Assembly (NCBI GenBank): GCA_021527695.1
Contig: JAKFAO010000011.1
Location: forward strand, 558,001 to 622,000
Length of the DNA stretch: 64,000 nt
Direction of reading: 5' to 3'
From: Naematelia aurantialba
Lineage: Eukaryota > Basidiomycota > Tremellomycetes > Tremellales > Naemateliaceae
Shown here one piece after another: positions 1-64,000 of the stretch; within the stretch, counting starts at the first letter, position 1, and the number at the start of each line of letters is the position of its first letter. Below the pieces are notes generated by a model. That model saw nothing but the letters and a program-made list of their open reading frames with translations. It did no database searches and had not been told where the DNA came from. Made by a program: the position numbers and the translations under genes.

Positions 1-1101
1 TCCCAAAACCAGGGAGGGGAGGGAGAAGAAGAGCCGCCGAGGTAGAGGGAAGAGCGTCGTTAGGGAATGGGTGCAGATTTGTACCATTCATTCAAAAACG
101 AGGCGAGTGGCCCAGCTGAGCACGCAGCCGATGGACCTATAGAGGTCTGGAAGATGGAGATGAAACGAGGGCGGATGAAACGCCGCCGCAGCTGGAATCA
201 GAACAGCACGTCTGTTATCAACACCGGCTGCCTACTGCCACGACCGCAACCATGCGTCCCTATGCTGGGTCGACAACTGACTGCATGGGTTGGCTCAAAG
301 TACTCGAGGTGGCTCAAGGTACTCGTATCGGTAGTGTCGGTGTCAGTATCGTTATCGGCGGGCAAGTCATGCGTTGCACTATGCACAAGTGACACAAGTT
401 CCCACGCTGGTGTCCGTGGGTATCCCCGCATACCTGTCAGAGAACCGCCTTGACGTAACGTAGTTGTCACCGGTCAGCGCATCGCTGCTGCAGTGGCTGG
501 ACAACTCCATGTACACTCCCACCATTCCAGGCCGTGGAGAGCATGCAGCGCTCTAAAACATCCCATGCATGGCACGGCACTGTCCGTACCTCAGCCCGGT
601 CGTCAACGGATCTCATTATCGCCCAGCGTCGAGTCAGCAAGGAGCCGTGTCAGAATCCAGTTGTTGTTCGGTCCACGGCCGTCGGATTGCTTGTACAGCT
701 CAAAGAGATATCTAGGGCCATAACACCCAGCTATGCGCCGGGATGTAGCTGCTCTGGGACCGCTCACTGCGTTCCCCGTCCGACTGTTGACGATGTGCCC
801 AGAGATGTGTATACAAAGTGCCAGCCCGCCACCCGCCACGTTGTTCCTTGGCGCAGTGAAATTTGCTTCCGTCACTTTGGACCCTGAAAATCAAAAGGAA
901 AACGATCAACAGAGGACGCGCCCAGCTTTGCACACAGCAGCAGCCAGCAGCGCTACAGCACTACAGCACTACGGTCGAGGAGCTAGGTGGCTAGACCGAC
1001 AAGCTCCACGTCGCCCGCCTCTTGTGGACACGCTCCAGCGCCGTTGGAGCCGCATTGCGATCCGGACCAAGCTTCGACCAGTCGAAAGCAAGTCGGGCAG
1101 C
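1..1101. other. Upstream region without a supported gene
   Basis: I see no convincing coding exon here. Open frames on both strands are short, have no recognisable domain and overlap one another. The right part is probably the promoter and 5' leader of the RA-PH gene that follows. Its reading frame is open back to an ATG at 733, but the extra 123 residues look unlike protein. Confidence 0.4.
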
Positions 1102-4100
1102 ATGTCGGCCACTGCACCGCTCGATGCGCTGGGGTTCACACAGCACGAGTCGTACTTTTACCAGCCGCCGCCGCAGCATCAGCATCTGCATCTGCAGCAG
1201 TACAGCCACGAGCTGCCTGACACGGCGAGGGATTCCGGCGTGGGGTTTCGTCCCGAGAACATCGACGATATCATCTACCGATACTCGGCAGAGCTGGACC
1301 GCGGAACGCCGACCGAGGGCATCTACGCCCGCGACGGCCTGTGGGACGACGACGAAGTCTCGGACGCGCACACGGCGGGAGCGTCGAGCGGTAGCGCATC
1401 GACCATCAACGCGAGGAAGAGCGTCAAGAGCGTCAAGAGCATCAAGAGCCAAGCCACGAGCCAGAGCCAGAGCCGGAGCAGAAGCGGCACAGTGTCGTCG
1501 GTCACCCACCCTGACGAGCGAAAGGGAATGTTCAGCTGGGGACGCAAGTCGCCATACTTGGGAAGCGAGTCTGCCACGCCATTCACATCGCACCTCGTCA
1601 CGCCGCACATCGAGGAGATCTCTGAGAAACATATCAACGGACTGAAGAAAGTCAGGAGCAGGGCTACGTTGAAGGGCAAAGGCAGGAACAGGGAGCTGAG
1701 CATCATGGTGGACCCGAACGAGTCTGTGAGTGATGATGAGCATCCTTTGCGTATCAGTGCCCGCCTGACCGGGGCAGTTTGACGTCCCACCCCCGCTCCC
1801 ACCGACCCCCGCTTCATTCATAACCAACTCGTCTCCCGCGCTGTCGACAGCGTCGTTTCCTTTACCCATGTCATACCCCTCCCGACCGAATCTAAGGATC
1901 AACGACGAGAATGCCCCCCAGGTCGGTACCGCGGCCAAGGCCAAGTCCACATGGAAGCGAGGCGTGGAAAAGCTCTTCCGTTCGAAATCCTCTCAGACAC
2001 TGCGCGATGCATTCCAGAAAGACCGTGCACCTCCAGTGCCCGGGCTTCCAAAGCCAGTACTCAAGTCGACCGGTAAACCGTTTTCGGCCTCCACGCCCCC
2101 CGCGCCGCTCGGCGAGACCCGGCGAGCCAACATCTACTCATACCTTTCGCCTCCCCACACAGCCTCGTCGGACTCGTTCAGCCTGTCAACACACCCCAGC
2201 CTCCCTTTGGACCCCTTTGCCTCCTCCCTCGACTTGTCCAGCAACACTCTGCCGCGGTCTTCCTCTGTTCTCGGCTCACCGCGACTAGGAAGCCCGCTGC
2301 AGCCCACACGGCCGCGTCTGAGCCGCCATTCCCCGAGTCTTCGCGACCTCAAGAGCTTCTTCCCATCAAAGCCGACACTGTCAAAGGCGAAGAGCTTGGC
2401 GAATCTCAGGGCAGAGGACAGCGGCCCTCTGAGCGCCCCGCCCGAACGCACCGAGTTCTTCCCCTCATCCAAGCTGGCCTGGCGGATGAGCTCAGTCATC
2501 GGACTCTCGAGCTACCTTGACAGACATCCACCGAGCGTCATCCACGAGGTGCCGTCTCCGCTGCCCACGCCGGGTCCCGTCGAGAGTCCTCCCCTCTTAC
2601 CGCCCAAACCACCCTTTTCAGGCGGTGGCTTTCCTCGTTCGACGTCCTCTACCTCCAATCTCTCTTCGAGCACACCGGTGCTCAGCATCGATACGTCGGG
2701 GTCGGCTAAGTGGGCCTCCCCGCCTTCCTCTCCGCTTCCTCCGCTGCCTTCCAGCGCCTCATCGTACAAGCTGAATACGGTTCAGCGGAGTGCGTCCGGC
2801 GCTGTCTTGCTGCCGCGATCCCGATCGACCAGTATGAGCCTCAAGGCTCCGCCGACGTCGTCCAGCTTCTTCGACCTGTACGAGCAGCTTGGGATCTGGC
2901 CTACCCCCGACAAGGACAAATCAAACGAGCAAAAACCAGCTGATCGAGTTTCGCATGCGCCCGAATCCCCCATCCGAGCGAGAACTCCAGAGGCAGCCAT
3001 GCTTATTGCTCCGGTGATCTCAGAGTCTCCCTCGGCTACCTTTTCGGCCGCCAGCTGGGAAGCGCATGTGAATGCTTTCCCACTCATCGACGATCCGATA
3101 TCGGTGCAGACTTCGCTCGAGTTCCCAGAGCAGGATACAGCTCTGTCGGACGGAGGACTCTCAGAGGTGTTGAGCACCATTGCCGTTGCTGCTACGAGCC
3201 CATCAAACGCCTCTTTCAGCAAACTCAGTACGTCTACCTCGACGACAGAGTCGGCCGAGACCACTCGAGCGTCTCATTCCAAAGGCGGCGCTACGGGATC
3301 CAGCTCGTTCTGGGGCGGTTCTGGACGACCGAGCGGGAGCGGGGGCAGTTCAAGTCGGTCTTCAAGGCGGACCTCGGTCAACCACCACACAGGAGGCTGG
3401 TTTCACGGAGGTGTCGAGTCAAGCTCAGAGTCCGAAGACGAGCAGGACGACGTTCCCCTCTCGCTCTTGACGGCCGAGCAAGATGACAGGCCGCTGTCCC
3501 AGCTCCATCCGCACGCGGCCCAAGCACAGCGCGTGCAGCGGAGAACGACGAAGAAGTGCCAAGCCGCCAAATTCAGGGGGAAGGTCATGATGAGCGGGAG
3601 AAATCCCGGTGAGGGGACGAGTTGGGACGGCGAAGGCGGAGTGCCGGCAGACATGCTCCGGTCAAAGTTGGAGAAACTGTTGAAAACGCGCGAATCACCG
3701 CGACCTGAGCTTGAGGGTGCAGCCGAAATCGCGACAATAAGTACCATGGCCGAGCCGGTAGCTGCCCCCCAGATGGGACCACCGAGGGGTCTCCCGCCGC
3801 AGCGCTCTCTCACTGATCCATCGACTCAGCCGCCGAGTGGCGGTTCGAGAACCGTTGTGAGAAGTCATACGAATGCGAGACCGTCTAGCCGACACCCAGA
3901 ACCGGCGACCCGGCCACCTCCAAGCGCTCTGTTGCCAGCTATGCTCAACCATCCCGTCGACCCGTCTCATACGCTCCATCCCAACTCCCTGTCCCCCTCG
4001 ACAGTCAGCGCTGCTAAGCTTGCGAAGACAGAGTCATCTGGCTATACTCAGCCGCCGTCGTCGAAGACCTTGACCCGGCAGTCGACCAAAGCTGAGCGTC

Positions 4101-5442
4101 ATCGTGCTCCCGATGTTGCTCGGGGCAGTCTGGCCGCTCCTAAGCCACCTTTGCCTGCACCATCTCTACGGGCTCGCGCGCAGTCTTCCGCCGTACCCTC
4201 ACTGACGGCTGATTTGCCCCACACACGCTCTGTGACGGAGCCGTTGCCGTCGACCAGGCCGGGCGTCAAAGTCACATCGTTCATCAATACGCTGAATGGC
4301 CGAATGATCGAGCTCGAGATACATCCCGAAACGACGGCCAAAGACGTGCTCAGCCAAGCTTATGCTCGAGGGGAAATCGGAGTGGCCGATAAGGGTCTGG
4401 GCTGGGTTGTCGTCGAGATCTTTGCGGAAGTGGGATGTGGTATGTCTCTCACCATTGAATCATATGGCAATTGGGCTGATGAGAGCAGAGCGGCAGGTAA
4501 GGGAGTATGAGCCGCTGGCTTCGGTGATCCGTGGATGGGATAAAAACCACCGAGGTAACTGTTTTATCCTGCGGCAATCCAACGGAGCCAGCAGTACGTG
4601 GGTAAGGGTGAGTGGGATATCTCGTCGTGTTCCTCCCTCTTGCGTGCGCTGACGTCGCTAGAATGTGCCGACTGTCGCGCCGTTCCTGGGTGCCTTTGTG
4701 CAGCTCGAGACGAAGAAGGGCAAGTGGTCGAAACGCTACCTCGAGACTCGGGGTGGACAGCTGTTCCTAGCGAAGAACGAAAAGGTGATTGGACTTGCTC
4801 ACGACACGGCCACGGCTACCGGAACGCAAGGCTGACAAGGAGCAGAACAAGGAAGAGATCCATATCAACACGATCTTCTTTGATGTGCATGTTGTGACTC
4901 GGCAGATGAGCTCGCCGAAGCCTTTCGTCTTTGTGATCAAGCGCCGTCAGTTGCCGAGTGAGGTATCGACGCCGTGGCTGACGCGTCGCAGTGGACCCCG
5001 CGGCAAGCTTTGAGAATCCCAACGAATACATGTACACTTTGTGCGCGGAGGAGGGGACGGCCTGGAAGCTCGTCTCGGCGATATACGATGCTAGGGTGAG
5101 TCTGAATCTACGCACTAGGCAGTACGAGGTGGGGGAGGACGAGTCTCCGACGAGGAGTGTCGCGCGGCCATGTCGAGGACGAGGTGTCCGTCGTACCCGA
5201 CCTTGTACGGTGCGGGGTGGCCGATCCAGCGTGAAACAATGCGTATAGACCGACGCTAACGCCGGTGGCAGAGCTACACACTGGCCACAATGCAGCCGCA
5301 CCTCTTAGCTGGGAGCCCGGGGCCACAGGGCGCCGGGCTGGTACGGAGGCACAGTGCCAGAGCGGAGAAGCCGCTCGTCGACTTGCACGTGGCGAGGGAG
5401 AAGACGTCGGCGTTCACTGGCAAGGGCCTGTTGAAGGTGTGA
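1102..5442 (+). CDS. RA-PH domain adaptor protein (Grb7/RIAM-like layout)
   Basis: A long signalling adaptor. Seven exons fit: 1102-1725, 1778-4439, 4489-4601, 4662-4784, 4846-4957, 4992-5095, 5272-5442. The first intron joins two frames exactly, so the two large open frames are one gene. About 1,050 N-terminal residues are Ser/Pro-rich and look disordered. Then comes a Ras-association domain (from about VTSFINTLNGRMIELEI to ERQVREYEPLASVIRGW) and a PH domain (FVQLETKKGKWSKRYLETRGG ... DEYMYTLCAEEGTAWKLVSAI-like, with the family's C-terminal Trp). Families with this order bind a Ras/Rap GTPase and phosphoinositides at the membrane, usually in polarised growth; the exact partner here is unknown. 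The start at 1102 was chosen as the first ATG that leads into fungus-like sequence; 733 is an alternative. The intron 4958-4991 would be only 34 nt. Confidence 0.75.
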
Positions 5443-6131
5443 GCGGGGTGGACCCGAGCTGCGGGCTGTCAGCGTGTAGTGTGGAAAATTAATGTGGCCT
5501 GGCAACGCCAGTGCGTTCAGGTAAAGTCAGTGCGGTGGCAAAGTCCGTTTGACGTCGCAGTTGTCTGCGTGTTGTGTGCGCTGTTTGCGTTTACCTCGTT
5601 AGGTGTTGTATCGCCAGTCATGCTACGATGACGAGCCGAGCCTGCTAGATTGGACTGACTGTCGTTGTCGTTACTGAGGCCAGTGGTCAGGGCATGTGGA
5701 CTGGACTACAAAGAAACTACGATCTGGACCGACGAGTGCACAATCTATGAGTTCGATGGCCTCGTTCTCGTTGGCATCAGCGAGCACGCAGCGGGACTCG
5801 ATTGTGACAAGCATTCATGCTCCCCAGCCTGTTCCTGGCAGACACAGGCGGTCGGACTTATTGCAGTCTACGTGATCGCAGTCTGCGTGATTGCCTGTCC
5901 CACAACTATAAATCTACTTGTCTACTAAAGCTAAAGCCAATGCCAATGCCCATACCAATGCTAATGAGAATGCCCATGCCAATGCCTACGCCAAAGCCCA
6001 CGCCAATGACCACGCCAATGCCCACGCCAAAGCCCAAGTCGAGGCCAATGCCCATGCCAACGCCGCGTCGCCCACTTCGACAAACCGACCTCTTCAAGAT
6101 CGCGACCCGCTCGCCCTCCGTGTCACCTGTG
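5443..6131. other. Convergent intergenic region
   Basis: Lies between the 3' ends of the RA-PH gene and the membrane-protein gene. No gene is supported. It contains the hexamer-based repeat listed separately. Confidence 0.5.
5931..6066. repeat. Degenerate GCCAAT/GCCCAC hexamer array
   Basis: About 22 imperfect 6-bp units (GCCAAT, GCCCAT, GCCCAC, GCCAAA) run head to tail. One frame would read as alternating Ala-Asn/Ala-His, but it has no ATG, so I treat it as a minisatellite near the 3' end of the neighbouring minus-strand gene. Confidence 0.8.
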
Positions 6132-7710
6132 TCACCGCTCGACCCTGACCATGCCGCGCCAGCCCTCGCGGATCCACCTCCCCGCTCGGTCCGTGACGTG
6201 CTCTCCGGCGGGCCCCAGGCCCAGACGCTCCATCGCCGCCTTGACCGCGGGATCTCCTCTGCCCGCGAGGCCGTCCGCGGCCTCTGCCTCTGCGGAGCGG
6301 ACCAACGCCGCTCTGAGCGGGGGTGAGCGGAGCGCTGCAGCGCGCGCTAGGGCGGTCAGGCGCAGGGTGGAGGACGTGGTGGACAGGCTCGCGAGGAGGG
6401 CCGTAGGTGGTGGGCGGGGGCGGCCGGGTGCGCCCACGGGGAGCGGGAGGTATAGGTATAACGGGGGTAGGAGGAGGAAGAGCGCGCAGCGGAGGGTGTG
6501 GAGGGTGCTGTGGAGCTGTGTTGGTATGTCAGTATATATTTCGTGTGGGACAAGGGGGTAAGCCGGGGGGGGGGGGGGGGGGGAGTTGGGGCGGAGGAGT
6601 GGGGAGTGGTGCATCCGCACTCACATGCAGACAATCGCCATCGATCACCCTGACGTCCCAGAACCAGCGGACCACCATCTCGCCGAAGCAAAGCGCGCCC
6701 AGGGCCCACACGAAGCTCCCTCGCCAGCGCTTCCGTCTGCGCTCGACCTCGATCGCGGCGGTCTCAGTCTGAGTGGCAGCCCACGCGCCAGAGCCAGCAC
6801 CAGCGCTGCCTCCAGCACCAGTACCTGCATCGGTATCCGTTCCCGAGCCAGTACCAGAACCAACGTCTGAAGCAGCACCACCAGCACCACCAGCACCAGT
6901 AGCACCACCAGCACCAGTAGCACCACCAGCACCAGTAGCACCACCAGCACCAGTAGCACCACCAGCACCAGTAGCACCACCAGCACCAGTAGCACCACCA
7001 GCACTACCCGTCCCCGCCGCCACGTAGCGCAGCGACAACACGCCCAGCACCACCGCTTCGAAGAGGTACCACCCCGCCACGCCCGGGACCGCGGCGAGGG
7101 CGTAATCCTCTGGGGCAGCACACCACACACACGACGCGAGGGGCGTGTGGCCCAGCCGCGCGTAGAGGACGCGGTTGTCGAGTGATTGCAGGCGGCGGAG
7201 GAGGAGCTCGTCCAGCGGGTCGAGGTCGGGATCCGCTGTCCCTGTCGCTACTCCTACTCCTGCTCCTGTTCCCGCCGCTGCTCCGTCTGCCCGCGCTGCC
7301 TTTGGGGAGCCAGGCGAGCCGGAGGCTGGGCTGGTATATGGAGAGGAAGCGGAAGAGGACACCGCGGCGGGAGACGTCAAACGCAGGTACTGCCGCCGCA
7401 GCACGCCATTGGGCGCCAGGATCGGCAGCCGATTGCTCGAAAACACATCGTACGGCGGAACCACCAGCTGCGACACCAGCCAGATCGTGTGTAGCCCCAG
7501 CACGGCTTTCGCCAGCGGCGCCAGCGGTGCCCGCGGTGCCCGTGCCCGTGGTCGCCGACGGCGGGCAGGACCAGTCTTCCCAGCCAGCCGGGGAGATCGT
7601 CCCAGCAGTCGCAACAGTCGCAGCAGTCGCGGGAGGATACTCGGCCCAATCACCACTAACACTAGGGTCAGTGCGCCTTGGTAGGCTGATAGAGTCGCGA
7701 CCAGCGACAT
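6132..7710 (-). CDS. Conserved fungal-type multi-pass membrane protein, function unknown
   Basis: Two exons, 7710-6625 and 6515-6132, joined by a 109-nt phase-0 intron (GTGAGT...CAG); about 489 residues. The N-terminus is a hydrophobic segment (LSAYQGALTLVLVVIGPSIL) followed by a basic stretch. Further hydrophobic segments are AKAVLGLHTIWLVSQLVV, VAGWYLFEAVVLGVL, SFVWALGALCFGEMVVRWFW and LRCALFLLLPPLYLYL. A CVWC motif lies in LGHTPLASCVWCAAPEDYALAAVPG. I recognise the general look of an uncharacterised fungal membrane family but cannot name a function. Residues near 240-280 are a GGATGA repeat made by an 18-bp tandem repeat. A G run of about 18 lies in the intron, which could trouble assembly. 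No operon-like link with STE12, which is transcribed the same way upstream. Confidence 0.6.
6882..7004. repeat. 18-bp coding minisatellite (GGATGA repeat)
   Basis: Seven near-perfect copies of an 18-bp unit (AGCACCACCAGCACCAGT on the plus strand). On the minus strand they encode Gly-Gly-Ala-Thr-Gly-Ala inside the membrane protein. Confidence 0.9.
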
Positions 7711-8010
7711 GGCGCGATGACGGACGAATGTAAAGTCACACTGGAGACTGAATTCCCGACTAAACCGCGGACAGCCTCCACATCTCTGTTCTGCGTACTT
7801 TTTAGCTCAAGCCTCAAGCACAAGTACATGTCCTGTCTTGCAGCTCCCAGACCTGAATACGATGTAACCAGCGAAATATACCAAATCTACCGCCTCGGCA
7901 CGACCTCAATCCCCAGCCGCCCAAGAAACTCGCGGCCTGCTGCAATACAACCTTGTCGCTAAAACCCAAAGCCAGCTGCCATCTGCCGTCTGCCATCTGC
8001 CAAGCCCCTA
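7711..8010. other. Intergenic region between two minus-strand genes
   Basis: Holds the promoter of the membrane-protein gene and the 3' flank of STE12. No gene or clear motif seen. Confidence 0.4.
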
Positions 8011-10707
8011 TTACCCCGGAGGATACTCGCCTGCCCCACCATTCGCCTCACTCGCCCCCACGGCCCCACTCATATCAACACTCAGCTCGCCCCCCGCTTC
8101 TCCTTGCGGCTCCGCCGTCCGCCAGAAGCCTCCGACAGGTGCCGCAGTCATGGTACTACCAGCACTCAGAGGTCCTGCATAGCCCGGCAACTGCACCCCG
8201 CCACTGTAAGGGATGTCCACGCTCATACCCCCGCTTCCTGCACTCTCACTGGGGCCAGGCGTCCCCTCGGCCGTCCACGCCCCTTCCGACGCCAAACCGG
8301 AACCATGTCCAGAAGGCATCGACGTCGGATTATATGGAACGTATTGTGGCGCGGGAGGCATGTATGTCGAGCCATAAGGTGTCACACTTCGATATCTGCG
8401 GATGCTGGGTGACGCCGCCAGGCTGCCGCTGGTTGCGGCATTCATCATATCGTAGCCCGAATGTGATATCGTGCCATATCCGGGATGATGTCGGAAATCT
8501 GGCGTCGCTTGACCAAACTCTGGCGGGACGGTCGAAGAGCGGAAGGGAATGCCTTGAGGTGGCGGCATCTGTGCCGTGATGTGCGGTGGGAATGGCCTAG
8601 GTATACTGTTTCCTGTCAGACCTGGCCTCCTGGGTACAATTTCGACTCACATCATGTAATCAGATCCCGGTACTGGACTCGCTGTGGCCCATCTTGAATA
8701 CTGTGCCGGAACGTAGCCATCAGAAACGGATCTTTGCCCCGTACTGCTGTTTTCGCGGTGGGGGCTCTCAAACTCGTTCTTGCCATGGGTCCGTAAGTGT
8801 TGGTTCAGATTGTCTTGCCGCGAGAAGGAGCGGTCGCACTTGTCGCACACAAATGGACGCTCTTGCGTGTGAGTGCGGATATGACGTTTGAGATGCTCGA
8901 GCCGCTTGAAAGGCCGACGGCAGAATCCAAAGTTGCACATATATGCCCGTTCGCCCTCCGCGCCAGGTGTCTCTTCGTCCCGCTCCCGTTTGGGGCTGTC
9001 TTCTCGATCTGTTCCACCTGCTGATTATGAGCTCTGTCCGTGTTGTCTGGATAGAAAATCCGTACCAGATATACGGCGCATCTGTTTCATGTGGACTGCC
9101 GGCGAGTCAGAGACGGATGGGTCAGACTCGTATCTTGAAGGGGTCCCGCGTCTGCCATCATCCACTACTGAAGGGGACGTTCCTTGTCGAGATCTGACGC
9201 GGCGCCGCTTGTAGTTTGGACTTCCTTCAAACAGCGTCCGAGTATACGTATTGGCTGCAGATGGGCCTGGAGACGGTCTGTAGGGCATGGCCCAGTACTC
9301 GGAAGGTGAAGGGCCGTACGGATGAAGGGGTGGAGGATGTGAGTCTACGTAGGCCGTCGGAGGCATGTGCCCATTGGGCATGGCCATCTGCTCCTGTGGC
9401 TGACCTCGTCAGCGGCGCTCAAATTTGCCTAGACTCCTGCTCACAAGGACAGTTGCCATGATACCAGGGTTGGTACCGGCAAATTGTTCATACAGCGTCC
9501 GTCTAGGATCATACCTGGGGCGATTAGAAAACAAACAGGTTCGGATCTGAAAACTCACTTGAAGCTACGAGCTGGCTCCCCCGTGACTTGGGTGGTGGGC
9601 TCCTGCCCCGCCTTTTCGCGCTTCAGATCTCGTTCCAGGGCATCGAGGAATAGGCGATCATGAGGGACGGAGAACCTGTCTTGCTTTAGCATGGCACGTC
9701 TTTCCCACTTGGCAAGCATACCAGTAGAAGACCTGAAACGCCATCAGCGTCACGTCGGGTTTCCAATTAGCCTAGACTCACCTTTTGCTGTGGGGTCGCA
9801 AAGGCCAGCTGCGTCAGTGACCGAGCCCGAATGCTTCCGTCAGACTTACCTTCTTCTGCGTGCGTATACATCCATTGCGGAAGAGAAAGTCCAATAATGC
9901 GGATCTGCGTGCATCAGTCTATAGCTATCTGATAAGGATAGGGGAAGCTTACTTTGGTTCCTCCAGGCAAGCGTCGGTTCCAGGCTTGAGATTCCTCAGA
10001 TCGGAGAATACGCCTTCTTCCCACTTCTTCGTGAGCTTGACGGGCCGACCGAATGCCTCGAAGCGAAACGCCAGCGCTCGTACTGTGAAAGGTCAGAGCC
10101 GTCTGAAGCCTGGCAAGTGTCACTCACCGATATCGGTGCCGGTGATGTGGTAGAGGCCGTTCCACAATACACAAGATACGTGCTCGCCATTTGGTAATTG
10201 ATATTTGCAGATGTTTGACAGTGGCTAGTGTCACATGTCAGATCCGAGCGGTCATTTCAGATCCTCGGTGGGGATCGGAGCTCTGCCATGGACCACTCAC
10301 AGCTGCTCCGGCCTCTGTCCACTTGGTGGGGGCTGTGGCGAGAAACTATAGCCGAGTTTAGCATGTGGCAAAGGCGATTCCATGCAGGCATAGACTGACG
10401 AATTGGAGTGTCCCGAGTGTCTCTACGCGCCCCTTTTCCTCCTCTGTCAATGGCCGCGGTGCAAGTCCAGATGGGATAGGAAGTGGGAAGAGATGTAGTT
10501 GATCCATGATGGCGAGACTGCAGGAAGGAAAGAAAGAAACGTCAGCCCGTTTGTCACGCGCATCCCCGTTGGTCGCACAGACCTGTCGATAGTCGTTCCC
10601 ATCCTGTCCAAGACGCCATCGGGCAGCCCGGGGAAGCCATTGTGGTATCCGACATGCTCGGGTGCAGGCCAGTCGGGGCGGTGCCGTGAGACTGGATCCA
10701 GCGACAT
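8011..10707 (-). CDS. STE12: STE12 transcription factor (homeodomain + C2H2 fingers)
   Basis: The DNA-binding end point of the pheromone MAP-kinase pathway. Thirteen exons fit and keep frame to about 696 residues: 10707-10583, 10517-10400, 10345-10301, 10224-10128, 10082-9953, 9904-9850, 9808-9782, 9732-9721, 9683-9559, 9514-9445, 9399-9075, 9017-8651, 8605-8011. The STE homeodomain is split over exons 2-9: [118 protein letters not shown]. Exon 12 holds two C2H2 fingers ([20 protein letters not shown] and [19 protein letters not shown]), the combination typical of basidiomycete Ste12. In Cryptococcus, STE12 lies inside MAT, which fits its position near STE3. Exons 7 (27 nt) and 8 (12 nt) are microexons. 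The donor at 9074 could instead be at 9065. Confidence 0.92.
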
Positions 10708-11166
10708 CGGAGGGGTCGGTCACCCTAGAAGGCTACGATAAGAAATGGGCGTGTTTCAGCGTCTATGACTTGGAGCGTGTTGTGATGGTGTGAGCGGGTG
10801 GGTGTGACAGGGCACCTGGGGGAGGGGGGTGGGAGAGAGGCAAGGAGGTGGCTGTGGTATGAACAGAGATTGTAGTATTTGTCGTCTTTGACGACGACGG
10901 ACCAACGAATGAATGAAAACGAAACAAAGGGGGAGACGAAAGGGTTGGAATAACACGTCAAAAAGGTGAAACGGATTCGGGGCCTGTCTGGGACATTTTT
11001 GGGTGTCAGCTTTTTCTTTGCTGGTCCCCCCCCCCCCCTGAAACCCACGGGTCCAAGCGTCATGCTGCCTAATCGGGTAATTTATGGGGGGACCAGACAA
11101 TCAAGGGGAAGTGCCACGTGCAAACCACGCGGCTCCCACGAGGAGGAGGGATTGCCGAACGCGACG
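10708..11166. other. Divergent promoter region, STE12 / APP1-like gene
   Basis: Lies between two divergently transcribed starts. A C run (about 12) at 11027-11038 is notable. No gene is supported, though the downstream frame is open back to 10966. Confidence 0.45.
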
Positions 11167-13711
11167 ATGGCATGTCCTGCCAGCAAGCGGATCCTTCTCA
11201 CAACCTACCAGAGCGTTGGGCCAAGACAGATGCACCCATCCACATCTGACAGACTGCCACCACCACCCCGCCGCATACCGCCAACGGCCAATGAGGTCGA
11301 CCTAACCCCGACATCGTCGCGACCCCGTGCAATGCCTCCCCCGCCAACACGTTCCTTCTCGGGCTTGTCCATCGCCAACAAGGCCCGCTCGGCGTTCTGG
11401 GCGGCCGGATCGTTCGTGGCCTCCACGGCGACCCAGGCGGCATCGTCAGTGTCCCAGCGTGCAGATGACGGAAGCTGGGAGGAGTGGTTTCGCGACTGGA
11501 AGACTGGCCGGTCTGCTCCTCCGGGAGGGACGGAGAACCTGCATATTCTCCCTGGCTGGGCAGTCAAGCGATTTCGTGCGGGTGCACAACCTAGTCCTGA
11601 CCAGGGTGAGTGATTCTACTGATTTAGCTCTTGGGTGTACTTTAGTCTGTATGACGGCTGATGTCGCAGTGATGCCATTCGACTTGCACATATCAACATT
11701 GGGATTCTGCAATCACACACGAGATCCAGGCAGTGCAACGAGATCACAACGAGCGTTTATATCCCTTGCCAAGCGTATGTCCCTGTCGTACATCTGGAAC
11801 TCGAAAGAAGCTGAATAGGCAGGCTTTGCGGCTTTACCGAAACTCGTCCGAGATGCTGCGGAAGATACGCTGCGCCCGTTCGACCCCAACGGCCAACTCC
11901 ATTTACACTCTGAACCCGTCTCTGAATCCCCTGCTTCCACTCCTGGACTCACTGAGCCCCGAAAGATCGTCAGCACCGACCAGGCCTTTCTCGATCCTAG
12001 TATTCTCAGACGAGCGTACGATAACCTCGACGCACGGTTACGTCCATTCTGGGCATCTGTTCTTCCTAATCGTCGAATAACGCTCTCGGTTTTCAATACA
12101 CACAACTCACTTCTGCACTCTTCCGAGGAGCCCTTCTTTCGCACTTCCTTCTCGACCAATGCACAGGGACATTTCGCAAATCACATGGTGATTCCATGGG
12201 AGGTGATCGAGGACCATCACTTGGAGTACCGCGCACGGGCGTCGGGTGGCAAGGGCGGCAAGGACCCTTGGGTAGTGAAGATCAAGGCCGAGCTGCTGCC
12301 TCAGCCTGCTACTCCAAAAGCAAGAAGTCTTGATCCTACGACCGCCCGTGGAATCGGTGGGCAGGCCAGTCAATCACCGTCAGTATATTCCAGGGAAGAC
12401 AGGGCTAGAAGTGAAGAGCCGTCGATGGGCGAGCCCGAGGAGGTGGAAACCCCACCACCACGCCAAGTCAAGTTGCCAGAAGCTACGGTGACCATCACTG
12501 TCGCTGAGCCTGGCGGTGTGAGGGTCCTGTCAGATCTGGTGAGAAGCATCCGACGGGCGCGACTCCATACTGATGAGTCAGGATGACACGATCAAGCATA
12601 GTGACATCCTCGCGGGACCCAGAGAGGTTTTCAGGTATGTGCATCGGGCGCTAATGGTTAACTGAGCTGATCTGTGTAGGAACGTGTTTTGCCGCCCTGT
12701 CGAGGATATTTGCGTACCGGGCATGTCGGACCTGTTTCGGCTGATGGAGAAGGCAGGGGTATCGGGCTTCCACTTTGTCGTGAGTCCCTGCGCACGTTCA
12801 AAATATCAAGCGGCTGATACCAACAGTCCAATTCGCCGTTTGAGTTGCTTCCCACCATCTCGGACTTTTTCAAAGTACATGGATTCCCAAACCTTTTCTC
12901 CCTCAAAGTGAGTTGAAGCGTCGGGTCACACCACGACCACATGACGGATTCTGACTGTGACCAGCTCAAATTCTACGGCGGACGATCGATCGTGTCGAGC
13001 CTGCTGGAATCGCCGGGCGACAGGAAGCGTCAAGCGATTTTGGAGATATTCGATACATTCAATGCGGCGAAGTTTATCTGTTTCGGCGACTCGGGCGAAC
13101 AGGATCTCGAGCTGTACACCAGTCTAGCGATGGAACGTCCGGAGCAGGTGCTGGCCGTTTTTATACGGGACGTGACCAGTGATCGGATAGAGGGGTTGAA
13201 ACAGAGTTCACTGGTCCGGGCACCATCATTGCCAGACGTCGCCGCTCAGGTGCAGGACATGACGGCCGCTTCCCCCTCGCCATCGATCACGACGCGGCCC
13301 AAACGCTCCGCCACGACCGATACGACGGCGTCCACGTTATCCAGCATGTCGACGATGTCGGGGATGTCCACGACCTCGGCGGCTTCAGCGGCGTCTTCTC
13401 GCCGAGGATCGGACACACCTGACGTTGGTGGTGGTGGTGGTGGTGGTAGTGGTGGTGGTGGGAGTGCTGTTGCTCCGTCGCCGTCGGGATCGACGGAAGA
13501 CCTGGCGACGTCGATGGAAGAGCTACAGGCGCTCACGTCGGCTCAACAGAAGATTTTGAAACGCGCGGCGTTGTGGGAAGCGAGGCTGGACAAGGCGCGG
13601 CGGGATATACCCGACGGCGTGCCGCTGATTGTGTTCAAGGACGTCGAGGAGATTGGGGAGCTGGTGCCGAGCTTCGTTAAGGGCCATGTGGCGATGGCTG
13701 AGCCTGAGTAG
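11167..13711 (+). CDS. APP1: APP1-family phosphatidate phosphatase (DUF2183)
   Basis: App1-type enzymes are Mg2+-dependent phosphatidate phosphatases that make diacylglycerol at cortical actin/endocytic sites. The catalytic DxDxT motif is rebuilt by splicing: ...VRVLSDL at 12540, then an intron of about 44 nt, then DDTIKHSDILAGPREVF, giving D-L-D-D-T. Further family blocks are NVFCRPVEDICVPGMSDLF, GVSGFHFVSNSPFELLPTISDF, HGFPNLFSLK and KFYGGRSIVSSLLES...FICFGDSGEQDLELY. Upstream exons give LHILPGWAVKRF and SQRAFISLAK. The C-terminal third is Ser/Thr/Gly-rich with a Gly run. Eight or so exons are needed. The start was set at the ATG before ACPASKR; the frame is open further upstream. The last exon runs from about 12965 to the TAG at 13709-13711. 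Confidence 0.85.
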
Positions 13712-13742
13712 ACGACTTTGCGTCTTTACAAAGAGGGGTGGG

Positions 13743-13870
13743 GGAGAGTAGACGACTCCATCATCTAGAACAGAAGGACAGGGGAGCGTAGACGCGATCC
13801 ATCATCCAGAACAGAAGGACAGGGGAGCGTAGATGAGCCTCATCGTTCAGAACTGAAGGACAGGGTGAGG
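13743..13870. repeat. Intergenic tandem repeat, about 52-bp unit
   Basis: Three imperfect copies of a unit containing GTAGACG..CCATCATC..AGAACAGAAGGACAGGGGAGC directly after the APP1-like stop. The rest of the 13712-14204 gap shows no gene. Confidence 0.75.
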
Positions 13871-14204
13871 AGTGGCGAGTGGTTTCGAGTAGTGGTGGTG
13901 GCGAGTCGGTGGCGTAGAGAATGGGTGTCACTGTCGAGTCGAGCAGCTGGTAGTTTGGCGTACGCAGGAAAGAGACAGTACAGAGGGAACAAGGGTCGAT
14001 CTATTGCTTGTATGTATGCATCGCTGTTGTACTTGCAGCATGTGCCCGGGCACGACAGCAGTGTCAGCCGTCGTCGTGCAATCGCAGAAAAGTCCACGCA
14101 AGGATCCGACGCGTGTGTGGAGGCGGGTGTTTCGTTCGGCCGACTGTCAGCTGTTGAATCGTTTCTGACATTCGACTTTTACTGTCACCTTGCGCAAGTT
14201 GCTC

Positions 14205-17200
14205 ATGCCACCGACCAGGATGTCAGCAAAGATCACTGGTGGGTACCTCTTCTCCTCTCCTCTCCTCTTCTGCCGTGTCCGTCACCGGCATGTCGATACA
14301 CCGCCCACACCAGCTGGCACCGCTGAGACGACGGTAGTATCCATAAAACATGCTGGCAAGACCCATCCCGTCGAGGTCGATCCGGCGCAGCCTGCATTGG
14401 CGTTCAAGGAGAGCATCTATGCCGTCACCGGGGTTCCTGTAGGTGCGTGATTCGTTCTTCATCTCGATCTCCGTCTGCCAACTTTCTGTCTTCCTCGTCG
14501 CTTCCAGCACTGGCAATCTCCTGTCCACCCCTCATCGTCTCCGTCCTCATCTTCTTGTCCACATGCCTCGTCTGCATCACGGCGATCTCCTGTCCGCCTT
14601 CCTCGTCTCTATCTGGCATCTCCCTGCCCCCCGTCCTCGTCCCACTAGCACCCGTCGCAAGGGCACACGACCAACTGATGTCCACAGATCGCATGAAAGT
14701 CATGGTCAAGGGTATTCTCAAGGTGAGATCGCAGAGCGCCGACATTACATGCCGACTTCGAGGCTTATGGCGCAGGACGACGCGGATATGTCCACACTTC
14801 GGCTGAAGCCTGTGAGTTGCTCGACTTGCCCGGGTAGCGTATCCTTACCTCTCCCACATATCACCCCTCATCTCTTCCTGTGTATCGACATCTTTCGATG
14901 CGAACGGCCATAGCTAACCCCAACGTAGAATCAAGCCATCACTGTGCGTGCTGAGAACAGGCTACCCTGTGGCTGATAGACTGACTGCCGACAGGTCATA
15001 GGATCGGCCGGACCACTCCCTGAAGCACCGCAAAAGCAGACTTTGTTCCGTCAGTCATTTGTCCAAGCGGCTCCGTGTACCGTAGGGAGTCTGCATGCCC
15101 CGGCCGCAGCGTTCATCTCCCTGTATCGTGTCAGACTGAGGGTCTGAGCTGACAAGATGGTAGTGGAAGATATGCCAGACTCGCAAGTCGCTCTCCTGGT
15201 GAGTAATCTACTACGTACCACCCTAACGGCGTGCCTGGGCTGACGACCAGCAGAGCGGCACACCTCCCGGATTGGTCAACCTCGGCCAGACGTGCTACCT
15301 CAATTCGAGCCTGCAAGTCCTCCGCGCCATACCCCAGCTCGGCGTTGCTTTGAATGGGTTCGTCGCATCCTTGCATCCCGCTCAAACTTCCCCCACTCCC
15401 CGCGTCCTTGCCCGGGAACTGATTCGCCGCTGTTAGAGAGATCTCTGCGCCGAGATCAGCAGAAGGTGTCCTAACTCAGTCGATGCACCATCTCTACGCG
15501 GGCATGTCGAAGACTACAGAAGCGGTGCCGCCATTCGTGCTTCTATCGTCTTTGAGGAGACTTGCGCCGCAGTTCTCAGAGACGGACTCGTCTGGGCGAC
15601 CGGCTCAGCAGGGTGAGTGAGGCATCAAGAGGGTCCAGTGGGCTTGAATTGGAATGAAGGTCTGGACTGGGATATGTGAAGACCCGAGCTGGGCCGTGGA
15701 GACTCGATGGCAGCGGCTTGGCGAACGGAGCGGTGCATGCGGGGATCTGGATTTTCTGGAAGAGAAACCAGATTCTTCTGTGCACATTGAACTTCCCGCC
15801 GTCTCTCGAAGGTCCCATGTCCTCGCACGTCTCCAAGCGATGCCGACACAAGCCTGACATGTATAGACGCCGACGAAGCCTGGACGCAAATCATCTCGGC
15901 GCTTCGAGCGTCCCTACCTGGCTTCATTGACGACCAGATGACAGTCGAGCTGACCACCACGTGAGCATCACCGATATTCCTCCTGTCCATGAAGCTCGAC
16001 GCGTGTGACTCGTGTGCTGACGATCTATTAGTTCGTCCTCTCCGGAGGCTCCCGACGAGCCACCGACGATCAACACTGATCGTGTCCTCAAACTCGAATG
16101 CAATATATCCATCTCTACCAACTTTCTCTTGTCCGGGATCCTTGACGTGAGCTCTATCCGTAGGAGGGAATTGAGCTGATCAGGCACAGAGCTTAGATCA
16201 ACAGATAGAGAAGACCAGTCCGACATTGGGACGGACAGCGACCTATTCACAGTGGGTGTGAGCCGCCGGGAACGCTGATGTACAGAAAATCACGGCTATC
16301 CCGCCTCCCTCAAATCTTGGTCGTTCATATGGTACGCACACGGTTGTCAAAGCTGACGGCAGGTCCGCTTCTACTGGCGCAGAGATATCCAGTGAGCCGA
16401 GTCGGGTGGCCTCGCTGAATGAGCAGGAAGAAAGCCAAGATCATGCGGAAAGTGAAATTCCCACTGCAGTTTGACGCGCTCGATCTCGTACGCCACGCTC
16501 CGACACCATACGGTCTGCTGAAGTAGGGCAGGTGACAGATGAGTTGCGGACACGCATCATGCCGGTCAACTCGGCGACGCGGCAGATTCTCAAGGACCGC
16601 GATGACCGCGCAAAGGTCGCCAAGCGGGACAAGGCGCGGCCAAAGGCAGAGGGAAAGAGCGAGGACGAGCTGAGGGGAGAGGAAGATGAGACGGTGCGGA
16701 ACCTGGTTGATACCAACGCGCTGCGGGCGGTGGGGACAAATCCTACCGGCGTGTATGAGCTCTGCGGTGAGTGATGGGAAAAGGCGGGGAATGAGATTGA
16801 GGATGCGACGTGAGACTTGGATTTGAGAATGCGACTTGAGAGCGGGACTGGACTTGAGAATGCGACTTGAGAACGGATTTGAGAATGACACTCGGGAGCG
16901 GGATTGGAGTTGAGAATGCGACTTGAGAACGGATTTGAGAATGACACTCGAGAGACTCGGGAAGACTTGAGACTGGACTGGGGACAGGCTTCAAAGAGAA
17001 ACCTATGAGCTAATCTGTCAGGCGTCGTGACGCACAAAGGGGCCTCGGCAGACTCTGGTACGTAGGCTTGGCGGCAGCAGACCCCTCGCTGACAGCGCAG
17101 GCCACTACATTGGTTGGGTGCGCAAAGAAGGGTCCCGAGAGCCTTCTGGAGAGGAGGAGTGGTACAAGTTTGATGGTGTGTCTCTCGGAGCGAGTAACGC

Positions 17201-17448
17201 TGACCAGCAGACGACAAGGTCTCCACTGTCACTGCGTGAGTCGCCGAACATCTGCAGCGCTGCCGCAAGTCGGCGCTGCACGAGGCGGCGCTGGCACAAG
17301 GTGGTGCTGGCACAAGGCGGCACTTGCACAATGCTGGCATGATCGTCAGGTATTCGAGGCTGACGGCTGGTTTAGCGATAGAATTCTGTCCATGGATGGC
17401 GGTAATGAGACTGCATATATATTGCTTTACCGGCCTGTAATATTGTAG
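14205..17448 (+). CDS. UBP6: UBP6/USP14-type deubiquitinase with an element-supplied C-terminus
   Basis: Proteasome-bound ubiquitin hydrolase that trims chains from substrates. An N-terminal ubiquitin-like domain (SIKHAGKTHPVEVDPAQP...FKESIYAVTGVPV...KVMVKGILK...LRLKP) is followed by the USP domain: Cys box NLGQTCYLNSSLQVLRAIPQL near 15280, and His box THKGASADS/GHYIGWVRKEG then EEWYKFDDDKVSTVT near 17030-17235. At least a dozen short introns. The last intron is 17236-17375 (branch GCTGAC, acceptor TTTAG), and the last exon 17376-17448 encodes DRILSMDGGNETAYILLYRPVIL in two parts: 17376-17402 is host sequence; 17403-17448 belongs to the inserted LINE (see mobile element). Start: ATG at 14205 or 14220, same frame. 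The protein looks intact despite the insertion, since AYILLYR is the usual final strand of this family. Confidence 0.85.
16790..16985. repeat. Intronic minisatellite in UBP6
   Basis: Repeated GAGAATGCGACTTGAGA and GGATTTGAGAATGACACTCG units within an intron of the UBP6 gene, between the exon ending ...GVYELCG and the exon starting VVTHKGA. Confidence 0.75.
17392..17402. repeat. Target-site duplication, UBP6-side copy
   Basis: ATGGATGGCGG, identical to 19659-19669. The bases on each side differ between the two copies (CTGTCC before and TAATGA after here; GGCGAG before and GGAGAA after there), so the repeat is exactly 11 bp. It encodes Met-Asp-Gly and the first two bases of a Gly codon of UBP6. 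Confidence 0.85.
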
Positions 17449-19658
17449 AAGAAAGGGAAGTAACTATGAAAGTATACGTCAGTCCTCGTCTCCAGTGTCC
17501 ATTAGCTCCCTCTGAACGTTCTGCCCCTCGCTCTTGCAAGAGCGGTCGAGATGGCTGTCTTCATGGCGTCGTGTTGGGATGTTGGTATACCTTTCTTCCT
17601 CCATGTCCTCAGCTTCTCACAGGTCTGTTCCTCCATCAGGCCTCCCGTCGAAAAGATTAAAGGGAAGAAATTGGTGTTGGGGTCACGTTCGATGGGGAGT
17701 TTGTTCGCCTTGCGAGTTGCGTGGCTGGTGAGAGTGCGCGCTAGCCGGGTTTGAGTGTCTTCCCAGGGGGGAAGGTTTCGGGGCGGTGGAAGATGACGCG
17801 CGAGGTCTTGCCTTGTGTTGATGGCAAAGAGGGACATGACCTTGACATCGAATTCCTCCGGTTGAAAGGGGGGATCGTCGAGAGTGGACTCGATTCGTAT
17901 GTCATTCCTACGATCGCGTGTGTTGTTGATGAAAGGCTCGATTGTCACACGGGTGTCTGGCATCGTGCGCAAGGCTTCTGCCAGTCGGTATTTCACGGAA
18001 TCGTGCCGTTTCGTCTCGTATGTGTTTCGGCCGTGACAGATCTCGTCGTGACCCAGTTGATTCTGCATCGCGCAGCGGTCGCAGACGCCGCTGTGGCCGG
18101 GGATGAGGGTCCGGTAGTGCAGGTTGGCCATGATTGTCGAGTCGTTGAGCATAAAGCGTGCGGCCGATGGGAGAGCGTCGAGCCAGCGGCGTCCCAGGGA
18201 TGATCCGGCTTCAGTCATTGCTACTCGTTCGGTGAGGGTCAGGGAGGCGAAGAGTTCTTGGTGTTTGGTGTTATTTGCTTCCTGACATCTCTCCTTCTGG
18301 GAGCGTTTGTCCGAGTCTGGTTCAAGCTCCGGGACGAGCTGGGAGAGCACCCTGTCTGACAGGGCCGCGGCCGCGTCGTAGGCGTGGGAGTGGGCGGCCA
18401 TGTATGAGGTGAGGCCCATGCCGCCAAGGGAGGTGGGGAGGGAGATGATGAGGCGGTCCTTTGCCGTGTTCTCGGGTGAAGGCCCGCAGGACCGTATGGC
18501 ATCGAAAGTGGAGAGCAGAGTGGCATCGAGGCGGGACCAGAGGTCAGTCAGGTCGTTGGATGGTAAGGAGCGGAGTAGGTGGTGGAGGTTGAGCTGAAGG
18601 GATCTGCGGAGGATGATGAGGGCGTCTTGTTTGGGGAGGGGCGTGAGGAGGTGTAGCTTTGATTCGAGGTCGTCGATCTTGTCCGCCAAGAACACACGTC
18701 GTGCGGTTTCGGATCCTAGGCAGGTACCAAGGATTGGGATGGAGAGGTTCGGTTCATCAAGGTCATAAGACTTGCATTTGATGTGATTGAGCTTGAGGGG
18801 TGAGCCGGGTTGTGCGAAGAAGTCGAGGCATGTGCGCAAAGCGTCCTGCGAGTCGTCGTCGGGGCAGAGAATGAAGATGTCATCGAGGTAGGCGAGGACA
18901 AGGTACCGGGGTCCGAGGAGTTGCTGCAGATCCTCGATCAGGTCTTTTATTGCGATGGAGAAAAGGAGAGGTCCCATTGGGTCGCCTTGGCGGACTCCCT
19001 GAGAGGAGTTGATGGTGATGCTGATGCCGTCCGAATGGACAATGAGGGGGGTGGAGGCATTATGGGCCCACGAGGCGGCGCGGGCGAGATGGGGTGCATG
19101 TTTGATGAGGGCACGGCTGAGGAAAGAGCGGCTGAGATCATTGAAGCTGTTCACGGTGTCGAGGCAGATGAGACGGGAGTAGGGGAAGGCTGGATGTTTG
19201 TTGATGGAGTGAAGGACGGCTCGTACTATCGGCTCGCTGCCTCCCGGAGTCTTGACGCCGAATTGGTTGGGGGAGAGGAGCTCGGGCCTGAAATTGGAGT
19301 TGAAGATGGCTTTCATGGCGATGCGGTAGAACAGCTCGCCAATGGCAATTGGGCGGATGCCGTTGTCCGGTTTGAGGAGGGGGGTGAGGCGGGCGGTGCA
19401 TAGGAGGGTCTGGCCTGGGGCGATGCCGGCTGCCACCTGGGCTGTGAGGTTTGTGAGGAAGTCGGTAAATGCTGGCGCTCGAAGGGCAATTTTGGCCAGT
19501 TGGGCAGACCATCCAGAGGGGCCAGGGGAGGTATCGTTGGCCAGGGAGGTGACGACTGCGGAGATCTCGTCGGCGGTGGAGAGAGTTGCTCGGGAGAGGG
19601 CGGGGGGAAGAGGATTGTTGAACGGGTTTGCCTCTCCTTGAGGGTGTTTGCTGGCGAG
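17403..19658 (-). mobile_element. 5'-truncated RLE-class LINE inserted in the last exon of UBP6
   Basis: A 2,256-bp non-LTR retrotransposon in antisense to UBP6, bounded by an exact 11-bp direct repeat. Its 3' end faces the UBP6 coding region. Reading the + strand from 17403, the element's terminal 46 bases complete a Gly codon and encode NETAYILLYRPVIL then TAG. This replaces the tail that was pushed beyond the element's 5' end (19659-19745). The 3' untranslated part between the element's own stop (17502) and this recoded tail is only about 53 bases, with no poly(A). The 5' end cuts into the protein just upstream of the RT domain, as expected of incomplete target-primed reverse transcription. 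Endonuclease type (restriction-like) places it near the CRE/R2 group, whose members are site-specific. The target-repair reading is inference from the sequence. Confidence 0.8.
17502..19658 (-). CDS. LINE reverse transcriptase / restriction-like endonuclease (5'-truncated)
   Basis: About 718 codons belong to the element; the frame continues 19 more codons into antisense UBP6 tail, which are not element sequence. RT blocks in order: SPGPSGWSAQLAKIAL, LTPLLKPDNGIRPIAIGELFY, LICLDTVNSFND, SSQGVRQGDPMGPLLFS, and YLDDIF (near 18876-18893) in place of the commoner YADD. The C-terminal part has a Cys/His knuckle (CDRCAMQNQLGHDEICHG, near 18045-18105), then KRHDSVKYRLAEAL, RRNDIRI and EEFDVKVMSLF. 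This is the RHD...(P/N)D...D-x-K order of restriction-like endonucleases in R2/CRE elements. The frame is open with no stop, so the insertion is young. The N-terminal DNA-binding fingers expected of the family are missing by truncation, so this copy is probably not autonomous. Confidence 0.82.
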   Translation of the reverse strand, partial: LASKHPQGEANPFNNPLPPALSRATLSTADEISAVVTSLANDTSPGPSGWSAQLAKIALRAPAFTDFLTNLTAQVAAGIAPGQTLLCTARLTPLLKPDNGIRPIAIGELFYRIAMKAIFNSNFRPELLSPNQFGVKTPGGSEPIVRAVLHSINKHPAFPYSRLICLDTVNSFNDLSRSFLSRALIKHAPHLARAASWAHNASTPLIVHSDGISITINSSQGVRQGDPMGPLLFSIAIKDLIEDLQQLLGPRYLVLAYLDDIFILCPDDDSQDALRTCLDFFAQPGSPLKLNHIKCKSYDLDEPNLSIPILGTCLGSETARRVFLADKIDDLESKLHLLTPLPKQDALIILRRSLQLNLHHLLRSLPSNDLTDLWSRLDATLLSTFDAIRSCGPSPENTAKDRLIISLPTSLGGMGLTSYMAAHSHAYDAAAALSDRVLSQLVPELEPDSDKRSQKERCQEANNTKHQELFASLTLTERVAMTEAGSSLGRRWLDALPSAARFMLNDSTIMANLHYRTLIPGHSGVCDRCAMQNQLGHDEICHGRNTYETKRHDSVKYRLAEALRTMPDTRVTIEPFINNTRDRRNDIRIESTLDDPPFQPEEFDVKVMSLFAINTRQDLARHLPPPRNLPPWEDTQTRLARTLTSHATRKANKLPIERDPNTNFFPLIFSTGGLMEEQTCEKLRTWRKKGIPTSQHDAMKTAISTALARARGRTFRGS

Positions 19659-19669
19659 ATGGATGGCGG
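19659..19669. repeat. Target-site duplication, far copy
   Basis: Second copy of ATGGATGGCGG, at the 5' junction of the LINE. It is continuous with the displaced UBP6 tail. Confidence 0.85.
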
Positions 19670-19745
19670 GGGAGAAGATTCTGTCGCCTACATCCTGCTG
19701 TACCGGTACGTCCACGTCGCTCAGAGAGAACGAGGGTGCCGCTGA
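19659..19745 (+). pseudogene. Displaced original C-terminal codons of UBP6
   Basis: In the UBP6 frame this stretch reads MDGGGEDSVAYILLYRYV, then ten more residues and TGA at 19743-19745. Joined in thought to the host exon ending at 17402, it continues the UBP6 frame without a break, so it is the pre-insertion tail. It now lacks promoter, upstream exons and splice acceptor. Compared with the element-supplied tail, AYILLYR is identical in protein but uses different codons for five of the seven residues (Ala GCC/GCA, Tyr TAC/TAT, Ile ATC/ATA, Leu CTG/TTG, Leu CTG/CTT). Confidence 0.8.
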
Positions 19746-20433
19746 GGGCTCAGACCGGCTACGGAGGTGTAAGCGGCCGTACGATGCGGTGTGTGCATGG
19801 ATGGACCGCGTTATAATACCCTGCGTGCTGCGCCGTTGCTCCGATTCACACGCTCATGCATGTCGTGGAACGATACTGTCCTGGCGGTTGTCTAGCGGCA
19901 GTGTGCGTTCGTGACTGGTACACGGTGGTGTGCATGCGTGCTGTCACACCAACGGGCTGTGCTTGCGTGTTCTTCACGACTGAATGTCTGATTGTCTTTA
20001 CACGGCACGGCTGTGTATGCGTGACGGTCTTCACACGGCATATGTGTGACTGTGTGACTCGCACCACACGATAGCGCATGCGTGACTGTTGTTCTACGAG
20101 GTCGAATTGTGACTGTTGTTCAACGACAAGGACAATGACGCCAGTCGAAGACTTGAAACGCGCGTGCTGCCAAGTACGCGGCGCCGTTTTGTCCCTTTTG
20201 GGCATATCCAACCCCGTTTCATCCCCGCCCTTGGCAGCATTGTCACCACCGCGCCCCAAACGTGGACGTATGCTGCTCTATTGTGCTGACCAATACATGC
20301 GGCTGGAGAACAATCAGTGACGGTAGGGTGAAACGGTGGTAGTGCGAGAATCGCAAGACTCGCCACTGGGGAATGCGGACACAGGTAGGTACTGTAGGAA
20401 GGTGCCTGGGAGATTTCCCGGTAAAATTCCGCT
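19746..20433. other. Intergenic region with decayed CACACGG / GTGACTG repeats
   Basis: Between the UBP6 remnant and the pheromone promoter. Imperfect repeats such as GCGTGACTGTTGTTC and TTCACACGGC occur at 19900-20130. No gene is supported on either strand. Confidence 0.5.
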
Positions 20434-20550
20434 ATTGTTCGGTTTCCGCTGCATTCGTCGTCGCGTTTGCGTGTTATTGTTCCCCGTCGCAACTGTCCAC
20501 TCTGCACGTTCTGTTCATTGTTCGTCCCCCGCAGACGTCGGTCTCCCTCG

Positions 20551-20670
20551 AACGTTGGGTCTGTATTGTTTTCTTCTCCAGACGTCGGGTTTGTATTGTT
20601 TTCTCCCCCGGACGTCGGGTCTGTATTGTTTTCTTCCCCGGACGCCGGGTCTATTGTTCACCACGGTCCG
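20551..20670. repeat. Four 30-bp tandem repeats, each with one ATTGTT site
   Basis: Units at 20551, 20581, 20611 and 20641 follow GACGTCGGGTCTGTATTGTT plus a pyrimidine-rich tail; the last is diverged. Duplication of the unit has multiplied the ATTGTT sites at regular 30-bp spacing. Confidence 0.85.
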
Positions 20671-20797
20671 GGGGAACAGAACTGCGGTCGCAGCCTGTAG
20701 ACTATACGTGCCGTGCATCTCGTACTAACAGCCACAGAGCCTGCATTATTGTTCTATCACGGCCCAGAACGCACTGCGCAGGCCATACACAATACGT

Positions 20798-20896
20798 ACC
20801 ATCCGTAACTTCTACACCATCTGCACCATCCGCAACTTCTGCACCATCCGTAACTTCTGCACCATCCGTAACTTCTGCACCATCCGTACCATCCAT
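20798..20896. repeat. 18-bp tandem repeat in the pheromone promoter
   Basis: About five copies of ACCATCCGTAACTTCTGC, some shortened to 9 bp, lie between two groups of ATTGTT sites. Confidence 0.85.
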
Positions 20897-21101
20897 CCCG
20901 GGAGGGTGTATTGTCCCCCAACCCCCGGAATGTAAGGGAACGTTCAGAACAGGGGCAATACGGGGTCCGGAATTCTTCAGCTAGAGGATGCTATTGTTCA
21001 CCGAGCGAGACCGTATTGTTCGGGTCAGACTGCGCAGAGAACAATACGGTACCCCGAACGACAATGAGGGCGATAACGAGATGCCCAGACGAGGCGAGAG
21101 G

Positions 21102-21108
21102 TATATAA
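21102..21108 (+). promoter_or_regulatory. TATA box of the pheromone gene
   Basis: TATATAA about 105 bp before the pheromone ATG, just downstream of the ATTGTT array. Confidence 0.65.
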
Positions 21109-21212
21109 GGGGGCTCTTGGGGCCGGTTCCGTCTATCCAACACAAGCACTACCACTACTCTCTACACACCAACCGCTCTTCAGCTGTCACCACCCACACC
21201 ACGTTTACTACA

Positions 21213-21338
21213 ATGGACGCCCAGACTACCCAACAGCCCGAATCTAACGAGATCTCCAGCAAGATCACCACGATGGACGTGCCCGTCGAGTTCGAGAGGG
21301 ACCCCCAACCGACGAACCCCCCATGTGTCATTGCTTAA
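21213..21338 (+). CDS. MF: Lipopeptide mating pheromone precursor
   Basis: A single 41-residue frame starting MDAQTTQQPE and ending PTNPPCVIA, stop. The C-terminal CVIA is a CAAX box for farnesylation, proteolysis and carboxymethylation. The size, the MDA start and the CVIA end match the precursors of Tremellomycete pheromones (Cryptococcus MF genes end the same way). The mature peptide would be cut from the C-terminal part and exported, probably by a Ste6-type transporter. A TATA box and a dense ATTGTT array lie upstream and STE3 lies 619 bp downstream on the same strand. This pairing defines a P/R mating locus. Only one copy was found in the window. The receptor next to it normally recognises the pheromone of the other mating type, not this one. 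Confidence 0.88.
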   Translation: MDAQTTQQPESNEISSKITTMDVPVEFERDPQPTNPPCVIA

Positions 21339-21956
21339 CAGGGCACTGTACGTGTCTCAACAAGTATGAATATGAAGAAGCTGATTAGATGAAAGGTTGG
21401 CTTGACGATCGACAGCTTGTGATGGGTGCTCCGAGGAGGCGGTACGACGGCTGACGCGGTGTCTTGGGGTGGTAGCGAGCCGAGGAGAGTGGTACACCCG
21501 TATCCTGAGATGCATATATGTAGTGAACTAGATACTCAGGCCCTGTGCTCAGTACGATCTGCATTTTCGTTGCAGTGCAGCCGGAATGTCGGTCGAATGC
21601 AAACAGGAAATTGGGGAAGACGATAGAGTGCTGCTGGTTGATGTACGGGAAGCCGCGCGAAAATGCCTAAGCCGACTGTACAGACTCTGTTTTGACTGGA
21701 GAGGCGACGCTTTTTGTCGTCAGATAGACGGAGGGCAATGTTCGAGACGGCCTCCGGTGGCCTGGACTCCTTTGCACAGGTATCTGTGCGCTATCTGAGC
21801 AGGTCATTTTTAGAAATGGGTTGTGCGAGCAGCTCTTTTGTCTTGTGTTTTCGCTGTATTGTGCGATAATGTCCTTTTGTTCACCACGCTGTATAAGATG
21901 CCAGGCTGCATCTTGTAGGAAGAGCTTGTACCCGCGTTTCTTCAATTCAACCAGGC
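21339..21956. other. Intergenic region, pheromone gene to STE3
   Basis: Presumed 3' end of the pheromone gene and promoter of STE3. One ATTGTG (near 21869) and one TTTGTTC occur, far fewer sites than before the pheromone gene. No gene seen. Confidence 0.45.
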
Positions 21957-23203
21957 ATGATGCGTCACCCGGACTACGCCATTTGGACTTGCATTGCCTT
22001 CTTCGCTGTAGTGCTTCCTAGCCCCTGGCATTGGCGCATGGCCAATGTCTCGACCATGTCTCTCATAGTCTGGCTCGCTCTCGTCAACCTGATTCTGTTC
22101 ATTAACACCATCGTTTGGCGCGATAACTATGAAGACCATAGCCCAATTTGGTGCGATATCAGTAAGGACTTGTACTCTGATTTGCCCCCTTGCTGACGAT
22201 CCAGGCTCCCGCCTTTTGTCTTTGGTCAACTTTGCTATACCAGCTTGCTCGCTCTCACAGATGATGCGTTTGGAGTCCGTGGCATCGGCTCGACGATCAG
22301 TGGTCTCGGCGTCAGACAGAACCCGTCGCATGTACCGCGAGGCTGCGCTGTGCATTGGATATCCTCTTCTTATGCTTCCGATACTCAGCACAGTGCAAGG
22401 CCATCGATACGATATCTATGAGAATCAGGGATGTCGCCAACCATTTTATTATTCTTGGCTTGGTTATTTGATTAGTTTCGCGCTTCCAATGGCGATGTCT
22501 GTTGTGAGTTGCATATATGGCGGTGAGTCTGATCTTGATTCTGTCATGTTCCTGCCCTCTGATATTCTATCAGGCCTCGCTGTTCGTTGGTTTCTCGTTC
22601 GCCGACTACAGTTCCGCGCTTTGCTAGCTTCTGCGGATTCCGGACTGAATATCTCTCGCTACTTCCGCCTCGTCGCTCTAGCCTTGGTGGAAATGGTTCT
22701 CCTTCTGACTCTCAACATCATCAGTGTCGTCCTCACCAAACCCTCTGATGGCTTGAGACTCAGCAACTCGTGGACGACAGTGCATGCCGACTACGATCTT
22801 ATATCCCAGTACCCTGAAGGAACTGCGACAGAACAGGGTTTCGCGTCAAATTCCCTCCTCATCTACTCAATCGTGCTGTATTCGATTGTCTTCTTCGTCT
22901 TCTTTGGCATGGGGGAAGAAGCAATCGCTGAATATTCCAGAGTGTGGATGTGGATGTTGAGAACGAGACGAGGCATCATTCAGTGAGTGATATGTTTGCT
23001 ATGCTTCTGATGTCCTCAGCAGCGAAGCGACGCCGGCATCAATGCCAAGTCTGGGCTCGAAAGTAACTACAGCTTCTGGTCGCCCATGGATGGCGCCGTC
23101 GGCTCCAGATGATGACGTGATGTTCAGCGAGACCAAGCTCGTCGCTCGTGACGATTCTCAATCGATGGGAATATCTATAAATGTGGAGCAGTCTGTTGTC
23201 TAG
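21957..23203 (+). CDS. STE3: STE3-type pheromone receptor (seven-TM GPCR)
   Basis: The N-terminus has the family block LPSPWHWRMANVSTMSLIVWL, then NLILFINTIVWRDN and PIWCDIS. An intron follows (donor GTAAGG, about 44 nt), then SRLLSLVNFAIPACSLSQMMRLE, the start of TM3. Further segments are ALCIGYPLLMLPILSTVQGHRYDI, YSWLGYLISFALPMAMSVVSC, an intron at 22523-22573 (51 nt, a multiple of three, so the frame also reads through), LAVRWFLVRRLQF, VALALVEMVLLLTLNIISVVLT and SLLIYSIVLYSIVFFVFF. The last intron (from 22983) joins RGII to a cytoplasmic tail exon from 23020, ending SMGISINVEQSVV, stop at 23201-23203. The tail resembles a second tail fragment at 28340/34171. Signals through a G protein to the PAK/MAP-kinase cascade. 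Confidence 0.92.
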
Positions 23204-23516
23204 CTGCGATTTGATGGTCATCTCAACACCGGTATCTATCCAGTTTGAATGAATCATGTGAGATATCGGACTTTCGCAGCGATATTGGACTTCCAATCAT
23301 TCTTCTCGTACCAGGGAGATCGCCAAGAGCGTAAGGACCAACCTGTTCAACGGTATCGCAACAACTCTCGTCTAAGCGAACCAGACTACAGTAAGGGACG
23401 CCGGCAGATGCGTGCATCCACAGAGGTATGTTGGCGGAGGTATACTCTGAAATATAACATCACAGAACAGCGTTTTATTGCACTGAAATACGATCAGCCC
23501 ATCCACACCGCAAGTG
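23204..23516. other. Convergent intergenic region, STE3 / REI1
   Basis: Two 3' ends face each other; no gene is supported. Confidence 0.45.
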
Positions 23517-24901
23517 TCACTTACAAAGCGGATCCCGAAAGTCTGCGGACCACCATTAGCGGAGATTTCGAATCAAGAAGCAGACTCAGACTCACGTTTT
23601 TGATTGTTGTGCTTGAACCCCACTTTGGTACGATGAAGTTCCTTCTGAGTCTGATCTCTAAAAGACCTTCCCTGACGTCTTGCCCAAGCAGCTTCACCTG
23701 CATTTCTTGCTTTGAAGACTTGAAGCCCTTTTCCATACGCCCCAATGCCACCTGCCATGGGTACCAATGCAAGACTTGGGTCCGCTAATCTCTGGCGGAC
23801 TCGCTCGACCTTACTCAGACTGCCTTTCTCACCGGTGCCCAGAGCCTGTGGACGGAATCGCTGCTCGTAGTAGACACGCAACGAACGATGTCCGAGCACT
23901 CGACCAGAAGGGAGGATGAGGGATAAACCATCCGCAGCCAATGAAGCGGTACCCTGGGCTCAGCTGGATCCTTTAAATGAGCTTACCGTGGCCTTAGTGG
24001 TCCCCGTGATAGAAACATCATCTCCGTCCATATCCTCCCAGTCTGATCCACCCTCCAGATAGTCAAAATCGTAGTAGTCGGCTAGCTCCGCGCGGTCTTC
24101 TTCAGAGTCGTACGCGATCTTGCAGTGAGATTTGTCCATCATGTGCCGGCGAACAGCTTCCAAGCTTGGGAATTCCTTTCCACCGTCGGGGCAATACAGG
24201 CAAAGATTCCCGAGAACAACCTTCTCCCCAAGGTAAGATAGTAGACCGGGCAGATCAATCAAGTGTTCACGATCGGGAATGAAGAAGCTGTGGAAACGTG
24301 ACATGTGTGTCATAATGGCGTCTACGGATTCGGCATGCTGAACGCAGAAAAGGCAATCGGTGTTTCGTATCCGACGTCGGGAAGAAGCGAGTCGTTGCTC
24401 TATATCGCTGCCATCGAGGCTCTCATCACCGGTATCCTCATCCGTCTCACTATCTGTATGGGTGCCTAGATGGTTGATGTTGTCGGAGGGTAAAGTATGA
24501 GGCGAGACCGCTACAGGCCGGGATGGATCCCCCGCCTCAAGCACAGAGGGTTGAGCGTGTCCCTGAAGGCGCACACGCTCGCGGTGCTTTCGCGACTGCA
24601 CATGGGAGCGGTATGCGTTTTCGGTTGCAAACGATTTACTACAATGGCCGTATCAGCGAACCCACTCATATCCGATCAGAGACTCATACCTGCAGGCTGC
24701 ACACAGCAAGCCCCTCGGGTCAGTCCTGATGGCATTCTGCTCTCGACGCTCGAGGACTTTTTCGTTGAAGGCGGCGGCGATCACGGGAGGAAGATTCGCT
24801 ACACGTCTTTTCATGTTGTAGCGATGCCAGTCTGTACCGAAATGAGCACGTTGCTCATCGGCAGTCTCGAAGGCGACCCGGCAAGATATGCAAGTGAACA
24901 T
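23517..24901 (-). CDS. REI1: REI1/ZNF622-type 60S biogenesis factor
   Basis: Cytoplasmic zinc-finger protein that helps recycle shuttling factors (Arx1/Alb1) from pre-60S subunits. The start MFTCISCRVAFETADEQRAH with DWHRYNMKRRVANLPPV is the family's first finger; a longer frame upstream begins with TTG and was rejected. Later blocks: DCLFCVQHAES...MTHMSRFHSFFIPD, LIDLPGLLSYLGEKV, CLYCPDGGKEFPSLEAVRRH and HMMDKSHCKIAYDSEEDRAEL then YYDF. The C-terminal exon has LILPSGRVLGHRSLRVYYEQRF, VPMAGGIGAYGKGLQVFKAR and GRSFRDQ...VGFKHNNQK. A last intron joins HNNQK to HFRDPLCK, stop at 23519-23517. It shares a 181-bp divergent promoter with DBP10, and both gene products act in 60S assembly. Confidence 0.9.
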
Positions 24902-25082
24902 GGCGGTATACGATTGATGAACTGACAACGAATGGTAATAAGAATCTCAACGATCGTACAAAAAAAGCTAACCCAGCAGCGGGTGGCGATCAAGCCACGT
25001 GCCACCCACGTGATGCGCTGGAACTGTTCTTCACTCCGCAAATTTCTCTATGGACTTCTTGACTTTTCTCGAGTCCAAAAGC

Positions 25083-27563
25083 ATGGTCGGTACACACAAT
25101 GGAGAAACAGTACTCGGCACAAATAAGATCAAGCCATCGGGTAGTGGAGGAGCGTGGCAGCCTTTAGGTGAGTTGAGTGTAACCGATTTGCGCTAACAGC
25201 TAGGCGTTTGTCCTCCTCTAGCAAGATCTCTCTTGTTGCGCGGCTTCAAAAACCCAACTCCCATACAACGCTCCAGTCTACCTGCGACTCTCGCAACTCC
25301 ACCGCGCGATGTACTTGGAATGGCTCGCACAGGATCTGGCAAGACCCTTGCATATTTGATCCCTCTACTTCAGAAGCTTACTGATGGTTCCCCCCGAACA
25401 AACGGCCCTCGCGCGCTTATCATGTGTCCAAGTCGCGAGTTGGCTCTGCAAGTCTTGAAGACTGGAAAGGATCTTGCTCGGGGGCTTCCAAAGTCCAAAG
25501 ATGAAAGAACGCAACCGCTTCGTTGGGCGTTGATTATGGGAGGTGACGGCTTGGACAGGCAATTTGAGATCATGTCTGCTGGCCCGGATATGTGCGCAAG
25601 ATGAAGAATTATCATCACTGACCCAACAGTGTCATCGCTACACCGGGTCGACTTCTGCATCTCATTGTCGAAATGAACCTCAATCTGCGAACAGTAGAGA
25701 TGACCATCTACGATGAGGCAGATCGGTAAGTCCACATGATTCGAACCTGCTGATGGCAGTCTATTCGAATCTGGGTTCGAGACACAGCTACGCGAGATAG
25801 TTCATCGCTTGCCTGCAACTCGCCAGAATTTGCTCTTCTCGGCGACTTTACCATCAGCTGTGGCTGAATTTGCAAAGGCAGGCCTTGTCAATCCCGTCTT
25901 TGTGCGGCTGGACGCAGAGAGCAAGATCAGCCCAGACCTGCAGATGATGTTTTTCCACACCAAACCCTCCGAGAAAGACGCGGCTTTACTGGTCCTTATT
26001 GAACACGTGTTGAAGATTCCGATGGCACAACAACAGGATCAAAATAGAACACAAGCAATCATATTCGCGGCGACGAAACACCATGTCGAGTACCTCGACA
26101 ATCTCCTCATAGCAGCTGGCTACAGTACTTCCTATATTTATGGGTCTCTCGATCAATTGGCTCGGCAACGCCATCTCCAGTCCTTCCGCTCTGGCAATGC
26201 GCAATTAATGATCGTCACAGACGTTGCAGCTCGGGGCCTGGACATTCCGACGATGGACAATGTTATCAATTACGATTTTCCGCCTAGCGTCCGCGTATTC
26301 TTGCATAGGGTGGGCCGGACAGCTCGTGCTGGCAGACAGGGCTCGGCATATTCCCTTGTGTCCCGCGAAGATGTTCCTTTTCTTTTTGACCTCGCAACCT
26401 TTCTCAATTTACCCGTTACCAATGGGGAATTTTCTGGCGCAATACCGCAAGACCTGGTGGACGACAAGATAGAGTTGATATCTGCCAGTCTCGGAGAGGT
26501 TAACTCGCAGCTGCCCGCTTTACGGCAGGTCAAAGTTAAAGGACAAGCACAGTATGACCGTTCCAAGGGAAAAGCCACGACTTCCTCATACACGGATGCG
26601 AAAGCATTACTGGGTGGCAGCAACGCGGAGGCGTTTCGAGCCTTACACCCATTCTTTCGCGAGTCCGCTTCGCCATTCCAACTCTTGGCGATGGAAAGGA
26701 CCCGGCTTGTGGAAGCTGTTAGGAACTTTAAGCCACATGAGACAGTGTTCGAACTCGGCAGTCGCGGATCGGCTTCAGGTGCTGTCGTCATGAATGCTCG
26801 GCGACAGCAGTTACAGCGGCACATTGACCGACGCACTTCTGAACAGGCCCCGGTGAAGACTGAGCCTCGTCGAGCGGAAGGCAATCCAAGACCAGGATCA
26901 CTGACGGTAAGCAGGCAAGCGGATGAGGGGACGTACAACCATGATGACAGTTGCAGGAGCACAATCACGCCTTTCGTGACGCAGGATATTACATTTCTCA
27001 TCAGCAAGCCGGCGCGGCAGGAGAAAAAGGGTATGGCAATCGGAAGAACAAGCTCATCTCCGATTCAGGTACTCTTTAAGAGACGACAACACTGCCTCGC
27101 GTATACACGAGTCTGTTCTAGATCTCACTACCGACGATTCGGGTCCGATACGTGCTCAGAAGGCGAGTCAACTAAGGTGGGATAGAAAGAAACGCAAGTT
27201 CGTCGCTGGTGATGGTGTCGGATCCGACAACAAGAAGATGATTCGGACAGAGAGCGGGGCGCTATTGCCTGCCTCGTATGCAGGGGGCCGATTCAAAGAG
27301 TGGCAGAAGCGGTCCCGGCTGCATCCTGGTTCCGAGATCGTGGCCGCAAGGTCCAGCGATACTCCTACGGGAGCTGGACCGAACAGATATCGGCATGTCG
27401 CCAACGAGAGACAAGCCATGGAGCAGCCTCAGTTGAAAAGGACCACAGCCATCGAAAGGCGAAACAGGGAGTCTACAAAAGTCTGTCCCATCTTTCATCA
27501 GCGTGTACGATGCTGACTGAAGAAAAGCGAACTTTGAATCGCCCCATCAGGAAATCTCGATGA
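25083..27563 (+). CDS. DBP10: DBP10/DDX54-type DEAD-box RNA helicase
   Basis: Nucleolar helicase for 60S subunit assembly. The first exon ends [11 protein letters not shown], then an intron to [15 protein letters not shown] (Q motif). Motif I is ARTGSGKT, Ia PSRELA, Ib TPGRLLH (made by an intron starting GTGCGC at about 25589), II DEAD in MTIYDEADR (next intron follows at once), III SATLP, V AARGLD and [12 protein letters not shown]. The C-terminus has the DBP10CT signature: [31 protein letters not shown] and [10 protein letters not shown]. This signature and the WQPLG start separate it from other DEAD-box proteins. A last intron (from about 27479) joins ESTK to [11 protein letters not shown], stop at 27561-27563. 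Confidence 0.88.
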
Positions 27564-28249
27564 TCATAATCCGTGCTAGTCCACCTGCTACAAGTTTTGC
27601 CGCGTATCGCAATTTGCCTTGCCAGTATGCAACTATTTCTGCGTCGATACGTGTCATCTTTGGAGCGCAGCACGAGGCCCTCCACAAGACCTCTGCGCGG
27701 CCGGCTGTCACGGCAGTGCTCACCACGACACTACAGTGGCTTGGCTCAAAAGCCACAATATTCAACCCGCCGACTCGGATTGAATCTGGTTATATACTAG
27801 CCTGTACCAAGACGTTGAAGGGTGGTCATTCCATGACACCTGCTGCCCTGGGTATAGCTCATCAAAATTGCTCGATTCGGAAGCCAATCCTGACGTCGTC
27901 CGGGTAGCGTATATTGTAATTGTGAGACGCGCATACGGCTTGCTGCCATTTGTGACAGCTCAATCGTCGAGTGCTACGTGGGTGTCCCGTTGATTCTCTC
28001 TTGTCTATCCCTCAACATGAGAGGTTATACCTCACTTTTCCGCATCTTGCCTCTTGCCTCCTCTTTCTCTACAACCCTTTCAACCCACGGTACTCTGCTT
28101 CCATGCTGCTCACTTACCACTTGCAATACTTGCTCTCACTTGCAATACATGCTCTCACTTGCTCACTTGCTCACTTGCTCACTTGCTCACTTGCTCTCAC
28201 TTGCTCTCGAGTTGATATTGCTTGCGTTCACTTGCTGTTGTTGCCATTT

Positions 28250-28287
<38 letters not shown>

Positions 28288-28339
28288 ATCTCTACCCGCT
28301 CCCCGAACACCTCAGTACCACAGCGCTGACTTGGCAAAG
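27564..28339. other. Intergenic region with microsatellites
   Basis: No gene is supported. TTGCTCAC/TTGCTCTCAC repeats at about 28128-28212 are followed by a C run and a (TC)n tract at 28254-28285. The pyrimidine-rich end and the GCTGAC..AAAG at 28334-28339 look like the 3' end of an intron leading into the STE3-like tail that follows. Confidence 0.5.
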
Positions 28340-28438
28340 TGGCCAACTCCCGCCGTTCATCCCGACCCTAGGATCGACCGTCGTCAAACCTAGCGGGATC
28401 GACTGGGCCGGATCGCACCACGAGTCCACGGACAAAGT
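28340..28438 (+). pseudogene. STE3-like C-terminal tail, left part (split by retroelement)
   Basis: In frame: GQLPPFIPTLGSTVVKPSG, then IDWAGSHHESTDKV. Compare the intact STE3 tail ASMPSLGSKVTTASGRPW: the P-x-LGS-x-V...SG..W pattern is shared. The frame continues exactly across the Ngaro-like element into 34171 (GT + C gives Val). I find no transmembrane exons upstream, so this appears to be a tail fragment only. Similarity is at protein level and modest. Confidence 0.4.
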
Positions 28439-28553
28439 TTGGCGAGTCACGTGACAACGGACTGAAGGCAACGGACGGCGGGCTGAAGGATCCCTCAACC
28501 CGACATCCATCTCCCGCCAAGCAAGGATCGCCAGCATTGTTGCTCCAGCGTCT
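28439..28553. repeat. Ngaro split repeat A1
   Basis: Starts TTGGCGAGTCACGTGACAAC and ends CTCCAGCGTCT; matches A2 at 33841-33955 over the full 115 bp by eye. Confidence 0.9.
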
Positions 28554-28596
28554 TTGGGTAGCAAGTTAGCAGCGACGTATCCTTGTCTTGCCTGGC

Positions 28597-29739
28597 ATGC
28601 CTCCCAAGGCATCGAGAGGCGCCGGACCTCGGCGCTCCACGCGGTCCACTGCTGGCAGCCAACGGGGCAGCCGTCAGGGCACGGTTCGCCCCATCCAGCA
28701 GGAGGACGAAACTGGGGCACCCAGGGAGACTGGTGCCAACCCCTCCATCTCCCGCGAGGGGGACGACGGGGCTTACGACCAGGATGACGACGACCCGATG
28801 GCGGGGCTAGACCCCCGGATCAGCAAGACCTTCGAATCCTTCTCCCATATGTTCGCAAAGTTTGCCGACCGCCTGGAGAAGATCGATGCGAGCCTTTCGG
28901 CGTTAGGCGGTGGTACAGGGCGTGGCACCAAGCGGCCCCTTCCCCCGCTGCAAGAGGAGGATGAGTACGACGAGGGGGAGGAGGAGGATCTTGGCCCGTT
29001 GATACGTGGGCGTCATGGTGAGTGCCCAGATATCAGTGTTCGCTATTCGTACCTCGACGCCAAAACCCGCGACCTCGCCCTTGCCGGCACGCTCCCCGCC
29101 GAAGCGCTCCCAAATTTGATTCCACCGACCTCGCTCCTGTACAAGCCATCCGCGGACAGTTCGGTGCTGGGTTGGCTGTCCTCGCCTAAGTCTGGGACCC
29201 TCCGTGCGATCGCCCCTACGCATCTCCCCACCGACGCGGTGAAGAAGTTTGTCGCCGCCATTCCCACGCCGGCGACTTTCCTTTACGCCTGGTCCATCCT
29301 CATCGACCTAATGGCACATGGCCTCGGTGAGCCGACCGAGCAGTACCAGGTGGTCGCGGCGCTTGGCTGGTATGGCAGGTGGATTGCGGATCAGGCGGTG
29401 AAGTGCACCTGGGAATCGGTGTGCCAGTACCACTTGGAGGCCTGCCAGTCACGCTTCGCCGGCACATTCCACGTCGACACTTGGTACAACAAGGTAGACT
29501 CCGTGGCGGCCGTCAACTTGCAGCGTAAGCCGCTCGGAGGCACCGCCCCTGGGGCAGACAGCACCGGATCCAGGGTGGCCAAACGACACCGAGTGACGGC
29601 ACCGGAGGCCCGAGACGTCTCAGCAGAAGTGTGCTTCAACTATAATGGGGCCGGCTGCAAGGAGCCCTGCCGGCACGGGCGTCGCCATGTCTGCCAGGAA
29701 TGTGGGAAGCCCCACCCACTCCACAAGCACAAGGGCTAG
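28597..29739 (+). CDS. Ngaro-like ORF1, gag-like protein with Cys/His finger
   Basis: About 380 residues from ATG (MPPKASRGAGPRRS). The middle has ...SVRYSYLDAKTRDLALAGTLPAEALPNLIP and a C-terminal finger CFNYNGAGC, CRHGRRHVCQECGKPHPLH, of the type that ends the gag-like proteins of fungal DIRS/Ngaro elements. Likely nucleic-acid binding and particle assembly. The stop is followed 150 bases later by the first ATG of the RT frame. Confidence 0.75.
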   Translation: MPPKASRGAGPRRSTRSTAGSQRGSRQGTVRPIQQEDETGAPRETGANPSISREGDDGAYDQDDDDPMAGLDPRISKTFESFSHMFAKFADRLEKIDASLSALGGGTGRGTKRPLPPLQEEDEYDEGEEEDLGPLIRGRHGECPDISVRYSYLDAKTRDLALAGTLPAEALPNLIPPTSLLYKPSADSSVLGWLSSPKSGTLRAIAPTHLPTDAVKKFVAAIPTPATFLYAWSILIDLMAHGLGEPTEQYQVVAALGWYGRWIADQAVKCTWESVCQYHLEACQSRFAGTFHVDTWYNKVDSVAAVNLQRKPLGGTAPGADSTGSRVAKRHRVTAPEARDVSAEVCFNYNGAGCKEPCRHGRRHVCQECGKPHPLHKHKG

Positions 29740-29889
29740 GGACGCGCGGCGGGGGTTGCCTTGGCGAGGTGGCTCCTGCCACCCCGTGGCGTTGGTTCTG
29801 CGGCGAGGGAGAGAGCGGGGGACGGGAGGAGGGGACAGGAGAGAGAGGTCTGGTCCGGTGGCGGCAGATCGAGGGGAGAGGAGGTGGAG

Positions 29890-32634
29890 ATGGTGGATGT
29901 TTCTAACGCCTCCAACCCGGTGAGCAGAATGGGCGCCTTTCCCACTGTTCCGCAAGGGCAAAGCGATGACGCCTCCCGCCTCACCGGGGGGTCCCCATGG
30001 GGACCGAGTTGGAGATTTGCAGGCTCGACCAAGTCGACCCTACCCGATCCTGGTGCTGCCACCGGCGTCACGGGACCCGACGTCACCACCCTCAGCCCAG
30101 GTCGACCCCTTTTCCCGGCCAGCCGTCGGGGCCTGGCCCCCGCTGCGCTCAACTTCTCCGCCATGGGACACGCCGTCCCTGGCGCATCCCACCCCAGTGC
30201 GAGTGGTTCTGTCCCCGCTGCGACCCCTCCCAGCGCGAGTGGTTCTGTCCCCGCTGCGACCCTTCCCAGCGCGAGTGGTTCCGTCCCCGCTGCGGCCCCT
30301 CCCAGCGCGAGTGGTTCTGTCCCCGCTGCGACCCCTCCCAGCGCGAGTGGTTCTGTCCCCGCTGCGACCCTTCCCAGCGCGAGTGGTCCTGTCCCCGCTG
30401 CGACCCTTCCCAGCGCGAGTGGTTCTGTCCCCGCTGCGACCCTTCCCAGTGCGAGTGGTCCTGTCCCCGCTGCGACCCCCTCCGGCGGAGGTGATCCCAC
30501 CCCCGCCGCGACCCCCGACAGGGGACGTCCCGTTCCTGTCGCGACCTCCTCCGGCGCAGGTGACCTTGGCTATGCCGCGACCCCCGCCAGCGGCAGACAC
30601 CTGACCCCCTTGGCGCCCCCCTTCGTCCCAGAGGCGGCTGCCCCCAGCGCATTCTCGCCATCACCACCTCTCCGGGCAATCGACACGTCCGAACTCGAGG
30701 CATCGGGTCCCACCGGCACTCCATGGCAGACGCAACGGCAGGGCGAGACAAGGGAGGCGGGCCTGACGGTGCCGCTTGAACTGCCCCCCGCCCGACCGAA
30801 CACGAGACCGAGCGTGCCACCATGGCGGAGACGACTGCAGGGCTTGGCAAAGAAGGCGGGTCTGATGGTGCCGCCCGAACTGCCTGCCGCTCGACCGAAC
30901 ACGACCCCAGGAGTGCCCGTATTCTCAGCCCGCTCGCGCCCGGCTGTGCCCTCACCCTTGAAGGCGGAGGTGTGGCGGGACCTCCTCCGTGATTATCCGG
31001 ACCCCAGTCTGGCAGAGAATTTGGCTGGGATGATCACGCATGGGGCAGCGATCGGGTACTCAGGCCCCCTGAGGGACACTGGGAGACCCTCGCACCTAGT
31101 GCGGAACCTCCCAATGACCAAGACGGACGAGGCGCACGTCCGGAGCAGCATCGCGGAGAAAGTCCGCTCAGGCAAAGCACAGCGCTTTGACTCACGGACG
31201 TGGAACACCAGGTTCGTCGCCTCCCCGATTGGCACGGTGCCCAAGAACAGTGGCAAGCTGCGCACCATCAACCACTTGTCCTGGCCCCGCCATGTCCCCC
31301 CCACCTCGGTTAACCATGGCATCCCGGGCCCGGCGGTCGCCCTCACGTACGCGGACCTAGACCCGCTCTTCCACACGATCCGCTCCCTACCGGACATTCA
31401 AATGGTTGGCTGGAAAGCGGACTTGGTGAATGCATACTTCCACGTGTCGGTCTCCGAGGACGATGCCCCGCTGCTGGGATACCATTTCGACGGCGTCGAC
31501 TATGTCGACTGCACCCTAAACTTCGGGGGGAAATCGTCCCCTTTCATCTTCAACATGTTTGCCGAAGCCTTGCACTGGATCCTGGGATCCTTCGGCCTTA
31601 GTGTGACGCACTACCTGGACGATTCGTTCGGGGCCACAACCCCCGATAAAGGCCAGGCTGTCATCGACTTTTTCAGGGCCGTTTGCGGCGAGCTGGGCCT
31701 GGAAGTCTCTCGCGAGAAAACCGCCCAGGGTCCCGTCTTGGAAATCCTGGGCGTCCAGGTCGACTTTGTCAACCGGCGGGCATGGATCACACCCAGTCGG
31801 ACTGACCGAATCCGCCAACAGCTGCGGGCAGTGGCCACCTCGGCCACGATCTCCTTTGGGGAGGTGCAGCGCCTGGCCGGCATTCTGGTCTTCGTTTCAC
31901 GGGTTTGCCCCGCAGGGAGGGCGTTCCTTCGCGGGCTCTATGCTTTCCTGGCCGCCTGCCACTCGGCGCCGTATGAGAGGAGGTATGCCGTTACGACGCA
32001 GGTGCGGGAAGACTCGAGATGGTGGCTCGGCATCTTGGAGTCGTGGAACGGAGTCGCACTGCTCAGCCAGCCGATCGGATCGGTGGAGGTCTGGACCGAT
32101 GCCGCCACCAGCAAAGGTATCGGTGGACATCTTGGGCCCCAGACGGGGGTCATAAAGGCTTTTGCAGAACCGGCGGCCGGCGAAACGAATATCATGGCGC
32201 TGGAGGCGTTGGCACTCTTGCGCGCCCTGCAGCGGTGGGGCACGGAGCTGGGGAGGCACAGGATCATGTGCCACGTCGACAATACGGTCCTCTTCGCCGC
32301 GATTCGGTCGGGGAGCTGCCGGCACGAGGCGACACAGGCCATCATCCGTGGGATCTTTGCGGTCGCCCTACAACATGACCTGTCGCTCACCAGTGTCTGG
32401 ATAAGAAGCGAGCAGAACGTGATAGCTGACGCTTTGTCCCGCCACGATTTCGATTTCCTCCGCATACACCACCCCGACGTACTCGCGGTAACCAACATCA
32501 CGCGCCTCCCCCCCTCCGAACCCCTTCACCCCCCTGCATCCCTGAACACCGGTACCCTGCCATCCAATCGCGATAGCGAAGGGGCCACGGCTGAGGCCCC
32601 CGCCAGCGGGGTGGAGGGCTCGCGCGGGAGGTGA
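29890..32634 (+). CDS. Ngaro-like ORF2, reverse transcriptase-RNase H
   Basis: About 914 residues from the first in-frame ATG (MVDVSNASNPVSRMG); the frame is open back to 29761. Residues from about 100 hold eight 12-residue PSASGSVPAAT repeats. RT blocks: VGWKADLVNAYFHVSV, CTLNFGGKSSPFIFNMFAEA (in place of the usual LPFGL..AP), and HYLDDSFGA (31609-31635). RNase H carries D-E-D-D in EVWTDAATSKGIGG, NIMALEALALL, MCHVDNTV and IADALSRHDF. Copies the element's RNA into DNA and removes the RNA strand. The ORF2 stop is four bases before the YR frame as listed. Confidence 0.85.
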   Translation: MVDVSNASNPVSRMGAFPTVPQGQSDDASRLTGGSPWGPSWRFAGSTKSTLPDPGAATGVTGPDVTTLSPGRPLFPASRRGLAPAALNFSAMGHAVPGASHPSASGSVPAATPPSASGSVPAATLPSASGSVPAAAPPSASGSVPAATPPSASGSVPAATLPSASGPVPAATLPSASGSVPAATLPSASGPVPAATPSGGGDPTPAATPDRGRPVPVATSSGAGDLGYAATPASGRHLTPLAPPFVPEAAAPSAFSPSPPLRAIDTSELEASGPTGTPWQTQRQGETREAGLTVPLELPPARPNTRPSVPPWRRRLQGLAKKAGLMVPPELPAARPNTTPGVPVFSARSRPAVPSPLKAEVWRDLLRDYPDPSLAENLAGMITHGAAIGYSGPLRDTGRPSHLVRNLPMTKTDEAHVRSSIAEKVRSGKAQRFDSRTWNTRFVASPIGTVPKNSGKLRTINHLSWPRHVPPTSVNHGIPGPAVALTYADLDPLFHTIRSLPDIQMVGWKADLVNAYFHVSVSEDDAPLLGYHFDGVDYVDCTLNFGGKSSPFIFNMFAEALHWILGSFGLSVTHYLDDSFGATTPDKGQAVIDFFRAVCGELGLEVSREKTAQGPVLEILGVQVDFVNRRAWITPSRTDRIRQQLRAVATSATISFGEVQRLAGILVFVSRVCPAGRAFLRGLYAFLAACHSAPYERRYAVTTQVREDSRWWLGILESWNGVALLSQPIGSVEVWTDAATSKGIGGHLGPQTGVIKAFAEPAAGETNIMALEALALLRALQRWGTELGRHRIMCHVDNTVLFAAIRSGSCRHEATQAIIRGIFAVALQHDLSLTSVWIRSEQNVIADALSRHDFDFLRIHHPDVLAVTNITRLPPSEPLHPPASLNTGTLPSNRDSEGATAEAPASGVEGSRGR
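30188..30480. repeat. Eight 36-bp coding repeats in Ngaro ORF2
   Basis: Unit CCCAGCGCGAGTGGTTCTGT plus CCCCGCTGCGACC(C/T)T. It reads PSASGSVPAATP in the ORF2 frame, and other frames stay open too (one reads repeated WFCPRCDPSQRE). Confidence 0.9.
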
Positions 32635-32638
32635 TTCG

Positions 32639-33676
32639 GTGGAGGCCCAGTATCTGTGGTACGGCTTAGGCAACTCGACGCGCATTTCGTACGATGCCAC
32701 GGTCAGGTCGTACATTGCATTTGCTCGCCTGCAGGGCTGGCGGGCCCCCTTCTTCCCCGCCACTTCACGGTGCGTGTCTATATGGATCGCTTACGAGGCA
32801 CGGCGCGTCATCAATAGCGGGGGCAAGCTCCACGACAAGACGCTGTCCAGGAAGGTGACAGCGCTTGCATCCCACCACACCGACCTCGGCCTGGGCACTG
32901 CACAGTTCCAGACGGCCCGTGTCCAGCGGGTGATTTATGGGGCTGGCCGCCTGCATGGCATCCACAGGAAGCCGCAGCCAAAGCCCATCACCCTCCCGGT
33001 CCTGAGGCGCATCGTGCAGGTGATCAGAGACCACCCTATCCTGTATGGCGGTCACGTCACGGCGCTAGCGCTGGTGGCGGCGTTCACACTGGCGTTCGCT
33101 TGCTTCATGCGAATGGACGAACTCACTTACGAAGAGTTCGACCCCCGGTTCCACCTGTCGCGGAACTCGGTGCAGATCCAACGCCAAGGCGAAGCGTCGT
33201 TGATCACCTTCCCGTCATCGAAGGGCGACCAGAGGCGAGAAGGGGTCACCGTCATCATCCCTCGTGGCCCTAGGGACATCTGCCCGGTACGCGCCTTGCG
33301 GTTGTGGAAGCTCGCAACTTTCTCACGGCCGGAGACGGCTCCCCTGTTCTCCATCCAGGGGAGACCTTTTCAGAGGAGGAGGGTCCTGGAGTTTTTGGAA
33401 AAGGCGTTGCGGCACGCGGGCTATCGTGCGGAGGAGTTCTCAGGACACTCGTTCAGGAGAGGGGCGGCGACTTGGGCTGGCGCCATCGATCTACCACCTG
33501 CCGAGATCAAGACCTTAGGCCGATGGAAGAGTGACGCCTTCCGTCTGTATGTGGACGCGGGGCCGGCGTCGCATATGCGGGCAGGCGAGAGGTTCATGTT
33601 CGCCTCCGAGGCTCAGGCTACATTGGACGCGGATGGTCTTCCTCAACCGGGTCGCGTGTGGCGACCTGCCCTGTGA
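32639..33676 (+). CDS. Ngaro-like ORF3, tyrosine recombinase
   Basis: About 345 residues with the catalytic pattern of phage-type integrases: Arg in AFACFMRMDELTYEEF, H-x-x-R in GHSFRRGAATWAG, and the nucleophile Tyr in GRWKSDAFRLYVDAG. Integrates the circular DNA copy. The frame has no ATG near its beginning (first codon listed is GTG at 32639) and lies +1 to ORF2, starting four bases after its stop. It is therefore probably made by frameshift, read-through, re-initiation or splicing from ORF2. The order RT-RH-YR with the YR last matches Ngaro. Confidence 0.85.
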   Translation: MEAQYLWYGLGNSTRISYDATVRSYIAFARLQGWRAPFFPATSRCVSIWIAYEARRVINSGGKLHDKTLSRKVTALASHHTDLGLGTAQFQTARVQRVIYGAGRLHGIHRKPQPKPITLPVLRRIVQVIRDHPILYGGHVTALALVAAFTLAFACFMRMDELTYEEFDPRFHLSRNSVQIQRQGEASLITFPSSKGDQRREGVTVIIPRGPRDICPVRALRLWKLATFSRPETAPLFSIQGRPFQRRRVLEFLEKALRHAGYRAEEFSGHSFRRGAATWAGAIDLPPAEIKTLGRWKSDAFRLYVDAGPASHMRAGERFMFASEAQATLDADGLPQPGRVWRPAL

Positions 33677-33775
33677 CCTTGGACAATTGGTTTGGGCCTG
33701 CTTCCCGACACCCAAGATGTTTCACGATCTCGGGTGCCTCTCGCTTCCTTCTCCCTTCCCCCCCCTTCTTTGGGA

Positions 33776-33840
33776 GGAAGCAGGCCCTGTGCATGCAGCC
33801 CCCTCACGCCCACAGCCTCGGACAACACGCAAGACGGTGC
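33776..33840. repeat. Ngaro split repeat B1
   Basis: GGAAGCAGGCCCTGTGCATG... to ...CAAGACGGTGC; 65 bp, one C longer than B2. Directly abuts A2. Confidence 0.9.
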
Positions 33841-33955
33841 TTGGCGAGTCACGTGACAACGGACTGAAGGCAACGGACGGCGGGCTGAAGGATCCCTCAA
33901 CCCGACATCCATCTCCCGCCAAGCAAGGATCGCCAGCATTGTTGCTCCAGCGTCT
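33841..33955. repeat. Ngaro split repeat A2
   Basis: Second full copy of A1, directly after B1. Confidence 0.9.
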
Positions 33956-34106
33956 CCCACCCACCCACTCCTCTTCTCTCTGTTCTTTCTTTCCCTTTTC
34001 TGTCGCTAGGGGCGGCAGGGTTTTCCCACGCGGTTTTTCATCCCGCTGCCTTTGTAGTTTCTCAGGTTTCCCTAGATAAGATAGGATGGTCTGCCCGGGC
34101 CCGCCC

Positions 34107-34170
34107 GGAAGCAGGCCCTGTGCATGCAGCCCCTCACGCCCACAGCCTCGGACAACACGCAAGACGGTGC
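34107..34170. repeat. Ngaro split repeat B2
   Basis: Second copy of B1; marks the right end of the element. Confidence 0.9.
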
Positions 34171-34378
34171 CCACATGAGCGGCACGGGCGGCAACGGCAT
34201 CGGCATCGGCACCGGCATCGGCATCGGCACCGGCATCGGCATCGGCATCGGCAATGATAGCGGCCGAGGCGGCAGCAAACACGAGGAGGAGCAGGGGATC
34301 CGATCGCCGCCGCCGTTCGATTCGGCGCAAGCCTTTGGGCCCGGCGTGTCTATCGTGGTCGAGCGCGAGATTGTCTAG
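34171..34378 (+). pseudogene. STE3-like C-terminal tail, right part
   Basis: Continues the frame of 28340-28438: HMSGTGGNG, a GI/GT repeat (34196-34250), then KHEEEQGIRSPPPFDS and AQAFGPGVSIVVEREIV, stop at 34376-34378. The end resembles the intact STE3 end (SQSMGISINVEQSVV): S-x-Q-x(1,2)-G...I-x-VE..(I/V)V. An ATG-started frame from 34124 covers it but begins inside B2, so it is not a separate gene. Confidence 0.4.
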
Positions 34379-34447
34379 TCGCGTCTCGGCTGGTGGCCTG
34401 GCCTGGCTACGTAACTTGCGGCGTGCGTGACATGGAAATGCAAGCGG

Positions 34448-34622
34448 TGGAGGCTGGCGGGTGGCGGTTGGCGGGTGGCGGGTGGCGGGTGGCGGGTGGT
34501 AGTGGTTGGTACTACGTAGTAGGTGGTAGGTGGTAGGTGGTAGGTGGCTGGTAGAAGGTGTTAGGTGGAATGTGGCAGGTAGTAGATGGTAGGTAATAGG
34601 TAGTGGCAGGTGGTTGGTGGTA
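34448..34622. repeat. GGTGGCGGGT / GGTAGGT minisatellite
   Basis: About 170 bp of G/T-rich short units (GGCGGGT, then GGTAGGT, GGCTGGT). The rest of 34379-34930 shows no gene; it is the 3' flank of STE20. Confidence 0.8.
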
Positions 34623-34930
34623 GTTGGACGGTGGCTGTGGAATCTCTTGTGGGGTCAGCGCCGGTTTGGTCTTCTCGCGCGAGGTCAAGGTCGATTGTGT
34701 AAAGGCGACGGCGGTAGGGGTGATATCATGATACGTGCATATCTTCCTGCTGCACTGCTATATATGGGACGAGCTTGCTTTGATCCTCGATACAAACAGC
34801 CCACAAGCCCGAGGTAGTATACATGACACGAGATGACACCGACACAATTTCTATATCAACCCGTCAGGCCCGGGACCCCCTTGACTACAGTCATGTGCCA
34901 CACGACTGGCATTTTGCCACTGCTCCGCGC

Positions 34931-37900
34931 TCATGCCTGAATTTCACGGTCAGCTGTACGTAACGTCGACCCGTCCAGACTCAAACTCACCGTTTGCTTG
35001 AACTTCAAGAGCGGCGCTAGCTCTCGCACCGGACATGCCAGTTGCAGAAACTCGTGCTATTGCCATCAGCCTTGGTCAACTCTCAGCCACTCTGACAAGG
35101 CAGGACGACAGAGTAAAAAAACACATCGACAGTAGAGAACACATCTACAAACTAGGTAACCCAAAGACCAAGGAAAATGGGATGACACTGTTGAGCCGAG
35201 GGACCGTGACAATGGAGCAACATGACCACGGAATGACGGGACGACCGGAGAAGAGACACAACTCCAGAACCAGACGACGGTCCTATTTGCGGCAAGTGGC
35301 CGGTGCCAAGGGCAAGTGGAAATGGAAAATGGAGAGTGGCCAGTGGAGAAGGAAGGAGGAGACGGAGAATCCCTCGTCACTCACCTTTAACAGTTCCGTC
35401 GACGTCGCTCGGAAGCTAACATCGACACACAGACAGACGCTCAAAAAGTGTTTCAGATCCTGGCTCAGCTTTTCAGGGCTCTTGAGCGTCGGCGTCCCGT
35501 TGGTCGCGATGAGGTACAGCGCCTTGAGCGGTTCTTCGTCTAGGTACGGCGGCTCATTCTCAATCATCTCGATCGCCATGATCCCAAGCGACCAAATGTC
35601 GACTTTGGCGCCGTACTCTTTCTGCTTGACGACCTCGGGTGCCATCCAATAGGGAGTGCCGACCATGGTCGCGCGTTTCGACTTTTGGTCGGTCAGTTTG
35701 GCGCAGAATCCAAAGTCGGCTGAAAAGGCAGTACGTCAGCCACAGTAACAGCGGGAACCACTATCGCCAGCATCGAACCCAGCGTGCGCAAACAGAGCAA
35801 GACACGGGGCACAGCCCGGGTATACAGTGCAAGCAAAACACAGGACGTACTGATCTTGACCTCTCCTTGGGTATTCATCAGCAGATTGTCCGACTTGATA
35901 TCACGGTGGATGATCGCTCGCGAATGCAGATGTTGCAGCCCGCGACAAGTCTGTTCACGTCAGCTCCAACCACGCGCACGCACAACATTGGACACTAATC
36001 AACCGAGGACCCACCTCGAGGCAGATTGCAGCAATCTGATCTTCTTCGAGCTTGTTGTTCTCAATCACGTCGGTCAAGGCGCCACCTTCCATGTACTCCA
36101 TGACAACCCACAGCTCGGTACTCCGCACCAAGAACGCGTCCAGAAAGTTGACGACATTCGGGTGCTGAGATTCCTTCATGACGATAATCTCGTTAACGAT
36201 GAGCTCTTTACGGGGCTGCTGGGCCAGATCCATCTGCTTGATGGCGACTTTCTTGCCGGTCGCCAAGGTTTTCGCTACAAACACCATACCAGACGCGCTG
36301 AGGTAGCTTTAGCATTATACTCGATATAATCGTCAGGTAGGATCCGACTCACCCTTGGCCAACCTTTTTGATTTTCGAGTAAAGCTGACCTGGATCGTCG
36401 TGCGACACGACCGTTCGCAGCTTCTCCATAATCTGCGCCTCGTTCATCGTGCTTATGCGTCGTTCTGTCCGTGATGTAGCGGCAGGCGCGGCCACTGGTG
36501 CCACCGCGACCGGTGCTGGCTCGACTTTGTTCTCTGCTACGCGAGGTGCTAGTTTCTGGTCGATTCTTGGCTGCGCGGCCGGAGCAGAGGGACCAGGAGG
36601 TCGAGGGGGAGCCGGAGCCTTTCGCTCAGCGACCAACTGACGAGGCTTCTCCAACACGGGCTGTGCATTGACGTCAGCAATCAAATCAGGGAGACGGGGC
36701 CGACGCACATCTCTTGAAGGGTCCGATGGCTGCCGAGGCGGCGCCCTCACAGGTATCGACGCAGCCTGGACATTCTGCGCCGCCTCCTTTTCCCTCAGAC
36801 TTGACTGCATCTGCATCTGCTGCTGCATTTGCATCTGTTGCTGCTGGCGTTGGTGTTGTTGCTGTTGCTGTTGCAGTTGTTGCTGTTGCTGTTCTAGTTG
36901 CAGTTGTTGCTGTTGCAGTTGTTGTTGCAGCTGTTGCTGTTGCTGTTGCTGCTGCTGTTGCTGTTGTTGCTGCTGTTGTAATTGTTGCTGCCGTGATTGA
37001 GGTTGTTGATACTGTGGTGCCTGTTGCTGCTGACCTGCCAGACCGACGCCTTCGAACCTGCTCGCGGCGCTGCTCGTCGTCCGCCCCTGACTAGGGAGGC
37101 TAGGCATCGGAGTCGGCTGGTATTCCCCGCGAGCGTGTCCGAGCTGCTGCTGGGTGTAGAACTGGAGGACATCGAGGACTGCTTCGGGGTGCCGCGCGGC
37201 CTCTTCTTTGGTGATGGCGGAGGAGGTGAGGAGCTTGGACCACTGCGGCGGCAGACCCTGCGAAGGGCGTGAGCGGCAGTATCTCGTCATGCCAGCATGG
37301 ACAAGCATGGGACACCCGGGCTGCCGAGGACTCGGCAAGAATGGCAGCGTACACTCGAGGCAAGAGAACGAGGACACCCAGCTGGAGATGCGCTTTCGAT
37401 CTGACCGTGCCATAGGGAAGGGGATGTACAGGAGTATACGCCAACGAGGCTCGGGAGAAGATGGACGTGATACGGAGAGATAACAAACGACAGACGTACG
37501 GTGAAGCCGCCAGAGATGGGATCAAAGCCAACGTGCACCTGGTGCACAAAGTTGGTGGGCTGGCTTACGCCCATGAGCGGGGAACGAGAGTAAATATCCT
37601 CCATCCAGCCGTAGACCTCCTCGTCGGACCGGAACGCAAAGTAGAGCAACTTGTCCTTGACTTCGAGCTCGACGCAGAACGGTTTGAGGTCGACGCGCTG
37701 GACGTCGACGACGTCTGCTAGTTGGCACACGTATGATGGAGAGGATGATTGCTGACGGCGTCAGCTCTAGACACCGAGCAGGAAGAGCCAGTGCCCGACC
37801 GCCGCTAGGGAGAGGTTTCCGCGGTGTTTTAAGACGAAGGGGAAGGGGGGACGCAACACGCAAAGCAGAAGGCAGGATGTCCAGCGGCACGGACAGCGAC

Positions 37901-38339
37901 AAGGACACGAATACGAGGAAGCTGGAAGGGGAGAGCATCACTCAGCATCGCTCACCTCGTTCTTGAAGATCTGCAGCTCGGCGTCGCCAAGCACCAACCA
38001 CCGCTTACTCCATAACCAGCTCTTGATTCCTTCCTCCTTGACGCTCGCCGGTCCCGTGCGCACCACCACATTCCGCGCCGAGGACAGGCTGTTCCCTGGG
38101 CCCAGAGCTGAAGTCGGGTCCAAGCTGGGGAACGACGAGGCGTACGCCGTCGACGAAAACTTGGATGCACCCCCCTGCGTTCCTTTTCCCTGGCCCCCGC
38201 CGACTTTGCGCAGTGGCGCTGCAGTGTTGCCGCTGTACGAGCGCTGCAATGGCAATGCCGAGGAGCCGGATTGTCCCGGGCCTGACGGCCTGGATGGTGG
38301 GGTCGGGGCAGGCCGTGATGGCGTGAGGTTGTAGGCCAT
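34931..38339 (-). CDS. STE20: PAK kinase of the STE20/CLA4 type (PH-CRIB-kinase)
   Basis: p21-activated kinase linking Cdc42/Rac to the mating MAP-kinase cascade and polarity. Starts [12 protein letters not shown] at 38339. A PH domain ([22 protein letters not shown] ... [23 protein letters not shown]) is followed by a CRIB ([20 protein letters not shown] and [12 protein letters not shown]), a Gln-rich middle (36830-37010) and the kinase: [24 protein letters not shown] (Lys), [10 protein letters not shown] from the 35950-35870 exons, and [13 protein letters not shown] at 35660. The last coding exon reads [20 protein letters not shown] and ends near 34931 after an optional intron. PH + CRIB is the layout of Cla4; the MAT-linked Cryptococcus kinase called STE20 is the likely counterpart. 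The position close to STE3, pheromone and STE12 supports that name. Confidence 0.85.
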
Positions 38340-39077
38340 TGCTGGCGCTGAGGTGCGTGGCTCTGATAGAGGGTGCTGGCGGCTTGAAGATGAACAAAGG
38401 CCCTGATAGAAGGGACAGAGGCTATGGTTGGGGGGAGGGGGAGCAGTACACCGCTCGCCGATCTAGCGGCTCTACGGTCTCTGCGTACTGCGTGCTCGAG
38501 TGCTAGCGGACGCGTGTGCTCGGCTGCTTGTCGCTCCTATTCCTGTGCTGGCCGATCGATCAGGGGAAGCAGCGAGGAGGAGAAGGCGCCTGGCCGCACG
38601 ACACGACAGCGAGAATCGCTGAAGCGTCGACTGCTTTGTCTCTTGCCTATGTGACGAGCACGAGGGCTGTCGATGGCCAAAGGACCGTTACAAAGGGATC
38701 TGTGGAATGGTCAAAGCGGGCTTTGTTCTTTTGTCTGCACGACAGAGCCAGTGATGAAAGCAATGAGAGCAGAGCAGAGCAATGAGAGCAAAGCAAGAAC
38801 AAGAGATGAAGAGATGAGAGCCAATGTGACAGGACGGCGTTGTGCTGGGGGGAGTGAAACGCGCACAGGCACCGTGCAGCGCGTCGCGTGCTATGGAATT
38901 CCCAAATACTACGAGCGTACATGTCCTATTTGATACATGATGCGATTATCAGTAGAAACACTTTATAATCCTCGCTCGTAATGGCTCGTAGATCGCCTCG
39001 GGCCAGCTGCAGAAGCACAACGCGGAAACCCCTGTGGAAGAGATGGAAAGATACACTTGTAGCTGGCAAGCCCCCGT
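38340..39077. other. Intergenic region, STE20 promoter side
   Basis: Upstream of STE20 and downstream of the UNC13-like gene, both on the minus strand. GAGCAGAGCAATGA repeats occur near 38760-38800. No gene is supported. Confidence 0.45.
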
Positions 39078-42000
39078 CTATCGCCGAGTCAATGATTTGC
39101 CCTTTTTGGGATTCTCGAGCTTGACCACCGAGATTGTCTGCAGCTGTTGGGCCAGAAACTCCTGCGTCCCAGATCTGGGGGCATGTTGTCAGTATACGAA
39201 GAAGGCTTCAAGACTCATGCAGGCAACGGGCAAGACTCATCAGGCAGAGGGCAAGACTCATGCAGGCAAAGGGCAAGGCTCATACAAGCAGAGGGCAAGG
39301 CTCATACAAGCAGAGGGCAAGACTCACCTCATCCTTAATATCCGCATGATCATCTCGGTGTTCCCTCCCGCATTCGCCGGCATGGCCTTTTTCGCGCTCT
39401 TGCGCGCTCTAATGGTGCCGAGGTTGCGCTGGCTCAGCAAGCTCTTGGACGGCTTGGTCGCGCGGTATTTGAGGGTGGACTGGAAGCCGCGAATACATTC
39501 CTGCGCTCGTCAGCCTTGCGTCCCGTTTCCATCCACATGCTCGCTCAACGCGTGGGGTCCAAAACAAGGTCCCAAGAGAGTCAATGCCAAGAGAGAGTCA
39601 AAGAAGAGTTCAGAAAGGGACAAGGAAGATCAAGGAAGAGTCAAGGAAAAATCAAGGAAGATCAAGGAAGAGTCGAAAAAGAGACAAGAGAGCGTAAGAG
39701 CAATCCATCGCGACTCGCGGATGTGGGAGACGAGCGTCGCCAGACTCACCTCCATCAGATCGTCCGTCTTCCAGTCGTAGTATATCCTCACACTCAGAAT
39801 CTCGTTAAACTTCGCATTCTGCAGGGTCGCCAACGGCACCCCGCTCTCGTCGCCGCCGACGTAGAAAAAGTCGCGCAGAAACTTGAGCCACTTGAGCGCG
39901 ATGTCCAGCTCGCCGTCCGACAGCGCGCGCATGTGCGAAGGCTTGTCCGACAGGGGCGGCACGATGAGCCCTTCGATCGTCATCAGGATCTGTTTCCACA
40001 GTTTCGCCATGACGCTCTGCATGGCGTCGCGTGACAGCGTCGACGCGAGCGTGTGGTTGTTGGCGTCGAGGTAGTCGAACAGCGGGTGAATCGCCGACTC
40101 GATCTCCGCGTCGCTTGGCGGCCGCTTCCGAGGCACCGAAGGCGACGATTCCGCCACAGCAGCAGGTGCTTGTCGTTCGCGCTCGCGCTCGCGCTCTCGC
40201 TCGAGGCGACGCGCCTCCGCGGCAGGTAGCGGGATCGTGTAGTCCCCGCCTCCCATGGCAGACCGGTATGCGGACGTCAACTTGCCCAGCGCTTCGTTGT
40301 AGTCTACGGATCGGTACGCGGCAGAGATCTTGCCCAGCGCCTCGTTGTAGTCTATCGGCAGGTTCGGCAGCGCAGTCCCAGCAGGTTTGAGGACGCTTTT
40401 GATAGCTGCTCGCGACAGGGTATGACGCAGCACGGGGGTCATCTACACGACCAGTTAGCCAAGCCGTCGAGTTGTGAAACCCTGCACAGCCGTCTGAAAC
40501 CTCACCTTGTCCACAAATGTCCGGACCATATCGCTCTCTGTCCGCTTCAACCACCTGAATGCTCGTCCAAAGTGGAACTGAATATCATCCCTCTCTCCCT
40601 CCATGCTGATCCTCAACAACAGATGGCCCCTCGTATCGAGCGGCAACAAAACATCCCGGCTAATCAAGTCGGCAAACTGATTCGGGTCCAGCCGAAGATA
40701 TGCTCGTCCCAGTAGATCATGCTTCCCAGCCACCTGACGATGTCGGATAGTCGCCATGAACCACGCGTTGCCCTTGACGGGAATATCAAACGTCTCGTCC
40801 CACCTCGGATCGGCATCGTCATAGATCGTACGAGTCTTGGCGTATCGATTCCCATGTTCGTCCGACAGAATGACGAATGAGTCGGGAAGTTTATTCGGAG
40901 AATCAAGCGCCAGACCCTCGGCCAGAACAATCTTGACGGTGAACAAGAAATGCTGCTGATCGGGTGTCGGGAGAGGCTGAGAGGTATCATACGCTGCGAG
41001 GTCGTCAACCCGCATGTCCTGGTACAATTTATCAAGCTGCTGCCGAGCTGCCTCGATGTTGTTCAATTTCACACATGACTACTTGATTCAGCTGCAAACC
41101 GCAGACGTTGACAAGAACACTGACCGCAGGGGTAAAGTTGAAGAACGCCTGTATCTTGCGCTCGCCCTGCAGACTGGCCAACGTTGATTTCGCCTTTTCA
41201 ATCCACGCCTTCTGCTTGGCCGCAGTCTGTGCTGGCTGGACTGCGTCATCGCCCTGTGACATATCATTTGCGAACAGCTGCTCCATTTTCGAGCAATAGT
41301 CGTTTATTGACAGGGCGAAGATCTGAAGATTGCTGTCAGTTGAAGGCCCCAAGTTGCCAAGGTAGCTTACCTTGGCTAAGCGTGTGGCAAAGTAGGCCAA
41401 CTCGCCCTCGTCAGGCCAATTGAGATCCATGATAAAGGTGCTCGCACTCCTGAAGGAGTCGAACAGGTCCGTCACGGAGCTTGAAGGACCGTTCTCCGAC
41501 GTCGGCTCAAACTGTGACGATCAGTGGTCATTCCAGGAGAAATAGGCCATGGTGACGCTCAGGAGATATAGGCAGAGACAGACGCTCAGGAGCTCTAGCA
41601 GAAGGGAACCTACGTTATCTACGGCGAGCGCTTGATCCGCCCATTGTCGGGTCTTGAGTGCCGTCAAATCCAGCCAATGATGCACGACAGACGAGAAAGA
41701 TGGCGCAAACGAGAAGTGCATCGGTTCACTGCAAGTTCAGCTTTCTTAGCTTTCTGCTCGGTTCTCAAACGACATACGTTGAAAAGGCGGTCCCCAACTC
41801 GAGCATCTTCTGAGCCTTGCGATACAGCGCAAATGCCTCCTCCATCTGGTCCTCCCCTTTGGGAGGTATCGCCATGGCATCTTCGACATCTCCAAACCAG
41901 ATCTTGAGCATCTGCTGCACGACAGTCGGGACGACATCCACTTCACTGCAGCAGTCGGCACATCAGTTTCTGGATTCTATCACCAAAAGCTTGACGAGAC

Positions 42001-43962
42001 TGACTCGGTGATGGGGTCGCCAAAGCGCTTGTTCAGCTTCTTCACCTCCTTCTCCACCCAGCTTGCCATGTCCATGGCGAATATTCTAGTCTTGCTTCCC
42101 TCTCTCTGCAGCTTCTCGCCCGCCTCGTCGATGTAGCTCTTATACGCCTGTATCCGTATGCGTTCGACAATGGACGTGTTGAGCTGCGAAAGGGTCGGAT
42201 GTGACGTTGGGCGGTAATCTAGCGCAAGCCAGTCGGTCACTGCCTCCAGGAAGTCGGCTGAATGGTAGCCCCTGTCGCCATATGCCAGGGCAGCGTCGAC
42301 AGCCGCGAGAAGACAGATATCTCTGCGCAAGAGGGCCGTCTCCAAGTGCTCGCGCTAGACTCGTCAGATTCCAGCTGGATCGCCTCTAGTGGGACCGCGA
42401 CGGCTCACATCTGAGTTTGACCAGGACACCATTGGCATATCGGTTTGGACCTTGGCCACCATGGCACTTGCCTCGTGCACGCATGCGGCGGGGACATCCC
42501 CCCTTTCGCAGCGATCTACAATGGCGTCCAGAAACACCCAGGCGCGAAAGGACGGAGGCAAGCGCCAACGCAAAGCGCACTCTCCTAGCAGCGCGACATG
42601 TTCTGGCGAGAGCACGCCCAGGCTGACATCCACGTCCTCTGGAAGGGTCTTGAGAATCTCCAAGTCCCAGTCCAAGCACCGATTCACCAGGCCGCGGTAG
42701 GTCGCTCGCGGATCTGGAGGAATATAAGTGAACGCGCTGAGTCCCGGATCGTCGAGCTTCAAGCCGTCGACGCGGGATGCGAGGTCGCCGTTGGACTGGC
42801 GGTCTGAGGATCTGACTAGCGAGGGATTGGCCTGCATCATGAGCAGCATCATCTGCGATAAGGTCGAGACCTCGGAAGCGCGCCAGGCTGCCCACTGCGC
42901 AGGATCGACAAAGTCGGCAGGGGTGTAAGGGAAGGGCGAGTCGGTGTTGAGGCGTTTAAGACAGGTCTGGCTCGCTCAGCACACGTCGACATGCTGGCTA
43001 CCAGCTCACCTTGAGATCCTCGAGCGCCGCCTGCTCCGTGCATATGGTCTGTAGCTCCTTCAACTTGTTGGCCAGATCGTCCTCTGTCAGTCCGAACAAC
43101 AGCGCCACGCCTTCTGTTTCCTTTCCTCTCAGCCCGTCGGTATCCCTTCGCACACTTCGCACGCTCTCCACATCGCTCTTCTCGCTGTGCCCTCGATCCG
43201 ACGACTTGCCGTCTCCATTCCCGTTAGGCGGCCCACTGGCCTCTGGTGCCCTCAGTCTCGCGCGGTAGCTGTCCAGCCTCGTCGACAGCTCTCCGGACAC
43301 CGGCCCGACGGCATTGAGGCTGTCGGCAAGCAAGTCGAGGAACAAGGCAATCTGCGCATTCAGCTCCCACTTCCACGCTCCGTCTGCCAGTTCGTCCTCC
43401 TTCTTGAGCGACTTGGTCGCACTCGTCACAAACGGCAGAATGAGGTCCTCGATCTTCCTGCTCTCGCGCATCTGCCGCTGAAACGTCTTGTCCGGCCAGG
43501 TGGTGGACCAGAAACTCGCTGCCGTCCGGCGGAAGCGCTGGTCCGAGAATTTCGGCTCCTGCCCCATCGCAATGCGCTGCAAGGTGGTGTCGAGGACTCT
43601 GAGGAGCTTCTCAGGGTACTTGGGCGACTTGGAGTCGCGCCCGCCCACGAGCGACGACAGGTCAAAGGACAGGACATCGTGGTAAGAGCGTCGCGAGGGT
43701 GTCGAGTTGGACGCAGAAGCAGACGCAAGCGGTGTGCTAAGCGCCGGCTTCTCAGGCTCTTTAGGCAACAAAGCGCGCTGAGCAAAGAGCACTTCAAGAC
43801 AGCTGCATAGTAAGTCAGCTATACCCTACGCCTCTACTTTGCCACGTAGGAGGTCGACCTACGCCACCCGAAGAGCGTATCTGAACACCGGGGTCAGCGT
43901 GCACACGGCTCGTACGTGCGATGAGACAGTACGCACTCCAAGCAAACGTCCTCCGAGGCCAT
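39078..43962 (-). CDS. UNC13/MUN-domain and C2-domain protein
   Basis: Large vesicle-priming type protein. The start is built from small exons: MASEDVCLE (ATG at 43962), YALRVA, then CLEVLFAQRALLPKEPEKP. The N-terminal half (PSRRSYHDVLSFDLSSLV, YPEKLLRVLDTTLQRIAMGQ, FWSTTWPDKTFQRQ, LFGLTEDDLANKLKELQTIC) and the middle (YIPPDPRATYRGLVNRCLD, QQLFANDMSQGD) match fungal Munc13 homologues. A C2 domain follows (FLFTVKIVLAEGLALDSPNK, LPDSFVILSDEHG, YDDADPRWDETFDIPV), then the second MUN homology region (HTLSRAAIKSVLK...IYYDWKTDDLME), and a Lys-rich C-terminus ending LENPKKGKSLTRR, stop at 39078. Inferred role: SNARE-dependent exocytosis. Several introns near the 3' end hold minisatellites. Confidence 0.82.
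39208..39330. repeat. Intronic 21-bp repeat in the UNC13-like gene
   Basis: About six copies of GGGCAAGACTCATGCAGGCA (variants with CATACAAGC) between two C-terminal coding exons. Confidence 0.85.
39570..39700. repeat. Intronic AAGAGTCAAGGAA repeat in the UNC13-like gene
   Basis: Purine-rich units (AGTCAAGGAAGATCAAGGAAG) in the next intron upstream on the minus strand. Confidence 0.75.
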
Positions 43963-44268
43963 ATCTCGTGAAGCGATCTTCAAGGTGTTTGTCGCTGTGT
44001 CGGCGCCGGCCTCACCATGCTCATTCGCGTGTTTACGGGTCGTTCAAATGGGTCACTCGAATACGCGTGCTCAAACGACGCCGGGCACCGTAGGCGCGCC
44101 AGGTTTCCCTAGGCGTGCTACTTTAGTGTAAGGCAGTGTATTGTTATCTCGCGCGCCTACAGGATTCAGTCACGTGATCCTAACGACATTTCGGTCCACT
44201 ACTCGAGGAAATGCTATAAAATGCATCTATAGAACTGTATACCCCGGGGCGCGCACTGAGCATCTGGG
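43963..44268. other. Divergent promoter, UNC13-like / decarboxylase
   Basis: 306 bp between two divergent starts. GCTATAAAATGC at about 44213-44224 is a likely TATA box for the decarboxylase, about 50 bp before its ATG. Confidence 0.55.
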
Positions 44269-46133
44269 ATGTCCGGCCCTTCAGAGGACTTTGACGAGTG
44301 CCTCGCGGCAGTGACGGCGCACATCCGATCTCGACATCACGGCCTATCCGACATCCCTACCCTGCCCACAGCTGCGGCCGTGCAGTCCACCATCTCCCAG
44401 CTGCCAGCCTACCTGCCTGACGAAGGACTAGGCACCAAGGCCACGACATCGTATCTCATCGACACGCTGCTGCCCGGATGCTTGCAGGCGCAGAACGGTC
44501 CGCGATACTTTGGCTTTGTGGTCGGTGGGGTGACAGAGGCAGCGCAGCTAGCGGATATCCTTGGGGGAAGCTACGATGAGAATGTGCAAACGACGTTACC
44601 TGGTGTGACGGCGAGCTCCGCGGTCGAGCAACGGACACTGGAGATGGTGCTTGATCTCCTTGGGATTCCAAGAGACGTGTACACAGGACGGACATTGACG
44701 ACGGGTGCGACGGCGTCCAACGTCCTCGGATTGGGTTCGTCCTCTCCTCCCATATATCATAGCCCAGGATACAGTGCTGAGCTCCGTTCCTTCTTCAGCA
44801 TGCGCTAGGGACCATCTCTATGCCAACTCCCCACACCTCCCAAATGGCTATTCATACGCTCGAGACGGACCACCCAGTGGTCCAGACTTGCCCAGCCCGC
44901 CGATCATCATCCTAGCCCTCTACCCGCACTTTTCACTCGTCAAGTCTGCTGGTCTGGTCGGGGTAGGATCTGGGCCGCGGGTTGTACAATCCATGCCTGC
45001 GGCTGCAGACGACGAGCTGGCGTTCGACCTGGACGCCTTGCGCGAGAGGTTAGCGGCAGAGAAGAAGAGAGGACGAGGTGTCATTGTCTGCTATGGGATG
45101 GGCGAAGTCAATACTGGCGGATTTGGTAGAGGTCTCGAAGATGTAGCCCAGCTTTCGAAAGAATATGGAGCGTGGTTACATGTCGACGCTGGTCAGCTTA
45201 CGTCTTCTGTTGGTGTTCGCCAGACTGACACGCCTAGCTTTCGGAGGCTTTGCAGCCTCGGTACCGGAGCTTAGGCACCTCACAAAGGGGATAGACCTGG
45301 CAGATAGTCTGACGCTGGATGGTCCGTTCCATACCCCCTGTACGCGGAATAATCGCTGATAGCGAACCCCTTTTCAGGCCATAAATGGCTCAACGTGAGC
45401 TCTTGAATACGCGCGTCGCACTATCTGACCGCTGCAGGTTCCCTATGACTGCGGCATCTTCTTTACCCGTTCCACGAAATCTCTATTCGACGTCTTTGCG
45501 CCGCCAGCAGCAGCGACCCCCGCGTACCTCTCTGCGGGTAGCGGTGTCATCAGCAAACCAGATCGGCCGAGTACCGAGGTCGTTCCTGAGCTAGTACCGA
45601 GTCCTCTCTATGTGAATATCGAAAACTCGAGACGATTCAGGGCTCTGCCGCTGTTTGCCAGCCTCATGAGTCTCGGCAAAGACGGCTATGCAGGTTAGTG
45701 ATCGTTCGTGGACGTTTCTCCTCATCCATCAATCAGGTTGAGCACGTCTGGAAGGAAGCTGAGGTGATGTCATTCAGATCTGATTCGGCGCAATGTCCTG
45801 TTCGCACGCAGGATCGCTACCTACCTCGCCTCGTCTTCAGACTACCAAGTCCTCAATGCCTCATACCAGGACGGGACAAGTTCAGCTCCAACAGTCCCGC
45901 TCAATATCGTCCTCTTCAGGGGATCATCAACGGCAAAGTTCCCTTCTACAGATCCCACCGCATCAGCACAGCTCGTTCAGGCCATCAACCAGACTCGGAT
46001 CATGTATGTCTCTGGCACGAAATGGCGAGGTGAGGGATGTGTTCGGTTGGCAGTGAGTAACTGGAGGACTGGAGGCGGTGGTGCGCCTGAGTTTGAGGTC
46101 GTCCGAAAGGTGTTTGAGCAGGTCATGCAGTGA
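44269..46133 (+). CDS. Group II PLP-dependent amino-acid decarboxylase
   Basis: Family of glutamate/aromatic-amino-acid decarboxylases. Exon 1 gives FDECLAAVTAHIRSRHHGLSD, GPRYFGFVVGGVTEAAQLAD and TTGATASNVLGL. The intron acceptor TTCTTCAG at about 44799 joins it to ACARDHLYANS. Next come IIILALYPHFSLVKSAGLVGVG, VIVCYGMGEVNTGGFG and GAWLHVDA (the Asp that binds the PLP ring nitrogen), then AFGGFAASVPELRHLTKGID. The lysine motif is split by an intron: LTLDG, then HKWLNVPYDCGIFF. The C-terminus reads MYVSGTKWRGEGCVRLAVSNW, stop at 46131-46133. Substrate cannot be told; likely cytosolic. About seven introns. No linked pathway genes. Confidence 0.82.
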
Positions 46134-46450
46134 AGCTGGACTGTCGCGATCCTATCATCGAAACCATGTAGAGCATAACAGAAGACGTCTAATAATAATG
46201 CAAAAATCAGTCGCGCATCAAATTACTGAATTTGGCAATTTCCCGTTCCACGCGAGTTGGTGTAAACAGACGCGATCTTTTGATTTCGAGTGTACACTGG
46301 GCGATTTCTTTGGTATACTGCACCTGCATAAGACACCTGCAACACGACAAGGATCCTACCGGCCGCTTGTACGCTCACGCTGCCTACCAGACCAGGCTAT
46401 CCTAGGCGCAGCACACTGAGAGTAGGACACTACGGTCGACTCGCGTCAAC
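46134..46450. other. Intergenic region before NDC80
   Basis: 317 bp, AT-richer than its neighbours; terminator of the decarboxylase and promoter of NDC80. Nothing else seen. Confidence 0.4.
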
Positions 46451-49140
46451 ATGGACCCTCGACGGCAGACCCTCGTATCCGGGGGTCCGATGGGCAATGC
46501 CCTCCCATCCGCCATCCCCGTCCCTTCGTCAGCAATGAAGAAGCCCGCACAACGCCTCGGCTCAAGTCGCATGTCCATGGCCCCACAGCACCAGCAACAA
46601 CATCAGCAACAACAACAACAACAACAACAGCAACAGCAGCAGCAGCAGGGGGGGAGGAGCTCTGTCATGTCTGGCCACGGCGAGGGGATGGGGTTGCGGC
46701 ATTCCGCGTCCCAGGAGGCTTTGGGCGGAGGCGCGAGACGGTCAACGCTCATTCCGAGTCGTGGGGCGAATGGTAATGGGGCGAATGGTGGTGGAAGTGG
46801 AAGCGGGAGTGGAGGCGGAGGCGCAGGTGGGAGCGGGGTGGAAGGGTTGTTGAGTGTTTCCAAGCCTGATGGAGGGATCTTCGGGAGAACACCGCAGAGT
46901 AATCGGATCGTCCCCGGGAGGTCAGTCGGTCTTCTGTCTTGTCCTCTGCCACTCGTTCCTTGTTCTTTGAAGTTCCCTTACTACCCTCTACTTGTCCATC
47001 CTTCTCTCTATCACTTGTCCAAGCACGAGCCGACAGGATAATCAGGAGGTCACCGGGAATCCAACTGACAACGTACAGCGTGCGACGGAGCTCAGTCTTC
47101 CCTTCCTCACGATCCTCAATGGCGCCAGGCGCATTCAACTCCACCACCAAAGACACCCGACCCATCCGCGACGCGACATTCAGACTCCAGTGCTCCAAGA
47201 ACATCAACGATTTCCTCATGAGCGTGCGGTGCCCGATCCCTCTCAATGCAAAGTCCCTCACTTCGCCCACTACCAAGGAATTCCACCAGATCTTCCGGTT
47301 CCTGATCATGGAGTTCCTGGACCCGAATGTCCAGTGGGGCAAAAAGGTAGAGGACGACATGATTAGTATTCTCAAGGACATGCGGTATCCCGCCATGGAG
47401 ACCATCGGGAAGACGGCGATCACCGCACCGGGTACGGGCATGAACTGGCCGCCTCTGTTAGCCATGCTCAACTGGCTCGTCGAACTGTGCAAGGTGTGTC
47501 TCGCGTTTTCAACTTGCGCCTCCCGCTCCGCACGCCGTAACGAGTCGTGTCGGAGGCGAGAGACACGAAGAGGGACCCGAGTGCTGATAGGTACAGGCAC
47601 TGGATAATTGGGGAGAACCAGACGTCGTCTCTGATATCCTCTTAACCCCAGCGAGCGAGCTCTCCATCGACCATCCCAATTTCGAGGAGCGTCTCCTGTG
47701 GGATTTTTCGAGCAAGACCTACTCGCTTTGGTTCCATGGTGCACAGGAGGACTTTACCGAACAGGAGCAGGAGATGGAAGATGTCTATGGTGAGTTGGGT
47801 CCTTTGCACGTAGCTCGTTCTAAGCACTCCGGCAGAGCAATTGGCCTCGGCGACTTTTGAAGAGTGCGAGAGACTGGAAACAGACATCCAGAAACGGACA
47901 GTCGAATTGCAGCAACTACAAGCAGCAGAGGTGAGGCGAACCTAGTCCACAGTGGCATTGCTCATATGTATTAGCCACCGCTCAAGCGTGTCGAGCAAGA
48001 GTACATCCAGCTCATGAGCGACAAGAACAAGTTCATCGCGTTTATCAAGCTTCACGAGCAAAAGGCGGAAAAAACGCGAATTGGCAACGATCGTGCACGA
48101 GCAGTCGTTTCTGATCTCGGTGGGTGATGAGTTGCAAGTCCAGGCTGATACGCAGAACGTCAACTCGATGGCGTACGGGCAGAACTCGCCAATACAGAAT
48201 CGGCAGTAGCGGCGCAGAACCTCTCTCCCGATGAAGTTCAGCGCATGAACAACGATCGCGAGTCGCTCAGTCGGCAACTCGAGGAACTGAGAGTCAAGAT
48301 CACCGAGGCGAGCCAGTTTGCATATGACCAGGAGATGCAGGTCACCAAGTCGATGGACAGATTCGAGCAGCTCCTACAAGACTATATAGCGCTAGGACAC
48401 CAGATCGGCGTCATTGCGCCACTGTCTGAAGCGCCGGGGCTCGGACCCGGAGGAGTGGACTATACCATCGACCTGGATCTTGGAGTGGAGGACTTGAACG
48501 AGGTGCAAGTCGCCGGACGAAATATGCGGTCAACGCTATGGCCAGCCCTGCAAGCGTATGGCGAAGGGTTCCGAAAACAGGCGCTCGAGATGGACAATGC
48601 GTGTATTGCCCTGGACGATCAACTGGATCGGCTGAGCCAGGCTGTGGAGCGGCAAAAGGAGGAGATGGCAAATCGCGAGATGAAGCTCAAGTTGTCGCAC
48701 GAGCAGGCTGAAGAGGCAAAAGCGGTGAGTCGTGTTGGTCTTTCCAACGGGCGCTCCAAGCTGACGTGCCATGCAGCAAGTGCAAGCAGAGGCGGCAGAG
48801 ACCAATCGAACGATCGCAAAACTCGAAAATGAGGTCACGGTCATGTCGACCGCGACGCAGCAGGGTGTCTTGGCCACACAGTCTCAGCTTGAGTCTACGA
48901 AGATTGCGTGAGTGTTCAGTTGACTCGACGAGTGACTCGATGAGCGAGCCGACGAGGCATGAATGACAGGTGGACTATGGCTGACGTGGGATTAGGTTCA
49001 AAGAGCTTCGACACAAGACCGCGCTGCTCCAGGATGCGGTCGTCGCGCAGTTGACGAGCCATATCGACGTGATCATCAAGGCCAAGGAGCACGCCGCCAA
49101 TAGTTTGAAGAGTATTCGCGCGTTCGCTGAAGCGCAATGA
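46451..49140 (+). CDS. NDC80: NDC80/HEC1 kinetochore protein
   Basis: Outer-kinetochore subunit that binds microtubules. The N-terminal tail (MDPRRQTLVSGGPMGNALPS) holds a Gln run coded by a CAA/CAG microsatellite (46580-46650), a Gly/Asn/Ser run, and SVSKPDGGIFGRTPQSNRIVPG. Then the calponin-homology domain: KDTRPIRDATFRLQCSKNI, FHQIFRFLIMEFLDPNVQWG, DDMISILKDMRYPAM and MNWPPLLAMLNWLVELCK. After DFSSKTYSLWFHGAQEDFTEQE the rest is heptad-like coiled coil (ERLETDIQKRTVELQQLQAA, DNACIALDDQLDRLSQAVERQ) to the TGA at 49138-49140. Six or seven short introns. The order and size (roughly 750 residues) fit the family. Confidence 0.9.
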
Positions 49141-49553
49141 GGCGCGGGGACAGGCAGGCGTGGAGGTGGGTCCATGGGAGAGTGGTGCAAACAGAGACGG
49201 GGCTACGAGGGAGACATCTGTAGAGCAGCGATCTATGTGTGATTTGACGTGGATCTCGACCTGATAATCTGTTGACGAGGTCGTGTATGCAAGGCAATTG
49301 CGAGACATAACCTTGGCATTGAGTTGCTGTGATTTTTTGATTTTCAGGGTCAAAGTAGTGTTTCGCCACAACAAGCGACCAAAGCGCGTCTTTCTAGTTG
49401 GCCAAACCTCTCATCCGTCGTCTGGGATTGTTAAAGCACCAAAGACACACATACTCGACCCGTCGAGCCAGAGAGAAGGGAGGGGACAGGACCTCACGCT
49501 CAGACATTAGGTATCTGGCATGACGTTGCGGTTGGCATTGGCGTTGCGGACCG
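49141..49553. other. Intergenic region, NDC80 to BTB gene
   Basis: 413 bp without a supported gene; terminator of NDC80 and promoter of the next gene. Confidence 0.4.
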
Positions 49554-52500
49554 ATGGCGCTCACCACCCTCGTGGACCTGGGAGTAGACGTCGATGATGG
49601 ACCTAGACCGAGGCTTGGGGACGGAGCAGCAGCAGCAGCAGCAGAAGGAAGTGGAGCTAAATCAGGATATGGGGCTTTATCTGGAGCTGGAGCTGGAGCT
49701 GGATACGGAGACGGAGGAGGAGCAGGAGACGGAGCAGGAACAAGAGCAGGAGACGGGCATGGAGATGGGGACGGAGATACCGGTCGGTCGTGGCCCAGCG
49801 TGGAGAGACGTGTCTCCGAGTCGACAGATGTTTGGGCACGGGATATGCGCAGCGTATTTGAGCACGCTAAGGATCGATTTGGGGATGTGAGCTGGGAGAG
49901 CGAGGAGGGCTCAGAGAGAATATGGGGACATAAAGGTGCGTCTTGCCCGTTCTTTCCTGCAGTCCTGTCCTGCCTGTTCTTCATATTGCCAGGCGCTTCG
50001 TCCTGCCTTTCTGTCATATATTACCCGGCTCTTCATGGACTGCAGAACTAGACGCATCACTACCACAGATAACTCTAGAGATATGGAGGGAAGAGGCAGC
50101 TGAGCGCTGAGAGCTGATCGGCATGTTTAGCTATCATTTACGCTCGAGCCCCTAGTAGGTCTACACCTTGATCCATTCCTCCTACGCTCGTCATACCACC
50201 TCGGGTACCTCTTCACGAAGCTGACAGTGCACTCTCTCAGAGGCTTTCAAGGACCGGTACTTCGTCACTCGCCCATTCGCCCGCTCGCCCGCGTCTGCAT
50301 CGTTGCGCTCGCCATCGCCCTCGTCCAATCTGTTTCCTTCGCAGCCCGCATCTCCCCATGCACCCTCACCCTCCTTTCGTCTCGGCGCACAAGGTCGCTC
50401 CAGCGCGCTATCAGTCGACACCCTCCGCCCTCCTCATCTACCACTGCAGCCGTCGGACGCCCCGGTTCTGCGCCTGACGCATGGGGACACGCCGGAATTG
50501 TTTGCGGCGCAGCTGGAATGGCTGTACACCGGCGAGGGGTTTGGCGATGTCGTCGAGTGGATCAGCGCCGAGGACGACTCCGGTCTCGGGGCGAGTATCC
50601 GTGACTCGCTGGGACGGAGAGGTAACCAGGCGGACAGACAGGACAAGCTCGGCCAGGACCTCACGTATATGTGGAGGAGCAAGCTGTACGCCGACGTGCG
50701 GATACATCTTGCGCCGACCCATGAGCTCGACGCTGGCGGCCGAGGCGACGGAGACTCTGACGGTGACGCTGGCGATGCGGGTTCAGTCTCTGACGACTCG
50801 CAAGACTCGGCAGGCTCCTTGTCCTCTGCTTCGGTCTTCACGGCGCACAAGTTTATCCTTGCGTCCCGCTCGCCTTACTTTACGTCCCTGCTGCTCAACA
50901 CGGCTGCGTTCAAGCCTCTACCAGGTTCCGGAGGCACGGGCACAGCAGACATACACCTGCCTACGCCGCCTTTCACCCCGGCGGCACTGCATTTCTGTCT
51001 CGGGTACGTGTATGCCGGTCACCTCGACTTTTCGAATCGCACTTTTGACCTCCTCACCGCCTTTCAGATTCACCGCGCCGCGGCGTACCTTCAGCTCGAC
51101 ACGCTGACCAACGAGATCGAGGCTCGTATAGCGCATGACTTCTGCCACGGCCTCGACTGGTCCAAGTGTCATTGCCGTCGTTGCCCGATGCGAGCGGCGC
51201 GAGTATGGAGGTTCGCTAGCGCTGCGGATGTGGGTGCGGTGGCGCTTGCCAAGCGAGCGCGAGAGTACGTCTTGCGTGGATGGGGGGATACCTGGAGCAA
51301 GGAGGTTGGCAGCGCAGACGACGAGCAGAGGGCCGGCTTGGTTCGAGATGTGATCGCCAGAATAACGCCTGGTCAAGTGGTATCGGCTTTCAAGGCGATT
51401 GCGCAAATCAAAGAGAGGATGGAATCTGGCATCAGAGCAAGAGCACGAGAAGCCGGGGTATGGGTCGATCCGCTACAGCAGATGGTGGAGGAGGTCGAGG
51501 AGTACACGCGCACAGTACTGTTGAAAGACTTCGTCCAGGTGGCTGAAGGGCGAGAGCTGTGGGAGCTGGCATTGGGTAAAGGCTTCAATGACGACTTGCT
51601 CGACCTCGTCGTCAAGGAGATTGTCGATGTCGCTGGATCGCCACGGGGGTGCGTCGAAGGGCCTCGGATTTACCAAGTAAGCCTATCCGCGTAGTCAACA
51701 TGCCCTGTGCCGCTGGCTGATCTTTAGGCGCTCGTGAGTCTGATCATACTGAAGGTCGATCCGCGTACGTTGCAACCTGCCTTGCCAGCCCGGTCAAGAG
51801 GCAGGCAGCAGATCGAGGTGGCTCGCGAGGGCGTCCTTGCGCATATTCGAAGACGATGGATGCAGATCCGGGATGGAGGTGGCTTCGAGGGCTTGGAAAC
51901 GTGGGCCTTCAAGGAGATCAGCGATGGTGAGTCCTTCGGCTCTATTTTGCATTGTATGCTTTGGCAAGAGATCGTGTTGATTTTGCAGAAATCGACGTCT
52001 CAGTCGAGGACCTCAGGGCGAGCGCCGGTCCTAGTACTCCCAGGAAGGCTGTCCGTCCCGCGCTACGAGAGGAAGGGCCAGTACGAACCACCATCCCTCG
52101 CACCACGTCGACGCGAATATCGCTTGCCGATGCGGCCAGCGTAAGAAGTACAGCAACAGGAGGTTCGCGGTTGAGTACAGCAACAGGAGCTTTGCGGTCA
52201 AGTATAGCAACAGGAGCTTCGCGGTCAAGTACAGCGACGGGAGGTTCGCGATTATCTCAAGTGTCTCGCCCATCTACCATTCGTGCCCTGCCCGCCCCGC
52301 CAGCTGCATCCGAAACTTCGCCACCAGAACCATCTGGACTGAAGCGGCTTCGACTCTCTAGCTCTGCCTCGACCAACTCTGTCACAAGTATCCGGTCTGT
52401 ACCCGTCACCGCCAACCTCAGAACAGCGCCCGCGCTAGTCTCTGGCCCGTCCGCTCGTAGTCCGACAGCAGCGCAAAAGGGAACCACGGTGACCATCGGC

Positions 52501-54698
52501 GCGTCCAAGAGCAAGGGTCGAATAAGAGGTACAGCGAGTCCGAGTCCAACGCCAGCCCGGGCAACAGTCGCGCCTAGGACGCCGATGTCTGGACCGCCAC
52601 GGCAGCTCTTGACGAAATCCAAAGCCACGCCAGAAATGCCTGCGGCAGCTACACTAGCCAAAGCGCCTTCAGTGCCATCGTTGCGGTCTGCTAGAACAAC
52701 AACCGCTCGGTCGGACGTGCCTGCCAGTCCAGCGGTGACAACTCCATCAGAGGCGTCGACGGCAAGGGACGCGGAGCAAGAGTCGGCACCGTCGACGAGA
52801 GACGTAAAGTCGGTAGCGGGACCCTCGATGAGGGACGCGAATCCCGGAGCGGGAGCAAGCAGGTTGAGAACGACCTCGACGTTGACTGCCGCTTCCGCGA
52901 GAACCAGAGCGACGTCTATGGCCCCGTCGGTGACTGGCAAAGCCGCCTCGTCTTCTAGCAAACCTCCACTGCCATCAGCCAAACCGTCCCCTGCCCCGGG
53001 AAGAGCGCCTCCTATTCTCGGTCCAGTCGTTCCTCGAACTCCCGGACCACCCAGGCCGGGTACAACCAGTAAACTACATGCCGGAACAGATGCGCAGCGG
53101 CCGAACCCAACGACTTTGAGCAAAACCGATGCGCCGCGGTCACAGACTCCAACAACCGCCACGGCCCATAAGCAGAGGTCGAACAGTCCGTCAGCTGCCA
53201 GCATCGCATCAACAAGAAGCCGATTGACATCGACTGCGAGCCGGACGTCAACTGTGAGCCGGACGTCGACTGTGAGCAAGGCCCCCACCATCACAAAGAA
53301 CGCCGCGACGCCGCCTGTACCTCGACTTTCTGTGGGGATGAAGTCAGCGCGGCTCACCCCGGCGAGCAAAGCAAGCACTCTATCCGAGAGCGGCAAGCCC
53401 CCCGCAGCTGCCGCTCGATCAGTTCCAAAAGCCGGAGAAATTCCAACAGCAGTGGTTAGCCCTCTATCAACAACAAGAGCAGCGGCTAGTCCTCTATTAA
53501 CGACCGGCACCGGTCGGGTCAGAACGACCTCGAGTCTCTCTACGGCCAGCAAGGCGTCGTTGCGTCCACGGCAGCCGCTCGCAACCATGCATCCGACCAA
53601 GCAATCCCTGCGGTCTGCGTCGTCGTCTACAGACGACACTCCTGAGGCGAGCACTCCGAACATGTCAAACTCCATCCATATTGAGCCAACCATCCGTCGC
53701 GACGGCTCAGATACATCCGATATAATCTCTCGTGATGCAGGTTCGCTGTCTGCCTCTCGGGGATCCCACTCGCCAGTCAAGGCTCTGCTCCCGCCGCCGC
53801 CACCGCCGCCGATCAGCGTTTCACGAACGGCTCGCAAGACCTCAACGACAAGTACGCGCAGCACAGCCTCCAACCTCCGGCCTCATCCTGCCTCGGCGTT
53901 CGACCCGCCGCCGCGATCAATGACGCCACCGCCGTTGCTCGTCCGGCCGCCTCCGGAGGGAACCAAGCCGTTCAACGGGGCAGGCGTGCAGCTGCAGGTC
54001 GGCATACCGTGTATTGTCTCGCTGGAGAAGCGACGCGCGAGATTCAAGGCCGCTGTGAAATACATTGGCCATCTTGCTGGCGTGAGTACAGTGGCTTTCA
54101 GTTCCTAGTACAGAGACTTTCAGATCCTATTTTGCTTTGGGATTGGTCGAGCCTGATCCGATCTGCGGGGTTCGTAGTCGGGAGTTGCTGACGTCCACAG
54201 ACACGGGGGCCATGGGTCGGACTCGAAGTCGAGGACTTGGAACGGTTTGGAGTAGACACTCTGCCCGACGGTAGCGTAGCAGGGACGCATTACTTCCACC
54301 TGACGCTCCCTACGTCCCAGCCATCGTCGTACGACCAGGACGCGCGCCACGCCCGACAACGACGGATTGAGGTCGTCCGTGAGTCGCTGTCGCTGGCGCG
54401 CACCGGCCCTGCACGGCGCAAGGTCTCGGCGAACCACGGTTTGGGCCTGGGTCTGGGCGGAGGCCCTGGTGGGGCCGGGGCTGGCGGTGGAGCTCGAGCA
54501 GGGGCCGGAGGCTGGGGTACAGGCAGAGGCGGAGTCGCAGCCGGAGGCTGGGGTACAGGCGGAGGCGGGGGTGGAGGACTGGGAGCTGGCGAAAAGCGCA
54601 GTACGAGTCCGTTTGTGCAGGATTGGCAGCCTGCCGGGGTCCTGCGCGCGATGTTTGTGCGGCCAAGCGAGGTGGTGTATATACTGGGCGCGGAGTAG
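49554..54698 (+). CDS. BTB/POZ protein with Ser/Thr-rich region and CAP-Gly-like C-terminus
   Basis: Exon 1 (ATG 49554, Gly/Ala-rich) leads into a BTB domain: VFEHAKDRFGDVSWESEEG, then by introns GHK/AIIYARAP/KAFKDRYFVTRP. The second intron uses the donor GTAGGT at about 50150 and the acceptor CTCTCAG at about 50240. The BTB continues with LRLTHGDTPELFAAQLEWLYTG, LYADVRIHL and FTAHKFILASRSPYFTSLLLN, followed by a BACK-like helical part. After 51,990 come about 650 residues rich in Ser/Thr/Ala/Pro (probably disordered). The end is a CAP-Gly-like fold: VQLQVGIPCIVSLEKRRARF, AAVKYIGHLAG, then TRGPWVGLEVEDLERFGVDT and DGSVAGTHYFHLTL; the classic GKNDG motif is degenerate. Gly-rich C-terminus. Possible microtubule-linked adaptor for ubiquitin ligases, by inference only. 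A long antisense frame at 52257-53873 is a shadow. Confidence 0.78.
52145..52258. repeat. 30-bp coding repeat in the BTB gene
   Basis: Four copies around AGTACAGCAACAGGAGSTTCGCGG, encoding STATGGSRLS/STATGALRSS-type decapeptides. Confidence 0.85.
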
Positions 54699-55877
54699 TG
54701 TGGAGACGGGCGGCGTGGGTTGTTGACTTGTGGTCCGGCGTTGCGGGGGCGGCGTATGGCGGTGCGATGCGATGCGGTTGCTGGGGCGGTGCGATTTGTG
54801 GTGCTAAAATGCTGGAGTAAGAGGAGTGTGGCGAAGGGAGGACAGCCACGGCCAACCGTACCATGATACACACAGTGACTCGGGGCAGGGGGAGGGAGGC
54901 GTACGGTCTCGTACGACGACATACGGACGGAGAGATGGTGATATACGATGGTAGCCGGGAGGCTAGGGTAATCGTGCGAATATCTGCTATTTCATGATGA
55001 TATGATGCTGCAACGCCGTTGTTCGGCAAGCCGAGGCTTGGAGGCGAGTGGGATACTGGATACAGACTGCCACTTTGCCACCTTGACACTTGAAACTGGA
55101 AACATGAAACACGCCAAGCCGCTTTGGTCCCGTCAAACGCGTGCACTCTTTCTGTCCCGTCTCATGCTCGTCTGACAGGTGCATCAAGACCAAGCCGTTA
55201 CCATCTGCGATACAAATCAAACGCAAGGCCAAGGGGGCAAAGCTATCAGGATTGCTCGAGCCGTCGACGCCATTAAACTCAATCAGAATTGCGTCAACAC
55301 GGGGCCAAGCTGAGACCGGCAAAGATCCGAGCATCCGCGGTATGTACAGATGTACCTACCTTGCTGTCGATGGCACGTGGTGAGAGCCGCTCGAGGCCTC
55401 CTCACCTGAGCAGTCACGCCGACGGTCACATGCAGTGGGTAGTCGAGCACATAAAATCGCAAGAGTTCGGCTACTGCGTGACCCCTCTAACGCCGCTCAC
55501 GGATGGGTCTGCGAGACTGCTCCTGCGTCGTCGCGAGAATTTTCGTTGACCCACCTTCGAGCGGCGTTGGAGATATGCTACGATACCCCATCTCCTAGCA
55601 GCTGATGCTCGAGCAGCAGATGTCAAGAGCCACATGGATGGCCTGGGCAAGTTGCAGCTGTTGAATCGATGCCATCAGAATGCCACATGGAAATCACCCA
55701 CTGAAATCGTCATGAAGCATCATGATGACGTAATGAGTGTGTCGCTGTGCTTCCGGGATGATTTTCGCCAGCAGCAGCAAGATCGTCATTATTATCGTCT
55801 ATATATCAGTGGTAGTCACTCCCGCTCTGGCACCTGCATTCTTACACATTTGCACCTCACACATACACCCACGCAAA
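54699..55877. other. Long intergenic region before the Yop1/HVA22-like gene
   Basis: 1.2 kb without a supported gene. TATATATC at 55798-55805 lies about 75 bp before the next ATG and could be its TATA box. Short open frames on both strands lack domains. Confidence 0.5.
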
Positions 55878-57453
55878 ATGGACCCAACGACCCAAGCTCA
55901 CATCCACCACGACGACTTGACCACCGCGCCAAGCACCACAGGCGATGGCATCCCGGTCCTCACGGTCAGGTCGTCCGACTTGGCTGCTACCGGCCGGTCA
56001 CCGGTAGCCGCCTACCAGCTCGGAGAGAACCGATTCAGCGAGCCCAAGGCAGCGGGTTTCCTCCAGCCAGCGCACGATGACTTTCCCTCGACTGAGTCTA
56101 CCGGAGGATTCGGCGAGACTTCCCAACACTCGACCTCGTCGGGGCAGTCGGCAGATACCGCGCGTCAGACGACGCAGGATGTCGCCGAATCGACGCGCCA
56201 GTCTGTCGACGATGCAGCGCAGGCGGCCGGAGAGACGGCTCAAAAAGCAGCGCAGGCCACACCAGAGACGGCTCAAGGCGCGGCGCAGGCCACGCAAGAG
56301 ACGGCACAAGACGCGGCGCAGGCAACACGAGAGACGGCCAAGAACGCGGCCGCATCCACTCGCCAGACCGCCAGCACCGTCTCCCAGTCGGCGCAGAAGA
56401 CCGCTCAGAGCGTCGCCGAGTCGACCCGCCAGACCACCCAAGCGGCCGTCACCGGCCTCCGGAAGCGGGTCAACAGCCTCTCCACCTCGCTAGAGAACGT
56501 AGGCGACCACCCTGCCTTGCAGGAAGTCCGAGGGGCCGCTCAAAAGCAGGTGGGGCAGCTTCGCCACACCCTCGGCCGGTCGCCTACCATCGTCGACCTC
56601 GAGAAGCGCACGGGAATCGACCGCGTCTTCCTCGTAGTTGGCGGCGTGTTACTGTGAGTGCGACAGGCGCCTTGACGCCCGGGCGTGTCGCGGGCTGACG
56701 AGACAAGATACTTCCTGTTGATCCCGCTCAACCTGTTCGGCCTGGCCCTGCCAACGACGACCCTGCTCACAGTGCTACCGTCGACGTTCCTCGCTCTCCA
56801 AGTCCTCGAGTCGCCTGACAGCAACGACAACGACAAATTCAAGGCCCTCTTGGCGTACTTTGTCGTGCTTGGCTTTGTGCAGTTCCTCGAGAGTCTTGCA
56901 GCGGGTCTCTTGGCCAAGACTATCCGTGAGTCGCCGAGCCGTACTACGATCCTCTGTCACCGTGCAACACGCTCGATACGATACATCATCTCGCGCATGC
57001 TATGTCGTCCACGTGCCCGCACTGACTCGCGCAGCGCAATACTACACTGTGAAACTGGTCTTCCTCGCCTACCTGCTGCACCCGCGCACCCGCGGCGCGT
57101 TAAAACTACACGAGACTGTGTTCCGCCCCATCCTGCAGCGCGCCAACGCCCGCGCACCGACCTCGACGCCGCCGACCGCCTCGAGCGCATCAGCCTCCTC
57201 GAGCCCCTCGCAGAACCCGTCGGCGTTCACCAACCACGCCAGCTCGGGCCCATCCAACCCGTTCAGCGGCCAGACTGGCTCGGCAGGCTCTCAGACAAGC
57301 AGTGACAGACCGTACTTCCCTTCTGGGCAGGAACAGGCTATCGCCCAGCTGATCGCCCGAGATCTAAAGGCCTTCTCAGCCGAGAACGCAGGCACCACAC
57401 ACCTCCCCAGCGGGCCCGGAACGGGCGTGGGCATGGAGGTGCCGAAATACTAG
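55878..57453 (+). CDS. Yop1/HVA22 (TB2/DP1) membrane protein with LEA-like N-terminal repeats
   Basis: Exons 55878-56653, about 56708-56923, and about 57034-57453. The C-terminal half is the TB2/DP1/HVA22 family that bends ER tubules: DLEKRTGIDRVFLVVGGVLL, YFLLIPLNLFGLALPTTTLL, KFKALLAYFVVLGFVQFLES, QYYTVKLVFLAYLLHPRTRG and ALKLHETVFRPIL. The N-terminal half (about residues 75-195) is made of amphipathic 11-residue-type repeats (ETAQKAAQATP, ETAQGAAQATQ, ETAQDAAQATR, ETAKNAAASTR), the pattern of group 3 LEA proteins that protect membranes and proteins on drying. Such an N-terminus is not part of Yop1 itself. ATG 55878 was chosen over the upstream frame because the extra residues are unlike protein. 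The C-terminus is Ser/Pro-rich. Confidence 0.78.
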
Positions 57454-57991
57454 CCTACGATACGCGGGCTGGACGGGTCGAAAAAAAAACACGTTATATG
57501 TGGGTGGAGCTAGGTCCTGTGAGCCGAGCAATAGTGGCGAGAGAGAGAGCGCACGCAGACACGATGTACGTTTCATTTGGCACGATGTATTTTCACGCTA
57601 TGTATGGTTTGGGCAATGTATCGTTTTATCGCTTTATAGGAGCTATTTAATAGGAGCCATGGCCAGATATGCATGAATGGATCTCTCACATTGTTCGTGG
57701 AGAGACAGTCTGCGGGCTCACGTGACGGTTGGGAGGAGTGTGTTGAAGGGTGTCTGGTCCGCTGGATCGTATGCGACAAAGTCGTTCAGTGTCGATCGTA
57801 AAATTGCTCGCGACACCACTAGCGCTAGAGACACTGGGGCATTGGACACAGCCACTCGACTCCACCGCTGCACTTGACTCGCTGGACTGGGCCACTGCAC
57901 TCGAATCGCTGCTCCCAGTCACTGCACTTGAATCGCTGCACTCGGAGCACTGCACTCGCCCTGCGCTCAAGTCACTAGACTCCCCAGCACC
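57454..57991. other. Intergenic region with CACTCGAATCGCTG repeats
   Basis: Repeats of CACTGCACTYGAATCGCTG at 57860-57975 lie just before the WDR5 start. No gene seen. Confidence 0.5.
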
Positions 57992-59787
57992 ATGGCGATC
58001 CCAGTGCCGCTCCCGGAACCCGACGCAGAAGCTGGCCCATCCAGCCCGCCGAGGGGGGGATACAGACTTGCCCACTCGCTGTCGGCGCATACGCGGGGCT
58101 TGACCGCGCTGCGGTTCTCGTCGGATGGGAGAGTGCTCGTTTCGGCTGGTATGTTCTACTACATTCTGCCTTGCTGTGCTCGACTTCTGACTTCTGCTCG
58201 GTCCTGCTCTGTCACTGCTCGCAACTGCTCCGTTACTGCTCTGTCACTGCTCTGCAACCCTCTGCTCTGCGACTAGTCGCAGCTGACACACTCAGGAGCC
58301 GACGGGTATTTGCATCTCTGGGACCCGTCTGGGGAACATCGGCGGTCGATTCGTGCTCATCGTACTGGTGAGCACAGACTGCAACCCTACCCCTCTTCAG
58401 AGTCTTCTCTCAATCTAAACCTTCCTCACGACATGTCCCTACCATTTCATACCCCTCAGCACCTCCTACGACCCCTGTCATCAGATCTGCTAATCAAGCA
58501 GGCATCAACGACATCTCCATCTCCCCCGACTCGCTGTACCTCGCTACAGCGTCAGACGACACCACTTCCACCATCTACGCCCTCTCCCCCTCTCTCCCAT
58601 CGTCCTCCTTCTCTTCCTTCTCTGCTGTCCCGTTTCTTGCCTCGTCATCTGCCTCGGCGTCATCGCAGCCACTGCGGCACCTAGCCACACATACAGCGCC
58701 AGTGCTCGCCGTCGCATTCTCACCAAAGTCCAACCTCCTCGTCACGGGCTCATATGACGAGAGCGCAATTGTGTGGGACGTCAAGCGTGGTCAGGTGCTA
58801 CGCGTCCTTCCGGCCCACAGCGATGCGGTGTGGACCGTCGGCTGGGATGCAGAAGGCGGGATGGTCATGACCGGGAGTGCGGATGGATTGATGTGAGTTG
58901 GCCTCAGGCCGCAACGGCTGCTGTCACCACTCAACTGCCTCTGCTCTAGCGGTGGCTGCACGACGGCACTGCATTTGTACTCTGCAGCATCTCCCCTCTT
59001 CGCTTGCCGGCTACCTATATATTGGGTGTACTTAGACAGAGCTGACATCGTATTTCGTCAGACGGTTATGGGACGCCGGGACCGGACAGTGTCTCAAGAC
59101 CTTTGATAACGACACCAATTCACCCGTGTGCGTTGCATCCTGATGCGCCTTCCACAAAGTTGCTTACCTCACCCTTCGTTCCTCTCTCCTCCCGGACTCC
59201 TCCCTGAATGGCATTGCTATCGGTATCGCTATCGGCATCGCTCCAACAGGTCTTACGCAACCATCACACCGTCCTCATTCTTCCTCCTGTCATCGACCCT
59301 GTCCTCGACGCTGCGGATATACAACATGCACACCTCCAAAGTGCTCAAGACCCTCCGAGCACCGGAATACGTGTCGCAGAAACATCCCTGTCCAGCGATC
59401 ATCTGGGGGAAACAGCTGGTCGCTAGTGGGAGCGAGAATGGCAAGGTTGTCATCTGGGATGTAGCGACGCGGACGGTCGTTCAGGTCTTGGAGGGGCATT
59501 CGAGTCCCGTCGTCGCTCTTAGTGTATGCCGTTCCCTCCTCCTTCCTCCCTCCCTCCTTCCTCCTTCCTCCTTCCTCCTTCCTCCTTCCTCCTTCCTCCC
59601 TTCCTCCTCCTCCCTTCCTCCTCCTCCTTCCCCCTTCCCCCCTCCTTCCTCCTTCCTCTCTTCCTCCCTTCCCCCCGTTCCAGAGCCAGGGTGGGACGCT
59701 AATGTCACGCAGATCTCCCCTGATGGACGGACAATTGCGAGTGGGAGTCTGGAGCCGGAGAAGATGATACACATATGGAATGCATGA
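57992..59787 (+). CDS. SWD3: WDR5/SWD3-type WD40 protein of the COMPASS complex
   Basis: WD40 propeller that scaffolds the H3K4 methyltransferase. Repeat blocks in order: LAHSLSAHTRGLTALRFSSDGRVLVSAG, DGYLHLWDPSGEHRRSIRAH, GINDISISPDSLYLATASDD, VLAVAFSPKSNLLVTGSYDE, SAIVWDVKRGQVLRVLPAHS, DAVWTVGWDAEGGMVMTGSA, RLWDAGTGQCLKTFDNDTNS, RIYNMHTSKVLKTLRAPEY, IIWGKQLVASGSENGKVVIW, VQVLEGHSSPVVALS and ISPDGRTIASGSLEPEK, ending IHIWNA. FDNDTNSPV and IASGSLE.....IHIW match the WDR5 blades. About seven exons; an intron at about 59525-59690 is almost pure (TTCCTCC)n. Stop at 59785-59787. It is convergent with the next gene, with only 39 bp between. Confidence 0.85.
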
Positions 59788-59826
59788 CCAGATGATATGA
59801 TGATCAAACCACGCTTGGAGTCGCAA

Positions 59827-60481
59827 CTAGTGTCGCCCCCGAATCCCTTTCCAGACATTGTCCACCCACTCTTTCTCGTCTCGGTCTATAAGCACAAAAT
59901 CGTCTGCTCCCGGCTTGACAGGTGAATTCCGAGCCGGATCGAAGAATGCGCCTTCTGGGCGGGACGAAGGTGAATCGAGACCCAATGCCGTGGCTGTTGA
60001 TCTTGACAACGAACTTGGCCGGGCGGGCGCGGGAGAAGCCAAGTTGGTGTTCCGGGGAGGTGTGGATATGGGATATGCGCGAGTCTACATTGATCAGCAG
60101 GAGGGCGGCTGGTGACTCGATGGAGGACTCACTAATGGGGATGATTTCGCGATGGGAGTGAAAGACGGTCCGGGTGGCCGACTAGGCCCCACAGGCTGTG
60201 GGTATCGGACCGAGTACAGCGCTTCGACCACATTGAAGCTTAGTAGTGCGGCCAATATGAGCTCTAGCGGATTAGTAGGATGAGTGTGACTCGTGTGTGT
60301 GAGACTCACCAGTGTATACGATGAAGCTCGCCATCCGTGGGTCGAGAGAGGACACCCAGCGTCGGAGTGACCGGTAAGGCGTGAATATTGCCCGGACGAG
60401 GATCGCGAGGAATAGCAAGAACCCATTCGATTTCAGGCGAGTCTGCGCCAGTACCGCCGGGTACGTGCGATAGATCGCCAT
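59827..60481 (-). CDS. Small two-TM protein, possibly POM34-like nucleoporin
   Basis: Starts MAIYRTYPAVLAQTRLKSNG at 60481. Two hydrophobic segments (GFLLFLAILVRAIFTPY and ELILAALLSFNVVEAL, the second after an intron of about 46 nt) are followed by a polar tail: RYPQPVGPSRPPGPSFTPIAK, then by another intron SPAPARPSSLSRSTATALGL, SRPEGAFFDPARNSPVK and DDFVLIDRDEKEWVDNVWKG. The layout (two N-terminal helices, then TPI..SSP motifs) recalls the fungal pore-membrane protein Pom34, but I cannot confirm the family. Three or four exons; the stop is at 59827-59829. Confidence 0.5.
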
Positions 60482-60670
60482 TGGATCCGTTCTGTTGTTG
60501 GATTCACAACGCAGGAAAACAGCACTCTACTTCAACCCTCTTTGTCTAAGAATGACAGTCACGTGACTGCCCAGACCTCCACTTTTGCTGCTCAGTTGAT
60601 TCGACTCTTTTATCTTCTCTCCCTGCTTCTCTCTGTCTCTCTCTCGACTGACCATTTGGGAAGAGCAAGC

Positions 60671-63600
60671 ATGATAGAGGTGGAGGATGGCGACTACGAG
60701 TGGCCATCAAAGAGCTCATCGGTGCTTGATCTCGAGTCGCAGCGCTTTGACATTTCTCGGCTTCATAAAGCACTCGATGGTAGGGCGCGACCGGAAACTC
60801 AGAGCGCAGCGCCCGCCTCCACCGCTGCTCCAGACCAGACGTCCAGCTCTCGAGCTGATCTCTTCCACTTGCACACATTCACCTTGGAGGTGAACTTGAT
60901 CCCACCTCCGCCGGCACTGCAGTACTACCGGCGCGACGACGAAGTGAACCCGTTGTTCACCAAGTTCACCGCGCTCAAGGACGCTGTCATCTCTGCTAGC
61001 GGCCCGCTCGAGCCAATTTCAATCTCCTCTGGACCTCGTCTGGTCCGATCGCCTCGTGTTTCAGTCAGTCCGTCAAGACGGCAAGCGGCAAGTGTCGACC
61101 TGTACCTGGCTCCAGGTGTAGTTCCAGATTCAGCGCCGGAGCGACCGCTCGTCTCCTTGCCTCCTTTCCTGCCTAACCTTGGCAAGGAGTACTTTTTCAC
61201 CAGCCAAGCGTGGGATACCCAGAACTGGCTCCATGCGACGCTTGCTCTCGACCCCGAGGAGCCACCGAGTCGGGCCCGGACGTATCGCGGTAAACAGCTC
61301 GTCTTTCTCGATTCTACCGTGAAGCTATGTTGGGTTCCGGACGGCGACGAGGCAGAGCTCAAGATGCTGCTTGAGATCCGCGTTCATCTCGACCTCGACA
61401 TCGTACCTTTACCTCCACTGGGATATGACCTATTTGGCCTCATCCTGCACTCGTTGATCCCGTCTCCAACGGCACAAATTTATCGATCCGAAGCAGAGGC
61501 TCGAGCGGCCGGCCTGCATCGCTTCTACGATGTCTTGGAACCTGCCCCTGACTTTTCTCTCAGTTCACACGCACGTCAATACCAGCCAAACGAGATGACC
61601 GCCAAGTTACTTCCCTTTCAGACTCGTACAGTCGCCAAGCTGCTGCAGCGGGAGAAACACGGAACACCTGTCAAGGACCCCGGGTTGTGGGTCATGTTAC
61701 GTCTAGGAGAAGACCGCTATGCATATCGCAGGGTGTCTGGAGAACTAGTCAGGCTAGGGCCTCAAGATCGAAAGGGCAAAGGGCGAGAAGAAGCCACGGC
61801 AGTCACGGACGAGGACACTGCTGTCCTGCCCGTCAGGATTGACTTGCGTCATGTGCGAGGTACAATGTTATGCGAAGAGATGGGTGAGATCAGTGGTAAG
61901 ATGCGGCTGACGACAGGCCTTGGCAAGACTGTAGAGGCAATCGCCTTGACTCTCCTTCATCGGCATCCCGCATCCACACCATACTCGGTTATGACGAAGG
62001 CCAAGCGGAAAGCGCCTGTGATTGACCTTGCCGCCGGCTTGCCCCAGGATGACACGGCATTCAACGAGTGGCTCGCCAAAGAGAAAGTCGCCTTTGGGTC
62101 TCGCGTTACATGGGATGAGCAAACTCAACTGAGTGTTGCCGAAGTGGCGGTGAGTCGAAAGCGAGTGTTTCGCTGATGTCAGACGACGCTCATCGTCACC
62201 CCTCCGTCTCTACTGAAGCAGTGGTTATCTGAAATTGAGCGACATGCACCTACCCTACGGGTCTGCATGTATGATGGGTGGCGTTCACTGCAGAAGTCGA
62301 TGGAAAAGAGGCAAGCGGTGCGCATCAAACAGAGAACCGCAAGCAAGAGAAAACGTGCAGAGAGGTATCGCGCACAAACGGTGAAGAAGTATATTCAGCT
62401 CAACGGGGAACAACTCAAATCAGAGCCGCTGGAGTCGGATGCCTTGAGCGAAGAGAACGAAGAGAGCGATGCCGAGGAATCGTGGCTCGAAACGACGCAG
62501 CGCGAATTTCTCAATTACGTGCGAGCACATGACGTGGTGATTACGACCTACACAGATGGTAAGGAATCTTCACGACGATGCGCTGACCGAAAAGTCTCCA
62601 GGGATCTCGATGTCGCCAAACCCCCACCGCAGCGTTCTCGACGAGCTGGTGCAGACTACCGTCCTGAGTCGCGTCCACGGAGTCCCTTGGTTATGGTTCA
62701 GTGAGTTTCATGCCTGCAAAGACTGATATCAGATGGTGGCGAGTCATAATGGACGAAGTACAGCTCCAAGGCGATACTACCCACGCAGCGTGAGTATGTC
62801 TTCGGACGAGGCTGATTGCAGACACATGGTGTCTCTCATACCTCGAACACTATCCTTAGCAGTTTCAGGGACGCCGGCTCGAGCAGATATCAAGGACCTC
62901 ATGGGGTCGCTGAAATTTCTACGAGTGCCGGTCCTTCCCTTCGCTCCATACCTTTGGCATCGACTGCAACAGACCTCGATGCGTCAGGGTTTCGATGGAC
63001 TGTTCAGGGCGCTCGCCGTTCGGACCACGAAAAAACAGGTAGCGGGCGAGTTTAACCTCCCACATCAGTCCCGCTTTGTTGTCCCGATCGAGCTGTCGGA
63101 AATCGAGACGCATTATTACAACGATACTCTCGATCGACAGCGAGTCTTGCTTGGTCTGAGAAATGCCGAAGGCTCGGTCGTACGTACGAATGACTGGGTA
63201 CTTGACAGAGCGGCATTCCGATCTGCTTTGATCAACCTTCGACAGATATGCACCCATATTCAAGTCGGCGCGTCGGCTGGTGCGAGGAATGAGAGGCTAT
63301 ATCTCGGCAGGGATCTGATGACCATGACTGAGGCTCTGGAAAAAATGCAGGAAGATCACAGCATGGAGTTCCTAATTGAGAGCCGGCAGCAAGTAAATCT
63401 CTCTTTAGGACGAGCTGACTCCAGATGCGCGCGATGATTCGCAAAGCTCAGCTCATCATGGCGCAAGAAAATAATGAGTTGAAATTGAATAATGCTCAAC
63501 TTGTGAGTCAGTACTGCGATCCAACTGATGAAAGCTATATAATCGGGTTCGAGACCAAGCTACCTCCCAGCTACAGCCGCTCCGCGAGCGGCTGTATCAG

Positions 63601-64000
63601 TTGCTGGGTCACAAGGATGACTTGCTCGTTGATGATGGTGACGACACGCCTGAGCGGCAATTGTCACAACAAGAGCGAGACACAGTGGCACGGATAATTC
63701 ATGCCAGGCAAAGGTACGTCTCGTAAATGACTAAGCTGAAGACAGTATCCGCGAATCGCTCATCATCTTGCACCAAACTTTGTTCTTCGAAGGAGACGTC
63801 CATCATCAGGCCGATAACCAGGAGGAAGAAGGTGGGGAGGTCTCCTGGCTCGGTAAGCTGACTGCAGTGGCACGTTACGCCGAGGCAGATGGCGTGCGAA
63901 AGGAAATTCTCGCCCGAGCGCTGCACATCGGCAATCGCGCTGTTCAGGAAATGCATGCCACACTTAACAAACAGCCAGCCTTGTCATCGGTCGATGTGTT
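60671..64000 (+). CDS. SHPRH/IRC20-like SNF2 ATPase (3' end beyond window)
   Basis: DNA-dependent ATPase with, in this family, an embedded RING E3 ligase; in repair or replication stress. Starts MIEVEDGDYEWPSK (an upstream frame begins with TTG and was rejected). The helicase part: NEMTAKLLPFQTRTVAKLLQ (Q region), then, across a 35-nt intron with donor GTGAGA at 61884, CEEMG/LGKTVEAIALTLLHRHP (motif I, GLGKT). Motif Ia is TTLIVTPPSLLKQWLSEIERH near 62180. Motif II is DEVQ in RWWRVIMDEVQL (near 62745), as in IRC20, where SHPRH has DEAQ. Then LAVSGTPARADIKDLMGSLKFL (motif III SGTP). The RING and C-terminal helicase lobe would lie past 64000. A long stretch between motifs Ia and II is Glu/Lys-rich. 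Many short introns. Confidence 0.8.

Follow-up and report, generated by a model that had tools for sequence, protein, structure and literature searches.

A LINE in the UBP6 gene of Naematelia that very probably carries a replacement for the gene end it displaces

Results

An R2-type LINE interrupts the last exon of UBP6

The window analysed here is a stretch of 64,000 nucleotides from the edible jelly fungus Naematelia aurantialba (C3:558001-622000), and positions refer to it unless a contig is named. The genome searched comprises 20,997,016 bases on 15 contigs of one strain. It corresponds to the assembly published for Naematelia NX-20, a strain isolated from a single spore, for which PacBio and Illumina sequencing were combined and which appeared under the name Naematelia aurantialba (PMC8777972); a table in a later paper places NX-20 beside N. 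sinensis strains (PMC13085929). The published total given in these sources, 20,998,359 bases, is slightly above the number searched (PMC8777972, PMC13085929).

The UBP6/USP14 host gene lies on the plus strand (14328..17402), its spliced exons running from the ubiquitin-like domain to ...DRILSMDGG, where 14328 marks the approximate start, that of the stitched protein. This protein is 83% identical over 99% to the UBP6 of N. encephala and is homologous to the solved structures of USP14 and Ubp6 in the PDB. In agreement with the original prediction of a single-copy host gene, UBP6 was found once in the genome: a protein search of the 15 contigs gave 11 places, eight of which are exons of the C3 locus, and the remaining three matches, on C2, C10 and C15, show 32-40% identity with E-values of 1.6e-5 to 9.8e-4. 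The last intron before the insertion, located by eye, is of the GT-AG type (17236..17375, plus strand, GTGAGT...TTTAG). The last exon as now read (17376..17448, plus strand) encodes DRILSMDGG and then, from 17403, NETAYILLYRPVIL followed by a stop. Another intron, at 16767-17021 (~255 nt), consists mostly of GACTTGAGAATG-like repeats and is the longest among seven introns located by eye.

From 17403 to 19658 the gene is interrupted by a 5'-truncated R2-type LINE of 2,256 bp, which lies on the minus strand and is antisense to UBP6. It is flanked by an 11-bp target-site duplication, ATGGATGGCGG, with the first copy at 17392..17402 and the second at 19659..19669 (both plus strand), identical at 11/11 positions. 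Both the antisense disruption of the last exon and the exact second copy of the target had been proposed, and the minus-strand reverse transcriptase (RT) frame and the flanking repeats bear this out. The frame (17502..19658, minus strand) has 718 open codons and a stop at 17502-17504, about 100 bp from the 3' end of the element, and covers the RT, a candidate C-terminal zinc knuckle and a candidate endonuclease-like region without the N-terminal part. As read from the sequence, the remaining 3' UTR occupies 17449..17501 (minus strand).

Among PDB entries the RT is closest to R2 proteins (9nl3, E 6.5e-12; 9dou, 9.5e-12; 9nl2, 5.3e-9), with matches to LINE-1 ORF2 at 8e-4 or weaker, and it matches Pfam RVT_1 with an E-value of 1.9e-16. 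Residues C527, C530, H538 and C542, R552 and H553, D587, E602 and D605 are invariant across eight aligned sequences including the query; we take them to form a candidate CCHC knuckle and a candidate PD-(D/E)XK-like endonuclease. The N-terminal zinc finger/Myb region is absent from this copy, and relatives have upstream cysteine/histidine motifs (by eye). We regard the element as 5'-truncated because relatives have longer frames (up to 1,483 aa) and the match begins at its 5' edge.

The UBP6 element is present as one copy in the NX-20 genome. A DNA search with it gave five places, namely itself and four stretches that are 64-67% identical, and the 3' end found no second match anywhere in the 20,997,016 bases. 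Protein relatives of the RT amounted to 133 matches, and the best among the 120 listed, which include Kwoniella shandongensis and metagenomes, reaches 49% identity. No relative occurred among 25 pattern matches in viral_contigs; among 82 in genome_contigs there was one, 33% identical and from a bacterial MAG.

The element-borne and the native gene end encode the same conserved strand

The element-borne tail (17403..17448, plus strand) completes the codon GGT and continues with NETAYILLYRPVIL and TAG; these codons are the antisense of the 3' terminus of the element. Past the other end of the LINE the native tail reads GGGEDSVAYILLYR. Its exon GEDSVAYILLY(R) (19670..19705, plus strand), now cut off from the gene, follows the second target copy in frame, so that after GG the sequence reads GEDSVAYILLYR. 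The original prediction had let this native tail run on in the same frame beyond LYR. The frame stands, but the codons of 'YV' fit better as the 5' splice site (GTACGT) of a predicted 48-nt last intron (19706..19753, plus strand, GTACGT...CTCAG), after which come the last codons (R)PATEV and the stop TAA (19754..19772, plus strand). This intron is backed by the sister species N. encephala, in which the UBP6 end is uninterrupted (AYILLYRPAVSV / MDGGGEDSVAYILLYRPAVSV, tail RPAVSV) and should represent the expected look of the intact gene. With the predicted splicing, the native ...AYILLYR-PATEV-stop resembles the N. encephala end AYILLYRPAVSV.

Over AYILLYR the host codons are GCC TAC ATC CTG CTG TAC CGG and those of the element GCA TAT ATA TTG CTT TAC CGG. 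The two differ at 5/21 nucleotides (24%) and all five differences are synonymous, a result that rests on seven codons and five changes. All five are towards A or T, the element stretch having 36% GC versus 58% in the native tail, and composition bias may have a share in the synonymous-only pattern. Outside this strand the tails diverge: the element tail has a three-residue NET loop and ends in a stop of its own, it lacks an intron where the native one is predicted, and past AYILLYR only the next residue, P, is common to both.

To place these features in the enzyme family we read 135 UBP6 homologs, made up of the best 120 of 1,748 matches and 15 from a search that scored only the UBP6 end with the element-type tail. 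AYILLYR is present in 85 and GGG[EQ] in all 135. In line with the earlier view, AYILLYR is the conserved end of the family, as in N. encephala. The loop before AYxLxY has five residues in 134 of the 135 homologs and three residues in none, one sequence (P0135) being unparsed. The end-scored search returned 46 proteins, 31 of them already in the homolog list, and the three-residue loop occurred in 0 of the 15 others. P0135, the UBP6 of Cryptococcus depauperatus, has the annotated end GGGEDSVAAANIL in place of AYILLYR, which is either a gene-model error or another altered end.

Related LINEs in the same genome lie at 5S and U2 genes

A genome search with the RT gave 15 places including the UBP6 element. 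Two nearly identical LINEs, at C1:1906371 and C8:1615256, have each cut a 5S rRNA gene in two at TCTGCGC, the 5' half of the gene standing before and the 3' half after the element. For a third (C14a), the 3' half of 5S follows downstream, again at this position, and a fourth (C14b), which is followed by C14a in tandem, has the 3' terminus of the 5S elements. All four 5S-linked LINEs (C1:1906371, C8:1615256, C14:511518 and C14:515644) end in ACATGTATCTAA[AC]TCTGCGC. Where both flanks are 5S sequence, the repeats measure 13 bp on C8 and 8 bp on C1 (the latter by eye), similar in size to the duplication in UBP6. At the 5' junction of the C8 element there is a small duplication of a 5S segment. 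With 47 of 1,254 candidates scored, the 5S search found at least nine genes above the cut-off, and one more fell short of it.

The 5S elements are the closest in-genome relatives of the UBP6 element and are without a restoring tail. In a midpoint-rooted RT tree of 39 rows (nine from NX-20 and 30 of the best 120 of the 133 protein relatives, with target labels assigned by us), the UBP6 element pairs with C14a at a support (91/85) under the starred level; the four 5S elements all belong to the surrounding clade of 21 rows (100/100).

Scoring of 45 of 155 U2 candidates yielded a single U2 snRNA gene, which is followed by a tandem pair of more distant LINEs (C9a and C9b, C9:1981968-1988941). The U2 gene is whole, and a 125-nt stretch that starts near U2 nt 67 and extends slightly beyond the end of U2 recurs after each LINE (125/125 identical for C9a, 123/125 for C9b). 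On C4 (C4:971375-973423), a LINE whose open frame has 1,483 aa splits exon 2 of a sugar-transporter gene and restores nothing. Within one genome there are therefore three outcomes, namely the splitting of one of many genes (5S), a long duplication (U2) and a carried tail (UBP6), with the plain disruption on C4 as a fourth.

Other apparent cases of element-carried gene pieces were rejected. The C4 element does not carry the piece IMEGFD of the sugar transporter, which resumes at VLLSNFY past the 5' end of the element; the C9 3' flank is U2 snRNA sequence and not a gene start; and the gene start considered for the C1 3' flank lies in the neighbouring gene beyond the 5S. The 5' end of the C4 LINE has about 11 copies of a 15-bp TTTGTACATTTCGCC repeat. 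Arrays that are possibly microsatellite targets come after two further LINEs, (ACTTTT)n on C15 and (ACTCTTC)n on C13.

Origin of the replacement tail

The insertion looks young because the target-site duplications are identical, the native tail keeps the consensus, the predicted splice sites and the stop, and the RT frame is open; judged from these features, a young age has good support. When neutral divergence was simulated with substitutions only, the RT frame stayed free of stops in 2 of 1,000 runs at 12% per copy (P 0.002) and in 331 of 1,000 at 2% per copy. The divergence between the tails would thus predate the insertion, which suggests that the tail came with the element. The element tail is also not a fresh copy of the UBP6 locus, since it is without the predicted native intron and has the three-residue NET loop. 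A ready-made tail on the element, as originally proposed, is therefore very probable. Five random changes would keep the peptide at a frequency between 0.0006 (no transition bias) and 0.002 (biased; 200,000 simulations each), and there is good support for inferring that selection on the protein sequence maintained the tail while the element carried it.

The reading that we favour, with a probability of roughly 0.7, is that of a site-specific R2-type LINE which uses UBP6 as its target and, in a gene-restoring and homing-like manner, brings along a replacement tail. The endonuclease of the element would nick UBP6 at the MDGG codons, and the UBP6 sense strand, ending in ...ATGGATGGCGG-3'OH, would serve as primer for reverse transcription of the element RNA. 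The part copied first would be the 3' end of the element, the complement of the short coding sequence. With a cDNA that is UBP6-sense from its first base, a coding tail would have to be the complement of the RNA 3' end, which is the arrangement observed. The host gene would then read on into NETAYILLYRPVIL and the stop, replacing the lost AYILLYR strand and the C-terminus. Priming should gain nothing from homology past the nick, so that annealing needs explain the synonymous-only change poorly, while selection on the protein end does explain it.

The host gene probably survives such an insertion and the hybrid enzyme would work; the shorter NET loop may impair it. The position of its relatives in 5S genes suggests that the element selects the UBP6 site, and it may hit this site regularly and, in crosses, pass from one UBP6 allele to another as homing elements do. 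As this single-spore strain has one UBP6 and its one copy of the element is truncated, the source would be in other strains, lost or unassembled, which fits homing. A more far-reaching version, to which we give even odds, is that an R2-type lineage moved from the 5S genes to a conserved protein gene present as a single copy, where it persists by means of an evolved, intron-free coding surrogate for the last strand of that gene, as a retrotransposon homing element with one locus per haploid genome that spares the gene it occupies.

Alternatively, the tail could be a one-off passenger: an ancestral element, antisense in a UBP6 gene of this or a different lineage, would have captured the UBP6 end by read-through and later landed in UBP6 via homology, with the rescue as a by-product. 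Read-through at the 3' end is common among LINEs, the genome has only one copy of the element and its relatives are without such a tail. Nevertheless, we consider this unlikely, since the missing intron at the predicted place, the recoded AYILLYR, the own stop and a three-residue loop seen in 0/135 homologs indicate that the tail, once captured, was altered with its protein end preserved.

Another alternative, in which this insertion itself produced a long target-site duplication (~60 bp or more) and the tail is one of its arms, diverged since, is distinctly improbable. The geometry would fit, and the LINEs at U2 in this genome show a duplication of ~125 bp. However, a 24% difference in the AYILLYR codons is at odds with 11/11 identical target copies, a whole native tail and an open RT frame, and a genomic duplicate should be nearly identical and include both the GEDSV loop and the 48 nt of the predicted intron. 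The relatives on C1 and C8 at 5S, moreover, have repeats of only 8 and 13 bp.

Coincidence or an assembly error is very improbable, even though the evidence comes from a single genome and its assembly sequence. The degenerate codon pattern for uninterrupted AYILLYR has two matches in the 20,997,016 bases, one at each end of the element, and the reversed control pattern has none in the same bases. When the 3' end was shuffled base by base, 3 of 20,000 shuffles reached even 5/7 matching residues near the same place. These counts reject chance as the reason why the 3' end of the element completes UBP6 in frame after DRILSMDGG, as the original prediction had recognized. The target-site duplications are clean, and PacBio was combined with Illumina in the published assembly (PMC8777972, PMC13085929).

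Removal of the element as an intron (donor G|GTAATG at 17402, acceptor ...GGGGGAG at 19674), giving MDGEDSVAYILLYRPATEV with the native tail still in use, works in frame but is hardly credible, as it would take 2,273 nt versus 35-255 nt for seven other introns (by eye) and a weak acceptor, and would leave the AYILLYR and stop of the element unexplained.

Discussion

LINE families with a restriction-like endonuclease are R2, R4, NeSL, HERO and CRE. R2 itself interrupts a single 28S gene among many and is not known to repair it, and to our knowledge a site-specific LINE is commonly assumed to depend on targets that are multicopy or dispensable. The UBP6 element resembles the R2 group in its RT, which is closest to R2 among solved structures, in its short target-site duplication and in having in-genome relatives at one 5S position. 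It differs in having a protein gene as target, one that was found a single time in the genome and for which it supplies a coding tail.

Integrative elements that target tRNA genes, and integrases acting at protein-gene attachment sites, replace the lost end of the host gene with an end of the element. Likewise, the end of the UBP6 element adds conserved sequence, in frame, to complete the gene that it disrupts; those DNA elements, however, rely on an integrase and DNA recombination, whereas the LINE would use target-primed reverse transcription. Homing elements such as inteins and group I/II introns occupy one conserved site, leave a functional host gene and spread between alleles, and we propose the same three properties for the UBP6 LINE. 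In contrast to these elements, which are removed from RNA or protein, the LINE stays and donates sequence.

Rotifer R9 reportedly has an RNA-gene target and an exceptionally long target duplication, comparable to the long duplication by which the U2-linked LINEs described here leave U2 intact. Utopia and Keno are U2 snRNA LINEs, with target-site duplications of 0 or 20 bp in Utopia, and the passages of PMC4640811 on these families describe no element-encoded gene tail. They have an RNA-gene target in common with the U2-linked LINEs of the present genome. In keeping with the original prediction, we found no LINE of the gene-restoring sort described in the open-access PMC literature, subscription papers being outside this scope.

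If the proposed reading is true, a LINE equipped with a replacement gene end could exploit single-copy conserved genes in a homing-like manner, and the end of a retroelement would be under selection for the protein sequence of its host. It would also suggest a design, taken from nature, by which RNA-templated insertion into a protein gene could leave that gene preserved.
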